Below, in pieces: positions 1-64,000 of a DNA stretch of 64,000 nucleotides; the first letter of the stretch is position 1, and each line of letters begins with the position of its first letter. The position numbers and the translations under genes are program-made. The DNA is taken from positions 26,598,596 to 26,662,595 of the forward strand of contig CP099844.1 in NCBI GenBank assembly GCA_030062745.1, given 5' to 3'. The stretch comes from Capitulum mitella (Eukaryota; Arthropoda; Thecostraca; Pollicipedomorpha; Pollicipedidae). The notes under the pieces are model-generated. The model had not been told where the DNA came from. It ran no database searches and worked only from the letters and a program-made list of their open reading frames with translations.

Positions 1-1790
1 CTAGGAATGAGTGGGTTGTCCGGAGTGCCGTAACAGGGTAACATGCCGAGCGGAGGGGCTGTGGAGGATCCAGCGGCTCCGTTTGGGGGGCTAAACCAGG
101 GTCTTGACGGCAGGTCAATGGAATCGTGGGAGACTTCACTCGCTCTATCTTTTGGAGTGATTATTTCTGACGAATGCCGGTAAGTTCAGACGTTCTAGCG
201 TCCCCTCGTCTTTGACCTGGACTTTGAATTCATGCGCCACGGCTCAGATGACGATCACTGGCGGTGGTACCCTCCAGAGATGGGTAGCAAGCCAGTTTTT
301 AAATCATTTCCATGCAACGCCAAAGGGTTAATAACCCTGTGGTCTACCACAAATCACGCCGTGCAATCGGTCGACCTAAAACTGTTCTGGATAGTCGTCG
401 AGGATATTCCTTTCTGCCATCTGAAATGTATAATCACGATGAAAGTCAATGACCAGGGTTCGGTTCAATTTCCACCGTATTTCCCTATTTCTAACGGTTT
501 TAAACAATTTCTTCGGCCTGTTTGTGCTTAAAACGCATTCCTGGGCCAAGAAAATCCCCAAACACAATAAACTGAGCTGACCCACAAGAAAAGCCATAAC
601 GTCAGGTGAGATCACGTTTCGAGTGACGTGACAAAAGGGATCCAAAACTCCGTTTTGATGATTATTTTGGCAAAAGATACGCAATGAAGTCGATTTTGCA
701 GTCCTAAATTGCACGAAAACGCTTCCACGCAATGGAATGGCCTGAGGTCACATGAGCTCATGCGTGGCCACCGTGTGTCACCAGAAGCTGAGTTCATATT
801 CAGATGTTCAGTTTTATCTCTGGCTTATTTTATGAGTCAATGGCAGATCTAGGTATAAAAAGATAAAACCCGAGCGTGCTTCAAAGCAGGTTATGATCCT
901 ACGTCAGCTCAGTTCATATGATCGACCTCAGGTATTACCCCTTCGATCACGGCTGTGGAATCCAAGGAGTTTCAATCCAAGGAGACAAAGGTACTCTGTC
1001 CTTTTATTTGCAATGTTATTGATCCTCGATAGCACACGAAATAAAGCACAGATGGATTGCTAAATGTTAGGTCAGGTCGCAACGTGAGGCCAAGTCACGT
1101 CGGGTCATTGGCGTCCTGGTCTGGCGGTTAAAAAAAAACGTTCGTACAAAAAATTTCTACCGTTCTCGAAACATACATGGACAACTCGCCAGCGACGTTC
1201 AAAAACCTCACAAATATATCGAAAGGAAAAATGACACTATCAGGTCATCGGATGCAGTACATGGTGGCATGTATGTTGAAGATTATATGTCGTAATGAAC
1301 ATTTCATGAGCTTTTCATTGGTTTGCTCAGAATTGCTTAAGCTTTAGTAGGGGCGAAGCTAGGGCTCTTTTTACAAAAATGATATTTTTTGCTTTTATGA
1401 GCCAAAAAGTTACAACATTTTTCGAAATTTACGGGAAGGATCACACTCATGGCCACCTTTCCGATGATAAACAATTCATTTTCTCCGACGCTCCGTTCGC
1501 GAGATAGAGAGCGGGTGTCGAAAGGCCCCCCCCTCCGGCTTCGGCAACCCACGTCGGGATCCCGGTTGGGCGCGTGTTAACATACCATTTGACAGGGGCT
1601 CGTAAGAAGGGGCATAACCGTCCCATAATTTTTGGGGCGCGTGACTGCTGGTGAGCCCCCATCCTATGGATGGGCCCCCCGAATAAAAAGAGGTAATGAA
1701 ACTTTTATACTGGCCCCCCAACGTTATCCCAACGTCATTGATTGTAGCCGGCTAGCTCCTATCTGACTGACGGTGATCGCGCCAAAAACA
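1..1790. other. Gene-free stretch, no clear feature
   Basis: No reading frame here looks like a known protein. Around 130-240 there is a diverged copy of a sequence seen again just before the hAT element (2,525-2,620): both read as TTATTTC..ACGAAT.CCGGTAAG followed by a TTTGACCT-like stretch. This suggests a dispersed repeat. Scattered AGGTCA/TGACCT half-sites occur. Short runs of C or G near 1,530 and 1,670 recall the ends of small transposons, but I could not find matching inverted ends. Confidence 0.4.
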
Positions 1791-1794
1791 ATAT

Positions 1795-2345
1795 TTTTCT
1801 GGGGGCCTCCACAGCTATCGTGGGGCCTCTCTGCAGACTTCAGGGACTTCTCTACAGGCCAGGGGTCCCTCCACAGACCGTAAGGGAACCGCTCCACAGG
1901 CCGGCAGGGGCCCTATCAGGCGGCGACAAAAGTCCCTGAATGTCAACAGGGGCCCTTTCATGCCGACATGGGGCCAGCTTCAGGCAAGCAGAAGACCTCT
2001 TTCGTCCGGCAAGGAGCCCCCACAAACCGGCAGGGCCCCGTAGAACAGCAGGAGGTCCCTCCACAGGCCAGCAGGGGCCTTCCGAATGCTGGCAGGGGGC
2101 CCACAGGCTGACAATTGACCTTATAGACCGCTAGGGGACCCAAAAGGCCGGCAGGAAGCCCCCTTCATGCAGCGCGCCCTCTGTAGACCAACAGGGGTTG
2201 TACAGTCTGGCAGGGGGTACTTCAGACTGGCTGGGGCCCCACAAGCTGGCATAGGGCTCCTACAGGCTGGCCGGGGGCCCACACAGGCTGGCAGGGGGCT
2301 CCTCCAAGCCGTCAGGGGTCCCCCTAGACTGATAAGGGTCCCTCT
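1795..2345. repeat. GC-rich degenerate minisatellite
   Basis: A block of about 550 bp is built from degenerate units of roughly 30-35 bp around the core CCACAGGCCGGCAGGGGCCC. It differs sharply in base composition from the AT-richer DNA on both sides. Open frames inside it exist only because the repeat lacks stops and they resemble no protein. Blocks with a similar alternation of GGGGCCC and short A-containing stretches recur at 34.26-35.64 kb and 52.5-52.75 kb. Confidence 0.7.
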
Positions 2346-2621
2346 GTGGGCCTTGAATGTATATATTTCACATTTTTTCTACTCTTGTCTACCGTTCTTA
2401 AAGTATTCTGGCGGTAACTGGCTTTTATGAAAGAAATTTTCTAACATCGGTGGCCCCCATTTCGTGGGGGAACTCCCGGGACGCCTAGGACCCCCTGGCT
2501 GCGTCCCTGATACGTTCTGTGCCATGGATTGGTTATTTCCCACGAATACCGGTAAGCTTTGGCACTTGAACGTTCCCCCTCCTCTGACCTTGAATTTGAT
2601 CTTGAAGGTCCTGTGCAGTTG

Positions 2622-2629
2622 GTCAGTTG
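2622..2629. repeat. Left target-site duplication of the hAT element
   Basis: The 8 bp GTCAGTTG directly precede the left terminal repeat. The same 8 bp directly follow the right end at 11,087-11,094. An exact 8-bp duplication is the hallmark of hAT insertion. Confidence 0.85.
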
Positions 2630-2830
2630 CATAGGTGGGCACTGGTCCGTTACTCCGTTACTAACGAAGTGACTTTTTTTAGTGACGGGGAAACGGACCC
2701 GTTACTTTTATTTTACTGTAACGGACCGAGTAACGGAAATTACTTTTGTGGTCTTTTACTCCGTTACTTTCTGGTTCGTTACTCCATTACTCCGTTACTT
2801 CGTTACTTTTTAAACTCCTTACAGACACCG
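2630..2830. repeat. hAT left terminal and subterminal repeat region
   Basis: After the terminal CATAGGTGGGCA come many copies of the hexamer-like motif GTTACT or CGTTACTCC. These mirror the AGTAACGG motifs at the right end. Just inside, at about 2,850-2,895, an 11-bp stem (CACGCTATTGG with CCAATAGCGTG) could form a hairpin. Confidence 0.75.
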
Positions 2831-3350
2831 CCCGGCTTTATTTGCATCGGTACACGCTATTGGCTGCTTGAATAGTCAACACCCAATAGCGTGCGGTGAT
2901 ACAAGCGCGGCTGGGCGCGCACTCAGCTGACAATCGCGGTGTCGACTTGTTGACAATGTTCGTCAGCTGATAAACATTGACGGCAAGCTGGCGGCAATGG
3001 TTCAGTAGAAAGGCCAGCTGACTTGGGTCTCTTTTGGGACAAAAGTATTGAATTATGCGTAAGTTTGATATGATTTAAAATGATAAATTCATCAGTCGTC
3101 ATTTTTCAGGCTAAAAGATTTCAAAGTTATTGCCATTTATGCTGGAACAGCCAGCTGACGGCAGTTTTAAATGTTGCCTCAAGACAGTCACGGATTGCTT
3201 ACCGCCACCACGCGGTTCCCCGCCAAGATCACTCAAGGCTGAAGAGCAGGTGGTTGCTGCTGGTATGGCCTTGGATCTGTGTTGTCCAAGGGGCGATGGA
3301 GTGGTGATTGATTCTTGACTGGCCTGAAATTTTAACTGCCTGACACTGAA

Positions 3351-3625
3351 ATGTTCCATCAAGGTGTCTTTACGCCGCCACTGAAGGTCGAAAATCTTGA
3401 TTCCGAGTCCGACGGTGCCTCAGCTTCAGAGGCAGAGGACGAGCCCGGTCTGGGTCACCCATGGCCACATCTAGAAACGTACTTTGAGTTGAAGGAGAAG
3501 GAAAAAACGTCATCTTTACGTGTGTCCTGTGCCGACCGAAAGAGGTTATAATCAAGGATCGCAAGAGTAGCCTTTCAAACTTAAAGGCTCATATCAAGAG
3601 GAAGCATTATTTACAGTATTTCCAG
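3351..3625 (+). pseudogene. hAT transposase exon 1: acidic leader plus BED zinc finger
   Basis: The frame opening at ATG 3,351 gives an acidic serine-rich stretch (SDGASASEAEDEPG). It is then lost at a run of A near 3,511, where the BED finger continues in the next frame. The finger shows FTCVLC, then SNLKAHIKRKH, which is the C-x2-C ... H-x4-H zinc ligand set of BED domains (DNA binding in hAT transposases). The exon ends at a CAG followed by GTGACA donor at 3,626. The one-base frame change is either decay of the transposon or a sequence error in a homopolymer. This is a DNA transposon gene, not a host gene. Confidence 0.75.
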
Positions 3626-5265
3626 GTGACAATAGAATGTACACAAAAAGTTGTCAGTCGTGAAGCGTAATTATGAAGCTTGTCGACTACTGCTCGGATT
3701 ATTTGCTCTAACCATGTTCTCTGCAGGCAGTGAGATTCACATTAACCTGCGGGGGGTAGGTCTGCGGTAATCTACCTTTCGGCCGGCGCTTACGCGTAAT
3801 TTTTTGTAGACGCGGAAGTGGCAATGCAAGTTGTATGAACAATTTAGCCCATTCAGGTATTCTAAGCACTGGCCCTTACTGGGTGTGTAAACTGACTTGG
3901 TTTGGTAACTCTTGCATTTTGATTCAGGTGACACATGTTTGCCTTCAGCCGATACGAGTTAACCAAACCAAAAAAAACAGGCAAATTGAACGTGACCAAA
4001 AATCAGTTTTACGTGCCCATCTAGGGCAATCCCTGCAGCCATACAGTAGGTTTTAGGTTAGGTTAGGTTAAATCATTTTTAACTATGAGGACAGGCTGCA
4101 TTGACCATGCGATTCGAGTTACCACTTCTGCGTTCCCGAAAAAAAATACCAACTGGCCGAAACACCTTTCGGCTGACACTTCTCTGGTACCTAAGCACCA
4201 TTTTAGGTTGACCCAACAGCCAGCTAAGGTTAACTAAAGTCAAATTTTTAAATGACCCGAATCGAGAAATTGGAGGTTTTTATAGGGTCCACGTTGCTAG
4301 TAGAATGTTTTTCCGCGGTCAGGAAGACCCAGTCATGGCCGGGAGAGGTTGCATGAGGTCAGGTGATGTCACTTATGTGCCTTGTATTTCGTTCGCCGCC
4401 AGTCTCCAGCGCCACCTTCGCCGACCGCCGGTAGAGATAAAAAAGTGCATGACCATCTAGTATGTGCTTTATAATCTCGATTTGCCTTTTGCATTACGTT
4501 TACGTACTACAGTGACCAATCCAAGGCCAAAAAGTACTTTTTGGTGCACCGCTGAGGTCAAAACACGTCATTGACCTCTGATGACCTTGGATGATCTCCA
4601 GTGATCTCGTTTTTGTATGGTGCTAGGTAAGGTTATTTTTGGCCGTGAATTTGAACCCAGCGTCCATTTTTACCTTATAGATCAACAAACTGCCAATTCT
4701 GAGCAAACCGTTTGGATTTTGCAACATGTAGTCCCATATTGGGTCATGACCTGACCCAAAGTCACTGGTGCTCTGGTGTCATGATGGCAGCACATGTTAG
4801 GGATCATGCTGCTGATAATATATGAGCATCGAGATCCCATAAAAATCTGCTCAAATTTAGGCCAAATCCGAAAAATGGCTAAAATTGACCTAACCTCAGG
4901 TCATTGACCTCGAATTTTCCGAAAAATTCCAAATATACCAATTGCGCGTTGTATCATATTCTACTATTCCTGCAACTGTTAGTGAGTTCGGTCTTCCCCC
5001 GAAAAAGTTACAGGGGGTTGAATTTTTGAAAAGGTTGACGTCTTTGACCTGGCCCAGGTCGTTGACCTGACCTGCTGGGAACTTGAAATATCACTTCAAG
5101 AAAAACATGTGTGGTATGGCGCGCAGAAAACTGATCAGTGCCCTTTGTCTATTTCCCACCACTTTGAGGAGAGGGTCAAGGCGGGCTCCGGCCGAGGCAA
5201 ACAGAGGAAGAGGCAGGCATCATCTTCCCCCGGCCGTAGCCCAGTCTGCCTCACCAGCACCCAAG

Positions 5266-5516
5266 ATGGCTCGTCAGTGCAGCATCAGCGAGGCATTTGG
5301 CGCCGTCGCCTCTGGCGCAGGCGTACGGCAGAGTGAAGTGGACAAGAAGATCGTGGATTTCTTCGTGTGCGACATGTTGGCCCTCAGGATCGTTGACTCG
5401 CCATCTTTTACCAGTCTCGTCAAGGCCCTTAACCCGACGAAGAAGGTGATGTCCCGCCGCAGCCTCGGCCGGAGGATCATTGACAGCCACAAGGAGCTTG
5501 AGCAGCATATGATCAG
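5266..5516 (+). pseudogene. hAT transposase exon 2
   Basis: A conserved segment of about 83 residues begins at MARQCSISEAFG. It continues with VDKKIVDFFVCDMLALRIVD, then a region like FTSLVKALNPTKKV and RRIIDSHKELEQHM. This resembles the alpha-helical region that follows the BED finger in ZBED-type hAT transposases. The exon ends at AG before GTACGT (donor at 5,517). The phase fits the acceptor before 6,420 exactly, joining AG to A. The frame is open upstream to 5,083, but that part is low-complexity and Arg-rich and is probably intron. Confidence 0.75.
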
Positions 5517-6419
5517 GTACGTACACCATCCCATTCACGTGCACAACGACTGTCACTATCACCGAAGCATTACGGTTTGTGATGGCGTTAATATCATGTG
5601 TTGCCGCCGCTGGCCGCCCGGACGTCACGGCTCCCGTGGCACCCCCGCCCTTCTGAACGCGGGGGCCGGCCGGCCACTCTTTTTGACGTGGCCGGGGAAG
5701 GCAGGACATCACTCGGGCGGACAGACTCTTCCTCGTGCGGCGCAGAAGTGTTCACCGGGCATTTTGGATCACCTTTCGGTAGGAAGTTTATCATGAAAAG
5801 ATTAGAAACTTATGAAATCCAGCTCCAATTGAGTATTAACCTCAAAAAGACAACTCCAACGAGAATCATTGATGATCTGTTTGTGCTCATGCTGCAATGT
5901 GCTTTACATACTGAAATTTACAGTGTGAATTGTGGGTTGTCAAAGGAAAAAAATATATCAGCCCATCTAAGCCTAGCCTAGCTTCGATATTGCTCCAAAG
6001 ATGTCAATTAACAAGAAGTAAGAAATGGAAGGAACCTCAAGCAGGCATCTCTCGGGGCAGTGACTGTAGACAATTTATGAATGTGTCTCTGCTTATGCTC
6101 CTTTTGGTGGTTACTGGTTGGTGATTACACTATTTCAGTAGTTGCTATTATTGCATTATACGATCAGGCAAGACATGAATGCTTGTAAAATAGTGTGTGT
6201 GCTTGTGATATGTTTCTTTCTCATCTAAACTAATAACTGATTGAATGTCTTATTCCCATGTGCTCCTTCTTAGAGTATAATCCCAATAGATTGGGAGCGT
6301 TATTGGGAAGCGGTGGCTGCACGCCCGCATTCCTTGTATATTCTCCCCGTGTTACCCGAAATACCAATGTCCGATGCTTCCTACGTGCAGGTCCATTTCA
6401 ACGTGTATTTTTGTTGTAG

Positions 6420-7248
6420 ACTTCTGGAGGACGTCACCTGGGTGGCCACCACCGCGGACTGCTGGTCGGCGCATAACAAGGCTTACCTGGGGATGACGGC
6501 GCATTGGGTGGATCCCATGACCCGCGACAGACAGCAGGCCGTCCTGGCCTTCTCTCGGCTTCGAGGTCATCACACCTTCGACGTCCTCGCCCAGGCAATG
6601 GTGGACGTGCATGTCAAGTTCGGTATCCAGGACAAGGTGACGAGGACAACGACGGACAATGGCAGCAACTTTGTAAAGGCGTTCTCAGAGTTTGGCTCTG
6701 AGAGCGGTGTTTTGCCAGGTCTTCCTGCTGGCGACTCTGATGAGCCTGAAGACAACGGCGACGACGACGGTGGCGATGGCTCCAACGTGGACGACCAGGA
6801 GACCGAGGTCCCGGCGGACGAGGAGGAGGATCTGCAGGTCGTCTCTGTTGCTGAGACCCTCTCTCAGTCTTCATCCGATGGCAGCGGCGTGTTCGATCTG
6901 CCCAAATACATGAGGTGCTCAGCCCACACGTTCAACTTGGTGGCGACTACGGATGCTGGCAAGGCGATCAAGCCCCAGTCCACTCTCAGGTCCGCGTACA
7001 GGAGGGCCATGGGGAAGGCGCAGAGTCTGTGGAACCAGCAGGGCCGCAGCACGCTGGTTCCACAGCAGTCCGCAGCACGACGTCCGCAGCACGCTGGCGG
7101 CGGACGTCATCCAGAAGGAGCTGGGGAGGAGGTTGGTGGTCCCGAACGTCACGCGCTGGAACTCCATCTACGACTCCGTCAGACTTCTGAACGACCCTTT
7201 GGGCGGAGGGAAGCGAGCAACGCTGAACAAGGTGATGATTCAGCTTAA
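6420..7248 (+). pseudogene. hAT transposase exon 3, catalytic core, first part
   Basis: The exon follows a TTTTTGTTGTAG acceptor. The protein reads LLEDVTWVATTADCWS and then AYLGMTAHWVD, then TTTDNGSNFVKAF. These fit the first and second acidic positions of the hAT RNase H-like catalytic core. A long acidic insert (about 6,720-6,880) follows, then KYMRCSAHTFNLV, another hAT hallmark. Around 7,020-7,100 a small internal duplication of a CAGCACG-type stretch shifts the frame. The sequence then recovers as VVPNVTRWNSIYDSV (the conserved T-R-W-N-S motif) before the piggyBac-type insertion at TTAA 7,245. Confidence 0.85.
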
Positions 7249-8457
7249 CCCTATTCCCGGCAGGGGGGGGCGGAATCCGCCCGACTCGGGTTTTTTGCTT
7301 GCCAATTCCAGGCTTTTTGACGCAGCTTCACGAAACTTGGTGACTTTTCCTAGCTATTCTTTCTACGTGCCGTGACAAAATTTCAAAATTCTACTTTGCT
7401 CAGGGGCGGAGTCAGTCAACGTTTTTGGGAGGCACCTCATGCCATTTTTGGCCATGTTAAGGGTAAAAGGAAAATGTCTGCCAAAAACAGAGTTTTTAAG
7501 ATAGAACTTAAAACTTTATATGGATGTATAGCTAAATAGTTGGGCCATGTGCAGATAAATTTTTTTTCACCTGAGGTCATTTTACAAGGTCAGGTCAAGG
7601 TCAAAAGTCAAAAATTGTTTTTTTCGCAAAAATTTCGGCGCCGTTTTTTCAAATGTCAAACCCGGGATATATATGACGTAGAAGAGTGCCTTCTACTTGT
7701 GTACCAAGTTTCAGATTGATATCAGGTCGGGTCACGGAGCTATGACCTAAAATGTCAGTGCGCGCACCCTATATCGCAATAGTCATAAAATGAAATTTTT
7801 GAAATAGAGTGAATTCAAACGATTGAAAACGTTTAAAGATAATATTAAATGCATAGGAGATCATTCCAAGTGACCCCAAGGTCACTGGAGGTCATTCAAG
7901 GTCAAAGGTCACAAGTTGATCTGAGAAACGTGTGACCATGACAGTTCCCCTTTTTCATGTCCCTGGCACCGCCTATGCCAACATTATACAAACATTGTAA
8001 TGCGATTTGTACTTCTTTAGTATAACATGACTAGTAAAAGCCAAAAAGGGTGTTTGCCTCTTTTGTTCATTCATTTGTTAGAAAACCAATCCTCCTATTT
8101 TTGAAACCCTGTGAACGCCCATGAATTTTCTCAAAATTTCAGATTTGCAGACCCATGGTAAAAGCCCTATCCATAATCTCTCGATTCATGCCATTTTCAT
8201 CGAAATCGGTCGATAAACAACGGAGTTATAAGAAGTCCAAAAGTACCCCCCCATTTTGACATTTTTGCCCCCCTGTATCCACAAATTTCCAAATTTTGAA
8301 AATTTCTTTTTATAAAAATGTAGTTTACGTCACGGCAAATCGATTGCCGTTTGTTGCGATGAAATCGGACAAGTAGTTCTCGAGATCTCAGGGGGGTGGC
8401 CGAATCCGCCCCCCCTGCCGGGAATCGGCCATACCGTCTAGCCCTCCGGGAATAGGG
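7249..8457. mobile_element. Non-autonomous piggyBac-type element inserted in the hAT gene
   Basis: A 1,209-bp insertion is bounded by TTAA on both sides (7,245-7,248 and 8,458-8,461). Both ends begin inward with CCCTATTCCCGG. The CCC-starting inverted repeat plus TTAA duplication is the signature of piggyBac-superfamily transposition. A second, subterminal inverted pair lies just inside: TTCCCGGCAGGGGGGCGG on each end. The interior has no protein-like frame and carries several AGGTCA half-sites. Removing the element and one TTAA restores continuity of the surrounding transposase (VMIQL joins KLPTFSETD), so the insertion is younger than the hAT copy. Confidence 0.88.
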
Positions 8458-8971
8458 TTAAGCTGCCGACCTTCAGCGAGACCGACGCCTCCTTCCTTAA
8501 GGAGTACGGCCAGGTCATGGTCTACATCGCTAAGGCACTGGACGTCCTGCAGGAGAGAGTCGTGCGTATCTCGGGTGCCTTCTCCCCACTGTGGCCATCG
8601 CCCTGAAGAAGCTGAGGGAGGCGAAGATTCGAGGACTCTAGTACTCCGAGCCGCTGGTGGACGCGATGCTGGAGAGCATCGAGAGGAGGTTTGGACCCCT
8701 CTTCAGAGACCTCGACTGCCAGCTGGCCGCCGCCTTCCACCCTATGTTCCGTCTGACCTGGCTGGAGAAGCACGACGCCAGCCAGGTTGGCCAGGTGAGG
8801 TCAGCCATGGAGACAGCCGTGGAGACGGCCCAGAGGGAAGCTGTGTCCGGCGATGCCAGCAGCGCCAGCAGCACCGGCGAGTTGGAGGGCGACGAGGCAG
8901 ACTTCTTCGGGGGCATGACGCACTCCCAGAAGCCCACCAGCAGCCACAAGTCGACCAAATCAAGAGCCTAG
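8458..8971 (+). pseudogene. hAT transposase exon 3, second part
   Basis: The protein resumes as LKLPTFSETDASFLKEYGQV and YIAKALDVLQ, a conserved hAT helix region. A frame disturbance near 8,600 follows. Then come YSEPLVDAMLESIERRFGPL, DLDCQLAAAFHPMFRLTWL, a classic segment of ZBED-like transposases in which the C-Q-L-A-A-A-F-H-P stretch is conserved. The tail (SGDASSASSTGELEGDEADF) is acidic and serine-rich, like the linker before the dimerisation domain. Confidence 0.85.
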
Positions 8972-8974
8972 GCC

Positions 8975-9270
8975 ATGGTGAAGGCTTGGCTAGATGATAT
9001 ATGGAAGAGAGAAAACAAGCTGACGGACATGGCGTTTCGGAACGAAGAAATACTGGTTAGTGTGTTTGTAAAGCACTGCGATTCCGTCCAGCGGGTCAGT
9101 GGAACGGCATTTCTCGACCGGGAAGGACGTTCTGAGGTCAAAGAGGTCCTCCCTCTCCGATGGCAGCCTGGAGCGCCTCATTTTCCTGATTTCCCGACAG
9201 TGAAGGAGGTTTTGAGGGCAAAGAGGTCCTCCCTCTCCAATGGCAGCCTGGAGCGCCTCATTTTCCTGAT
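8975..9270 (+). pseudogene. hAT C-terminal dimerisation domain with an 80-bp tandem duplication
   Basis: In the frame through 9,080-9,190 the protein reads AIPSSGSVERHFSTGKDVL and then KRSSLSDGSLERLIFL, the conserved hAT C-terminal dimerisation motif (S-S-x-x-V-E-R-x-F-S, then L-S-D-x-x-L-E-R-L). It is preceded by SVFVKH in another frame, so a small deletion lies near 9,075. Immediately afterwards 9,191-9,270 repeats 9,111-9,190 with a few substitutions, an 80-bp tandem duplication that adds a second copy of the motif end. Confidence 0.75.
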
Positions 9271-10915
9271 GGTAAATAATGTAACAAATTATCATATTTA
9301 GTTTCCTTAGTTTTTAGACGTTACTTTGTACTGGCTGGCATTGGTTACTGTGTGCAGTTGCACAAATTTTACCATATCAGTGAATCAGTGGTCTTTCTTG
9401 TTCTCATTCACATATCTCATTTACTAATTTTGCAGAGTGTGTACGTCGTCCATCGTCTGTTGTGTCAGTGTGTCAAATGCCGTCACAACTCAATGATGGC
9501 GCCAGCTGGATTCGCGAAATTTGGCATGCAGCTTGGCAAGTGTTAACCGATCATTGCGTCAAAGCTCGGTGACCGTCTACTATTTTGATGCCGATATGGC
9601 GTCACTATGTGATTCCGTCCGATCAGTATGAACTGAACCATTGGTGAAATTAGCGGCCCCATACCGCCCTCCGTGTCCGGCGTTCGATGTGGGTTTCGGG
9701 ATTTCATTAAAAGCCAGACTTAGCATGTTTCCATTGGTGCAATGCTGTGCCGGCAACTGCTTCACAACCTACATTACATACTTTGCCCCTCGGTCACTGC
9801 AGCTGACCCCAACGGTGACCCGGGCTACTTACTATCTCACCTTTCGTGGGATGCAGGGGGGCGTCACCAGAACCCATGCCAGGGAGAGTCAAACGAGTTC
9901 CTTACAAAGTGCATGGGTAATAGATCACCATTAGCTCGGGGTGGTAAGTTGGATACAGGCATAGACAGGCTCAGTTGTACTAGAATGATTTTAGTCGTGC
10001 GGGACCAATTTTGGCGACGCTACTGACTATGTTTACCGGGCTGGGAACGACTGGGCCTGACCCCAGCCCCGCTCAGTAACTGCCCAGGTTCCGGGAAGTC
10101 GTCCCTCAGCGTCGTGTATGCCTTAATTACAAGGCAACCGGCAGTATGCCGAAGCGTAGAAGACGCCAAGCGCAAGAAGGTGTGACAATGAAGCGGAGCA
10201 AGAAGCAGAAGTGAAGGAGGAAAAGTGGAAGAAAAAAGGAGTGAAGAAAATGTGTAGGAAGTCAAAAAGTGAAGCAGGACGCCAGTAGAAGCAGACCGTG
10301 AAGGGACAATGGCAGAACGTTCTTGAAGATAAGCCCATTTTATACCTTTTTTTAGTGTTTTATTTCACAATAATAAAATCCATATAAAAGTCATGTTTTT
10401 TAAGTCTTTCGTCGTTTGGTATTAAAAAAAAAAAAAAACGTCAGGGGTATCAGGAATCTTACATCCACGCACGAGCACGTACACAAACTAATACACACAC
10501 ATAATTTCACAACAAAACAAGAAGTTCACGAGACCGAAACGAGCTCTGCGCGGAGACCATTATGTTCAGGGCGGATACTTTGAGAGGCGTTATTAATCAA
10601 ACTCAGTCGATAGATATCCGCTGCTGGTCGCATTTTGCATGCGTCCGCTCCAGCGCCGGTTGTTCCCGCTCCGTGGGCGCCACGGGAATTCGTTGGTTTG
10701 AACATTGTGGCTAACACAGTGGTAGATTACCCGCTGCGGCTGTTGCCCCGGCGCCGCCGACTCTACAACGGCTGGTGAGGGCATTGGGCAGCTAGCGGAG
10801 TGTTTGGGGTAAGCACTTTTTCTTTCTTCCCTTTGTATATGGAATGTGTTTTACAACCACAAAACAGCATAAAAGACTTAAAACCCGCGTTCTCTTGGTT
10901 TTCGCTGCATTTAAA
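9271..10915. other. hAT interior without coding signal
   Basis: About 1.6 kb between the transposase and the right subterminal repeats. Short frames do not resemble proteins. A purine-rich stretch (10,190-10,300) is followed by AATAAAATCC near 10,371, a possible poly(A) signal for the transposase transcript. Confidence 0.45.
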
Positions 10916-11086
10916 AAAGTAACGGAATAACGGAGTAACGGTAACTTCTGTTGCTTTTTAAGGCAGAGTAACGGAGTAACGAGTAACGGACTGACTTGAG
11001 TAACGTAGTAACGAGTAACGGACTGACTTGAGTAACGTAGTAACGAGTAACGAAGTTACATTTTCGAGTAACGATGCCCACCTACG
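10916..11086. repeat. hAT right subterminal and terminal repeats
   Basis: More than ten AGTAACG(G) motifs occur here, including a near-exact internal tandem repeat of a 38-bp unit (GAGTAACGGACTGACTTGAG and onward, around 10,980-11,055). The block ends in TGCCCACCTACG and is followed by the 8-bp duplication at 11,087. Confidence 0.8.
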
Positions 11087-11094
11087 GTCAGTTG

Positions 11095-11345
11095 ACCCTG
11101 ACTGAGTCTACACAGACCCTAATATCTTTATCTGATGCAGTTCTTATTTTAGATGAGGAACGGTAAATTTGGGTGTTCAAGTGTAACTCATCACTTGACC
11201 TCGAAGGTCATGTGCCACGGGTCAAGTGGTCCAGACTATCTCTAAATCTTGTCTTGTTAGATATCGAGACATGGTTTGTGCTTGAACAACGGCGAATTTA
11301 TTTGTTCTGACGTCCCCGTCAGTGCGTGCAATTGGAAAATCTGAT
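11095..11345. repeat. Diverged dispersed repeat interrupted by the hAT element
   Basis: This sequence continues the repeat that stops at 2,629. It holds two or three loose copies of a roughly 110-115 bp pattern with CTTGACCTCGAAGGTCATGT-like cores, also recognisable at 130-240 and 2,525-2,620. The hAT element therefore landed inside an older repeat. Confidence 0.45.
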
Positions 11346-11379
11346 GGTCTCTAGAGATCAAACCTTTGAGCTACCTCCA

Positions 11380-11905
11380 AATGGACCTCAGATTTGTGGA
11401 TAATTCGGTGAGTTAACACGCAAAGTGTAAAGAATGTCGCGCTAATAAGCACTGGAAGAGGATAAAAATGCACCCTCCGATCTCGGAAACTGAAAGAACT
11501 AGAGACATGAAAGTTTATGGGTAGGGTTTGTTTTTGTTCATTACTGTTTTCGGGCGCACCAACTACTGAGGTCACGCCCATTATGGATATGGTAGGGCTA
11601 TAAAGATTTACATTGTGCAATTTGCGGGACCCTAGGTCAATACGACAAGGTCAAATGGGGGTCGAAAAGGTCAACTTTGGACACTTTCTCGGCCCGTACA
11701 GGCCGTTCTGTACGGCTTTTCGAACGCATCGGGGAAAAGGGTGCGTGTTTGAGCGTTAAAAAGTGGAAAAGTGGACAATTCCATTCATTTGGCGCCTTGA
11801 TTGAGGAGTTAGGTCGAAGTAATGTCAGGTCATTGACCTATGGCGTCATTTTTTTATTTTTTTTTGCGGATTAGATTTCGAGCAACACGGGACACTGGTG
11901 TAGCC
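11380..11905 (+). repeat. Repeat block A (left member of an inverted pair)
   Basis: This block is the diverged reverse complement of 21,890-22,285. Matching landmarks include CCGATCTCGGAAACTGAAAG, ACTTTCTCGGCCCG, CAGGTCATTGACCTATGGCG and the closing TTTCGAGCAACACGGGAC. No protein-like frame is present. Confidence 0.7.
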
Positions 11906-12222
11906 TGCGTGTAAACAACGGCGCTAAACGCATTTTTTGGCGTATTTTATGGCGTATTTTCATTGAAGATAGCCGAGATCGGTACATCTGATCACTTCTA
12001 GCGTTTATGAACCTGCACGAGGTCAAAAGAAGTGAGGCTAGGTTATTGACCTTGGATGATTTTTTTGGCACAAATTAAGTTTTTTGTGAAGTGTTTGCGT
12101 TCAAGTTATTTTTCGATGATTAACCCAATTACACGATTTCATTACTATAAAAAATGAAAAAATGGTATATATAAACATTGGTATACTTGGGCAGAATATT
12201 TTTCTTGACACAAGTTTTATTG

Positions 12223-13317
12223 AAGATTAGGGCGTACTTTGCTTTAGTTAGCTTTTTATTTGGTTTTTCGATGTCTCGAACTATATGTTTTACTTCATTA
12301 TTCAGTTGGTGTAAAACTGAGCCGAATGAACACATTTAGTATCACATTACTCTTGTGGGTTTTATTTAACGTTTCGGATATAGCACTATCCATTTTCAAA
12401 ATTACAAAGCGACACTGCATTTTGATTACACTTAGGTTTGAAAATAAATCGCAATAAACGTTCGCTCCTCGGTTGCCACACTTTCGATATACATGCCACA
12501 TCAACACAGTTTTGAATGGCCAAAAAAACCCATACCTGCTTTTGCCCACGCTTTCCGCAAAATTATCCGAAGAGTTTCAGGGATACTCCGGCGTTTATTT
12601 GTTTGTTTAGTGCTGGGCTGAATTGTTTGATGTATAATGCTTCAAGGATATGGGGTCTGCGTCGGTCAGTTGTGGATGTGATGATTTCTGTGTTGTCGGT
12701 GAGCTGCTGTCTGGTGATGATGCTGCCGTGGGTGTCCTGCATGTGTGTCTTTGGTGCTCCGTCTTGCAAGTGCATGGTGAGACGTCTCGAGAGTGTTGTT
12801 GTAGTCACACCAACGTAGTCTGAGTTGTATACAATCTGAGTTGTATACAGTCTTCATGTGGGCATGTAAACTTGTAGACTACGTTGGTGCGCTTGAGGTG
12901 TCCGTGTTTCATGGTGGTGTTGGTCTGCATGATGAGGTGGCTGGTTTTCTTGTTCGTGTAGTAGATGGTGAGTTTCAGTCGATGATCTGTGTTATCGCAT
13001 TTTATGTTAGTTTTCGGAATTTGATGGATGACTTTTTCGTCTGTCTTATGGGCTGATGACATTTGATTACAGTAAAATAGTTGGTGGGTGTTCGTCTCCT
13101 TGTCTTCGTTCGGTCTGTTGTGGTTTCTGTCCAGGAAAGTCTTGATATCTTGGTCAATGGTCTTGTTGGAGTAGCCGTTGTTCACCAGGAGCTGTTTCAC
13201 CTGTTGAAGTTCCTGATCTACTAGTTTCCAGTTTCAGCAGGTCTTAATCGCTCTTCGGATGTAGGATCTGACGACGAATAGTTTGTATCGTTCAGGGCAT
13301 TCACTGGTTGCGTCGAG
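12223..13317 (-). mobile_element. Penelope-like element, 3' fragment (left, minus strand)
   Basis: Read on the minus strand, the fragment gives QLLVNNGYSNKTIDQDIKTF, typical of the end of the Penelope reverse transcriptase. This is followed by VVYKFTCPHEDC and the GIY-YIG endonuclease region TTTTLSRRLTMHLQDG with HILEALYIKQFSPALN, which holds the conserved Arg and Glu of that fold. About 340 bp of 3' noncoding DNA follow. The reading frame is not continuous, so this is a broken remnant lacking most of the reverse transcriptase. It faces a second copy at 13,318-14,126. Confidence 0.8.
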
Positions 13318-14124
13318 TCATCCGTCAAATTCTGAAAACTAACATAAAGGCAACAACACAGATCATCAACTGAAACCCACAATCTACTACAAGAACAAGA
13401 AAACCAGCCACTTCATCATGTAGAGCAGCACCACCATGAAACACGGACACCTCAAGCGCACTAACGTAGTCTACAAGTTTACATGCCCACATGAAGATTG
13501 TATACAACTCAGATTGTATACAACTCAGACTACGTTTGTGTGACTACAACAACACTCTCGAGACGTCTCACCATGCACTTGCAAGACGGAGCACCAAAGA
13601 CACACATGCAGGGCACCCACGGCAGCATCATCACCAGACAGCAGCTCACCGACAACACAGAAATCATCACATCCACAACTGACCGACGCAGACCCCATAT
13701 CCTTGAAACATCATACATCAAACAATTCAGCCCAGCACTAATCAAACAAATAAACGCCGGAGTACCGCTGAAACTCTTCGGATAATTTTGCAGAAAGTGT
13801 GGGCAAAAGCAGGTATGGGTTTTTTTTGGCCATTCAGAACTGTGTTGATGTGGCATGTATATCGAAAGTGTGGCAACCGAGGAGCGAACGTTTATTGCTA
13901 TTTATTTTCAAACTTAAGTGTAATCAAAATGCAGTATCGCCTTGTAATTTTGGAAATGGATAGTGCTATATCCGAAGCGTTAAATAAAACCCTCAAGAGT
14001 AATGTGATACTAAATGTGTTCATTCGGCTCAGTTTTACACCAACTGAATGATGAAGTAAAACGTGTAGTTCGAGAAGTCGAAAAAAAATAAAAAGCTAAC
14101 TAAAGCAAAGTACGCCCTAGTCTT

Positions 14125-14126
<2 letters not shown>
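13318..14126 (+). mobile_element. Penelope-like element, 3' fragment (right, plus strand)
   Basis: This is an inverted and highly similar copy of 12,223-13,030. It carries the same GIY-YIG region (TTTTLSRRLTMHLQDG, RRPHILETSYIKQFSPAL) and the same 3' noncoding tail, ending at GCCCTAGTCTTCAATATA. The two copies are head to head, with about 290 bp present only in the left one. Partial inverted copies are common in Penelope-like elements. The high similarity of the arms implies a fairly recent origin or gene conversion. Confidence 0.8.

Positions 14127-14178
<52 letters not shown>
14127..14178. repeat. (TA)n microsatellite
   Basis: About 50 bp of alternating A and T directly abut the 3' end of the right Penelope-like copy. 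Such elements often end in or next to simple repeats. Confidence 0.9.
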
Positions 14179-14185
<7 letters not shown>

Positions 14186-14413
14186 CTGCGTATCAATGTG
14201 CAAAACGTATTTTTTTTAGGGTCTTTGAATGCATACCAGTCTATGGAAATGCATCCGCATAACAGTTAGCCAAAATTCAAAAAGTTTTTAATTTCGCCGC
14301 TCGCGTGATTTCGGTTCGACGCAAATTCCAGCATATATCTGATGTAAAACGGTCACTCAAGTGGCTAACTGCAAACATGTCGCATGTGTCCCGTGCTATC
14401 AGCACCTTCGGCC

Positions 14414-14682
14414 CAGGGACGTAGCCAGAGGGGCCATGGGGGCATGCCCCCCCCTCCCCCTGAGCCAAGTGGTCCTCACTAGATGGCGATTACGCACGAA
14501 TACGGAATAATGATCATATATATGTTGCAAAAGCAACATTATATGTTTTCCTGTGCATTAAATATGAGTTAAATTAGATAAAATTGCTGCTTTTCCCTAT
14601 ACATTTCGTCACATGCCGGTGGCATATGGCAAAATTTGACATTTAAACGCCGCCCGTGGGAAAATTCCTGGTTACGTGCCTG
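14414..14682. mobile_element. Short hAT-type MITE
   Basis: A 269-bp element with inverted ends CAGGGACGTAGCCAG (left) and, read inward from the right, CAGGCACGTAACCAG. It is flanked by an exact 8-bp duplication CTTCGGCC (14,406-14,413 and 14,683-14,690). It has no coding capacity and includes a C-rich run near 14,445. Ends starting CAGGG..GTAGCCAG with 8-bp duplications are typical of non-autonomous hAT elements. Confidence 0.88.
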
Positions 14683-14832
14683 CTTCGGCCAGCTCACTTT
14701 TATATACCGAGCTTGTACCGAGTATAACACCCATGTCATACGTCACAATTTGCAACATTCCTCTTTACCGGTATTAAAGCATGCCCTAAAACACAACATC
14801 TTGCGATCTTTGTAGTCGAGCCGATGATGCTG

Positions 14833-14856
14833 ATTTGTGTGTGTGTGTGTGTGTGT
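14833..14856. repeat. (GT)n microsatellite
   Basis: A run of about eleven GT dinucleotides, with no other feature nearby. Confidence 0.9.
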
Positions 14857-15009
14857 TCTCATGTAGACTTGCGAGTAGTGTGATACTCAGGTTGCCACAT
14901 TTTGCATCTCTTTCATTCTTTTTTTTTGTGCGTACCATTGTTTGTATGACAAAGGCCACAGAATAGCCCTTTTTAGTGAATGTGGCTCGCTATTTTTAAA
15001 TACAATACA

Positions 15010-15350
15010 GTACAATACAATGCATATTTCATTCAAATCGACATGTTGCAAAGCAAACCTGGACTAGGCCACAAACCGATTGACCGTGACCTTTGATGAC
15101 CTTGACCAACATTGACCCTGGGTTTGGTCTAGGTACATCCATCACTTATGCCCGAATGATGTCTGATTATGTTCCAACGGTAATCTTACGTATGTTTTAC
15201 CTCAAATGCTTCAAACTTCAAACATTTCCGGCCGATTTTCGTTTCTTTTTGCTTCAATCGACGAGTTTTTCAAATGTCATAAATGTCACAAAATAGCCGC
15301 GACCAGCTCCGATCCGTTCTCGAGATTTTCTAGCAAAACAGGTGCGCGGT
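15010..15350 (+). repeat. Repeat block B (left member of an inverted pair)
   Basis: This is a diverged reverse complement of 21,040-21,420. Shared landmarks are CATTCAAATCGACATGTTGC, ACATTGACCCTGGGTTTGG, CACTTATGCCCGAATGATGT and the stretch ending in CAAATGTCATAAATGTCAC. It includes TGACC half-sites. Confidence 0.7.
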
Positions 15351-16555
15351 TACACCTACGCACGAAATTTGGTAGAAATCGAAATTCGACGCTGAACCCG
15401 AACACGATCACGTCGCTGACTTTACGGACATGACAGTATGCTGCGTTCTAATAACAATCAGTCCGGCTCAGACAGAGTAAGGGAGCGAGTGACTTCATTC
15501 AGACGAAGTGAGGGAGCAAGCGACTTAATTCAGACGTAATGAGAAAGCGAGCGACTGAACGGAGTCCAACGTATGACAGCAATGTATTTTTCTGCACGAG
15601 CGCTTGCTTGTTTGGTTGGATTTCGAAAATTCCTTACGAACTGCTGCGAAAAGCGGGGCGAATTTGATATCAGTTTTTTCGTTAATGGTTTCATTATGAT
15701 GTATAATACACACAAAATAACGTGTACTATGCTCCAGTCCGTCCTAAGCGGTTTTGCTTTTAGAATGCCTGAACGAAAATGATTCACCCATATTTTTCTG
15801 GCCCATAATGGGAAATATATCAAACAAAGCGAACTTAATCAACGACGGCCTCTGGGCAATTTAGATAACTAATAAGTGCTGAGCATAAATGTAGCATTTA
15901 TACCAATTTAGACGAAATAGGTATGCGTGACTCCTTGTTAGAATCAGTTCTTAATGACTAAGGGCAGGATGAACAGCGTTCTGAGACCTCCGTCAAGTAG
16001 CCTGTACTCCTGCGTGCAGTAACAGGGTGTCACGAGGATAAATTGACGCCACCCCCATAGTCAGTGGTCTCCGAAAATTGGCTTTTCCCACAAATGACTT
16101 GTGTAATAGACAAAGATGTTTCAAAATTCAAAAGTAATGTGCCGTTTTTTTTCGAACTCTCCATATACGCTATTCCACATTGTCAGTTTTTCCCATGTTT
16201 GCAACAAAATAGTTAGAGTAACATTAAAACTTTTTGTTCTAACCCTGAGCCCGTTACTAAAATCCTGGCTACGCTACTGACTGCGACGACACATGCGACA
16301 ACCTCAGCAATGAAAGGAAACGTCAAAACCACTCAACGCCCAGACACCGAACCATGCTGAAACGAAAAAAAACGTTTGCTAAGAACAAGCGTTGGGCGGG
16401 GGCTACATTTCGTCCGGGTAAACATGACCTAGCACATACGGGGTACCTAAACATATGGGGTACCGTTTTCCGTTCTGATCGCGACTTCTGGGAAATGTTG
16501 TGACTCAGTCATATATAAGTCAGGGCGCCTAAGATCAATAAAGCAAGGTTTTTCG
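15351..16555. other. Intergenic DNA without recognised features
   Basis: A short repeated phrase (GAGCGAGTGACTTCATTCAG and a variant) occurs twice near 15,480-15,555. Around 16,260-16,285 the string AATCCTGGCTACGCTACTGA resembles an end of a hAT-type MITE, but I could not pair it with a left end. No protein-like frame was seen. Confidence 0.4.
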
Positions 16556-16559
16556 GCCC

Positions 16560-17300
16560 ATTGTCACAGTTTGGCCTTGACATAAGGTCAAGATTTGGGT
16601 ACTGTTCTTTGCCCTAACTACCGTTTTTGAGGGTCGCCGTGATATGTTAATATCAACGTCAAGGTGCCAAAGGTCTGTTATACTCGGGTTTTCGTTGGAG
16701 GTCATCGTTTAAGCTTGACCTCAGGTCAAAATCTGGTGTACCGTTCTTTGTCCCGATGAAGGCTTTTGAATTGTCGTTGCCCGTGCATGTGAAAGCCAGG
16801 TGCTGAAAATAGGTGACGCAATTGTTTGGGACCAGCAGGGGTTGCCGTATCACCTTAGCCTCAAGCCAAGATCTGCGGTACCATTTTCGGTCCTGATGGC
16901 AACTTTTGAGAGTGGCCGCGACCTGTTCATATGAGCGTCATGGTAACAAAGATTAATTATGAAAAGTAATTTGTCCGGCACAGGCCATCGTTTGACCTCG
17001 GCCTCAGGCCAAAGTCTGGGACAACGTTTTCGGCTCTGCAGATGACTTCTGAAACTCATCGTGACCAGCTATCATGAAAGCCAGGACGCCAAAGATCAGT
17101 TGCGAAAGGAGGGAGGTCTGCCGAGCGAAGGTCACCGTTTGGCCTTGACCTCAGGCCAAAATTTAGGTTGCCGTTTTCGACCCGGATGAAGACCTTTGAG
17201 AGTCGCCGTGAACCGTTCACATGAAAGCAGAATGCCCAAGAATAATTACTCATACGTTACTTTCAGGTGTAGATGATATCCTGACCTCGATATCAGGCCC
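16560..17300 (+). repeat. ~142-bp tandem satellite (block C)
   Basis: Five to six diverged units are recognised by TTGACCTCAGGCCAAAAT-like starts at about 16,573, 16,717, 16,857, 17,000, 17,143 and 17,283, a spacing of 140-144 bp. Each unit continues with a CCGTTTTCG..CC.GATGAAG segment, an ACTTTTGAGAGTCG segment and a CACATGAAAGCCAG segment. Related, more degraded units recur in the same orientation at 19,560-20,470. Confidence 0.8.
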
Positions 17301-18435
17301 TAAGGATATTGGTTGGAATTTCAGCGGCGACAGGGAACGACCAGAGTACTAAACGTGAACTGTGTTTTTAGCCCTCACCATTTTATTCGCAAGCTTTTAT
17401 TTTTACCGAGGTGTCGTAGTAAACCTACTGGCGTTCGAAGTCTACTGCTGTAACGTATTGACCGTCTTAGTTTGCTCTACGATTTTTGTTCTGTTGATTG
17501 GTCTGGTGTTTATGAATGTCCATCAATCGCCCACATGTGGTCTTATATGTTCGGCAGTCTTCTAATGACAAACACGCTCCGACTAAACTTATACCAGCCT
17601 GGAGCCAAAACGCACCAGCTCTCTCCCCGGTGACCCTTGACCTCATGGCGCAGCGGAGAGGTTTGCTTCGTCGCGGGGGGATACCACCGACCTTTCGCAA
17701 ATTGGGCAGAAGAGTGAGGTTGGCGATCAGGTTTGCCTGCCAGGCGGATATGGAGGAGAGATTGGGAAATTAAGGTAACAGTTCCTTGCACCGCACTGTT
17801 CGCCCGCTTATAGCGGAAAACTCATGACGACCCTGCCGCCACACCGAATGAGATGAATAACATTTTATTAATGTCGGCCCACGCGTCGCAGCCAGTCTGG
17901 CCAGTCTCGAGCGTCCGCCTGATGTCCCATGCCGCCTGCCAAAGGTGGGAGCCTGCTGTTTCCGGGTAGTTGGCATGACGCTGGGCGGGTTGCACGCTGT
18001 CACGCTCTCGTTTAATATCTTGAAGAATGGCTCTTAAATACTCGTGGTTTTTAGACAATGTATACATTCAATTGACAGACGACCTTCAATATACCAATAG
18101 ACACTGTACTGCTAAATAAACCAGTTACAGCCAAAAATATATTGATCTCAGCGTGTTGGTCAAGGAACATCTTCCGGGGTAATCTGGAGCAAGAAGTCAA
18201 AATTTGTCTGCCGAATTTTGTACGTTGTTTGTATTTCATTATCTGCTGAATTTTGTATGTTGATGGTGTTTCAGTTGGTGCGCGCACGGGAGGTGTAGAT
18301 TAAAATTACAAGGATGCTAGGCGACACTGATAGCAAAAAGAAGCAGCATGTTGGGCGAGTTGAGTCGAGCCAAGGCCAAGGCTAAACTCTGGGGTAAGTT
18401 CAGGGTGCAGTGATCGTGTAATCAATTGGCATTTT
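17301..18435. other. Intergenic DNA without recognised features
   Basis: No recognisable coding or transposon signal. Several short frames overlap on both strands and share no family motif. Confidence 0.4.
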
Positions 18436-18439
18436 TTCT

Positions 18440-18895
18440 GTCTCGCAAATACAAAATTCAAATGCACAAGGAAAAGGTGCATGACAAACAGAAAAGCTAC
18501 CTTGACACTGCAGAAGCTCAAAAGCAACGAATATAATGCCATAAAGGTCACAATGCCGCAAGGCACTGCGAACAATAAAAAGGGCCCAACTTTATTCATG
18601 CGCAATCGATACACTGGAAGCCATCAGCTTTGAAGCTATGAACTGGGACGTGTCGAAAAGCGGATCGTCTATCTCATCAGTCGCAGGCAACAAGGACTCT
18701 ACCTCAAGTTCATGGCTTCCAGTGTTTCGATTGGGCATGAATAAAGTTGAGTCCTTTTTGTTTGCAGTTTCTTGCTGTATGATATTATGTTCGTTGTTTT
18801 TGAGCGTTTGCATTTTCGAGGTGGCTTTTCTATTTGTCACGCGCCTTTTTTCCATGTGCATTTGAATTTCGACTTCGTTCTTTAGATTACTCCTG
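18440..18895. repeat. Inverted repeat with a short loop
   Basis: The left arm (about 18,440-18,624) and right arm (about 18,711-18,895) are diverged reverse complements. They meet at ACTGGAAGCCAT and ATGGCTTCCAGT around an 86-bp centre. On the minus strand the right arm codes a Lys/Asn-rich stretch (EIQMHMEKRRVTNRKATSKM). The adjacent GGCCAAAACGTTG at 18,910 resembles the tail seen in some Penelope-like elements, but that link is tentative. Confidence 0.6.
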
Positions 18896-19016
18896 ACGAT
18901 GACCCCCGGCCAAAACGTTGATTCCAATACATATTAGACTTGTAACTGATTTGCGTAACAATACAGTGTCCCGTGGTATAATGAAGGTTATTTATTAACT
19001 GAATGTATACACTGTC

Positions 19017-19385
19017 ATGTTTTCCATTGAGAGTTCTGGTGCATGCGGGACTGATGGTATTTGTATTCGTACCCTACTCCTTTGTTTGGAGGTCATCAGC
19101 CCTGCCCTTCTCCATATTGTTAACATCTGCCTGACCTGCGATTTTTCCGATTCCTGGAAGCACTTCCTAGTCGATCCCATTCTCAAGTCAAGCGATCAAA
19201 CTCCGGTTTCGAAGTACTGTCCTATTTCCGTTGTCCCTATCATGGGGAAGATTATTGAGCTGTGATCCAGCACCAGCTTTTCGCCTACATGTCCAGCAAT
19301 CATCTGCCCTCGTCCCAACATAGCTTTCGTCCCGGCCATTCCAAGGAGACCGCTCGCTTGAGAGCCGCGAGGACCAGAAATGTAG
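19017..19385 (+). mobile_element. LINE reverse transcriptase fragment (jockey/CR1-like)
   Basis: The translated frame gives DGICIRTLLLCLEVISPALL, DSWKHFLVDPILKS, then SKYCPISVVPIMGKIIE. After a small break it continues as VIQHQLFAYMSSNHLPSSQH with SFRPGHSKET. These are the finger and early palm motifs of non-LTR reverse transcriptases (P-I-x-K-S-x-D, Y-R-P-I-S, Q-H-G-F-R-P-x-x-S-T). The catalytic A and C motifs are missing, so this is a short internal remnant of an old insertion. Confidence 0.8.
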
Positions 19386-19559
19386 AACGCCGTATGTGAA
19401 AGACCAGTCGAGTAACGGTCTCGATCCGGTGAAGGTCGATGCTTGGCCTGGACAATGGCCAAAATTTCCGGTATGGCATTCGCCTCTATAGCGGCATTTG
19501 AGACCTCACGATGCATTCTTATCTAAGTTGTTGTGGTAAGAACAGGCTTACATCAGGTC

Positions 19560-20470
19560 GCGATCACTCCTTTACTTCGACCGTATGCCAAAATCTTTGA
19601 CACTGTTTTTGGCTTTGATTAAGACCTTTGGGAGTCATTAAGACCGGTTCGTACAAAAACCAACGTGCCGAAGATCATGTACGAGGAAGTTTTAGCTACG
19701 TAAAGGCTTTTAACTGTTTGATCTTGCGTTCGACTCAAAACCTCGACTGGTACATTTTTTCCTCTGGCAACTTGCCCCGTGACTCTTGAACGCTGGGACC
19801 AAAGTCAAGCTCAAAATATGACGATGAATGCTCCCGTTATCAACTAAGTCCGCAGACATCGCCCAAAGTAGTCCAGTAGAGAAGTCAATGTCACGATCCC
19901 AAATCAGTCTTGTGTCCTGATCCGTGACCTTTTACCCAAACGACAAGCTGGCATTAAAATACGGCGGACGCTGCTGCAGCAGAGATTATCGGTGGACATC
20001 ACGCAAAAAGGTCCCATATGAAAGCTGACGTCAACATACTGAGGAAACCTGACCCGATGACCTTTTTACAAATTTGATCCGAATGGTTTGTTAGGACGGT
20101 GTTATGGATCGGAGCCCGTGAGGAGCAGAGCTTTTTGCATAGACTTCGACCCCTACACCCAATCGCGCAGTTCCAGGTAACCGTTGATTTTGTGGCGAAA
20201 GTTAGCGTGCCGCTAAAGGTGCGACACAACCTCGTGGTAGTCAGCCTGACCGTATGTTAACCAGTTACGAGCTGACTCGCGGGCCAAATATCGAGCGCCG
20301 TTGTGACTAGAATACGTCTTACCAGGACGGGGAGACAAACGCTGTACCATGAGCTACCGATTGCTGTTAATCCTTGACCTGGAGGTAAAACAATGGTCCC
20401 GTATGAAAGTCAGTGTCAGGACACTGAGGAAACGTTTACCGTTGTCCTTGACTCAGGGACAAAAATAGGC
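19560..20470 (+). repeat. Degenerate satellite related to block C
   Basis: The stretch shows phrases of the 142-bp unit in the same direction: CCAAAATCTTTGACACTG, GATTAAGACCTTTGGGAGTC and, later, GTCCCGTATGAAAGTCAGTG. Unit spacing is irregular. It was probably once continuous with 16,560-17,300 before insertions in between. Confidence 0.5.
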
Positions 20471-21039
20471 GCCATTCAAATTTAATTATTTGTAATAGTC
20501 TTCAGGCCTTGAAGTACTACTATATTTTGTATTTGAATACGTTGGTACCAAGGTATCTTCAGATGTATTTAAATGGTGTTCTCGATTTAATTACAAATAG
20601 CTTTAACCAGTTCTCAAATGAAATAATCGTACACTGATTAAAATGTCAAGCGTAATAAGCATCCCAGCTTACAGTTTAGTTCAGATAACGTTTATGGCAA
20701 GGTGCAGGTTTGTGTAGAACGAAACATCATTTTACCAAGACTGAGTTCAAACATTGGCACCGGCTTTTATGGTACCACTTTGGGCACAATCTGCCGGCAA
20801 GACTGGCAGCAACAGCGATGCCCGTGAATAAGAACTTGAATGTTGCCGGAGCGCCTCAGCAGATGATCTTCCGGGCATATGCTGACATCTTAATGGGTCG
20901 CGACGATTAGAGAAAGTAATAAGGTATCAAACGGCACCGAAAGAGAAGTAAGGAGTAGGGGCGCTTCGATAGGCCATCTTCCGGACACATGCTGTCATCT
21001 AAACACGCGCACTGAAAGGGGGTCCTTTTGTGCCCCCCC
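20471..21039. other. Intergenic DNA without recognised features
   Basis: No coding or RNA signal. The CGGAGCGCCTCAGCAGATGATCTTCC-type phrase near 20,850 and its variant near 20,965 show local duplication. Confidence 0.35.
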
Positions 21040-21420
21040 ACCTGTTTTTCTTAAATATCTCAAGAACGGGTCAGAGCCGGTTGCTGCTACTTTGTGACAT
21101 TTATGTCAATGGAATAACTCGTCCAATGACGCAGATAAATCGGAAATCGACCAGAAATTTTTGAAGTTTCAAGCATTTGAAGTCAGGCAAGCATAACGAA
21201 AACGACGGTTGTCGCTGACAAATGGGAACTTTGTGAAAGAACCGGCGTTCTACCTAACATTACCGTTTGAGCACAATCACGCGATGTCATTTGGGCATAA
21301 GTGACAGATGTACCAAGACCAAAGTCAGGGTCAATAAAGGTCAAGGTCATCAAAGGTGAAGGTCGAACAGCTTGTGACCTGATCCAGATTTGCTTTGCAA
21401 CATGTCGGTTTGTATGAAAT
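21040..21420 (-). repeat. Repeat block B' (right member of an inverted pair)
   Basis: This is the reverse complement of block B at 15,010-15,350, with the same order of landmarks and moderate divergence. It runs directly into the 153-bp tandem array that follows. Confidence 0.7.
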
Positions 21421-21760
21421 ACACATTCAAAGACCCTAATAAAAAGACGTGTGCGCACACTGATACGCTTACAAATACCAGTGTCAGCGAGGGTCAAGAC
21501 ATTAAAGGTCATTGTCAAACATCTTGTGACCTGGTCCAAAATTTGTTTTGTGACATGTCGATTTGTGTGAAATATGCATTCGAAGACCCTAATAAAAAGC
21601 GTTTGTGCTCATGGATACGCTTACATATATACCAGAGTCATCTCGGGTCAAGGTCACCAAAGGTCAAGGGTAACTTTTTTGTGACCTGGTCAAGATTTGT
21701 TTTGCAATATGCCAATTGGTATGAAATATGCATTCAAAGACTCTACTAAAACACGTTTAG
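21300..21760 (+). repeat. ~153-bp tandem repeat with AGGTCA motifs
   Basis: Three units start at GGTCAAGGTCATCAAAGGT-like sites near 21,338, 21,489 and 21,645. Each carries CTTGTGACCTGGTCCA, a GTTTTGCAACATGTCG segment, TATGAAATATGCATTC and AAAGACCCTAATAAAA. The weak coding-like frames within the units are by-products of the repeat. Confidence 0.75.
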
Positions 21761-21889
21761 CACATTAATACTCATATGTATATACGCATACATACATACA
21801 TAAACATAAACGCTGGAAATGACCAAATGTACCGATGTTGGCTACCCTCACCGAAAATACGCCAAAACATACATGTTGCGCCCTCATTT

Positions 21890-22285
21890 ATTCTCAAACT
21901 GTCCCGTGTTGTTCGAAATCTGATCTGCAAAAGATGAAAAAGACGCCATAGGTCATTGACCTGAAATGACCTCTACCCAAAAGTAGAGACGGCAAATGAA
22001 TAGGAAGTTGTCGTAAGCCGCGTTTTAACAAACAAACACCCTTTTCCCGTTTTGTTTGAAAAGTTGTACAGAATGGCCTGTGCGGGCTGAGAAAGTGTCT
22101 AAAGTTGACCTTTTCCACCCCATTTGACCTTGAAGATATTAATCTAGGGTCATGAAAATTGCACACAACATAAATCGTCATGCTCCCATCCTGTCCACAA
22201 AAGTTTCACGTTTCTAGCTCTTTCTGTTGCCGAGATCGAAGGGGGCATTTTTAGACCCCCCTTCCAATGCGCGTTAGTGCGAAAC
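21890..22285 (-). repeat. Repeat block A' (right member of an inverted pair)
   Basis: This is the reverse complement of block A at 11,380-11,905. It starts with GTCCCGTGTTGTTCGAAATC and ends with CGAGATCGAAGGGGGCATTT and CGCGTTAGTGCGAAA. It lacks part of the middle of block A. Confidence 0.7.
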
Positions 22286-22357
22286 CCCATTCCGTTGTTC
22301 GGGTTTGTCGCGACTATTAGATTAGAGAATGTGGTGACAGGGTATGAAACGAATTTC

Positions 22358-22445
22358 CATATATATATATATATATATATATGCATATATATATATATAT
22401 GCATATATTTATATATAATATATATGTATATATATTATATATATA
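22358..22445. repeat. (AT)n microsatellite
   Basis: About 85 bp of mostly alternating AT, broken by a few GC dinucleotides (ATGCATAT) and near-palindromic throughout. Confidence 0.9.
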
Positions 22446-22662
22446 CCGAGATTTTGATCCGGGATCAGAATGACCTGCACCGAGTCAAGACACTTTGGTC
22501 TGTGGCCACATGGCTCTTCGGGCGATCCAGTCTGCTCAAAGTTGTGATCACCGCAAAAAAAGCCCAGACGATTTGACCCGAAACCATGTTTATGCATATC
22601 CGTACAGATAGCGACTGCTCTTCCGATTACAGTGAGCACAGATGAAATGATAATCATCTTAC

Positions 22663-23006
22663 CAGACTTGTGATTGATTCAACTTTCAGCGGAATCGATT
22701 CCAAATCTGACTCATGGCTTGCCGAATCGATTCTGATTCTGACTCAGCGCGATTTCTCAAAACTGATTCGACTCCGATTCCGACTCAGAATGAAAGAAAT
22801 CGATATCGGAATATATTCCAATAAAATCGGCTGGATTGGAATAAGCTATTGACATTGGTTCAAGTTCTGATTCCGAGATAACCATGATTATACTCCGACC
22901 CTGATTCTGGCACTCATCAGTGGAGTCTATTCAGATTCTGGCTCTCGCCGGCACTGAATCGATTCCGGAGTCGATTCCCATTCCAATGGAATCGAGCACA
23001 AGTCTG
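22663..23006. mobile_element. Short hAT-type MITE rich in GATTC motifs
   Basis: A 344-bp element with inverted ends CAGACTTGTGATTGATTC (left) and, read inward from the right, CAGACTTGTGCTCGATTC. The flanks CATCTTAC and CAGCTTAC form an 8-bp duplication with one mismatch. The body consists of many GATTCCGATTC/GACTC words, like the subterminal arrays of hAT elements without any gene between them. Confidence 0.8.
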
Positions 23007-24890
23007 CAGCTTACCAACTGAGAACCTCTAAATTTGGATCAAGGCCAATGGTTAAGGCAGATTGCCATTTGTGCGTATCGATGGCGTCTCAGTTTAATAA
23101 AGCCTGACTGAAGCGAAAGCCAATCTAAGGATGATCAAAAGACGGCTCTTAACGCTCTCTTCAAACCAGTGGCATTAAGCGGTACACCAGTGTTGGCTGA
23201 TGCAATATGGTGGAAGCCAAAATCAAGACGAGTATGTTTGTCGGCATTCACGGTGCATTTTGCCATGTTCGTATTGTCCAATTTCTTTTCTTCTGATAGA
23301 AGTCGGCAGGCAGTATGCAGTGCTTACGCTGCACGTACTGGAGTCACGCTATTTCGATTTTTGAGTACATGTCGAGCAAAATCTTAAAAAATGCTTCGAC
23401 TTGAGGATGCAATTTCGGTCGAAGCGTTCCATGAGCCGGTATGAATAGTCGAGCACCGGCTACCTTTATTTATTTATTTATCCATTTCTTTATTTATTTA
23501 TTTTGGTCACGAAGATCACAAATGCAAACAGACCGTCCACTGGCACCATTGGGGAAGAGCAAGAGGTGTTGAAATGGATTCACGGGGAAAGTTCAAAAGT
23601 GCTCTACAAATGGGTCGACTGCTAGAGAACACCATCATGTTTTTCCGTTGGTTGATTTGCTCTCCGTTTCTCGGAAGACATACATTATGTTCCTTTAGAC
23701 TAGCTGTCGGCCCAGCCTTCGGAATGCTTCTGGTCCTCAGTTGTGTGATATCCGAAACTGCATTGGCGGATCCAGGGAGGGCCATCGAAGTCATAGCCCC
23801 GTTTTGTTGGAAAGGGGAGCCAGCATGTCCTTTGAGCCTTACTTGTCGGACGTAACTTACTTTGTTTGTTTTCAAAACATTTTGTTTAAAATACATGTCA
23901 GTTGCCAAAAATGCCGAGACAAAGTGGCCGAAATTCGAGAAGATATCAGCATTTGAGGGTACATTAGGTCACATGGATGGAGATCCCCCTTTAAACGTGA
24001 CCTAGAGCAGCCATTGTGAACCCATATGAGTGCAGTGTTGAAGCTGACAGCAAAATTCTAAAACGAATCTGCGTCGAGAGCGTACAGCACTGCGGTTTAA
24101 ATGCAATTGGAAACTGGCGCACATTTGGCCCATTACTCGCTGTCTCTTCCTAGACTGAGCAGTGTTGTATACTTCACAAACATAGTTTACTTCGTGCCCT
24201 TGCTTGAGGTAGCAGACATTCGAAGGATACATTTATTCCTTACGCTCAGTGACACAAACCTTTTTTTAAACCATGCCCGGAAACACAAGAGTGGTTTAGG
24301 ACAAACTGAAGCAATCGCAAACTTACAGTCGTAGTCATCACCGAAAGCTGCTACGTATAATATCCACTTTCAATATAGATAAGCCTTGGTGACATAAGCG
24401 ATGACCCTTGTTCGAAGTAGAGAATTGTACGTCAGAGTGCGCGTATACAACGGCAGCACTGAAGGCTAATGTTTTTATTTCATTTTATTTGCATTCAGCT
24501 GGACGCCGAACGCGCCCGCGCTTGCCCGCGCAGGGCCAGCTGATTGGCCCGGCGCGCTCTGGCAAATCAGGTGCTCTGGTGGCCCGTGGGCTCTCTGACG
24601 CCTCATCTGACCGGCGCCGCGTGAGTGACTGGTGCCACGTCCGGGCCGTGCGAGCGGATTGGTGACGCGGTCCTTTGTGTGTCCTCTTCCTCTGTACGCT
24701 TCGGGTTTGACGCCGCCGACGAATGATGTGTTTTTGTCAAAAGCTCGTCAGCCCGGCGCGTGTTCGCTGCACGAGGCGCCAGTGCAGAGATTTCGGCCGT
24801 TTTACAGAGCGTGGGGGCTAAGGAAGCCGTGCCAGATTCTGTGAAGTGTGCGGAGGCCGCGGGAAACTTGCATACGAATTCTGAACTCAG
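23007..24890. other. Intergenic DNA without recognised genes
   Basis: It contains a TTTA-type simple repeat at about 23,464-23,505. Near 23,762 is a TTGGCGGATCCAGGGAGGGCC-like string that resembles a MITE end whose partner I could not find. From about 24,490 to 24,870 the DNA becomes GC-rich, but no exon is convincing. Confidence 0.4.
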
Positions 24891-24933
24891 AAGTCACACT
24901 TTTATTCAGGTTATCCACCTTGCACGACAGGTA

Positions 24934-25597
24934 TTAAAACTTCTCAGTATCTAAAACAGAGAAGTAAGACAAAGGCCGTCTCCGGTAAGTGCAAGGGAGG
25001 CGGTCACGCAGTCCACACACTCCTGTCAGTCCGGCGCAGATGTGATGTGAGTTGGCGGCCGAAATGGAAACCGGCAGCCCCGGCAGCTGGGGCGGCAGCT
25101 CGTTGTACAGGGCGGCCGCCCGGCAGGCAGAAATGTCTCTTGTCTTTCTCTGTGCGAGACCGTTGGATACGCAGGAGACGGTCCTGTAGTGTGGACCTGC
25201 CGCGTGTCTCGGCCACGACTGGAAATGTGCTGGCGAGCGTCTCAGGTTCGCACAGATGGCGTATCTTATGTAACTGGCACAGAGCGTGATAAGAAACCAA
25301 GTGCTCCACGTTGGGCCAACCCGACCTCTGAGGTAGATCCGATACATGATCGTATTTTTTTTCGGGCGAAAAAGAGTTGAGCAGTGCAATAATTTCTTGG
25401 ATCTGAGGCAGGATTTTTGCGTTCCATTCCCGAATACTGAAATGGACCGGATCTACGAGTGGATCAAAGCATTGAACAACGCGGAGATGACGTTGGATGG
25501 CAGGTAACTCTTTAAATGCGATATAGGCGACCCAGCACTCCGTAACAGCGCCTGGTGACAACTGAGACGTGGAAGTCCCAGCTGAGGGAGCGGTCAA
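24934..25597 (-). mobile_element. LINE 3' fragment, C-terminal part of reverse transcriptase
   Basis: On the minus strand the protein reads CWVAYIAFKELPAIQRHLRV, HVSDLPQRSGWPNVEHLVSY, ALCQLHKIRH, RSTLQDRLLRIQRSRTEKDK, then after a frame change AALYNELPPQLPGLP. The order W-L-P-x-x-x-x-x-Y-x-x-L-x-x-x-H-K followed by R-x-F-x-x-x-x-x-x-L-Y-N-x-L-P-P is typical of the C-terminus of CR1/jockey-group LINE proteins. It is a 5'-truncated old copy and may be the same family as the fragment at 19.0 kb. Confidence 0.8.
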
Positions 25598-25599
25598 AA

Positions 25600-26030
25600 A
25601 ACAGCCATAGATTTTTGGCTTTTAGAACGGGAAGATCAAGGCCGCGGGATTTTGCTGTGAAAGCTGGAGTGGTGCGCGTTTTTGTAGACTACCTAGACTT
25701 TCATGGACTGCCCAGACTTTTGTAGATTGTCCAGACCAAAGTTCGGAGACTGCTCAGCATCAACTGTAGAGTCTTCTCGGTAACGTTTGTTCTGCTCGCC
25801 TGGAACCAAAGTTAGAGAGAGTCCAGGAGTCGTTTCACGTCAGCGACGAGTTTCTGAATTTCAGATTATTTTACCAGTAACCAAATTTGGGCGTCATCGG
25901 CGCACTGCACCACCACACGTCTTCCGAAAACTGCCTCTGTCAACATCGTCACTGGCGCAGAGGTTAGCCGTAGACAAGGCCACTAAACGTTTGTGACGCG
26001 CTGTCGAGGCATGGGTGGACGATGGCCACA
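25600..26030. other. Intergenic DNA without recognised features
   Basis: Short repeats of GTAGACTACCTAGACTTTCA and CCCAGACTTTTGTAGATTGT occur near 25,685-25,740. No coding signal. Confidence 0.35.
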
Positions 26031-26067
26031 GCGAGCGCAGCCGGACATCGGGCGGGCTCGACGATTT

Positions 26068-26270
26068 GGGCGCAGTCGGACGTCGAACGGGTTCCGATGA
26101 TCTGAGCGCAGTCGGACGTCGAACGGGTTCCGATGATCTGAGCGCAGTCGGACGTCGGACGGGTTCCGATGATCTGAGCGCAGTCGGACGTCGAACGGGT
26201 TCCGATGATCTGAGCGCAGTCGGACGTCGGACGGGTTCCGATGATCTGAGCGCAGTCGGACGTCGGGACG
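26068..26270. repeat. 36-bp minisatellite, six copies
   Basis: Near-identical 36-bp units start with GCAGTCGGACGTCG and contain GAACGGGTTCCGATGATCTG. Since 36 is a multiple of three, the block is open in several frames on both strands (plus AVGRRTGSDDLS, minus VRRPTALRSSEP). Copies differ mainly at one A/G site (CGAACGG or CGGACGG), which alternates along the array and hints at a higher-order 72-bp unit. High identity means recent expansion. Confidence 0.92.
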
Positions 26271-26274
26271 TGAC

Positions 26275-26870
26275 GAGAAGTCGTGCAAGACAGCTTCGAG
26301 GCGACGGACGCATGTGGAAAAGACAGCCGTGACCATGAGTGTAGGAGCCCACGCGGAGGACCGAGCGGTGGTCCTTCCTACTTTTGAGGCCTGCAACATT
26401 ATATCTATGATGTTGCACGGGGAACGCATGACCAAAAAATGGCTCTGGCTTTACCGTATTTGAGAATGCCTCTGCCTGGAATTGCATGACTGTTTTGAAA
26501 CGGCTAGTAGGAGGATGCCAGGAGCCGCGGGCTTAGACAACCGGCGGCAGGATGGCCGAATGGTTTGTCAGTTGCGGTGTTGGGTCGCAAAGGGCTGTTA
26601 GTGGGTGAGCAACGTAGCTAATTTACATGGATTATCGACATCACCGACAGACCTATGTGTGATTCTGAACTGATTCAGTAATCTAGCGTTTTTAAGAATC
26701 ACTCGTAGATCGATTGACTAAGTCAGGCACAACAACAAATGGCGTGTTTAAGACGTCCGTTAACTTACTATCGTATTGGTATTCGAAGTCACCGTAGAGT
26801 TTCATTTTCAAGCAAAATTTCAGGATACTTCAAACTCGGGAGCTTTTCAAAAAGTTACAGTCGGTTTTCC
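26275..26870. other. Intergenic DNA without recognised features
   Basis: No motif-bearing frame. The DNA grades from the GC-rich minisatellite into AT-rich sequence and then into the satellite block below. Confidence 0.35.
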
Positions 26871-27730
26871 TTTGAGAGGTCAAGGGACGAGGTACCACAG
26901 CAGAACCAAGCTATGCTGCAGAATGTCACAAGTGAGACGTCATATCCAAGACCTAGTCCGTTTCCAGGCGGTGCAACCAGAACTTGACCCATGAGGTCAA
27001 AGGTCAAGGTCACGGACGAGGTCAGGTACGATGTACTACAACATAGCCAGGCTGTTGGAACAAAAACCTGCACATGGGGTGTCAAATCCAAGGTATAGTC
27101 CGTTCCTACGTGGTACTGTTAAAACTTAACCCGTGAGGCCAAAGGTCAAGGTCGCGGACCACGTCAAAGGACAGGGCACCGCATCAGTCAGGCTATGACA
27201 AAAATGTCGCAAATGATGAGTCATATCCAAGGTTTAGTCTGTTCCCCGGGTGGCGTGACCAGAGCTTGACCCGTGAGGTCAAAGGTCTAGGAGAGGGACT
27301 AGGTTAAAGGACGAGATTCCGCAGCATAGACAGGCTGACTAACGAAATGCTGCACATGGGGTGTCATGTGTAATATCTGGTCAGTTTTCAGGTGGCGTGG
27401 CCAGAATTTGACCAGCAAGGCCAAAGGTCAAGGCCACAGGCGAAGTCAAAGGACGGGGTACCGTAGCAGAGCTAGGCTATGGGACGAAATGCTGCACATA
27501 GGGCGTCATATCCAAGGTCTAGTCCGTTCCCCGGTGGCGCGACCAAAACTTTGCCTATGAGTTCAGAGATGAAGGTCACGGGTTCCCAGGTGGCGCGACC
27601 AGAACTTGGCCCACCAGCTCAAAGGTCAAGGTCACAGACAAGGTCAAAGGGGGTGCCACAGCAGAGCTAGGCTATGGGGCAAAATGCTGCTCATGGAGCG
27701 TTGTATCCAAGGTCTAGCGCGAACAATGGA
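26870..27730 (+). repeat. ~142-bp satellite with paired AGGTCA half-sites
   Basis: About six units carry GAGGTCAAAGGTCAAGGTCA-like cores at about 26,992, 27,136, 27,276, 27,418 and 27,558, a spacing of 140-144 bp. A shorter step to 27,616 follows. Other conserved parts are ACGAGGTACCACAGCAGA, GCTATGGGACAAAATGCTGC, GGGGTGTCATATCCAAGGTC and TAGTCCGTTCCCAGGTGGCG. The same unit appears reversed at 36,790-37,100. Confidence 0.85.
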
Positions 27731-28660
27731 CTCGATGGTGCAGGAGGGGTTGGTTGGTACGACCCTCTGGCGTTTGATGCCTAAGAGAGCTGGAGCCGCG
27801 AACTAAAAACAGACGTATAACTTGTCATATAACTTGCCACAGAACAAAGTTTTACAGTGAGAGACACTGGACAATAAGTATAGGACTCATTGGAACCTTG
27901 CAAATTCAATGTTACCCTTTACTGTTCTTTCCGGTTAATTACACAGGCCAGTCCAGGTCAAATCCCGGGACCGGCTGGAACGACGTGGTATCTAGACCCC
28001 TCTGAAAGCCATGGAATCAAAGTGAATAAGTCGGGATGGTGCAGAATGGATGCCAAATTTGAAATCCATGCTCGGAAATACCCTATGAGCGAACCAAAAT
28101 CAGAAAGGTCATCTGAAGTCAGTGACCTCGGTTGGCCTTGCAAAGGTTCAGAAATTAAAACAAACCACGAATGCTATCAGTATATACTTAGTTTGACCCA
28201 GCTGGCCTCTAGAGTGCCATTCGTCATTTTAAATTTGATATATCGCGACTTTTCAGCATCGGCATTGCAGGGGCTGAGAAATGAGGTTATAGGTAAATTA
28301 ACTGGCATACCCGGGCTTAATTTTCTCCAAACGGTCGGCAATAAATGTCCAAGAGGAAACCTTTCGTCTCCCTTAGGTGGGCCGTTTTTCTGTGGGGAAA
28401 AACACGAGGGGAGTTGCATCAACCCCCTGCACTGGCGAGGGTTGAGATAAAAAAGGGGTAAAAGGCCAAGGTCGTAGATGAACTGAAATATCGGGACGGC
28501 GCACAGGTTAAGCCCCAAATTTGGGGCACCAAATTAAATGCAAACTTAGTGAGCTGAGATGTGCTCTTAGCGGCCAAGGAAAAATGTTGCCTACCTGTGT
28601 GCCTCTCCTTGGTTGCTGTTGTCGCTAGCCGGGACAGTGCCGCACGTGCATCTGCCCTCC
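27731..28660. other. Intergenic DNA, one long frame without recognisable product
   Basis: A 186-codon plus-strand frame at 27,890-28,450 has no family motif, no codon signature and AGGTCA-type words inside it. I treat it as chance. No other feature. Confidence 0.35.
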
Positions 28661-28679
28661 ACGAGTAACCGGACCAAAG

Positions 28680-28960
28680 TTTGCAAGCCTACGGTTCGTA
28701 AGGGGAAAGGTTCGTAACCAAAGGTTCGTAGACACGAGGTTCGTACCACAAAAGGTTCGCATGGGAAAAGGCAGGGGTGTTGTTTCGTATCTCTTTGTGG
28801 GTGGCCCGGCACCCACAAAGAGATAGGAATATGTTCGTTACCAAATCCCCGTAAACACAAGGCTCATAAAAAAGAAAGTTCGTATCGGGCAAGATTCCTA
28901 TAGGAAAACGTTGGTACTGTAACAGGTTCGTAACTAAAAGGTTCGTAACGTAAATGAAAT
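28680..28960 (+). repeat. AAGGTTCGTA short-unit satellite
   Basis: About twelve copies of a loose 13-17 bp unit with the core AAGGTTCGTA, variously followed by ACC, GACACG or AACT. The complement of this array lies at 33,700-34,020. A 16-bp perfect hairpin sits inside (28,788-28,825). Confidence 0.8.
28788..28825. repeat. Perfect 16-bp hairpin
   Basis: The arm TATCTCTTTGTGGGTG and its exact complement CACCCACAAAGAGATA are separated by the 6-nt loop GCCCGG. Confidence 0.9.
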
Positions 28961-29585
28961 CGAGCATCCGCGCGGAGCCCTGGTCAGTGGAAGATATAAG
29001 CCCGTTTTCTCGGGGGAGGCCAAATACCATTTATGTCCGAAAATCGTCCAGTTACGTTGTTTCCCTGGCTTTGACCATTTTCCGAGATCTTAGGATGGAC
29101 CATGGCCATTTTAGCCTCCCCCTATATTTTTCCTTGGCCCCGGAGAGAACCCCGGTATGTGGAATCGGAAGGTTTCGTACATGCGATGCAATGAACACAA
29201 ATCCATTGTAATGCGTCCTTCGGAACCATGTGGAATGCAAACCAACAAAAAATATGCATTGCCACTTTTCCCCTTTAAAGGCCTCCCGAATCTTCCCACA
29301 TCAAACGCTTCTAAATTTCGCGTTTTATAAAGGTAGGAAAACCTCGGTGTTGTGAATCAAATGACGTCCGCTGTAAGTAAAATCCGTATAAAGTTTGATT
29401 TTACAAGCGATAAGGAGGCTTTTGCGTTCAGTCGCAAAAATAAAAACACCTAAAATTCCCAATTCCCTTTAAAGCCACCTTTCATGCAAATAAAGTTGTT
29501 ACACTTTAGCACAACGTGTCGTACGGGACGATTAGGAAAAGTCGCCAAGTTTGAATGCGTTATGGCATTTTGGTGAGACCACTTG
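28961..29585. other. Intergenic DNA before the LINE
   Basis: No gene-like signal. It may include degraded 5' sequence of the LINE, but no endonuclease domain could be read. Confidence 0.35.
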
Positions 29586-29589
29586 CACT

Positions 29590-32140
29590 ATGGCATGAAT
29601 TCGGCGAGAAGCCCAGTAAATATTTCTTGTCGCTAGAAAAAACGTCACTACACCAGTAAAATAATACCGTGCTTGCAAACACCCTCGGGCCTAGTTTCAG
29701 ACCATGGAGTCATAATGTCCAATTTGCAGTCCCATTTCAGAAAATTGCTCGAAAATCACTATGTTACAGAACAATGCCAAACCTTTTTTGAGGGTCTAAA
29801 ATTGAAAGTGCTCCATGACGCAGATATTACGAAGATGGAAAAACCTATAAAATTAGAGGAACTAAGCCAGGCTCTTAAAGCCATGAGGAATGGGAAAACA
29901 CCGGGCAGTGACGGATTGACTGAACTCTTTCAATTGTTTTGGAATGGCCTTAAGCACTCTCTCTTGCGGGTGTTTGCGGAACGTTTTGTCAGTAGAAACT
30001 TGCCACTAACCATGAGAGAGGGAATGTTAATCCTTATTCCTAAACCAAACAAGCCTAGAGACCAAATTACTTCATACCGCCCGATAACGTTGTTAAGTGA
30101 CAGCTACAAGACATTGTCAGGAGTGTTAGCCAACCAATACAAGAAAGTGCTGGCGGGTCTCATAGATCCTGCGCAGACAGGTTTTTTGAGAAGTCGGTTC
30201 ATTGGCAATAACATTAGAATTATGTCTGACATAATGTATAAGTTAAAGGAAATAAAACGTCACGGATTGTTCATCAGTTTAGACATCAAAAATGCCTTCA
30301 ACTCTATATCTTGGTCATTTATTCGAGAGGTTTTGAAAAGACATCGTTTTCCATCCAGTTGTATTTTTTTGCTTTGATATTTTGCATGTGCAGTCTTTTT
30401 CAAGGATCCTATATAACGGGCACCTATCCGAAAAAAACTGAGCTGCACAGATCATGCCGCCAAGGGGATCAGCTCAGTTGTTACTTATTTTTGTTGGCAG
30501 TTGAATGTCTTGCCCAGAAAATTCGTGATAACTGTGACAAACAAGGAGTAAAGATAGACGAAGAGGAGTGTAAGATATCGCTGTATGCCTATGACACGCT
30601 TTGTCTTCTGGACGGGGACGTCAACAGCATACGAGCCCTTTTCCATGAGCTTGGCGTGTTTGCCAAATTCTCTGGTCTCACGCCAAATGTGGAAAAAAGC
30701 GGAAGCAATGTGGGTAGGACACATAGAAAATAGTGTTGTAAACGTGTGCCCTGAACTACAGCTGGAATGGGTGAGGAAGATGAAAGTATTAGGCCTTGTC
30801 TTCCAGAACGACTGTGATAACATGTGCCACCACAATTATTGCGATAAGCTAGAGGCTATTAAAAGAACCATCCGAGCATGGAATGTACGTAATCCGACTC
30901 TAGATGGGAAAATCATTGTTAAGTATCTTCTGTTGTCAAAACTGACTCATTTGTTCACGTCACTGCCCTTGCCTCCTTCAGGTTATCTTCAGGAGCTAAA
31001 AACATTGACATTTCGATTCATCTGGAACGGAAAAAGGGCAGACAATGACTAAGAGGCAAACAATGATCAAACTACGAACTAAGGAAGGTATGGCGGTAAT
31101 GGTCCTGGAATCCCCACATTGCTGCTTTGAAGATTTCTTGTGTTAGGAGACAAATGATCTCAACGCATAAATGGACTACACTTTTTCACCCTTTCTGGAG
31201 GAGATCGTTTTTCATCTGGGAGATGAACGCACGATCACTGAGTAACGTTGCCAGCACGATGGGCCATCCTTTCTGGAAGGGGGTCGTCCTGGCCCTCGCA
31301 ACATTTAATGCGGCATACGAAATTCAGGACGAGGACATCGGCTCATGTTCAATCTGGTTCTCAGAGCCAGCAAGTTTGTCAGGACAGGAATACGAGGGTG
31401 GCATGCGTGCGGGATTCGGCGTTTGAATGATTTGCTGGGAAGAGATGGGACGCTTATGAGCTTTAATGACTTCCGAGTTAAATTTAGACTGAACACAACC
31501 TATCTTGATTACATGGGACTTATAGAGAGCCTTTCGCTAAGCTGGAGGCAGTCAAGGCAAGTATTAACGCAGCCGATTATACATCCAGTTGTGAAATATA
31601 TATTGTCAAAGAAGACGGGAGCAAAATGTATCTATGATGTGCCTGTGGAGCGGAAGACCAGAGAAGTGCAAAATATCTGGGAACGTAAATGGGAAGGCTT
31701 CTGTAAACTTTAAGGTACTAGCTAGGATTCAGGTCACACAAGTTCTGCTGCAGAGAATTGGAATAGAGCAGACGGAATGTATGCAAAACATTGCAACATG
31801 GGAAGTGAAACGTTAATGGATAAATTCTGGAGCTGTTGCATTACTAAACGATTTTGGGCAGACATCGAGAGGTATCTGAGACATATGAACATGTTGGAGG
31901 AAAACCAAAATATAAGCTCAAGGGATGTAATATTGGGCACAAATATAGGTCTTATGGTAAATCGTGCACTTGCGGTGGCAAAATATATGATAAGTAAAGG
32001 GTGGAGCCTAAATAAGGATGCTTTCATTAACAAATTAAAGGCTGATCGTAGGGTGGAACACGTCTCGTCTATTATGAGGAATCCTGAGCACAGACTTCAC
32101 ATGAAGTGGGGAAATGTTGTTCATCTAACACAGTAAACAC
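29590..32140 (+). mobile_element. L1/Tx1-type LINE, 5'-truncated, decayed
   Basis: The sequence starts in the frame WHEFGEKPSKYFLSLEK (29,590 on), the segment before the reverse transcriptase in L1/Tx1 elements. Then, from about 29,830, come MRNGKTPGSDGLTELF, ILIPKPNKPRDQITSYRPIT, LIDPAQTGFLRSRFIGNNIR and LFISLDIKNAFNSISWSFI (motif A, with D-I-K-N-A-F-N). After a frame change near 30,370 come CRQGDQLSCYLFLLAVE and then SLYAYDTLCLL, where the catalytic YADD is YAYD, so the copy is catalytically dead. The connection region reads LTFRFIWNGKRADND (about 31,000). A C-terminal segment runs to 32,136 (KFWSCCITKRFWADI). The upstream endonuclease is missing. At least four frame changes imply an old copy. 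Confidence 0.88.
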
Positions 32141-33695
32141 GGCAAAAACGATGGGAAGCGGAGTTTCTCTGCCTTGATCGAATTTGGTTCATCTGGTAGT
32201 GAAGTTTGGCAGATGACAGATGGCAGAAGGTGTCTGGCATATGACGTTTGGCGAATGTTTGGTGTGGCAGATTTGGTAGCGTCTAGCTCATACTTCGATG
32301 TTCGGATACCTATAATAAATTAGCCCTTTAAGTGGGAACAACTGAACCATGTTATTGATGTTAATCTGTAGCAGAGAGTCACCCGTTTGCACAGAATTTC
32401 TGAACTACACCTATGGCACAAAGTTTTTCTCCTCTCCTACGGTGACATTGGAATGTCTGTTTACATTTGCGATCTTAACGGCAATAAAATACCAGAGACG
32501 TCAAAAAAGCCTGAATGCGCTTTTTCAAACCGTTCTCAAACAGCACGCCAAAAATCGGAGAGGGGACATCTAAGCCTCCATCCCCCGTAATCGGACCAAG
32601 GTTTGTACCAGCGGCTCGTGACGGCGGGTTTCATGATACCTGTTAGTTGATCGCTGCGACTCTTGGCGCCAGCCCATTTGACAGAGCTTGGGCAGCCCGA
32701 CAAACGCGACTCGCGAGAGCCAGAAAAGGACGAGGGCCGTCACCACGGACGTGATCAGGCCACCAAACGCAGGCATAATCAGGCTACCAGACACAACCGT
32801 TTTTTTTTCAGCAAAATCTAGGAGACTTTCAGACAGGTTGGAGGAAGAAGGATAGTCTACTGGAATTGGCTGGATTATCCGGTTCCCCCATCACGGATGC
32901 TGGTTGGATCCGCCACTGGTCACGACCGCAACTCAGGCGTGCAGAGGAAAACAAGCATCAGTCGCAGATTATTTTGCTGCAAATTTAGCCTTTACGACTT
33001 TGGCCGGAAGGAATCAGAGAGGCGTCTCTTCTCTCATATATTTGTGGTGCAGTTTCGGGTAGTGTTCCTTTGCATGGTAGATCCGGCTTATATCGCTGCC
33101 GCTGTGGTATTCAACCTAAATGAGCCCCTGGGTAATGGGGTCCACCCAATAGGAAGATATTTATTGCAGACAGTGCGCATGAAATATGGATGTAACCTGA
33201 AGTGATTTTCGGCGATATTTTCCCATTTTTCTCGCTGCTGACACTGCCCACGAACTTTTCACGTGTTTTCGGAAATTCGCAAATGTAGAATACACCATGA
33301 ATTCGTTTAATTGTGCTTACTTCGTCTGTGAAATTCACATATAATTCACCGCATGAAAATAAGGCTAAGCGAACTATTCATCCTATGATAGAGACCACTC
33401 TCCCAATAACCCATCACTGAGAAGCCCTCCTCGCCCATTTTGTGCTATCTCCGCCTTCTTCAGAACAGGATAATCCACGCTCATCCTGCGCTAATTATTC
33501 TGGCCGCCGATTGGTACCAATCAGCGAGAAAACACTACTTACGATCGCCCGTCCCACGAAGCAGACGGTAAGTGGGCAGACCAACAACATGCCCACGTTG
33601 TCTGTCGGTCCAGGCGTGGCCAAGACACTCGGCTGCAGCGGCCTACGGTGGGGAAACACTGCGGCCTAGTCCTCCTCCCCTGTGTCCAGTTCCAG
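32141..33695. other. Intergenic DNA without recognised genes
   Basis: Near 32,895-32,920 the string GGTTGGATCCGCCACTGGTC looks like one end of a hAT-type MITE, without a convincing partner. Frames in 33,080-33,370 and 33,540-33,690 show no protein motif. Confidence 0.4.
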
Positions 33696-33699
33696 CCTT

Positions 33700-34030
33700 T
33701 TCCATTACGAGCCTTTCCCGATACCAGCATTATCCGACACGAGCCTTTTCCGATGCCAGCCTTATGCATACGAGTCGTTGGTTACGAATCTTTTTTCCTT
33801 ACGAACCTTTTCCCTCATGAACCTTTTACGTACGAACATTTTCCATACGAACCTTTTGCAGTACGAACCATTTTCGATACGAAACTCGTCCGATATGAAC
33901 CTTTTACCATACGAACCTTTTCCGATACGAACATTTACTATACGAACCTCATGCATACGAACCTTTGGCTACGAACTTTCTCCCATACGAACCTTTGACT
34001 TAAGAACCTTGGTCTTAGACTCCTCTCCCC
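33700..34030 (-). repeat. TACGAACCTT short-unit satellite (inverted relative to 28.7 kb)
   Basis: About eighteen loose copies of a 13-16 bp unit around TACGAACCTTTTCC. The array is the complement of the AAGGTTCGTA block at 28,680-28,960. It lies on the other side of the LINE, so the two form a 5-kb-spaced inverted pair. Confidence 0.8.
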
Positions 34031-34175
34031 ACCATGACCACGATCGCGCCTTTGCTGCACCCGCATGCGGTGGTTACAGTGTGAATGCATAGCCTGCCAC
34101 GCAGTGTTTGCGTGCCGATGGGTGTACGTGTCGGAGACGTTGAAGGGAACACTAAAAGAGCACCTAGTCGCAGCA

Positions 34176-34247
34176 GGCAATGGTCCCTATCACCCGTTCT
34201 TGGATCCTCAACCCCGGATCCAAGAGGGGGTGATAGGGACCATTGCC
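34176..34247. repeat. Near-perfect 32-bp hairpin
   Basis: Left arm 34,176-34,207 begins GGCAATGGTCCCTATCACCC. Right arm 34,216-34,247 ends GGTGATAGGGACCATTGCC. The arms pair at 30 of 32 positions around the 8-nt loop TCAACCCC. The near identity suggests a recent foldback or a selected stem-loop. Confidence 0.9.
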
Positions 34248-34259
34248 TTTCCCCCTGGG

Positions 34260-35640
34260 GCCTGAGAAGGGCCCATAGGGGTCCCGTATGAACTCCACAG
34301 GGTCTCCGTGAAAACCTGACGAATTTTTGATGCACTCAGAGAGCCTCCGGGAGGACTGATGAGATCCAGAGACGACAAGATGGCCCCTAAGAGAGATAGC
34401 CTTTAAAACTCCTCCAAAACCCCTGAATCACACGAGGGACCCAACGCGGCAAAGGGTCTCCGAAATCACTAAAAGGCCCCTGAGACGGCAAAATCTTAAG
34501 AGGGTGACTAGGCCGGCATAAAGAACCCCTGGCCAACCAGACGGGTCCATAAACAGGGATTCATCGGCGATCTTTTCAACCTCAAGAGGAGCCCCAAATG
34601 AGCTACACTGGTGTTTTTGAAAACCTGAGGCATTCTTGATGGGAGGCGGGGGGGGGGCTCCGGGAACATCAGGTGGGTACTGAGACGGCAAAATGGGCCC
34701 TTACACGACAGAGGGCTCCGAGACAGCCCAAAAGGTCAGAGAGGCCCTTTAACGAGGAGGCAAAGAGTACAAGAAAGTCTCTGAGACGGCATGGGGAACC
34801 TGAACGGCCGGAAAGCCCCGAGTGTGTTAAGCGGGCTCCTGGCAGAGAAAAGGTCCCCTGAGACTACCAGCGAGGCCCATGAAGCGCCAACAAGGGCCGT
34901 TGATACGGCTAGAGGGGCCCTAAGACTGCCAGATATACCCCATGTAGTAGTGGAAGACCACTGATACAGCCATGAAGATCACCAAAGACGTTCAGAGGGC
35001 CCATGACACTGCACAGGGGCCCTGAAATCGCCAAAAGGTCTTTTGTAACTGCCACACGGCCCCTGAGACGGCACAAATGTTCTCCAGAGACGATGAGAGG
35101 GGCACTTAAGACAACAGGGGGCTCCCGAGACTTTTAGAGATGGGCCTTTGGGACTGCTAGGTAGCAGTCTCTAGCAACAGGGACCCATGAGACGACCAAA
35201 AGGGCCCCTAAAACTACTGAACCTTGAGATTTCCAGGCACCTCCTGAAACAGCCGAAGGAAGGACTGCCAGAGGCACCTCTGTCGCGGCAGAGAGGGACT
35301 TATAGAGGGCCCATTTTACTCCCTGAGGGACTCCTTATAGCGCAAAAATGTCTCAGGGACGACGGAAGGGACCTCGAGGTGGCCATAGCACCCCTGAAAC
35401 TGCCACATAGGTCCCTACATCCGACCGAGGTGTCCCTAAAACTGTCAAAGGAGCGTGTGAGACGTCCCGAGAGACACGTGGAACTGTAAACGGAACCTGA
35501 GACCACTAGAAAGCCCTGACACGGCAGACGGCACGGGAGCACTAAAAGTGTCCACTGTAATTGCTAGAGGGAACCTACCCTAAATTAACCTAAGCTGCCA
35601 AAGATTCTTCAGAGACTACTGGGGGACAGAGGGGCTCCTG
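34260..35640. repeat. ~30-bp degenerate minisatellite, 1.4 kb
   Basis: Some 40 loose units carry CCTGAGACGGCAAAAGGGCC-like cores with variable spacing. It recalls in style the blocks at 1,795-2,345 and 52,500-52,745. Frames open through it are repeat artefacts. Confidence 0.75.
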
Positions 35641-36785
35641 GACCGTCCCTGGAAAGTGTCTGGAAACAGTAAGATAAGGACACGGGATTCTATGTACAGG
35701 GAGGGAGAGAGAATCCCGTTGTTTTTGTCATATTTCGGCCATTCTGCATGGCAAAAAGCGCAAAATTTTTCGGAACAAGGTGACGTCTTTAATTTTTTTC
35801 GGCTACTTCATGTGGCAAAAAACGCAGCATTATACCGCATACTTTCGTCTGGATCCGCGCGGAGCCACCCTTTTTCATGTCTGAAGAGCAAAAAATGGGG
35901 GAGGGGATCTGGCCTGGACGAGGGTTCCACGATGACCATTCACCCCCATCCCCATTGGCGAAATCCTGGATCTGCCCCTGAATTGCAGTGAGTGGTGAGT
36001 TGAATAATGAGAAGTCATAGGCGTCGTTAACGATTTGGGTCAACCAAAATGAACAGCTGGCCGAGAGGTGTCGATTTGCATTCTTTTGGGAAAGGCCCTG
36101 GCCCACCCAATGTTGATTTGGGCCCATGCAATGTTGCCTTGAACCCACCCAATATTTCGTGACGGTTTTAAAGGGAAATGAATAATAACAACGAAAAGAA
36201 TGGCCGCAACAGATAAGAGACAGATGAAAAGTAGAGAATAAAGTTTAAAGCAGTGTATCTATCTATATTTCTATCTTCTATCTACATATAACTATGCACA
36301 TGGGGATAAATGTAATTTTTCATTCAATAAATAGTAGCAAAAAACTTACAGATTTCTGTTGGTCAAACTGAAGTGGGCTAAATCCGTTGAGAAGTGGGCT
36401 AAATCCCCTCAACCACATTTGGGGGAGGTTGGGTTGTCTGGCCCTCGGCTTGTCCCCCCAATCATTTACAGAAATCGACGCCCCTGCAACTGGCGTTCGC
36501 AGAAGTGATATTTAAGACTGGCGTTGCACTGCCGATGGCAGAAGTAGGTAGGGTGACACTCTTTCCCCTCCCCTCGCAACAACCACGCTGCTCGGCAGGC
36601 TCTGCAAGACGCCGCGTAGTGTAGCTGGCTCACACTTACACGCGAACGTCGTGTCAGTTTGGCTGGCCACAGAGACATCGTATGAATCGGAGCCACCTCA
36701 CCGCGCCTGCCCCAGCATCCAAGCAACAACCCAGCTCAGCATTGTCTACTTCCATGCTCGTTCTGTCAACCACACGACCCGCATT
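35641..36785. other. Intergenic DNA with a possible MITE end
   Basis: Around 35,960-35,985 the string GAAATCCTGGATCTGCCCCT resembles the right end of a hAT-type MITE, but the left end was not found. Near 36,250-36,290 there is a short TATCTA-type simple repeat. No gene. Confidence 0.4.
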
Positions 36786-36789
36786 CACC

Positions 36790-37100
36790 CACAGTACCCC
36801 GTCCTTTGGCCTCGTCTGTGACCTTGACCTTCGACCTCATGGGTCAAGTTCTAGTCGCGCTACGTGGGAACAGACTTTACATTGGATATGACGCCCCATT
36901 TTGGTTGCTTTGTCCCGTAGCCTGACTGCTCCGGTACCCAGTCCTTTCTCCTCGTTCGTGACTTTGACCTTTGACCTCCCGGGTCAAACTCTGATCGCGC
37001 CCCCTGGGGAATAGACATTTGATATGATACCCCATTAGTAGTATTTTGCCCCATAGCCTGGCTCTACTGCGAACCCATTTCTTTCACCTCGTAGGGTCAA
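36790..37100 (-). repeat. ~142-bp satellite, inverted copy
   Basis: Two and a half units of the 26,870-27,730 satellite in reverse orientation. TGACCTTGACCTTCGACCTC is at 36,819 and TGACTTTGACCTTTGACCTC at 36,960, 141 bp apart. Each is followed by GGGTCAA, an ATTGGATATGACGCCCCAT-like segment and a TTTGTCCCGTAGCC-like segment. Confidence 0.82.
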
Positions 37101-38400
37101 ACAGCGGTTCGTAAACGAAAACTGACTGCATGTTTGTGAATGGCTCCCCGAGTTTTTCCCGGCATGAAATCATTTCTGAAAACTTAACTGGACGATGAAC
37201 TGATGACGAATTCGGATACGAATGCAACCCTATGTTAACAAACGTATATTTAAAAACGTATGTACCTATTACTGAAATAATCATGAAAAGATCCCAAATT
37301 TATAGCTGTCTGATTTTTACATGTGTTTCATTGTACCATAGGCGTGGGAACATCTCAGAAAGAGGGGTACCCAAGCAAGGGCGCGGCCAGGATTTTCTTA
37401 AAGGGGGGGGGGGCGAAGCTCAGTGTGAACTGAAATCATACGAATACCGTCTGCTGGGGAGACGAAGTGCAACGGTTTTCACAAAAATGCGGGTCTGAGG
37501 GCGAGCTACGTCCCCCAGTCCCCCTTTCTGACTGCTAATGCGTGCCAGTTAATTTTTAAGTCGATTCCTACCACGCATCGCCATTCGGTTAACTTTCAGC
37601 ATTCTCGGAAAGTGGGGATGCCATGGCACCCACGGACCCCCGCGTCCCTACGCCTATCCATCGTATAATTCCATATTTCACAGCTCATCTGACTAATAAA
37701 CTGCATTAAATTTATTTGCACAAGGTTTTGCGGTGAATCCAAACTGAATCAACTGGCACATGCCCTTGAATCATAACCGAATCCATTCTTTTAAAAAAAA
37801 AACATGTGAATCTGAAATAGAATCCATGGGCGTAAAAACGGGGGGGGCATGACCCCCTGACTTTTGAAGGAGTTAAGCATTAGCTCTAGGAGAGCGGCCC
37901 TTGTCTTTGCCCCTTCCCCTCGCCACCGCTGCGGACAGATTCAGTCACTGACAGCGATTGGTAGCGCACTCGCGAATTTATTCAGAGGAATCCAACATTA
38001 CGTATGATACTCCTGCTTCTTCTCCCAGCCTTGCTCCTGCTGACATACGTATACTACCATATCTTTCCAAACTCATTTTTTTTCAAAGCTAGAGCATTCA
38101 TTCTAAGCTCGATAAGGATTATTTCTTAGATATCAAAAATACTGTCTGATCGCAAAAACTTTCCCTACCTCTGATATGGTAGCTTTTTTGGCACAACTGC
38201 GTCGCAAATGTAAAGTTCCGCATATTTCCCTCGGATGAAAATGAGATTGTTGTCAAGGCCCGGGCCTGCAGTTTGTTGTGCTTGCGTCACCTGTGTTGGC
38301 TGGTCGCGTGCTGGAGGGGCACGCCAAGTTGGGGTGTTGTTAATTCCTCTCGTTGAAACTATAATGGATCGTTATTGAGTGAAGTTAACACGCAACGGCC
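37101..38400. other. Intergenic DNA upstream of ZNRF
   Basis: It contains several strings like small-transposon ends (AAGGGCGCGGCCAGGATTTT near 37,378, ATAGGCGTGGGAAC near 37,340 and its near-complement GTCCCTACGCCTAT near 37,645, and CATGGGCGTAAAAACGGGGG near 37,826). No target duplication could be matched. From about 38,240 the sequence is probably the promoter and 5' untranslated region of the gene that follows; no TATA box was identified. Confidence 0.4.
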
Positions 38401-38466
38401 ATGTTGTGCATCGGCGCTGTCGGGAGGTGAAGCTTGTTGTCTTGCCACTTCTGGAGTTGAGCCAAG

Positions 38467-38514
38467 ATGATTTTTAAGCCAGAGTGGAGTGACTTTGGAA
38501 CGGTTGTTGATTGA
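38467..38514 (+). CDS. Upstream open reading frame in the ZNRF leader
   Basis: An ATG at 38,467 opens a 15-codon frame (MIFKPEWSDFGTVVD) that stops at 38,512-38,514, only 8 nt before the ZNRF start codon. The distance and position suit a translation-damping upstream frame if this stretch is in the mature leader, which cannot be shown from sequence alone. Confidence 0.35.
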   Translation: MIFKPEWSDFGTVVD

Positions 38515-38522
38515 ACGTAGCA

Positions 38523-38907
38523 ATGGGTGCTAAACCAAGCACAGCACAGTCCCCAAGTCCAGGAGGAAGAGATCGTTCTTATCCAAGTATTGATGGAGGC
38601 ATTAGCAGCTCTGGGTACTATGGTGCCAATACGCCTGGCACTTCTGGGCAGAGTGGATCAGGTTCGAGCTCAGAAAGAGCTCGAGCAAGATCACTGTCTT
38701 ATATGCCAGATGACAGTGGTGCTGAGGCAGGTGGCTCAGGTTATGGATTAGGAGGTGTGAGCAGTTTTCTGAGAGGCAGATCAGTGGATATTGGTAGTCA
38801 GCAGGCCAACTTCAATTCCTTGGAGTCATTAACTGAAAATGGAGGCATCGGACGATTTCTGGGTGCCCATTCATTGCCAGGAAACCTGTGGTCACTGAGC
38901 CCTAATG
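38523..38907 (+). CDS. ZNRF2: ZNRF exon 1
   Basis: Residues 1-128 plus one base. The start is the ATG in GCAATGG at 38,523, chosen because MGAK is the conserved myristoylation start; an in-frame extension upstream has no ATG. The donor is AATG before GTAAGT. Base composition is near-balanced, unlike the GC-rich later exons. Confidence 0.93.
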
Positions 38908-41900
38908 GTAAGTAATTTGGGCAAGGAGCCTGTAGGATGTTTTGATGTACTTGTGAAGTTAAGTTGGATTTTGGGATTTAATGATCTGTAACATTTTGCT
39001 TTTTTATTTATTGCATATTGTATGGCTTTACTAGTATATTTTTCAAGTTAAGTTACATTGTGTAATTTTGATTGCTATTCATATGTTAACTAAAATGTGT
39101 CTTGATTGGCTTCTTTGCACTGGTTTTGCTGTTTTTCAGGATTTTGACACTTGTGGGTATAACTTGCCAGTGATTGATGTATTTTGCTGTATGATATAAT
39201 TATATGATGGCTACTTCATAAGCTAATCATTAATCATTCAGTTAATCGAGCATGCAAGCACATCGGCTCTCACTTCCTGCATTGGAAGCCAAGTTTAAGA
39301 TTGCCCTGGTGCAGGGCACTGTGGATCAGAATTCTCATGTGTGTATGCTAGGGCACAGGAAGCAGGGGGGCAGGTTGGGGGTAGCATCTCCTGCAACATT
39401 TTTGAAATTTAGTATGGATCCCATGGGTATTGACTGGGAATTATTGACCAGAAATGCTTCTTGACCTCCCATGCCCTCCTCCCAACTGTGAAGAATTTCC
39501 CCTGCCCCTAAGTTTTCTGTCTTAATTTGAGGAATTGAAACACATGTTATTAAGGTATTGCCCCAAATTAAGTGGGATGTGAATGGAATCTAGGCCTGAT
39601 AAAGTCTCATTGAGGTTTGCCTGTTTCACAACACAAGGTCATGAAGGACCATTGTGGTAAAGCATTTTGTAGATAACTGGCAATATATTTGCAGTGATAA
39701 ATATTTCCTAGACAACATGTAATCCCCCATCACTATATTTTGGACCATTGCAGAATTTGTCATTGCAAAATATTTAGCAAAACTTGATTCTACGATTTGA
39801 ATAAATACAGGTCCATGGTTTACCTGCTGCAAACATGTGTAGTGCTCAACCTGCTACAAACATGTGTAGTGCCACTGTTTTGCCTTATTTGTAAGCATGT
39901 TCCATTACTAGGAAAGAAAAACTTCATACAAAATTAACTCACAATTTGAAAATGTCATAAAGCTGGTCATCACTGTGTTGTGTGCTGCAGAACTTGGTTC
40001 ATTGGATGTCACATTGTGGCATCAGTTTTGTGGCATGAAGTTGCTGTCAGTATGTGCATTAACTTGAGCAAAACCATCCTTTGGCTTGTTTGTGTTTTGT
40101 ATGCTGGTGGGGCTTATCCTGGAAGCTCCACCATCTTGTGCAAAATGGACAAGCCAGTAATATTGTGGGTTGTAAAATCTAACATAATATGATGAATGTT
40201 TCTTGAAGCATCTACCAAGTCTTGAGTTCCTCTGCATGCTTGAGTTGTCACTACCAGTTGTAATTTCAGCCAGTTGACTCCCACTCGAGAGAGGGGGTCT
40301 CTGTTGGCTTCAGAAAAGTAGTAATCCCCTGTCTCGTAGGTCTCCAGCAGCCCTGCAGGAGAAGCCTGGCTGGCTGGACAATCTGGAGCGTTCTTGGGAG
40401 CTTTCTTTATGAACCGCCAGGTGGTCCAGTCGCCCGAAGGTTCCGAGACATCGATCGCGTCTGGCTCACCGACAGGTCGTCTCCTTCAGTTAATCTAACG
40501 TCCTCGCTGCATGTGGTGTACTGCGCGAACTCGCGCACTGACCGTCCTCAAACGGGAGGCGTCGTCAGGGCTGGAGTCGCGGCGCGAGATAAGCGCCGGG
40601 CTGAACTTGGCCGATAACCTTATCCCATCAACCGCCTCTGGACTTTTCGGCCGGCGTGAGCATACTTCCCGCCAGTACTCAGGAGGACAAGCAAATACGC
40701 TTTCCTGGTCAATATCCCGGACGATTAAGAGGTGTGTTAAGGCCCTTGGGTTCCTATCTTTTTTTTTCAAAAGGTCGACAAGCATCGTTTGTGTGGTCTT
40801 ATGGGATATAACGAGAGCCACGCGATGAGGTAGGTAAATTGCACATATATGCATAGTAACACCAAAGCTTTCATTTAACGAGCCACATAATGATCATGGA
40901 AAGAACCTGTATGCCAGGAGAAGCTGGGTTTCACGACTTTCAGGCAGAAGCTTTCACAAACTCTTGAAGATGGCCTAGAGACGAGACGTTGAGTCATATT
41001 TTCATACATATCCTTTACGTGTATCCTTTACGTTTCATGCACATCCTTTATGAAATCCAGTGTCTGGTGGTGTAAAGGAGTTGTTTGTTTCCGTAATCAT
41101 GCCAAGACGCAGGGAGCCAACACAGACCCTTTTTGTCTTTATTCATCGGTATGATGATATAAGGTGCATATTCGTCAGCTGCAGTGCGTCGATTTTGACG
41201 CGCGAATTCACTGGCGGCGGCAGCTCCGCTTGATCTCAGCTGGCGTCGGGGCGGTGTCACCGCGTCTGTCGATTTCCGACCATGCCGTTATGGACCTGTC
41301 TGTGCTATGCAGGCAGCACCGAGTGCTGTACGGTTGCGAGTGACGCGCAATCCAGCATCCTTTCTGTTGACACCGGGGAGGGCCATTTCGCTGCTAAAGG
41401 AATATGCCTTCGTTCAGTTTGCGATAGGGAATGCTGTTGTACAGAGTGAAAAAGTATACCTCCAAGTACGCGATTACATTATTATCTTACCTCGAAGCAC
41501 GCAGTTACATGATTATCTTACGCACGGTTGTATTACTAGTTATATCATACACATGCCATGTTGTGAATCTGATATTACAAACTAAATGAAAAGCAGCTTA
41601 TGCATTTGAGATGATCTTGGCAACGAATGGTTGGCTTTTGGACCAAGATGGTTTACATTTCTGCAAACCTCACGGCCATAACACTGAAACCGTGCTGGCA
41701 GCGGCGGCCATGTTGTCGTTTTTCCGGGATACGGCTTTCCTGGCGTTGGAACCAATGCGCAGCACCGACGTGGACACTGCAGGAACAGTGTACCCGGAAT
41801 GACGGAGGTCGAGACCAGACATGCTTTTCATTTTTACCGCGCACTATGAAACGAATCGCTGCTCCTGTGGCTGTTGCTCTGAGAAACAGGTCTTTGCGTA

Positions 41901-44900
41901 CGTTTTGCGAGACCGGGAAACAGGTCTGCACGTCTGGTAAAGGCTTGTAGCGCCTGGGCTGGTCCTGCAGTGGCGATTTCAACGTTAATTGTGTCGCTGT
42001 TGACCGTGCTACCAGGAAAGTTCGTTTTCAAATGCACCATAACTTCTGATTTATAATGGAACGGACGAAGTGATATTGGTCGAGCAAACAGTGTGGGTAA
42101 CGTGCATCCATTGTTTTGGGAGTCCTTTTTTTTCTTCAAGGACGCGTCGTGAACTCCGTTCGCGATGTTCGCATTGCCAGTAGGTTAGTCCTCGAGCGCT
42201 GTTTAGCATCGTGAATCATTGCGCTGCAAAGATAAATCATCGTATCTGCTGGGAAAAAGTATTGGACAGGGTCATTTGTTTACAATGCGTATGGAGGCCG
42301 CCATACTTACCAAAGCCATGCCTCGGCTCCCGGTGAGGCAACTTGTTGCACGTATCGGCGTAACTTGGGTGACACCACAGGTTAGTTTATGAACGCTGTT
42401 TGGCGAAATGTGTCAATCATTGTAACCCGGTGCGCCTCGTAGATCAGTTGATGAACGAGGCTCTGGACTTTGCGCTCCTGATTCTCGAACTTAGGGGCCT
42501 GGACACGTCCTCGACCCTGGAAGCGGTGTGATTCGGAACCTCCCCGCGTCGCTTTCCGTGGACGCACTGTCAGCCTCCGCTTCTGCCGACACTTCGCTCG
42601 CCGTTCGGCAGGGTCCTCACACTCGCTGGATGAAATGCGGCCGCCTAAGACCTCGTCCTCGGGCTCGACCGTCGTGGCCGCCGTCGGGTCGGGCAGCCGC
42701 TCCCATGCGGCTCTCAGGCTGAGGGCTTGCGCTATCCGCCCGGCGATGTCGCTGCAGCGGGATGGCGTGAGGCGGCTCAAATGGCGGGGCCACTCACGCC
42801 GTCTGGTCACGCGACGCCGGGCGTGACTGACCGCCGTCCGGCGCCGCGTGTGGGAGGCGACCGCGTGCCGTCCTATCTTCGGCCGGTGGTCAGCAGTAAA
42901 CGTCTGCGTCGGCTGCAGATGCTCGAAGTGGACAGTGGCTGCGGAGTAGTAGCCGCAGAAACTCACCTTGGACTGGCGGCCTTTGAGATGCGTGTTGGGA
43001 TCCGAATGGTGTGTTTATGTATAACGCCGGCACAAAAGCGGGCAGCGGACTGTTCAACATTTTGACAGTATGAAGTGCAGTTATTATATTATATATTAAA
43101 TTAAAAGCCTAGGATGTTGCATGAACAATTCTTTCTTTATTTCCCACTTTTACGGGCGATCTTACTCCTACGACGTATTTGTAAACGTTTTTTGGGGCTC
43201 CGTTGCTGCTATTCCCTTTTATGGCGCGCAGTGACAGGATGGCCTTAAGCAAGCAAACCGCCTCTCACTGTCGTCACTCTCCGGCTGGCCTGTTTGCCCG
43301 CCGCTCGCCGAACGCCCGCGTGACGTCACCCGTGACTCCCGGCCGCGTCACGTGGCCCGCAGGTATCGGGAGTCGGACCGCGTCCGTGATGCGTCCGATA
43401 GCGGCGCCGGCGCTGCGCACTCGCCCGAGATTGAACGCGGTTTCCCGCGGCGCGCCTTTAGACGTAGTTCCCCGTTTGTTCCCGTTGTCCTTGATCTGGA
43501 ACGTTGATTGCGGACCGTGTCGCACGCTCGCCCCTGGTGTGGTCGCGGTGGGCTCCTTTTCCGAGCCTCTTAAAAAAGAAATGGTTTGGGTGTTTTGGAT
43601 GGTAACACGGGGATGAGATGGCCACGTGTCGAGAGTCGTTGCGACAAATGGCATCTCACGCCTGCTGGCGGTTGGCGTTTGACTGAAGACGGCCGAGTCC
43701 TGCGACAGCGGCGGGCTGCAGTGTTTCCGGTGACGCGTCCGCTGCTCCGTCCTGTGCTGCGGGCCGGACGCCAGGCCGCCGCCGCGCGCCGGTCCGTCCG
43801 AGCCAGTCGGCCGGTCCCGCTCAGTCGGCCCCGCGGCGAGGCCACGCTGCCGGCCGGGGAGGGGCGGCAGGCCGGAGCGCCGCATCACGGCCCGTGACAG
43901 GCGTCAGTCCAGACTCGATTGACGGGTCTGCAGGCGGCCGGCCGGGCGGCGGCGCGTGCACTCGGCTGGCGCGAGTGAGGCGCCGTGTCATGACGCGGTC
44001 TTCGCTGGGCTGCGCACGCGGTGCGGCGGGTCGGAGAGTCTGCGTTTTTGCGGTTGCGTAACGCCTCGATCTGCATTCCACAACACGCCGCTGATCCGAT
44101 TTCCACGAGGTCGCTTAACGTACACTTCATGCCACATATCTGCGCCCGGTCATCAGATGTTCGCCAAAGTTTGTGCCGGCTCTCCGGGAGGTGCCAGTAA
44201 CGACGTCCCTGTCCGCGGCAGGGGCGTCCGTCACGATCTCCCTGACCGTGGCAAGGGACGCTAGTCACACCGTCCGTGTCCGACGCCGGCCCCCCGTCTA
44301 CCGCGCCGGCGCCGGCGCCGTCGGCGGCCGTCGGTGGCCGTCGGCCGCGGTCGGCTCTGTCGGTGCGCGGCGACGGCGGCCGATGGGTGTGGTCGTGAGC
44401 CGGTCGGGCGCGCAGGAGCCGCCCTCCAAGGCCCGCTCGCTGATCGCCTGGCTGAACGGGCGGCGGTCCGGCCGGCGCCGGCGGCGGCCGCCGCGAGGCC
44501 GGCGCGGCCGGCGGCGAGCCGCCGTCGCCGCCGACGCCGGAGCTGGCGCCGGAGGCGGCCGGTGAGCTGGCGCCGTCGGCCGAGCTGGCCGACGGCTGGA
44601 GGCGCGTGTACGACGTGGCCAACGTGCGTTTTCTGTCGGACGACGGCAGCGGCCGCGTGCAGGCCGTGGTGCCCGAGGTGCTGATCGGGCCCAACCGGAT
44701 CCGCCGCGTGCGTCACGTCGTCTGCGGTGAGGGAGCGGGGGCTGGGAGCCGCGCCTGCGTCTGCAGCGAGGGCCTGCCGCTGCCGTGAGGGAAGGGAGGC
44801 GAGGGAGCCGGGCTTGCCGCTGCCGTGAGGAAAGGGGAGGCGGCTAGGCGGGTCCGCGTCTGCCGTGAGGGAAGGAGAGGTGGAGAACCGGGCCCGCGTC

Positions 44901-47900
44901 TGCGATGAGGGAAGGGGAGGTGGTGAACTGGGCCCGCGTCTGCAGTGAGTGAAGGGAGCTGGGGGGCCGGGCTGCGGCACGTCCTTTGTGGTTTGCCGTA
45001 AGGGGTGGGTTAGTGGGCCAGTCGACCGTGATGTCAGCGCGTCATTTAGCCTTGTTTATCACTGGTTGACGGACAGTGAGTGGCCTGGCCCGGCGGCCGG
45101 ACAGCCTGGCGCGTTCGTTTCGTTTAGCGAGGTCCGAATTCGAGTGATGTTGACTGCCGGGGTTTGGCCTGCGCCGGCAACGATATGTATGATGCATGGA
45201 CACACAATGGTACGTCCGTCAGGTGTCATATGCTGCTTTAGAGCGCGCTGGCGCATTTGTTTTGTGCTGAATTCTGGGACAGCTTTTTCCTGACGATCCA
45301 GTGCATGGCTTCCTTCTTTTGTCAAATCTTCGCCGCCCCTTTTTATGCGGCAGATTTGGCTTGGAATCCACACGGGGTTTTTCGACTCAGACTCTGTCTT
45401 CTGGACAAATTTTAACCAGCGTAAGATAACACGAATGATGAACAAACCCAAGGTATAACGAAACAGGCACAACGCATTAACAAATCGTGCAGGCTCTGTG
45501 TTTTATTTTTAGAGGTAAACAAAATGCACGCTTGTTTCTCCAGCGAAGTGACTAACACATTTGCTGGTATGTTGCCAATCCCTGTTCCGCTGATTGCGTT
45601 GTTTTATACAACAGTGAACAAAGTGGAACATGAATGAGGAAAGGTTATGTCCTTTTTTGTTAGGTTCGTGGTCCAGGGTTTAGTTGATAAGCAATCGTCC
45701 TTGGAAACTTTGTGAGCGTAAAATATTTAGAAAGATGCCTCCTCATGGTTTGGCTTTCTCATGACTCAAAACCACAAACCAATTTCCTCATCCGTGATTC
45801 TGCCCGTTGCCAGCTCGGCCCCTGACCGTTACGTCGAAGTCAGCTGTCCGAGACGGGAGCCCATTGGACGGGCCGTCACCTGCCATGGTCGGCTGGCCGT
45901 CCGCCGGCGGCCGGCCGGTGGCGTTATGGAGACGGGACGGGACGGTCACGGGGCTGAGTCCGCCATCCCGATCAAACGAGCCTGCCCGGCGGCGTCCGTC
46001 AGGGCGCGGGCGTGCCGCACTGCGACAGCCGCGGTCCGTCCGTGACGACGGACGGCGCCGAAATGTGCGCCGCGGTGGATGGCACGCCCCTTCGGAACGT
46101 GAAATCGGTTTCGCCTCGAATCACTGCCAGTCGGAGGCTGCAGGGCCAGCCTTGTTATGGAGATGAGACACTGCCATGTCAAAAGCCGCTTTTGCAATGT
46201 AAATTTGGAAGGCATCGCCACGTTGTCTCATTGTGCATCGACATGCGGGTTACGTGGCCTGCCTAGCTGTGTCTGTTTGTACTGCAGCATGAGCATATTA
46301 ATTGTGTTATCAGGACGATGTGAGCGGACGTTTTGAAGGCCAATCCTTCGACTGGCTACTACCTGTGTTGAATTCGTCAGCTTGATAGCTAAGCGCATCG
46401 TCATGGTTACAAGACCGAAATTCCGATGGTCGCATTGTTTCAATACCGCTGCGTAAGCCTGTACGTCCTCAGTCGCGTGGAGGTAGTCGATGTTTGTGAC
46501 CTTATCACTGACCACGGTGGGAACGGAGAGTATCGCAGTTCTCATCGGAAATATTCTGGTGGTGCCTTATGCAAACAGGAGGCTAGAACTGCGGGTGCGG
46601 AACACACTGGTCGTGAACTGCCGTTTGTTCCCGTGTTTTGGTCACGGTCCACTTGGTTGGAGCTACCACTATGAATATCTGAATCTCCTTCGACTGCGGG
46701 AACCATGCCGCCAGCCTTGTTTTAAAGATAAATAGACAGTTGCTGCCGTTTTAGAATCTGTTAGTATTTGATGTCAGTGGAGCCGCGGATCGTTGTTTTA
46801 TGTAATGCTGTATTTGTGAACGTTCCGTGACGGCATGAAGTGCCTCGTCAAGTCGCGAGCGCTCCCCATATCTACGCAAGCTCTCGCTGCGCGCTGTGTG
46901 GTGAGCGGTACGCCTGTGATGCCGGCCGACCGCGCAGTTTTGTGGTCCCGGCGCCAGCTGGCGGGAGCGGATGCGACACCGTGCTATCGCAGCGGTTTAT
47001 GCGTCGTAAACGCCGGGGCTGGGCGATATCTTTATTGCCGTCGGCAACGCGTTCGCCACACCTCCCTGTGTAGTGGCTGCATCGTTTGCAGTGGCGGTCG
47101 TGGCGGCGCGGCGCGACACGGTAGCGTGCCGGCCGCGCGGGGCGAGACGGTGCCGTGCTCCAGGTGGTACCGGTCGCGTCGTCCGCGACGGCTGGCACTG
47201 AACAACGCCGCGCGGGCCGAGCGGTTCCCTCGAGCGCCGCCGCCGCCGAGCGAGACACCTGTGCAGTCGAACACCGTGCGCTGAGACGTGACGGGACGAG
47301 AGCCGGCCAGGCGCACGAACCCCAGACGCAGGCGACGGGTCGGCTTGTCGCTGCGGTCGAGCGCGGCGATGCGGCGTGGTCGCCATGGTGACCGCAGGGT
47401 GATCCCCGGCGACGGCGGCGCCGACGCCGGCTGGTCCGCTGTCCACGGACCCCGCGTCAGAGCGGCTGTCATTGTGCCTGCGGCGGCCGACCGGCTGCCG
47501 ACAGCCAATCAAATGGAAACCGCCGTTTTGTGCGAGGAGTCATATGTGGCCACGGAGTTGGGACGTACGTGCTCTCAGAGTTCAGGGCCGTTCCCTTTAT
47601 AACCCGGAAACTTGTTTTCCAAAAGGCAGAAATGAAGAGTAATTGTCAGTGGAGGGAAAATTGCTTCAGGTAGGCCCATAAGCGGTGCCAGGTGTTGTCC
47701 GGCTGCCCACGCAGGCTGTGTTACGATTGTGATGGTGATGGAAACGGTGATTTGGTGTAATTGGGTGGCCGGAGCCTGAGGCGCAATGCGACCGTGGTAA
47801 CTGCGTAGTTTTTGTTTGGTACCAGTGGCTGAAAGGTGGAAACACGGCGTAATGTGCGTTTCTTAGCGCGACATTTGAATAACGATGCCGCAGCAGAGTG

Positions 47901-50900
47901 CATAGATGCACAGTTCTAGTTCAAAGCAGCATGCAGCTTTGTTTTGTGTACATGTTGACCCACAAGACATTTAAAGAAGATGTGATATGCAGTTGTTTAG
48001 AGACTTGACCATTGTTGCTGTTTTGGGCCGCTTTCCGTAATATCTGCCGTCATTGCATTGTTAAGATTTGCTTTCAAATGCAACGTCATCCTTTATCGTG
48101 GTAGATCGGAAATTCGGAAGTCCACCACGTCCATTATACGTGCCGTAGTTGTCAGTGAAACTGCCGACGGTGAAATTTGGAGCTGATGTTACATAACTAA
48201 GTTTCTCCTTCGTCATCTGATTCACGCCTTATTTTACGGGGTCACCAACTCTCATTGGCGACGTTGACTTTATTCAGTATCCCGTATATGGTGTAGGAGG
48301 CAGAAAACCACGCTTGCAGTGACATTGGTGATAATTGAGTTTAATGGATGCAGGAAGCTGTCTGTTTTATGTCTTCTACGTTTTTCGCAACAGCACAATA
48401 TGTACCATGCGCACAGGAGCTCATTGGTGCTTGGCCAGTTTTCTACAATGGCTTTGTGAACATCGTCGTAGGCTAAATCAATGTGATTTCTGTAGTGTTT
48501 GTATGAACATCGTCAAGAGATTGATCGACCCTACTTGCTTGTGTGATCTTACCGCGATGTATTTTCATGGGGGAAGAGGGGAGGGGGCGATTCGGTCCCC
48601 TCGCGATTGTTTTATTTTTGGCGCAAAAGCTAAATCATTTGCATTATGATGCTGAAATTGAGTGGCTTTCCACGTGTTCTGTCTGTACATAACAGCGAAA
48701 ATTGAACGTCGCACGTGGAACAGAAGTGGCTCTAGGAGGCGTTTCAGGGAGGCACTTCAGATTTTCGATCGTTTAGACGTTTAGACACGTGCTGACGGGC
48801 TTAGATGCCGTTAATATGTAGCAGTAATGTGATTCACTGAGTGGCATTTATGATGACTGACCATCTACAGTCAAAAAATCTTTGGAGACTGCCGAGAGTG
48901 GATGAAGGGAACATCATATGGAGTAGTGCTACGCATTGTGTAAATGGTTTCTGCGTGCTAGAAATACAGTATTTGAGTAAACTCACAAGTAGCTCGACAA
49001 GTAAACAAGCTCGATTAGGAAACGTTTGTACATGCCGTAAAATTGGCACAAACGTAGGATATGTATTTTAGGCGAGGTCATAAATAAGGGCCAGGGGCTG
49101 AGCTAGGTACAGAAATTTGGGGCTCAGACCTCGATCCACATCTACATGTACCAAAGGCTTATATCATTGATGTCAGCACAAGAATGACATTTATGAAAAG
49201 TGCAGTGATAAAGAAAGTGGAACAACAGGGAAACAGAAAACACAGTTTGGTTTCAATACATCATTGACAGTAGGTTCAAAGCACATTGTAATTTGGGTTT
49301 TCCGGACCGGCCATTAATGTTTCTAATAGCCGGGACATTGTTTCATGGAAAGGTAGTGAAATTTTCGTAGCAAATCCGGAAAAATTGATTGAAGAATAGA
49401 CCAAAAGTTTGTCGACGAGTGCTCCTCTCTGCTCGAGACCTGGAATCCGCTGCCGCTTAAAAAAACAAATTGTTTCCAACAAGCCGTGAGATTAACCTTA
49501 ACCAAAAACATGGTGTTAGAGTCAAAGTAAGTCCTTGCAGCGCCGTGTACCAGAGGACGAAAATCGACGTTTAACCTCTCTGCGTTGCTGTTCATACAGC
49601 GCCCCTGGCGTTTTTTTCGTTTTTTTGATACCTTGCAGTGGGTTGAAGTCAAAATCCGGCCAATAGATTGGCAGATCTCCGGGGCGGGGAGGGGCAGGGG
49701 GCGGAGGGCACAAATCGGCGTCACCTGCGTGGATTTCAAACGAAATTCACCGCATTAAAACAGGCCTAATCATATCATTCTCACTCAGCGGGTTCCTGAT
49801 TTTTCACGGGGCATTAAAACTGTCTGTATGACAAAAGTGGAGTTAATCGGAGAAGGAATGCCGAAGTACCGTCTCAGGCCGTCGTTACTCTCTGTATTTC
49901 GGGCCGTGACCGGCGCCAGGCCGGGATTAACGCTGCGCCGTCCGTCCGTGTTTCAGGCATCAAATGCCCCGTGTGCAGCAAGTTCGTGCTGCCGGACGAC
50001 GTGGAGTGCCACATCGTCATGTGTCTCACCAAGCCTCGGATCAGCTACAATGGTATGTGGAGCTCGGCGCTCGGGGGTGCCGTCGTCCGGCGTGCCGAAT
50101 CTTCGCCCGGATTTCGTGGTCGGCTCATGTTCGAGCGGTCCGCCGCGCTGACGTCCGGCCAGTGATTTCGGGCGGGTGTCACGAGGGTGCCATGTACCTT
50201 CCGTGGTAAAAACCAGCCTCGGGTATGGGGCACGTAGATGTGTTGGCCTCGCCTCTTAAGTTGAATTTTCGTCCACGGCGGATACGAATGGGCGCTGGTT
50301 GGCGAATATGACGTTTTTGATCGTTTCCTCAGGCTCTGAAAAAGTCTGGAAAGCTGTTTTGGACGCCCTTGGTGAAAAAATATGTGTTATGTTCAGATCT
50401 TGCTTACGAAATACGGTTTTCGAAATACGACAAGAACTGTGGATTTGAACATATTTACGGTATATTCCAGCAACAGGTTACGCAGAGACTCACTTTAGGC
50501 TTTTGTCGGGATGCGGTTGAAATGTCCAGCGGCAGCCCGTGATTCAGATCATGGACGCAGTGTATCTCTCTTTGAATGTGTGACGACAGTTACTGTGATG
50601 TGGTTTCGTGTTGCGTCTGGGATGAAGATCGGGCGTCTGGACTCCGTGTGCTCCCCGCTCTCTCTTGGCAGCGTACTGAGTCATGCACGATCGTGCCAGA
50701 TCCAGGCCCCTGGGCCGTGACTAGAATGGCTAACTGGGCTGTTGGATCGGGGCAAGCCTCGAAGGTCTGAGACTCGAGATCTGAGACGTGAAACCTGGTA
50801 CCTGAGGCCTGAGGCCTGAGACCTGAGGCCCGGGCGCTGTGTCCTGGTCGCTGGACACCTGAGACCTGGGGCAGCAGGCGAAAGCCGGGCGGCGGGTGGC

Positions 50901-53900
50901 CGTGGTCCCTGTCACGGTCATGTGACTGGGCGCGACACACTCCCACCCTCTGCTAGTGCGACCTGCCGGTATCGCAGTGACTCCATCATGGACATATATT
51001 TGGGCGATCCACAAAGCACTTGTGGCTATTGCGGCCCATCGTCGAGGCAGTAAAACAGCCTGTGACGTCCTGTGACCCGTCGTGTGACGAGGCGTGACCA
51101 ACGCCGTCTGTCTGCTGCTGTGGCCCGGTCACCGTGCCGCTGTCCTGTGCCTGACGCTGACCCAGGCAGTGTCTCTGTTGGTGTGACCCGGTCACATTGT
51201 CGCTGGCCCGTGAATGGCGCTTGCTTAGGCCGTCTCTGCTGGTGTGACCCGGTCACAGTGTGGCTGTCCTGTAACGGACGCTGACCCAGACCGTCTCCGT
51301 GCTAGTATGACCACGCAATAGCGACTCTGTCCGTTGATAGGTCGTGACCCAAGTCGTCTCTGCTGGTTTGGCCCGGTCACAGTGCCGCTGTCCTGTGGCT
51401 GACGCTAACCCGGACTGTCTGCTGGCGTGACCCGGTCACAGTGGTCGTCCTGTGACTGACGCTGACCCATACTGTCTGCCGGCGTGGCCCAGTCAGTGAT
51501 TGTCCTGTGCTTGGCGCCGACGCAGGCAATCTCTGCTGGCGTGACCCGGTCACAGTGCCGCTGCCCTGTGACTGACGCTGACCCAGACTGTCTGCTGACG
51601 TGATCCGGTCACAGTGACTGCCCTGCGACTGACGCTGACCCAGGCAGTCTGTCTGCTGGCGTGATCCGGTCACTGTGACTGTCCTGTGGCTGACGCTGAC
51701 CCGGACTGTCTGCTGGCGTGACCCGGTCACAGTGACTCTCTCCTGTGACCGGTGTTGAGCTGCGCCGTCCGTCTGTTGTGGCCCAGGCGGGCAGTTGTCT
51801 CCAGCCCGAGCAGGCGCCCTTCGTGCCTGTCTGAACAACGTCAGGACCGCCACTCGACCCAGGAGAGCGCGACCTTTACGTGCCGCAGCTGCCACGCCAG
51901 TCAAACGCTGCCCCGGACCGGAACTGGTGGCAGGCCGTCAGCCGCGGGGCGCTGTCACGGACTCCGAGCACGGACAGTTCAAATGGCCGGGCAGGGTGAC
52001 GGCCTGCCGTTTCGGCCGTTTATGGACATGCCCGACCGCGACGATAGTTCAGATCTGCGAAATCTTGCGTCGGGTGTCGCATAGCGGCGGCTGGAAGCCG
52101 AGGGTAGGGTGGGACGTGTGGGTGGTCTATCAGAACGTCGCAAAGAGGAAGAGGAAGGTGACGAATTCGTTTTGTTTGGCGCGACCTTATGTGTATTTGT
52201 TAAGCTCTGTTGATATGATGATGATTTGTGCTTGAGGAACAAGTGCTGGGTGATATGGCGCCCATTTCTGCCGATACGCATCGGTGCTTTTACAACCGAC
52301 TTTTTATGTGCGACCAATATTACATGTGATTGTTCCACATGGATGTGTTAATGGGAGTGCCGTTGAACCATAATTTTCCCCTTGGGCGCCGAAAGGATCC
52401 TATTTGGGAATGACGATTGCTGTCCAAGAGCACCCTTGTCGCTATCGAGGACGTCTTTCCTTGATGTTATTGCCGTCGCACGCCAAATATCGTCCAGGTC
52501 TTCCTTGCAAGCCTCCGGGGCGTCTCCGAGGCCCGAAAAGGTGCCCGCAGACCTGAAAACGCTCTCTTATGGTCTGAAACGGTGCCCGAGGCTGAAAGGA
52601 GCTCGTGAGGCTTGAAAGCTCGCCCCGGGAACCGGGAACAGCGTCCCCGGACTTGAAAAGATGTCGCCCTCAACCTGAAAAAGCGCCCACCGAGCCAGAG
52701 AGGACGCCCGATGCCTAAAAGCACGCCTGTACTATGTAATGACGCCTCCTCCTCCCCAAAAAAAAACTGGTGCCATTTTTTGTTTGGCCTTCCCATCGTC
52801 CGTTTGTAAAGATGCCATTTTCCTTCCGTGTATACTTGGTATCAGATTGTTCTAGCCTTCCCTGTATTCATCGGTCCGGGCCTGTATGTCAAAGCGGGGG
52901 ATTGGGACCAGTTCTCGGCTGAATTTGACAAAAATTAGCTTGAGTTTGCCTTCCTTGTGACGTTACTCAGCCCCTTCTCCATTCGTGCGGTCGGCACCCG
53001 ATTAGACAACGTGTCGCGGTCCCTCGCAGTGGTCTCTTGACTATAGCAACTCAGATCATGTCAGACGGGAGGTCAGGTCATGAGGCCGTGTAGGTCAGGT
53101 CGTGTGATCGTGCAGGTCAGTCTCGGCCATGTTGCCCTACAGATCCGGTCATGAGGCCATGCGGAAGGTCAGGTCATGTGGTCGTGCAGGTCTCTTTCTG
53201 CCGTGATACCCTATAGGTCAGGTCTCTAGGCCGCGCAGAAGGTCTGGTCACGTGACCGTCCAGGAAGTCAGATCAGGGCATGCTGCCCTACAGGTGCTTA
53301 GGTCATGACGCCGTGTCGTGCAGTCCTGGTCAGGCGAACCTGCAGGAATCGCTTAGCCTGATTTCTTTCTCGTTTGTTTCGGGCCTGTACCGTCTGTCGG
53401 CGGTCTGGACGAGACCGGTGAGCCGGCCGCGCCGCGGCCGAGAGCTCGGCGAGCGGCGGTTTTTGCCGAGAGGCGGCCGATCGATTCGCTCGATGCTGGA
53501 GCAGACGCCATCCGGACGTCCCTGCTCCCCTCCGAGGGGCGCGGCCGCCAGCTGCCGTCATTGGCGCGGGGGGGGGGGGGCGAAACCCGGCCCGGTCAGG
53601 CGGCCGGCGGACAGTCCTTCTCCAGACATTTTTCCGCCGTACCTGTGGAAATACTGCAGAGTCCCGTTCGTGAGCCTCTTGCGAGTTACCGCAATAGCCG
53701 CCCCGGGGCAGTGTTGGTAGGTTAATTTTTTCGAGTGCCATTTTAACCTCCTCAGTTTTTGGCCAGTCGTGACAAATTGCAACCATGCAAGAAGCGTGAT
53801 GCACGTGTATTGGGCTGGGTCGATTGTTAACAATTTAAGGAAGGCCGCCATATTTACTAGACTTACCTCGGCGCCCACCGAGGTAATTGCGATGTAACGT

Positions 53901-56519
53901 GATGTGCCTGTCGAGGTAAGTTGGGTGGCGTGACGGGCTGGTTTATGAACGCCGTTTGGCAGAATGCGCCGGTCAAGGAAACCTGGTGTGCCTGGTAGTT
54001 GCCATTTTATGAACGGGGCTCAGATGTTGGGAGTTGGCAGAACGCAGCTGCTTGCCGCTGCAAGACTAAGCAACAAGAGTTGGCAGAGTTGGTGCTGTAG
54101 ATCGACGTAACTACGATGGACGTAAAAATTTATCTCAGAATTCGTATTTTATTCGTGTCGTCTGATGTGAGCAGGGAAGAAGACGCGTGTGATGGCTGCT
54201 TTGAAATCGACAAATCTTCGTATTAGGCTGGTTTGTTGCAAGGTTACTCTACACTACAGTTTGTTGCAGCCACCGCAATTCACGAGACGCTAAACGCATT
54301 CTGCCGAAATAGCTTAACTGTTGCGTTGGACGTGCGATGTCCATCAAAGAAGAACGATTAGTCTGCAGACCATTATCGGTGCTAGCGGCCGTTTTAGTCA
54401 TCTGGCGATAGTGGTGTCCTGATGGGGAACAGGAGGGGTTGGCTCCAGCTTCAAGTTGTTAACCTTTGTGTTTCGCTGTAGGTTGTACGGCATTTTCCGA
54501 CCTACAGTGTTCGCGATCGGTTTACTATGCTGTAAACAGAGTGTTTATGATGGGAAGCTCGTATTGCTGAAGTTTCATTCTTGAATTTCATTTGGCACGT
54601 TGATGTGTGGTGGTACTGAAAGTGGTCGTTATTATGCGATCGGACGATTGTGTACGTGCTGCTGCCTCTGCTCGGCACCGATCGATGATGGGTCCGCCTG
54701 TCGCTGTGGGCTCCATCAGCCTCTTCACGGACCGTAGGTGTCATGTCCGCTATGAGACACGCATCAGGACATTGAAATTGAAATTTAGCCGCTTCGTTAA
54801 AATTTCAGGATTTTTGAGACGGATCATTTTTTTTCGGCAAAATAACATATCAGGTCGTGATCACCTCAAGATTGGCTGGTAACGGAAGAGTGTTACAACA
54901 AACGGCAAAAGAGGTGCATTGGGAGACACCCGTGAGCAGCCACATCCGACACATCCGTGTGCTTTGTACAGGACGCTAATGCATGTCTATACGCGCTGCG
55001 AAAATGTTGGATGGGACCAGTACGGAGCGCCTGGACCAGCGGCCATTCGGCCAAACGCCTGGTGCGCGACGCCATTTCAGCGCCTGCCGTGGCTGGCGCT
55101 GGCTCGCTGTCGGCGGTGCCGCGTGCGCGCGCGGCGGTGGCCACCAGGCTCAGTCCGCCGTATGGCCGGCACTCTTTATGTAGTGCTGGTCGATGCGGCA
55201 TGGGCCGGTCGATGTCGTGTTTCAGGGCACTGGTCACCGGGGCCGACGGCTCGCGCGGCCCGCCCGCTGATTGGCAGTGACGCACGGCACCGAACTGCGG
55301 CGGACCGGGGTGTGGGACGAGTGGGAGACGCCCCCGTCCCGAGCTCGGCGCTCGGCGGGCTCTGTTAGTTCCGTGACGGGCTTTGTCCGTACCGCGCTCG
55401 ACGCTGATTGACCGCTATTGAATTCGCTGAACTTTGCGGTCGGAGCCCTGCGAAATTGTCTTTTCTTTGCCGGGAGAATCCGTCTCTGCCCAGGTATTGC
55501 ATTTCTGGCTGATTATTTTGGGTCATTGTCGGTGCTTTGTTTCCAGGCGGCGGCGTGCCGGCTGCTCGTGATCCGGTATCCGCTCGAAGGAGAGCGGCGT
55601 TACGCTGGAGATGGGACCAGGTTCCGCCGCACCGGACTGGGTGCAGGCAGCCGACCCCAGCCGTGTGGGGCGTGAACTGTGACTGCGGGCGGGTGGGGCT
55701 GAGGTGCAGCCCGTAACGGCCGCTCGTCTCCCCCGCAGAGGACGTGCTGACAGAGGAGAAGGGCGAATGCGTCATTTGTCTGGAGGACCTGGAGTCGGGC
55801 CAGGTCATCGCGCGGCTCCCCTGTCTCTGCATATACCACAAAAGGTACGCGGTCGGCCAGCGACCATCTGGTGGCTCTGCCTTGACGACGGTGGCTGGGC
55901 GAGCCGGGCGCACGGGGGTTGATCTCTGTCTGGTGTTTTAATGCGCGGTTCGTTTCAGTCGAAATTGTGGACCAGCGCGCTCGTGGGATTGATGTCTTTG
56001 GTCCTTGACGTGACCCCTGAGCAGACCCGCTGGGTTGTTTGGAATGCTTGGAAGATGGAAGTGTCACGCGATGCTCGTTTATGGGGTTACCGTTAACGTG
56101 TTTGACTTGTCTGTTTGTCACCGCGGCTGTGTGTATGCCTGTGCGGCGGTCCCGCGCCGCACGGTTCCGGCACCGGGAATGCCGCGGCTGGGTGTTTGTG
56201 TATGCCTATGCAGCGGTCCGGCGCCGCACAGTTCTGGTACCAGGAATGTCGTGGCTGCGTGTTTGTTGTATGCCTGTGAAGTGGTCCGGCGCCACACGGT
56301 TCCGGCACCAGGAACGTCGCGTTCTCGACGTCGCCGCTCAATGATTCATCGTTCGCTTCCTTATTCATCAGACGGCCGGGCGGCGGCCGGCACGGCGCCG
56401 TCCGGTCCGGCGCGCGGCCCGCGCCGCCCCTGCCGCCCTCACGCGCCGCCCCTGCCGCCAGGTGCATCGACGACTGGTTCCAGGTGAACCGGACGTGCCC
56501 GGAGCACCCGGGCGATTGA
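38523..56519 (+). CDS. ZNRF2: ZNRF1/2-type E3 ubiquitin-protein ligase (whole gene, 4 coding exons)
   Basis: This is a complete gene for a 214-residue zinc-and-RING-finger ubiquitin ligase (exons 38,523-38,907, 49,957-50,052, 55,739-55,844, 56,462-56,519). All three junctions are GT-AG, in phase, and total exactly 645 coding bases. The N-terminus MGAKPS fits N-myristoylation of Gly2, which holds the family on endosomal, lysosomal and synaptic membranes. A Ser/Gly-rich disordered region follows, with RARARSLS (residues 52-59), a basophilic-kinase-type site, and the family-specific HSLPGNLWSL before the fingers. The C2HC finger uses C132, C135, H147 and C151. The RING uses C171, C174, C189, C191, H194, C197, C208 and H211, ending CPEHPGD as in ZNRF1 and ZNRF2. 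Human relatives are slightly longer (about 227-242). Whether it is orthologous to ZNRF1 or ZNRF2 is open, since invertebrates usually have one gene. Confidence 0.93.
42261..42465 (+). repeat. Dispersed ~200-bp repeat, copy 1 (ZNRF intron 1)
   Basis: It matches 53,808-54,020 in the same orientation. Shared phrases are GGCCGCCATA.TTAC, CCTCGGC.CCC, GTAA.TTGGGTG, GTTTATGAACGC.GTTTGGC and a segment ending in ATGAACG.GGCTC. Confidence 0.65.
44383..44726 (+). CDS. Unrecognised coding exon inside ZNRF intron 1, possible alternative first exon
   Basis: An ATG at 44,383 opens MGVVVSRSGAQEPPSKARSL, then IAWLNG, another possible myristoylation start. In the next frame from about 44,462 a Pro/Ala/Glu-rich linker (EPPSPPTPELAPEAAGELAP) leads into a compact, non-repetitive segment: LADGWRRVYDVANVRFLSDD, SGRVQAVVPEVLIGPNRIRR, VRHVVC. 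The exon closes at TGC-G before GTGAGG (donor at 44,727). A one-base frame step in the GC-rich part, between about 44,455 and 44,470, is needed to join the two, possibly a sequence error or a short intron. The donor phase (1) equals that of ZNRF exon 1, so it could splice to the zinc-finger exon at 49,957. I recognise no family. The GC-rich context makes chance open frames common, but the last 40 residues look genuinely protein-like. Confidence 0.45.
44727..44960. repeat. Minisatellite reiterating a splice-donor-like sequence
   Basis: Immediately after the donor TCTGCGGTGAGGGAGC, five to six loose units of about 40-50 bp repeat GTCTGCxGTGAGGGAAGGGG, each followed by AGG and a GGGCCCGCGTC-like segment. 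Most copies keep a GTGAG core. The array therefore looks grown from the exon-intron border. Confidence 0.7.
49957..50052 (+). CDS. ZNRF2: ZNRF exon 2 (C2HC zinc finger)
   Basis: Residues 129-160 plus one base of 161. It codes KCPVCSKFVLPDDVECHIVM and CLTKPRISYN, the C-x2-C-x11-H-x3-C finger unique to ZNRF proteins. The acceptor is TTTCAG and the donor AATG before GTATGT. Confidence 0.95.
50757..50870. repeat. CCTGAGG-type short tandem repeat
   Basis: Loose units of 7-16 bp around GAGACCTGAGGCC in ZNRF intron 2. Confidence 0.75.
51075..51760. repeat. ~60-bp minisatellite, about eleven copies
   Basis: Units carry GTGACCCGGTCACAGTG, then CTGTCCTGTGACTGACGCTG, then ACCCAGACTGTCTGCTG, spaced 50-65 bp apart. 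Each unit has the perfect palindrome GTGACC-C-GGTCAC. The long frames open on the minus strand arise from the repeat. Confidence 0.85.
52500..52745. repeat. ~28-bp degenerate minisatellite
   Basis: Units of the form GTGCCCGxGGxCTGAAAAG repeat about eight times in ZNRF intron 2. It recalls the blocks at 34.26-35.64 kb in layout. Confidence 0.65.
53060..53330. repeat. ~76-bp repeat rich in AGGTCA
   Basis: Three loose units are recognised by GCCCTACAG and GGTCAxGxGGCC near 53,131, 53,207 and 53,283. Many AGGTCAGGTCATG words occur. Confidence 0.7.
53808..54020 (+). repeat. Dispersed ~200-bp repeat, copy 2 (ZNRF intron 2)
   Basis: See copy 1 at 42,261-42,465. Same orientation, clearly diverged, and no inverted ends or target duplications were visible. 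Confidence 0.65.
54021..55738. other. Rest of ZNRF intron 2
   Basis: AT-balanced until about 55,000, then GC-rich up to the exon. No additional exon or repeat was recognised. Confidence 0.5.
55739..55844 (+). CDS. ZNRF2: ZNRF exon 3 (first part of RING)
   Basis: Residues 161-195 plus two bases of 196. It reads EDVLTEEKGECVICLEDLES and then GQVIARLPCLCIYHK. The acceptor CCCCGCAG and donor AAAAG before GTACGC are clear. It carries RING ligands C171, C174, C189, C191 and H194. Confidence 0.95.
56462..56519 (+). CDS. ZNRF2: ZNRF exon 4 (end of RING and stop)
   Basis: It follows CTGCCGCCAG and codes CIDDWFQVNRTCPEHPGD, then TGA at 56,517. The residue at the junction is Arg196, where vertebrate family members have Gly. 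It is too short to stand out as a frame and is identified by family match and phase. Confidence 0.94.
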
Positions 56520-58345
56520 CGCGCGGCCGCCGGCGGCCCGGCTCTCGGGCTTTCAGCGGCCCGGCCCGGCCTCGGGCGGCGCACGGCCGCGGGACGGTCC
56601 CCGGACGCGATGTGGGCTTTATCAAGGCTGTTTTGTACGTCGCCTTGCTTGAAGCTGGCCGTCGTTGGGCGGGCGGGTCGTGTGCGTGCGAGTGCTGCGC
56701 GAGGGAACGGAAGCGGCGCTGCTGTGTGGTCGGCGGGCGCCGCCTGCGAGTCGGTGGGACGAATGGGTGAGCACTGCCGGCGGAGGCGTGGCGGACCTCG
56801 TCACTGTGCCGTCCCGAGGAAAGCTGCTCACGATCGCGAGCTGGTCTGTTGAATTTCGTCGGCGCCGTTGAATTTGTAGCCGAAATTGTTCCTCGTTCCA
56901 GATGTCAGCCATGCACGGGCCAAAGGGATACGCTGTGTGGGAATGCGAGCTTTCTGTGGTCGGGCGGTTGTTCAGCCGGCGCGGGCGTGTTGGCGGCGTA
57001 CGTGGGATGGGCGGCCGGCCGCCGCCGGCGATCGATGTGATAAGGCCTCGCGCCTGGGGCGCCGGTGCGGCCGCGTCGCCGCAGAGTTCGAGTGACGTCA
57101 GATACTATTTTGTACCGGGCAATAATGGGCGAGCCGGGCGGGCCGTACGCGGGACTATGCGGTCGGTGTCGGTCGCGGCCGCCACCGCCGCCGCCGCCGG
57201 GGCATTTGTTGGCTCGAGCCGCGCCGTGGGGCTCAAATCGGATTGTATAGCGGCCGCATAGCTTTTAACGCAGCCTCCCGCCCAGGACCGCATAATATTT
57301 TGAGCCGGCTTGTGCGGCTGCGTGGTGCGCGGCGCGCGGCGCCGCACTGGCGCAGGTGTTGAGTGTGCCGTGATGTGGCGCCGGTCGGGCCGATGTCGTG
57401 CCGTGTTGATGTTCGCTCGGAGCCTGACTGAGGACCGTTCGGAGGGGGCCTCGGCTCACTGCCCGCTGGCCGAGCTGCCCGCCCGGCGAGCGCGCGCCAC
57501 GCCGGCGGGACGGGCCGCGGCCGTGGCCCGCCCGGACCGCCGCCGGGCCGCCGTCGCGCCGCATGGGGTCGCGGGTGCGTACAGCAACGAACTGCCGCCG
57601 GCGCCGGCGCGGCGCGGTCGGATTCTAGTCAAGCGGAGCGTGCCGGGGCGTAGGCGCCGTCGATCTTGTGCCGGCCGCGCGGCCGGCTCGGCCGATGCCT
57701 CGGCGGTCGCCGCGGGCGGCGCCGGCCGCGGAGAGGCGCTATTTTTGTGACGCGCCGGCCGCCGAAGCGTGCCGCGACGCGTCGGCGACGCTAGCTGTTA
57801 GACTAGAGCGCTGTTGTGTATGTTCGTCGTCACCGGGCCGGCGCCGCGGCCCGGGCCGAGGCTGCCGTCCGTCTGCCGCCGGCCGGACGTCCGGCGACCG
57901 CCCGGCGGCGTCCACGTCCACGTCCGTAACGTCCCGTCCCTGGGACCAGGGCGGCCGGCAGCCGGACCGAGCCGCGACCGTCTGCCGAGGGGCGCCGCCA
58001 GCGCCCGCGTGACGCCGCACGGTTATCGCGGCCCCACGGCTACCTAGCCTGACGGACTCAGTCAGCACGTGCCATCGTCGGCGCCGTCGCGTCCTGCTGC
58101 CGGAGCGGCGGCGCGCTGCGTCCGGCCGTCCACCGCCGTCCGACCGGTGGCGGCCGGCTCGCTCCGTCGCCGTGGCGGCGCGACTGCCAGCCGGCGCCCG
58201 TCGCCGGGCGAGACGCCAGGACGCGAGGCGCGGAGAACGGGCCGGCGCCCCCGGCGGCGAGGTCGGCCGCGCGGGAGGGCGCGGGGCGCGCGCGGAGCCT
58301 CGGACGAGCCGCACGCAAGACGTGAAATAAAACACTTGTAATAAC
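56520..58345 (+). other. Probable ZNRF 3' untranslated region, very GC-rich
   Basis: About 1.8 kb of highly GC- and CpG-rich DNA after the stop, ending where composition falls abruptly near 58,330. Long Arg/Ala/Pro-rich frames on both strands come from composition. The first 650 bp near 56.5-57.2 kb could also hold a promoter-like CpG island. Confidence 0.4.
58326..58331 (+). terminator. Candidate poly(A) signal for ZNRF
   Basis: AATAAA in GTGAAATAAAACACTTGTAA, the first canonical signal after the stop codon and at the sharp edge of the GC-rich region. Confidence 0.5.
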
Positions 58346-58929
58346 TGACTGTCCCGGAGTGGGTTTTCGACTTTTTTTGCTGCAGTTCTCCGGCTCGTTC
58401 GCTGGGTTACACAGCAAGCTGATGACGGTTGTGAAATCCGAAGTGGATTAGGCTAATAGAACAGGTCTGTAACCACTGCCTCATCTGGCATCGGCGCCAG
58501 TTGAGGCCGTGGCAACAGCAGTGGCAGCAGGAGGCAGTAGATTTACCGCGCCATCCATATCTGCTAGGGTTCAGTGTAAAACACATTTTGCTGCGAGACG
58601 TGCCAGACTGGTGTCGCGGAAACGCCAAAAGTAGAAACGTTGCATACTAATTCGTTGCCGGAAATCTGTCGACCCATGAGACTGGGAAAACAACACTGCA
58701 AACGTCCGCGCTCATGCGGCTCTACCGTGGGGTTGTAACTCTCCGCCGAGCGGGAAGTGGCTTTCGTAGTTGTCTCGCTCCAACCGCCTCCAACGCTGCA
58801 TCTTGGTTCTTACGTGGCGAGAGGTACCACACATACCAGTCAATGCCCCGGGCAAGCTGCCAGGGTGACGCCGGGGCAGACAAAGGTAAAAAAATAAGTT
58901 TTGGAAGAAAGACAAACTGGGCGTTTTCT

Positions 58930-58935
58930 TTTATT
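58930..58935 (-). terminator. Candidate poly(A) signal for RPRD1
   Basis: AATAAA read on the minus strand, about 1.1 kb after the RPRD1 stop. It would leave about 600 bp between the two convergent transcripts. Confidence 0.4.
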
Positions 58936-60071
58936 TTCCACCCAACAATGCGGGGCAAGAGCTCGACTTCACACATCAGCATATAATTTGAGGGATTGGC
59001 CAAATAATCGTGCAAGTCATCGGAGCTTCAAAGTAGAACAGGGCACGTAAGCATTTCAATAAAGCCTCCATGACCAGGAAGCGAAACAGACCTTACAAAA
59101 ATCTGCGGCAATGTGGCCGCCATCTAACCCCAGCTCAACCCAAGCAACAGCGGATGTCGGTGCGTGATGCTATATTAACTCAATGCCCTCGTCCACAGCG
59201 CGTCCACGACACCTGGTTCGTTTCGTGCGGCTGCCGTAAGGTTCGGCAGGGCTGCACAGTTTCCAGGCCGCTCATAACAATGGGACAACTCTGCTGTTCC
59301 ACGGCTGCCAGGCGACGGCTGAGCGATCTGATGCTGCTGCTCCAGGGCAAGTCGCCGAATCTCGACTCACGCTGGGTCCCGACGCAGAAGTCGAGCCTTA
59401 CACGTCTTCGAACTTCCCGACTCCCATCACTGACCTGTCGGGCTCTGAGGCTTCACGTCACACTGCCGACTCACGCGGTCGTCCTTTCGACCGCGGGCAG
59501 CGCGGGAGACCGTAGTCCACTCTTCGACACCGCGGACGCGGACAGTCTCTGGCACCGCGCCGCGCTCGGCCTTCGTTTGAGCTGGACCGCCTCGTCGGCG
59601 CCCGGTGACCACAGGCCACATACCACTCCTGGCCGGCTATCCCAACTGACACGCGCCGCGCGCAAGGTGGGTGACGTGGGTCACGCGCGCGGGGGCACTG
59701 CAGAAAGAACTGAGCTGACGATGAGTGCAACGAAGCGGAAACTATGCTACCGAGCCGGTAGCCGACAACACGCGCACACAGACAGCGTCGGCGAGCAGCG
59801 TCCGCGTCCGCGATAGGTAATGTCCCGCCGTCGGCGCGGCTCGCGTCCGCGCTAAATGGATCACGTGAAGTCAGTCTCGTGTAGCGCGCACTGGACCGCG
59901 TCGCGCCGGCGCCTCAGTCGGCCCTGTGCTGGGAGACGCCGCAACCGGGCGCACCCGGCCGTTGCAGGACGAGACGCACACGCTCCGGACGCGGCCGTCC
60001 CGCTGCTGCTGCTCTCAAAGGCCCGCCAGACGCTGGCGACACGAGCGCCGCGGTGGCGACGGCGCACACCA

Positions 60072-60215
60072 CTAGCTGAAGAGATCGCCGGCAGATGGCA
60101 GGGGCGCGAAGGCACCCGTCACATTGGGCAACTTGCTGATGTCCGGCAGGTTCTGTATGTGCGACTTCAGTTCCTCCCGCACCAGATATACTTTTTCCAG
60201 TTTGTGCCGGTATTC
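60072..60215 (-). CDS. RPRD1B: RPRD1 last coding exon
   Basis: It codes EYRHKLEKVYLVREELKSHI, QNLPDISKLPNVTG and AFAPLPSAGDLFS, then TAG (60,072-60,074). This matches the end of vertebrate RPRD1A/B almost residue by residue, minus the final two. The acceptor is GCTCCAG before GAATAC. Length is exactly 48 codons. Confidence 0.95.
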   Translation of the reverse strand, partial: EYRHKLEKVYLVREELKSHIQNLPDISKLPNVTGAFAPLPSAGDLFS

Positions 60216-63200
60216 CTGGAGCAAGAAGCGTTCTTCCAGAACGAGCAACCGACCATATTTACATAATGTATTTTGGTCGAACCAGTCGTGATGAATTTGC
60301 GCACATATTGCCGTATGAAACGATCACTTGCCCATAAACCAATTCTACGGATAAACAGCAGACGATGAAAACTAAACAGCGTTGTTAGCGTAAGTATGCG
60401 CGAGACCATATCGAATTTTGCTAATGTTTTTAATGGCACATTAAAAAAACGTGCCAAAGATGAGATGGTGGAGCTTACAGTTACATCTATTTTGTGAATC
60501 CTTTTTATGCGATTATGTTGAAACACATCCCAAGCAATGCTAACAAATAAGCTCTCGTCAATATTAACTATCCGGCCATCTCCGACATTACTGGGAACGG
60601 GGGTATGACCCCTAGCTATTTCCAGCCAGACGTGACACAGCAATGAAGCAAGGACGAGCGTGTAGTTTGGGCGTTTGGGTACACGACATCCAGTTTGACC
60701 AATAAGTCACTGTGACCTTAAATGTGATTTCAAAAGTCATGTCAGTGTATCACAGTTTGCAACGAATCCCATGGAAAGTAATCTACATGGTGCTTTTGAG
60801 GAGCCTGTGACGATGACTCGTGACGATGAACAGGGACTGAAACAACCGCTACTACACAAGTCAACGTTTCCGACTATTTCATCGCCGCTCAGAGGCCAAT
60901 AAAGGTCAAAACGTCATGAACCTCAAGTCAGCCTACCATGAAGTCACTGACCTCGCCTACGATGAACTTCACCGAAGTGGGGACCTGAGCGTTCAGATTA
61001 CTAGCATCAGGGACAACACCCATGGACGCATGCATCAGACTGAATGTTACGATACGAACCAAGTATCGTAAAACGCCTAAAACGTCTCCTTTACGAGGAA
61101 GTGATCACCGCTCTGAGGTCAGTAAAGGTAAAAAAGTCACTGACCCCAAATCAGGATTATGGCCTACGATAAGCTTCACCGAAGTGGGGGCCAAAGCGTG
61201 TAGATTACTTAGATCACGGATAACACCCGCCTTCAGACACATGCATCAGATTGGGTGCGATCAAGTATCGTAAAACACTTAAAACGTCCGCCTTACAATG
61301 ACGGACCGTAACCGCATCCTGATCTCCAACATTCCTCTAGAAAGGAGTCAGAGTGAGGGTCGCAATTGTAGCAGCCGTACGATAACTTGCGAGAAATTTA
61401 CCCCTCCGCATCAGCGACGGTTAACCCATTAAATGTATGTACAGGGATTGATCCATGTAAAGGTTAACACAGCCACACGGCGCATGATGCGGCCTCGCCA
61501 GAGGTCGTCAGCTGACGCCGGCGACAGTGGGCGCCGCGTTCTCACCTCCAGCGTGCGTTCCGCCTGGGCCAGCAAGTCCTTCTGGCTCTGCGTGAAGTCC
61601 TGCAGCAGGCGCGAAACTCGCTTCCGCTCGTCCATCTCCCCCGCCAGCCGGCTGTTGTAGTCTGTTAGCAGGTCCAGCGCCTCCGACACCTGTCCCAGCA
61701 GCCGCTGCCCGGAGCTGCGGTCTGCAAGGTCATGGGAAGGTCATATTCACGCCCAACGCCTCCGACACCTGCCCCAGCAGCCGCCGTCCGGAGCTGCGGT
61801 CTGCAAGGTCATGGGAAGATCATATTCACGCCCAACGCCTCCGACGCCTGCCCCAGCAGCCGCCGTCCGGAGCTGCGGTCCGCAAGGTCATGGGAAGGTC
61901 AAGTTCGGGTCCAGCGCCTCCGATACCTTGCCCAGCAGCCGTTTTTATGTTATTTTTACTTTCCATCACGTTTGCCTTTGTATATTTATTCCGTCACCCA
62001 AGCTGCGTTCTGAAATGTCACAGGGAGGTCGTTTTCATGGCCAGCACTTGTCGCTGTATCGCGATCATAACTGCCACACGGTAACCCAGTTAATCATGTT
62101 CTACTGTTAACACTCAGTAAACTGAATTCTGTCGCGAGCAGCGTGACAATGTCCAGGTTCACCTCATTAAAGTACATCTACTAACAAAACATCAAGATCT
62201 AACACCATTTTACTGAGGCCGTCACACACCATATCCCCACTCCTGTTGACACCTTTTCCACATCCTGATCGGACACATCACTACGAGTCCCGGCACAGCT
62301 GACATCACTGGCCACGTCAGTGTCTGCTGTGAAGCGGGGCGAACCTGTGCAGGGAAGGAGCCCCCACTCACCCTGCAGTCGGGCCAACATCGCCGCATCC
62401 GACACCTCCGGCGGCAGGCTGGAGATCTTCTCACGGGTGGCCGCGTCCGCCGATGCAGAGTTCTCCAGGTCCTGGTCGCGGTCACCGCACACAGGTCACA
62501 CAAAGGTCACAATAAGGTCACCTGTATCACCAGGTTCTCCAGGTCTTGTCCGCGGTCACCGCACATACGTCATACAAAGGTCACAATAAGGTCACCTGTA
62601 TCATCAGGTTCTCCAGGTCATGCCCTCGGTCAACGCACACGGGTCATACAGAGGGCCGTAAGGGGTCACACAAGTCACACAAAGGTCACCACTATCACCC
62701 GAGGGCGCCGAGTCCTCCAGATCCTCATCGCAGTCACCGCACACGGTCACGTGACGGCCGCGCAAATGGCGCCACTATCACCAGAGGATGCAGAGTTCTC
62801 CAGACTACGCTTACCACGCGCGGACCATAAGGATTTTGCAAACTGCATTAACTGCCTGTGCGCGACGCACATAGATCAATAAATCGAGGACCCAGTCAGT
62901 GGCTTTTGACGGTTCTGAATCAGCGTCATGAAGACTGTTGAAATTGATTAACCACGGCAGCGAAGATTTTGCCAACAGAGCCAGACGACCATTTACGTTT
63001 GTGTCGCAACGATAGAAAAACACGAAGAACATGTACTGATTTATGGTGTCAGCTAATCAAGATGTCACACTCTTGTCTGCCACATCTGACGACCCGAGCA
63101 AAACAATACGTAGATGCCGCCAACGATTTATTTCTTTCCTGGCGATGAGGGCCCACCAAGGTCATGTTTGTGCCGTCCTACCGGCTCGGTCGTACCGACC

Positions 63201-63784
63201 TGGAGGGCCTTGATGAGTTCGGCCGGCTCTGGCGGGTCCCTTGCAGGCGAGTGCGGCGACAACATCACGTGCACCTCCTTGTGGCCCTCCACCTCCACCT
63301 CCTGGCGCAGCAGGACAGCCAGATTAAGGCGCCTTTACGCGCCGTGCGGCCGACGTCCCCGACAATAACTGACGACAGGGTCTGTCCGCCACGGACCGAA
63401 TCGTGCACGACCATCATGCACAATCTCCACTTAGACTTGCGCGCCGTCAGATGCTCAGTTTAGTCCAGCAGCAGCAACATCAGCACGGCGAAAAGTCCTC
63501 TTATAATCATCAAACATAAATATCCCAAATCATCAAACATAAATACCCAACAATTTTCCTCTCGCACCCCTGCGGGACTGACGACTCGGGCGGACGGCAC
63601 CGCCAGGAGCCGTCAGCCACGCACCACGCGTGCGGCGCCCGACCCACCTTGACCTCTGGCTTCCTGCGCTCCTCAGAGGGGCGCCGCTTGACCGGGGCCT
63701 CCTTGGCGACCCGCTTCTTCTTGGGCGGCGGCTCCTTGAACAGGCCGTCCGGACTCATGGCCGGGCTCGACTTGCCGCCGCTCT
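60072..63784 (-). CDS. RPRD1B: RPRD1 (CREPT/p15RS-like) RNA polymerase II CTD-associated protein, 3' part
   Basis: Five exons cover the C-terminal two thirds of an RPRD1 protein: 63,784-63,648, 63,301-63,200, 62,471-62,372, 61,721-61,546 and 60,215-60,072. RPRD1 proteins bind the phosphorylated RNA polymerase II tail through an N-terminal CID and dimerise through a C-terminal coiled coil, helping RPAP2 act on Ser5 and shaping cyclin D and Wnt-target transcription. Visible here are a basic, NLS-like linker (PPPKKKRVAKEAPVKRRPSE), PAELIKALQDLENSASADAA (the start of the conserved C-terminal domain), the coiled coil SEALDLLTDYNSRLAGEMDE and onward, and the conserved end NVTGAFAPLPSAGDLFS. All four junctions are in phase. 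The CID exons lie past position 64,000. Whether it is orthologous to RPRD1A or RPRD1B is open, since invertebrates usually have one gene. Confidence 0.93.
60216..61545 (-). other. RPRD1 intron with a ~200-bp tandem duplication
   Basis: Between 60,893 and 61,310 two diverged copies of a roughly 200-bp unit follow one another. Shared phrases are TCACCGAAGTGGGG, CAGATTACT or TAGATTACT, ACACATGCATCAGA or GCATGCATCAGA, and AAGTATCGTAAAAC. A 158-codon minus frame at 60,167-60,643 overlaps the exon but resembles nothing. Confidence 0.65.
61546..61721 (-). CDS. RPRD1B: RPRD1 coiled-coil exon
   Basis: It codes RSSGQRLLGQVSEALDLLTD, YNSRLAGEMDERKRVSRLLQ and DFTQSQKDLLAQAERTLE, the dimerising helix of the family. 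The acceptor is CTTGCAG before ACCGCAG; the donor is GAG before GTGAGA. It enters in phase 1 and leaves in phase 0. Confidence 0.95.
61722..61945 (-). repeat. 79-bp minisatellite copying the acceptor and start of the RPRD1 coiled-coil exon
   Basis: The acceptor plus about 50 bp of exon (on the plus strand CCGGAGCTGCGGTCTGCAAG with the GCCTCCGACACCTG region) recur at exact 79-bp steps: 61,722, 61,801 and 61,880. A partial fourth copy ends near 61,945. The first extra copy keeps CTTGCAG. The copy at 61,880 has CTTGCGG, so its acceptor is lost. Confidence 0.9.
62372..62471 (-). CDS. RPRD1B: RPRD1 exon DLENSASADA
   Basis: It codes DLENSASADAATREKISSLP and PEVSDAAMLARLQ plus one base. It aligns with the human stretch starting DLENAASGDATVRQKI. 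The acceptor is GCGACCAG, with a weak pyrimidine tract; the donor is CAGG before GTGAGT. Confidence 0.93.
62461..62820 (-). repeat. 74-bp repeat array copying the acceptor end of RPRD1 exon DLENSASADA
   Basis: The exon's first bases and acceptor (plus strand TTCTCCAGGTCCTGGTCGCG) recur at 62,535 and 62,609 (steps of exactly 74 bp), again around 62,713, and in a longer exon-edge copy GGATGCAGAGTTCTCCAG near 62,785-62,802. Between them lie GGTCACACAAAGGTCACAAT segments with AGGTCA-type words. Confidence 0.85.
63200..63301 (-). CDS. RPRD1B: RPRD1 exon EVEVEGH..AELIKALQ
   Basis: Exactly 34 codons: EVEVEGHKEVHVMLSPHSPA and RDPPEPAELIKALQ. The last eight residues match TEELIKALQ of vertebrate RPRD1. 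The acceptor is TGCGCCAG; the donor is CAG before GTCGGT, weaker than usual. Phase 0 on both sides. Confidence 0.88.
63648..63784 (-). CDS. RPRD1B: RPRD1 basic linker exon (most upstream exon in the window)
   Basis: It codes SGGKSSPAMSPDGLFKEPPP, then KKKRVAKEAPVKRRPSEERR and KPEVK. Two basic clusters spaced by about ten residues look like a bipartite nuclear localisation signal, as expected after the CID. The acceptor is TTTCAG; the donor is AAG before GTGGGT. Confidence 0.85.
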
Positions 63785-64000
63785 CTGAAACGGCGAGGCG
63801 CGCGACCGTCAGCGCCTCAAGGCGGCAAGCAACCGATACTCCAGCACGGCGGACGGCCGCAGGAGGCGCCTGGACAATCATGAGACGGCCGGGCAATTTC
63901 CGCGAGTCACGAGAAACAACTAAAAGAGCTACATGGAAAACTATGGGGTCGGCCCAACAAGATTCGACGCACCAAAGCGCCACTGCAGCATGGCGCAAGA

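Follow-up and report, generated by a model that had tools for sequence, protein, structure and literature searches.

The RPRD1 Locus and Its Surroundings

The window, i.e., the whole stretch of 64,000 nucleotides of the barnacle Capitulum mitella that was analysed, contains part of the RPRD1 gene, in which two neighbouring acceptors are each spanned by a minisatellite array (Table 1). A preliminary description made from the DNA alone had already named the gene RPRD1, and this identification was borne out by a domain profile search, in which the product matches CREPT (5.1e-61) and CID (4.7e-37), and by its best solved structure, human RPRD1B (4nad; 4.1e-50). The protein assembled from the seven exons comprises 349 residues, with CID and CREPT domains. 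When the authentic acceptors are used the product is gap-free relative to human RPRD1B, residues 203-349 aligning to 4nad without a gap; the exon at 61721-61546 then starts with DRSSGQRLLGQ. A profile search of the contigs found a single CREPT locus in the genome, which is RPRD1 itself (three exon matches). Three other CID matches have no neighbouring CREPT match, and no RPRD1 paralogue usable for dating was found in this search. An ancient whole-genome duplication has been reported for barnacles (PMC11331182), despite which only one CREPT locus was found.

Table 1. Features of the RPRD1 locus and of the kinesin duplication discussed in the text. Positions are those of the window unless another locus is named; a slash marks the exon border.
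Feature	Position	Strand	Details
RPRD1, part inside the window	60072..63784	-	exons 63784-63648, 63301-63200, 62471-62372, 61721-61546, 60215-60072
RPRD1 exons 1 and 2	outside the window, in L051		exon 2 L051:240-479, exon 1 donor L051:692
Authentic coiled-coil exon (DRSSGQRLLGQVSEAL...AERTLE)	61546..61721	-	acceptor CTTGCAG/ACC, donor GAG/GTGAGA
Upstream exon (DLENSASADAATREKISSLPPEVSDAAMLARLQ)	62372..62471	-	acceptor GACCAG/GAC
Array 1, unit T, authentic copy	61674..61752	-	31 nt intron tail + 48 nt exon head
Array 1, unit A, first extra copy	61753..61831	-	decoy acceptor CTTGCAG 61800; 74/79 to T
Array 1, unit B, second extra copy	61832..61910	-	acceptor lost, CTTGCGG 61879; 68/79 to T
Array 1, outer degenerate unit	61911..62056	-	exon-head part + AT-rich insertion + intron tail ending TTTCAG
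Second array, period 74	62460..62681	-	TRF 62460-62654, 2.6 copies; repeat family D2
Second array, authentic unit	62460-62533	-	
Second array, copies	62534-62607 (91%) and 62608-62681 (69%)	-	
Second array, outer degenerate pieces	62707..62803 (62707-62750 and 62787-62803)	-	scores 59, 34 versus shuffle maxima 31, 29
L046 acceptor-spanning duplication	about 6200-6390 of L046		offset 89 bp; intron tail + CCCCCAG + exon start copied upstream

Several other features lie in the window. Two 80-bp tandem copies with 91% matches occur at 9109-9270, inside an open frame (8972-9301) that presumably resembles a remnant of a hAT transposase; the open frame next to it has no Pfam match. Two nearly identical open frames (RLYTTQIVYNSDYV...) at 12563-12853 on the reverse strand and 13495-13785 on the forward strand, about 640 bases apart, have what we take to be a resemblance to the GIY-YIG end of a Penelope-like element. 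A reverse transcriptase fragment of a LINE-like element (RVT_1, 4.1e-15) is found at 29637-30374 on the forward strand.

Array 1: 79-bp Units Spanning the Acceptor of the Coiled-Coil Exon

The first array spans the authentic acceptor CTTGCAG/ACC, whose first exon base is 61721, so that the authentic boundary itself belongs to one of the units, unit T. TRF reports a period of 79 with 3.4 copies at 61674-61941 (90% matches, 0% indels), and a repeat search places a 24-nt core at 61678, 61757, 61836 and 61915, i.e., at spacings of 79, 79 and 79. At lag 79, the best 150-base stretch contains 141 matches versus a maximum of 62 in 500 dinucleotide shuffles; over lags of 20-399, the maximum in 50 shuffles was 67 matches. 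The unit consists of 31 bases of intron, up to and including the AG, and 48 bases of coding sequence, and a MAFFT alignment of the units returns a matching array structure. Both the three 79-bp steps and the make-up of the unit (intron end, acceptor and about 50 coding bases) thus stand as they were first described. The units differ from each other by 5 to 11 of 79 bases, with identity to T dropping outwards (T-A 74, T-B 68; A-B 71). In their exon parts, A and B are alike at 47 of 48 bases, T agreeing with A at 44 and with B at 43.

The extent first given for the array, 61722-61945, proved too small, as the array present there continues to about 62056. Its outer unit is interrupted by approximately 51 AT-rich bases at about 61946-61996, the edges of which are ambiguous; judged by eye, this insertion is perhaps flanked on both sides by ACGG. 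Beyond the insertion lies a diverged copy of the acceptor, TTTCAG/AACGC, at 62009. When unit A, doubled, is used as the query, this copy obtains a score of 44, with 38 of 51 aligned columns alike, versus shuffle maxima of 33 and 43 in two sets of 300 shuffles (none of the 600 reaches it). The match is not significant with the outer C unit as the query (score 24, reached by 16 of 300 shuffles) or with the exon (score 21, reached by 87 of 300), and the acceptor copy at 62009 is therefore likely, rather than certain, to belong to the array. A search for a further extension past 62046 gave scores of only 15 (attained in 252 of 300 shuffles), 19 (in 160) and 21 (in 55), and no significant copy was found on the downstream exon side, beyond 61673, where a score of 25 was also attained in 63 of 300 shuffles.

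The outer copy retains GCGCTGGACC, as does the true exon. Together with the near-identity of the exon parts of A and B, from which T differs at more positions, this would fit an old duplication, with the inner units exchanging sequence at a later time. The preliminary description would have been contradicted by an occurrence of the same array elsewhere in the genome without the exon sequence. This was looked for in the 16 contigs of the 477-Mb genome, and with very common words skipped the array was found in one place only.

A Second Array at the Neighbouring Acceptor

The next exon upstream, with its acceptor at 62471, carries an acceptor-spanning array of its own that did not appear in the preliminary description and is built of 74-bp units. 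Its outer, older and degenerate pieces exceed the shuffle maxima (100 shuffles each) and, read by eye, still translate as LEDSAPSGDSG and LENSASSGDSG. Like array 1, the second array was found in one place only of the 477-Mb genome, very common words again being skipped. Array 1 is real, and it is larger and less isolated than first described. DNA searches detected no match between the two arrays; the motif AAGGTCA is present in both. In the window, AGGTCA is frequent and strand-skewed, with 81 occurrences on the forward and 48 on the reverse strand (40 and 15 for AAGGTCA), and it occurs in several different minisatellite units, those of both RPRD1 arrays included.

Decoy Acceptors and Splicing

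An acceptor-spanning array confronts the splicing machinery with copies of the site it has to recognise. In array 1, two of the three extra acceptor copies keep an AG (61800 and 62009, the copy at 61879 being without it), which leaves one of the two near decoys (61800, 61879) with an AG. Scored with a weight matrix built from 47 kinesin acceptors, the authentic site at 61721 reaches 3.1 bits and the decoys at 61800, 61879 and 62009 reach 2.3, -3.8 and 0.0 bits, respectively; 19% of the authentic sites score no higher than 61721 and 13% no higher than 61800. The usable-looking CTTGCAG that had been ascribed to the first extra copy is intact. The plural in the tandem decoy acceptors first proposed was too generous, since 61879 has lost its AG and 62009 scores 0.0 bits. 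The matrix is weak, because within this intron several other AGs score above the authentic site as well as above the decoy (62344, 9.9 bits; 62128, 8.9; 62323, 8.5; 61768, 7.5; 61847, 7.1), and it shows that 61721 and 61800 are alike, not which of them is used.

Use of the decoy at 61800 is predicted to add 79 bases and to shift the frame, leading to a stop after 23 residues (DRSSGRRLLGQVSEALGVNMTFP); the decoy peptide given in the preliminary description is correct in this respect, and the decoy at 61879 would likewise lead to a stop after 23 residues. If 61800 were used at some level, the resulting premature-stop (poison) form of RPRD1 could tune the expression of the gene, a reading to which both the frame shift and the preserved CTTGCAG, close in score to the authentic site, lend some plausibility. 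We nevertheless consider it unlikely, as the second near decoy has no AG, only the authentic AG of the second array reaches 4 bits, and arrays of this kind in amphioxus are reported not to disturb splicing (PMC3087553, PMC3902484). To judge from amphioxus, for which the published results point to regular splicing, use of the decoys is most likely rare or absent. The extra copies would then be removed as intron, and the array's last acceptor would be the authentic one.

Minisatellites and Splice Sites in Kinesin Introns

Whether arrays are tied to splice sites was assessed in introns of one gene family, kinesin, the myosin and chaperonin matches being left out. The sample covers 76 of 129 kinesin profile matches, in 19 of about 30 gene loci. 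Borders could be called for 47 introns, which come from 18 of these 19 loci. Three acceptor calls with negative scores (L043_5324, L044_5006 and L047_5091) were kept in the counts, in which at least three calls are doubtful; judged from sequence, the one in L047 is apparently some bases off. Comparable repeats, sought with 80-base probes, cover 1 of 47 acceptors, 1 of 47 donors and 39 of 658 interior points, the last of which are not independent, were compared with 40 shuffles each and may include chance hits among the lower scores. The 39 interior points fall in 11 of the 47 introns, 16 of them in a single one (L041_2984). When only scores of at least 60 are counted, repeats remain at 24 of 658 interior points, which lie in 5 introns, at 1 of 47 acceptors and at none of the 47 donors. 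In a coarser run that also took in RPRD1 and probed each intron at a single interior point, spanning matches turned up at 3 of 51 acceptors and at 1 of 51 donors, compared with 3 of 45 interior points.

The single kinesin acceptor with an array, in L046, provides a third case that was not chosen for it, with one extra copy at an offset of 89 bases. The two versions of the exon start read TRKPFRDFA against TRVPFRDSA, and the decoy acceptor scores 6.6 bits versus 7.1 for the authentic one, its use being predicted to lead to a stop after 21 residues. A related gene in L047 has no such copy (best score 26, obtained without shuffle control). On the donor side, an array in L045 is borderline, with a score of 40 versus shuffle maxima of 39 and 34, and was counted as a match that is not secure; the donor probes L048_4703 and L050_6040 gave significant matches, none of which crosses the boundary. 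In the short kinesin intron at 4405-4922 of L045, a GTGTGACGCGTCAC-like repeat is abundant and may extend over the donor.

The preliminary description had interpreted array 1 as slippage or unequal exchange pinned to a splice site; the pinning finds no support in the kinesin introns, where 1 of 47 acceptors is covered versus 39 of 658 interior points. An acceptor-specific mechanism, e.g., transcription-linked breaks at the 3' ends of introns, could in principle seed such arrays. In RPRD1 two neighbouring acceptors of six are affected and none of six donors, which exceeds what a coverage of 6% predicts in a gene that was itself chosen because of one of the two arrays, and 40 bases upstream of the kinesin acceptors repeats are found in 4 of 47 cases versus 2 of 47 equally far from the donors. 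However, at 80 bases the relation is 2 of 46 for acceptors versus 3 of 46 for donors, and at the boundaries themselves acceptors and donors are covered equally often, both below the interior rate. The distance profile shows no firm excess near acceptors and no clear shift of arrays towards the 3' ends of introns. Such a mechanism is accordingly very unlikely: with no firm acceptor excess, frequent intron minisatellites that happen to overlap exon edges are enough to account for the arrays, and no splice-site-directed mechanism is needed.

Origin and Meaning of the Arrays

In the introns sampled from this genome, repeats of such a length are common, and some of them overrun exon edges. Against this background, we read array 1 as an acceptor-spanning minisatellite of the kind named 'mirage' in amphioxus, produced by ordinary turnover of intron repeats that overran a splice site, and give this reading a probability of roughly 0.8. 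The first duplication would have arisen by slippage or unequal exchange, with breakpoints perhaps at two short look-alikes recognised by eye, GCGCTGGACC in the exon and GTGCTGGCC in the intron. Later steps would have been unequal exchanges in the 79-bp register, and the resulting array would have no dedicated function. Nothing in the analysis points to a special mechanism or function. Introduction of the repeated units by misassembly is highly improbable, since they diverge from one another at 5 to 11 of 79 bases, the outermost contains an insertion and two different arrays lie within one gene.

Introners and other intron-borne transposable elements also consist of repeated sequence with splice signals. 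A dispersed element of this type was considered and rejected: neither RPRD1 array was found at a second place in the genome (very common words skipped), and the units contain coding sequence of the host gene. Occurrence in one place, in combination with the divergence of the copies, argues against a dispersed element as well as against a simple assembly duplication.

The presence of arrays in two of the six RPRD1 introns (the gene having been chosen for one of them) and at one of 47 kinesin acceptors suggests that such arrays result from a lively turnover of intron minisatellites and are not a peculiarity of lancelets. A wider proposal, which we advance only tentatively and hold to be doubtful, is that boundary-spanning minisatellites are a general and independently evolved property of this barnacle genome. 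At about 2% of acceptors (1/47) they would affect many hundreds of genes and could serve as a permanent reservoir from which shifted splice sites, extended exons and new introns arise, as has been proposed from the amphioxus globins. With acceptors that are locally almost the same and lie 79 bases from each other, the arrays provide a natural setting for testing how the spliceosome selects one of them, and also for testing whether such repeats feed intron gain.

Comparison With Known Systems

Internal tandem repeats at exon-intron boundaries have been described in human segmental duplications, where intron formation via cryptic splice sites was proposed (PMC2812944). The RPRD1 arrays share with these the position of tandem repeats at a boundary. 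The human repeats, as reported there, belong to recent primate paralogues and have units of about 30 bp on average, whereas RPRD1 has a single CREPT locus and units of 74 and 79 bp. A literature search for barnacle minisatellites at splice sites returned none. Among the papers listed in wider searches, a spider genome (PMC9912274) and the milkweed bug genome (PMC6444547) included, no arthropod report of boundary-spanning arrays was recognisable from title or opening of the abstract, most subscription journals being outside the reach of the search.

The closest counterparts are the 'mirage' minisatellites of amphioxus, which span the exon-intron boundaries of Adh3 and of the globins BflGb6 and BflGb9 (PMC3087553), with TnC and PGBD5 added later (PMC3902484). 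The arrays called mirage in these two reports are all from amphioxus. Their units measure 10 to 160 bp, the splice signals are kept in many copies though not in every one, and the edge copies are excluded from homogenisation (PMC3087553, PMC3902484); RT-PCR results suggest that splicing is regular (PMC3087553). The preliminary description was fair in calling arrays of this sort seldom described, although they had already been published as amphioxus mirages (PMC3087553, PMC3902484). Both RPRD1 arrays and the kinesin duplication in L046 resemble the mirages in being tandem copies of part of an exon together with intron and splice site. Array 1 in addition adjoins the authentic boundary, which lies inside one of its units, and many but not all of its copies keep the AG, a likeness that is weaker in the second array. 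Mirages as a class are expected to vary in length between haplotypes or somatically and to leave mRNA splicing regular. The RPRD1 arrays are known from one assembly. Unlike in amphioxus, the host is an arthropod, and two neighbouring introns of one gene each have a unit of their own. The genome gives at least 150 matches to Chitin_bind_4, a cuticle domain that marks arthropods, with 150 of 627 candidates scored, which speaks against an amphioxus origin of the DNA. The kind of repeat seen in RPRD1 is already known; what is new is its occurrence in a distant phylum, not its mechanism.
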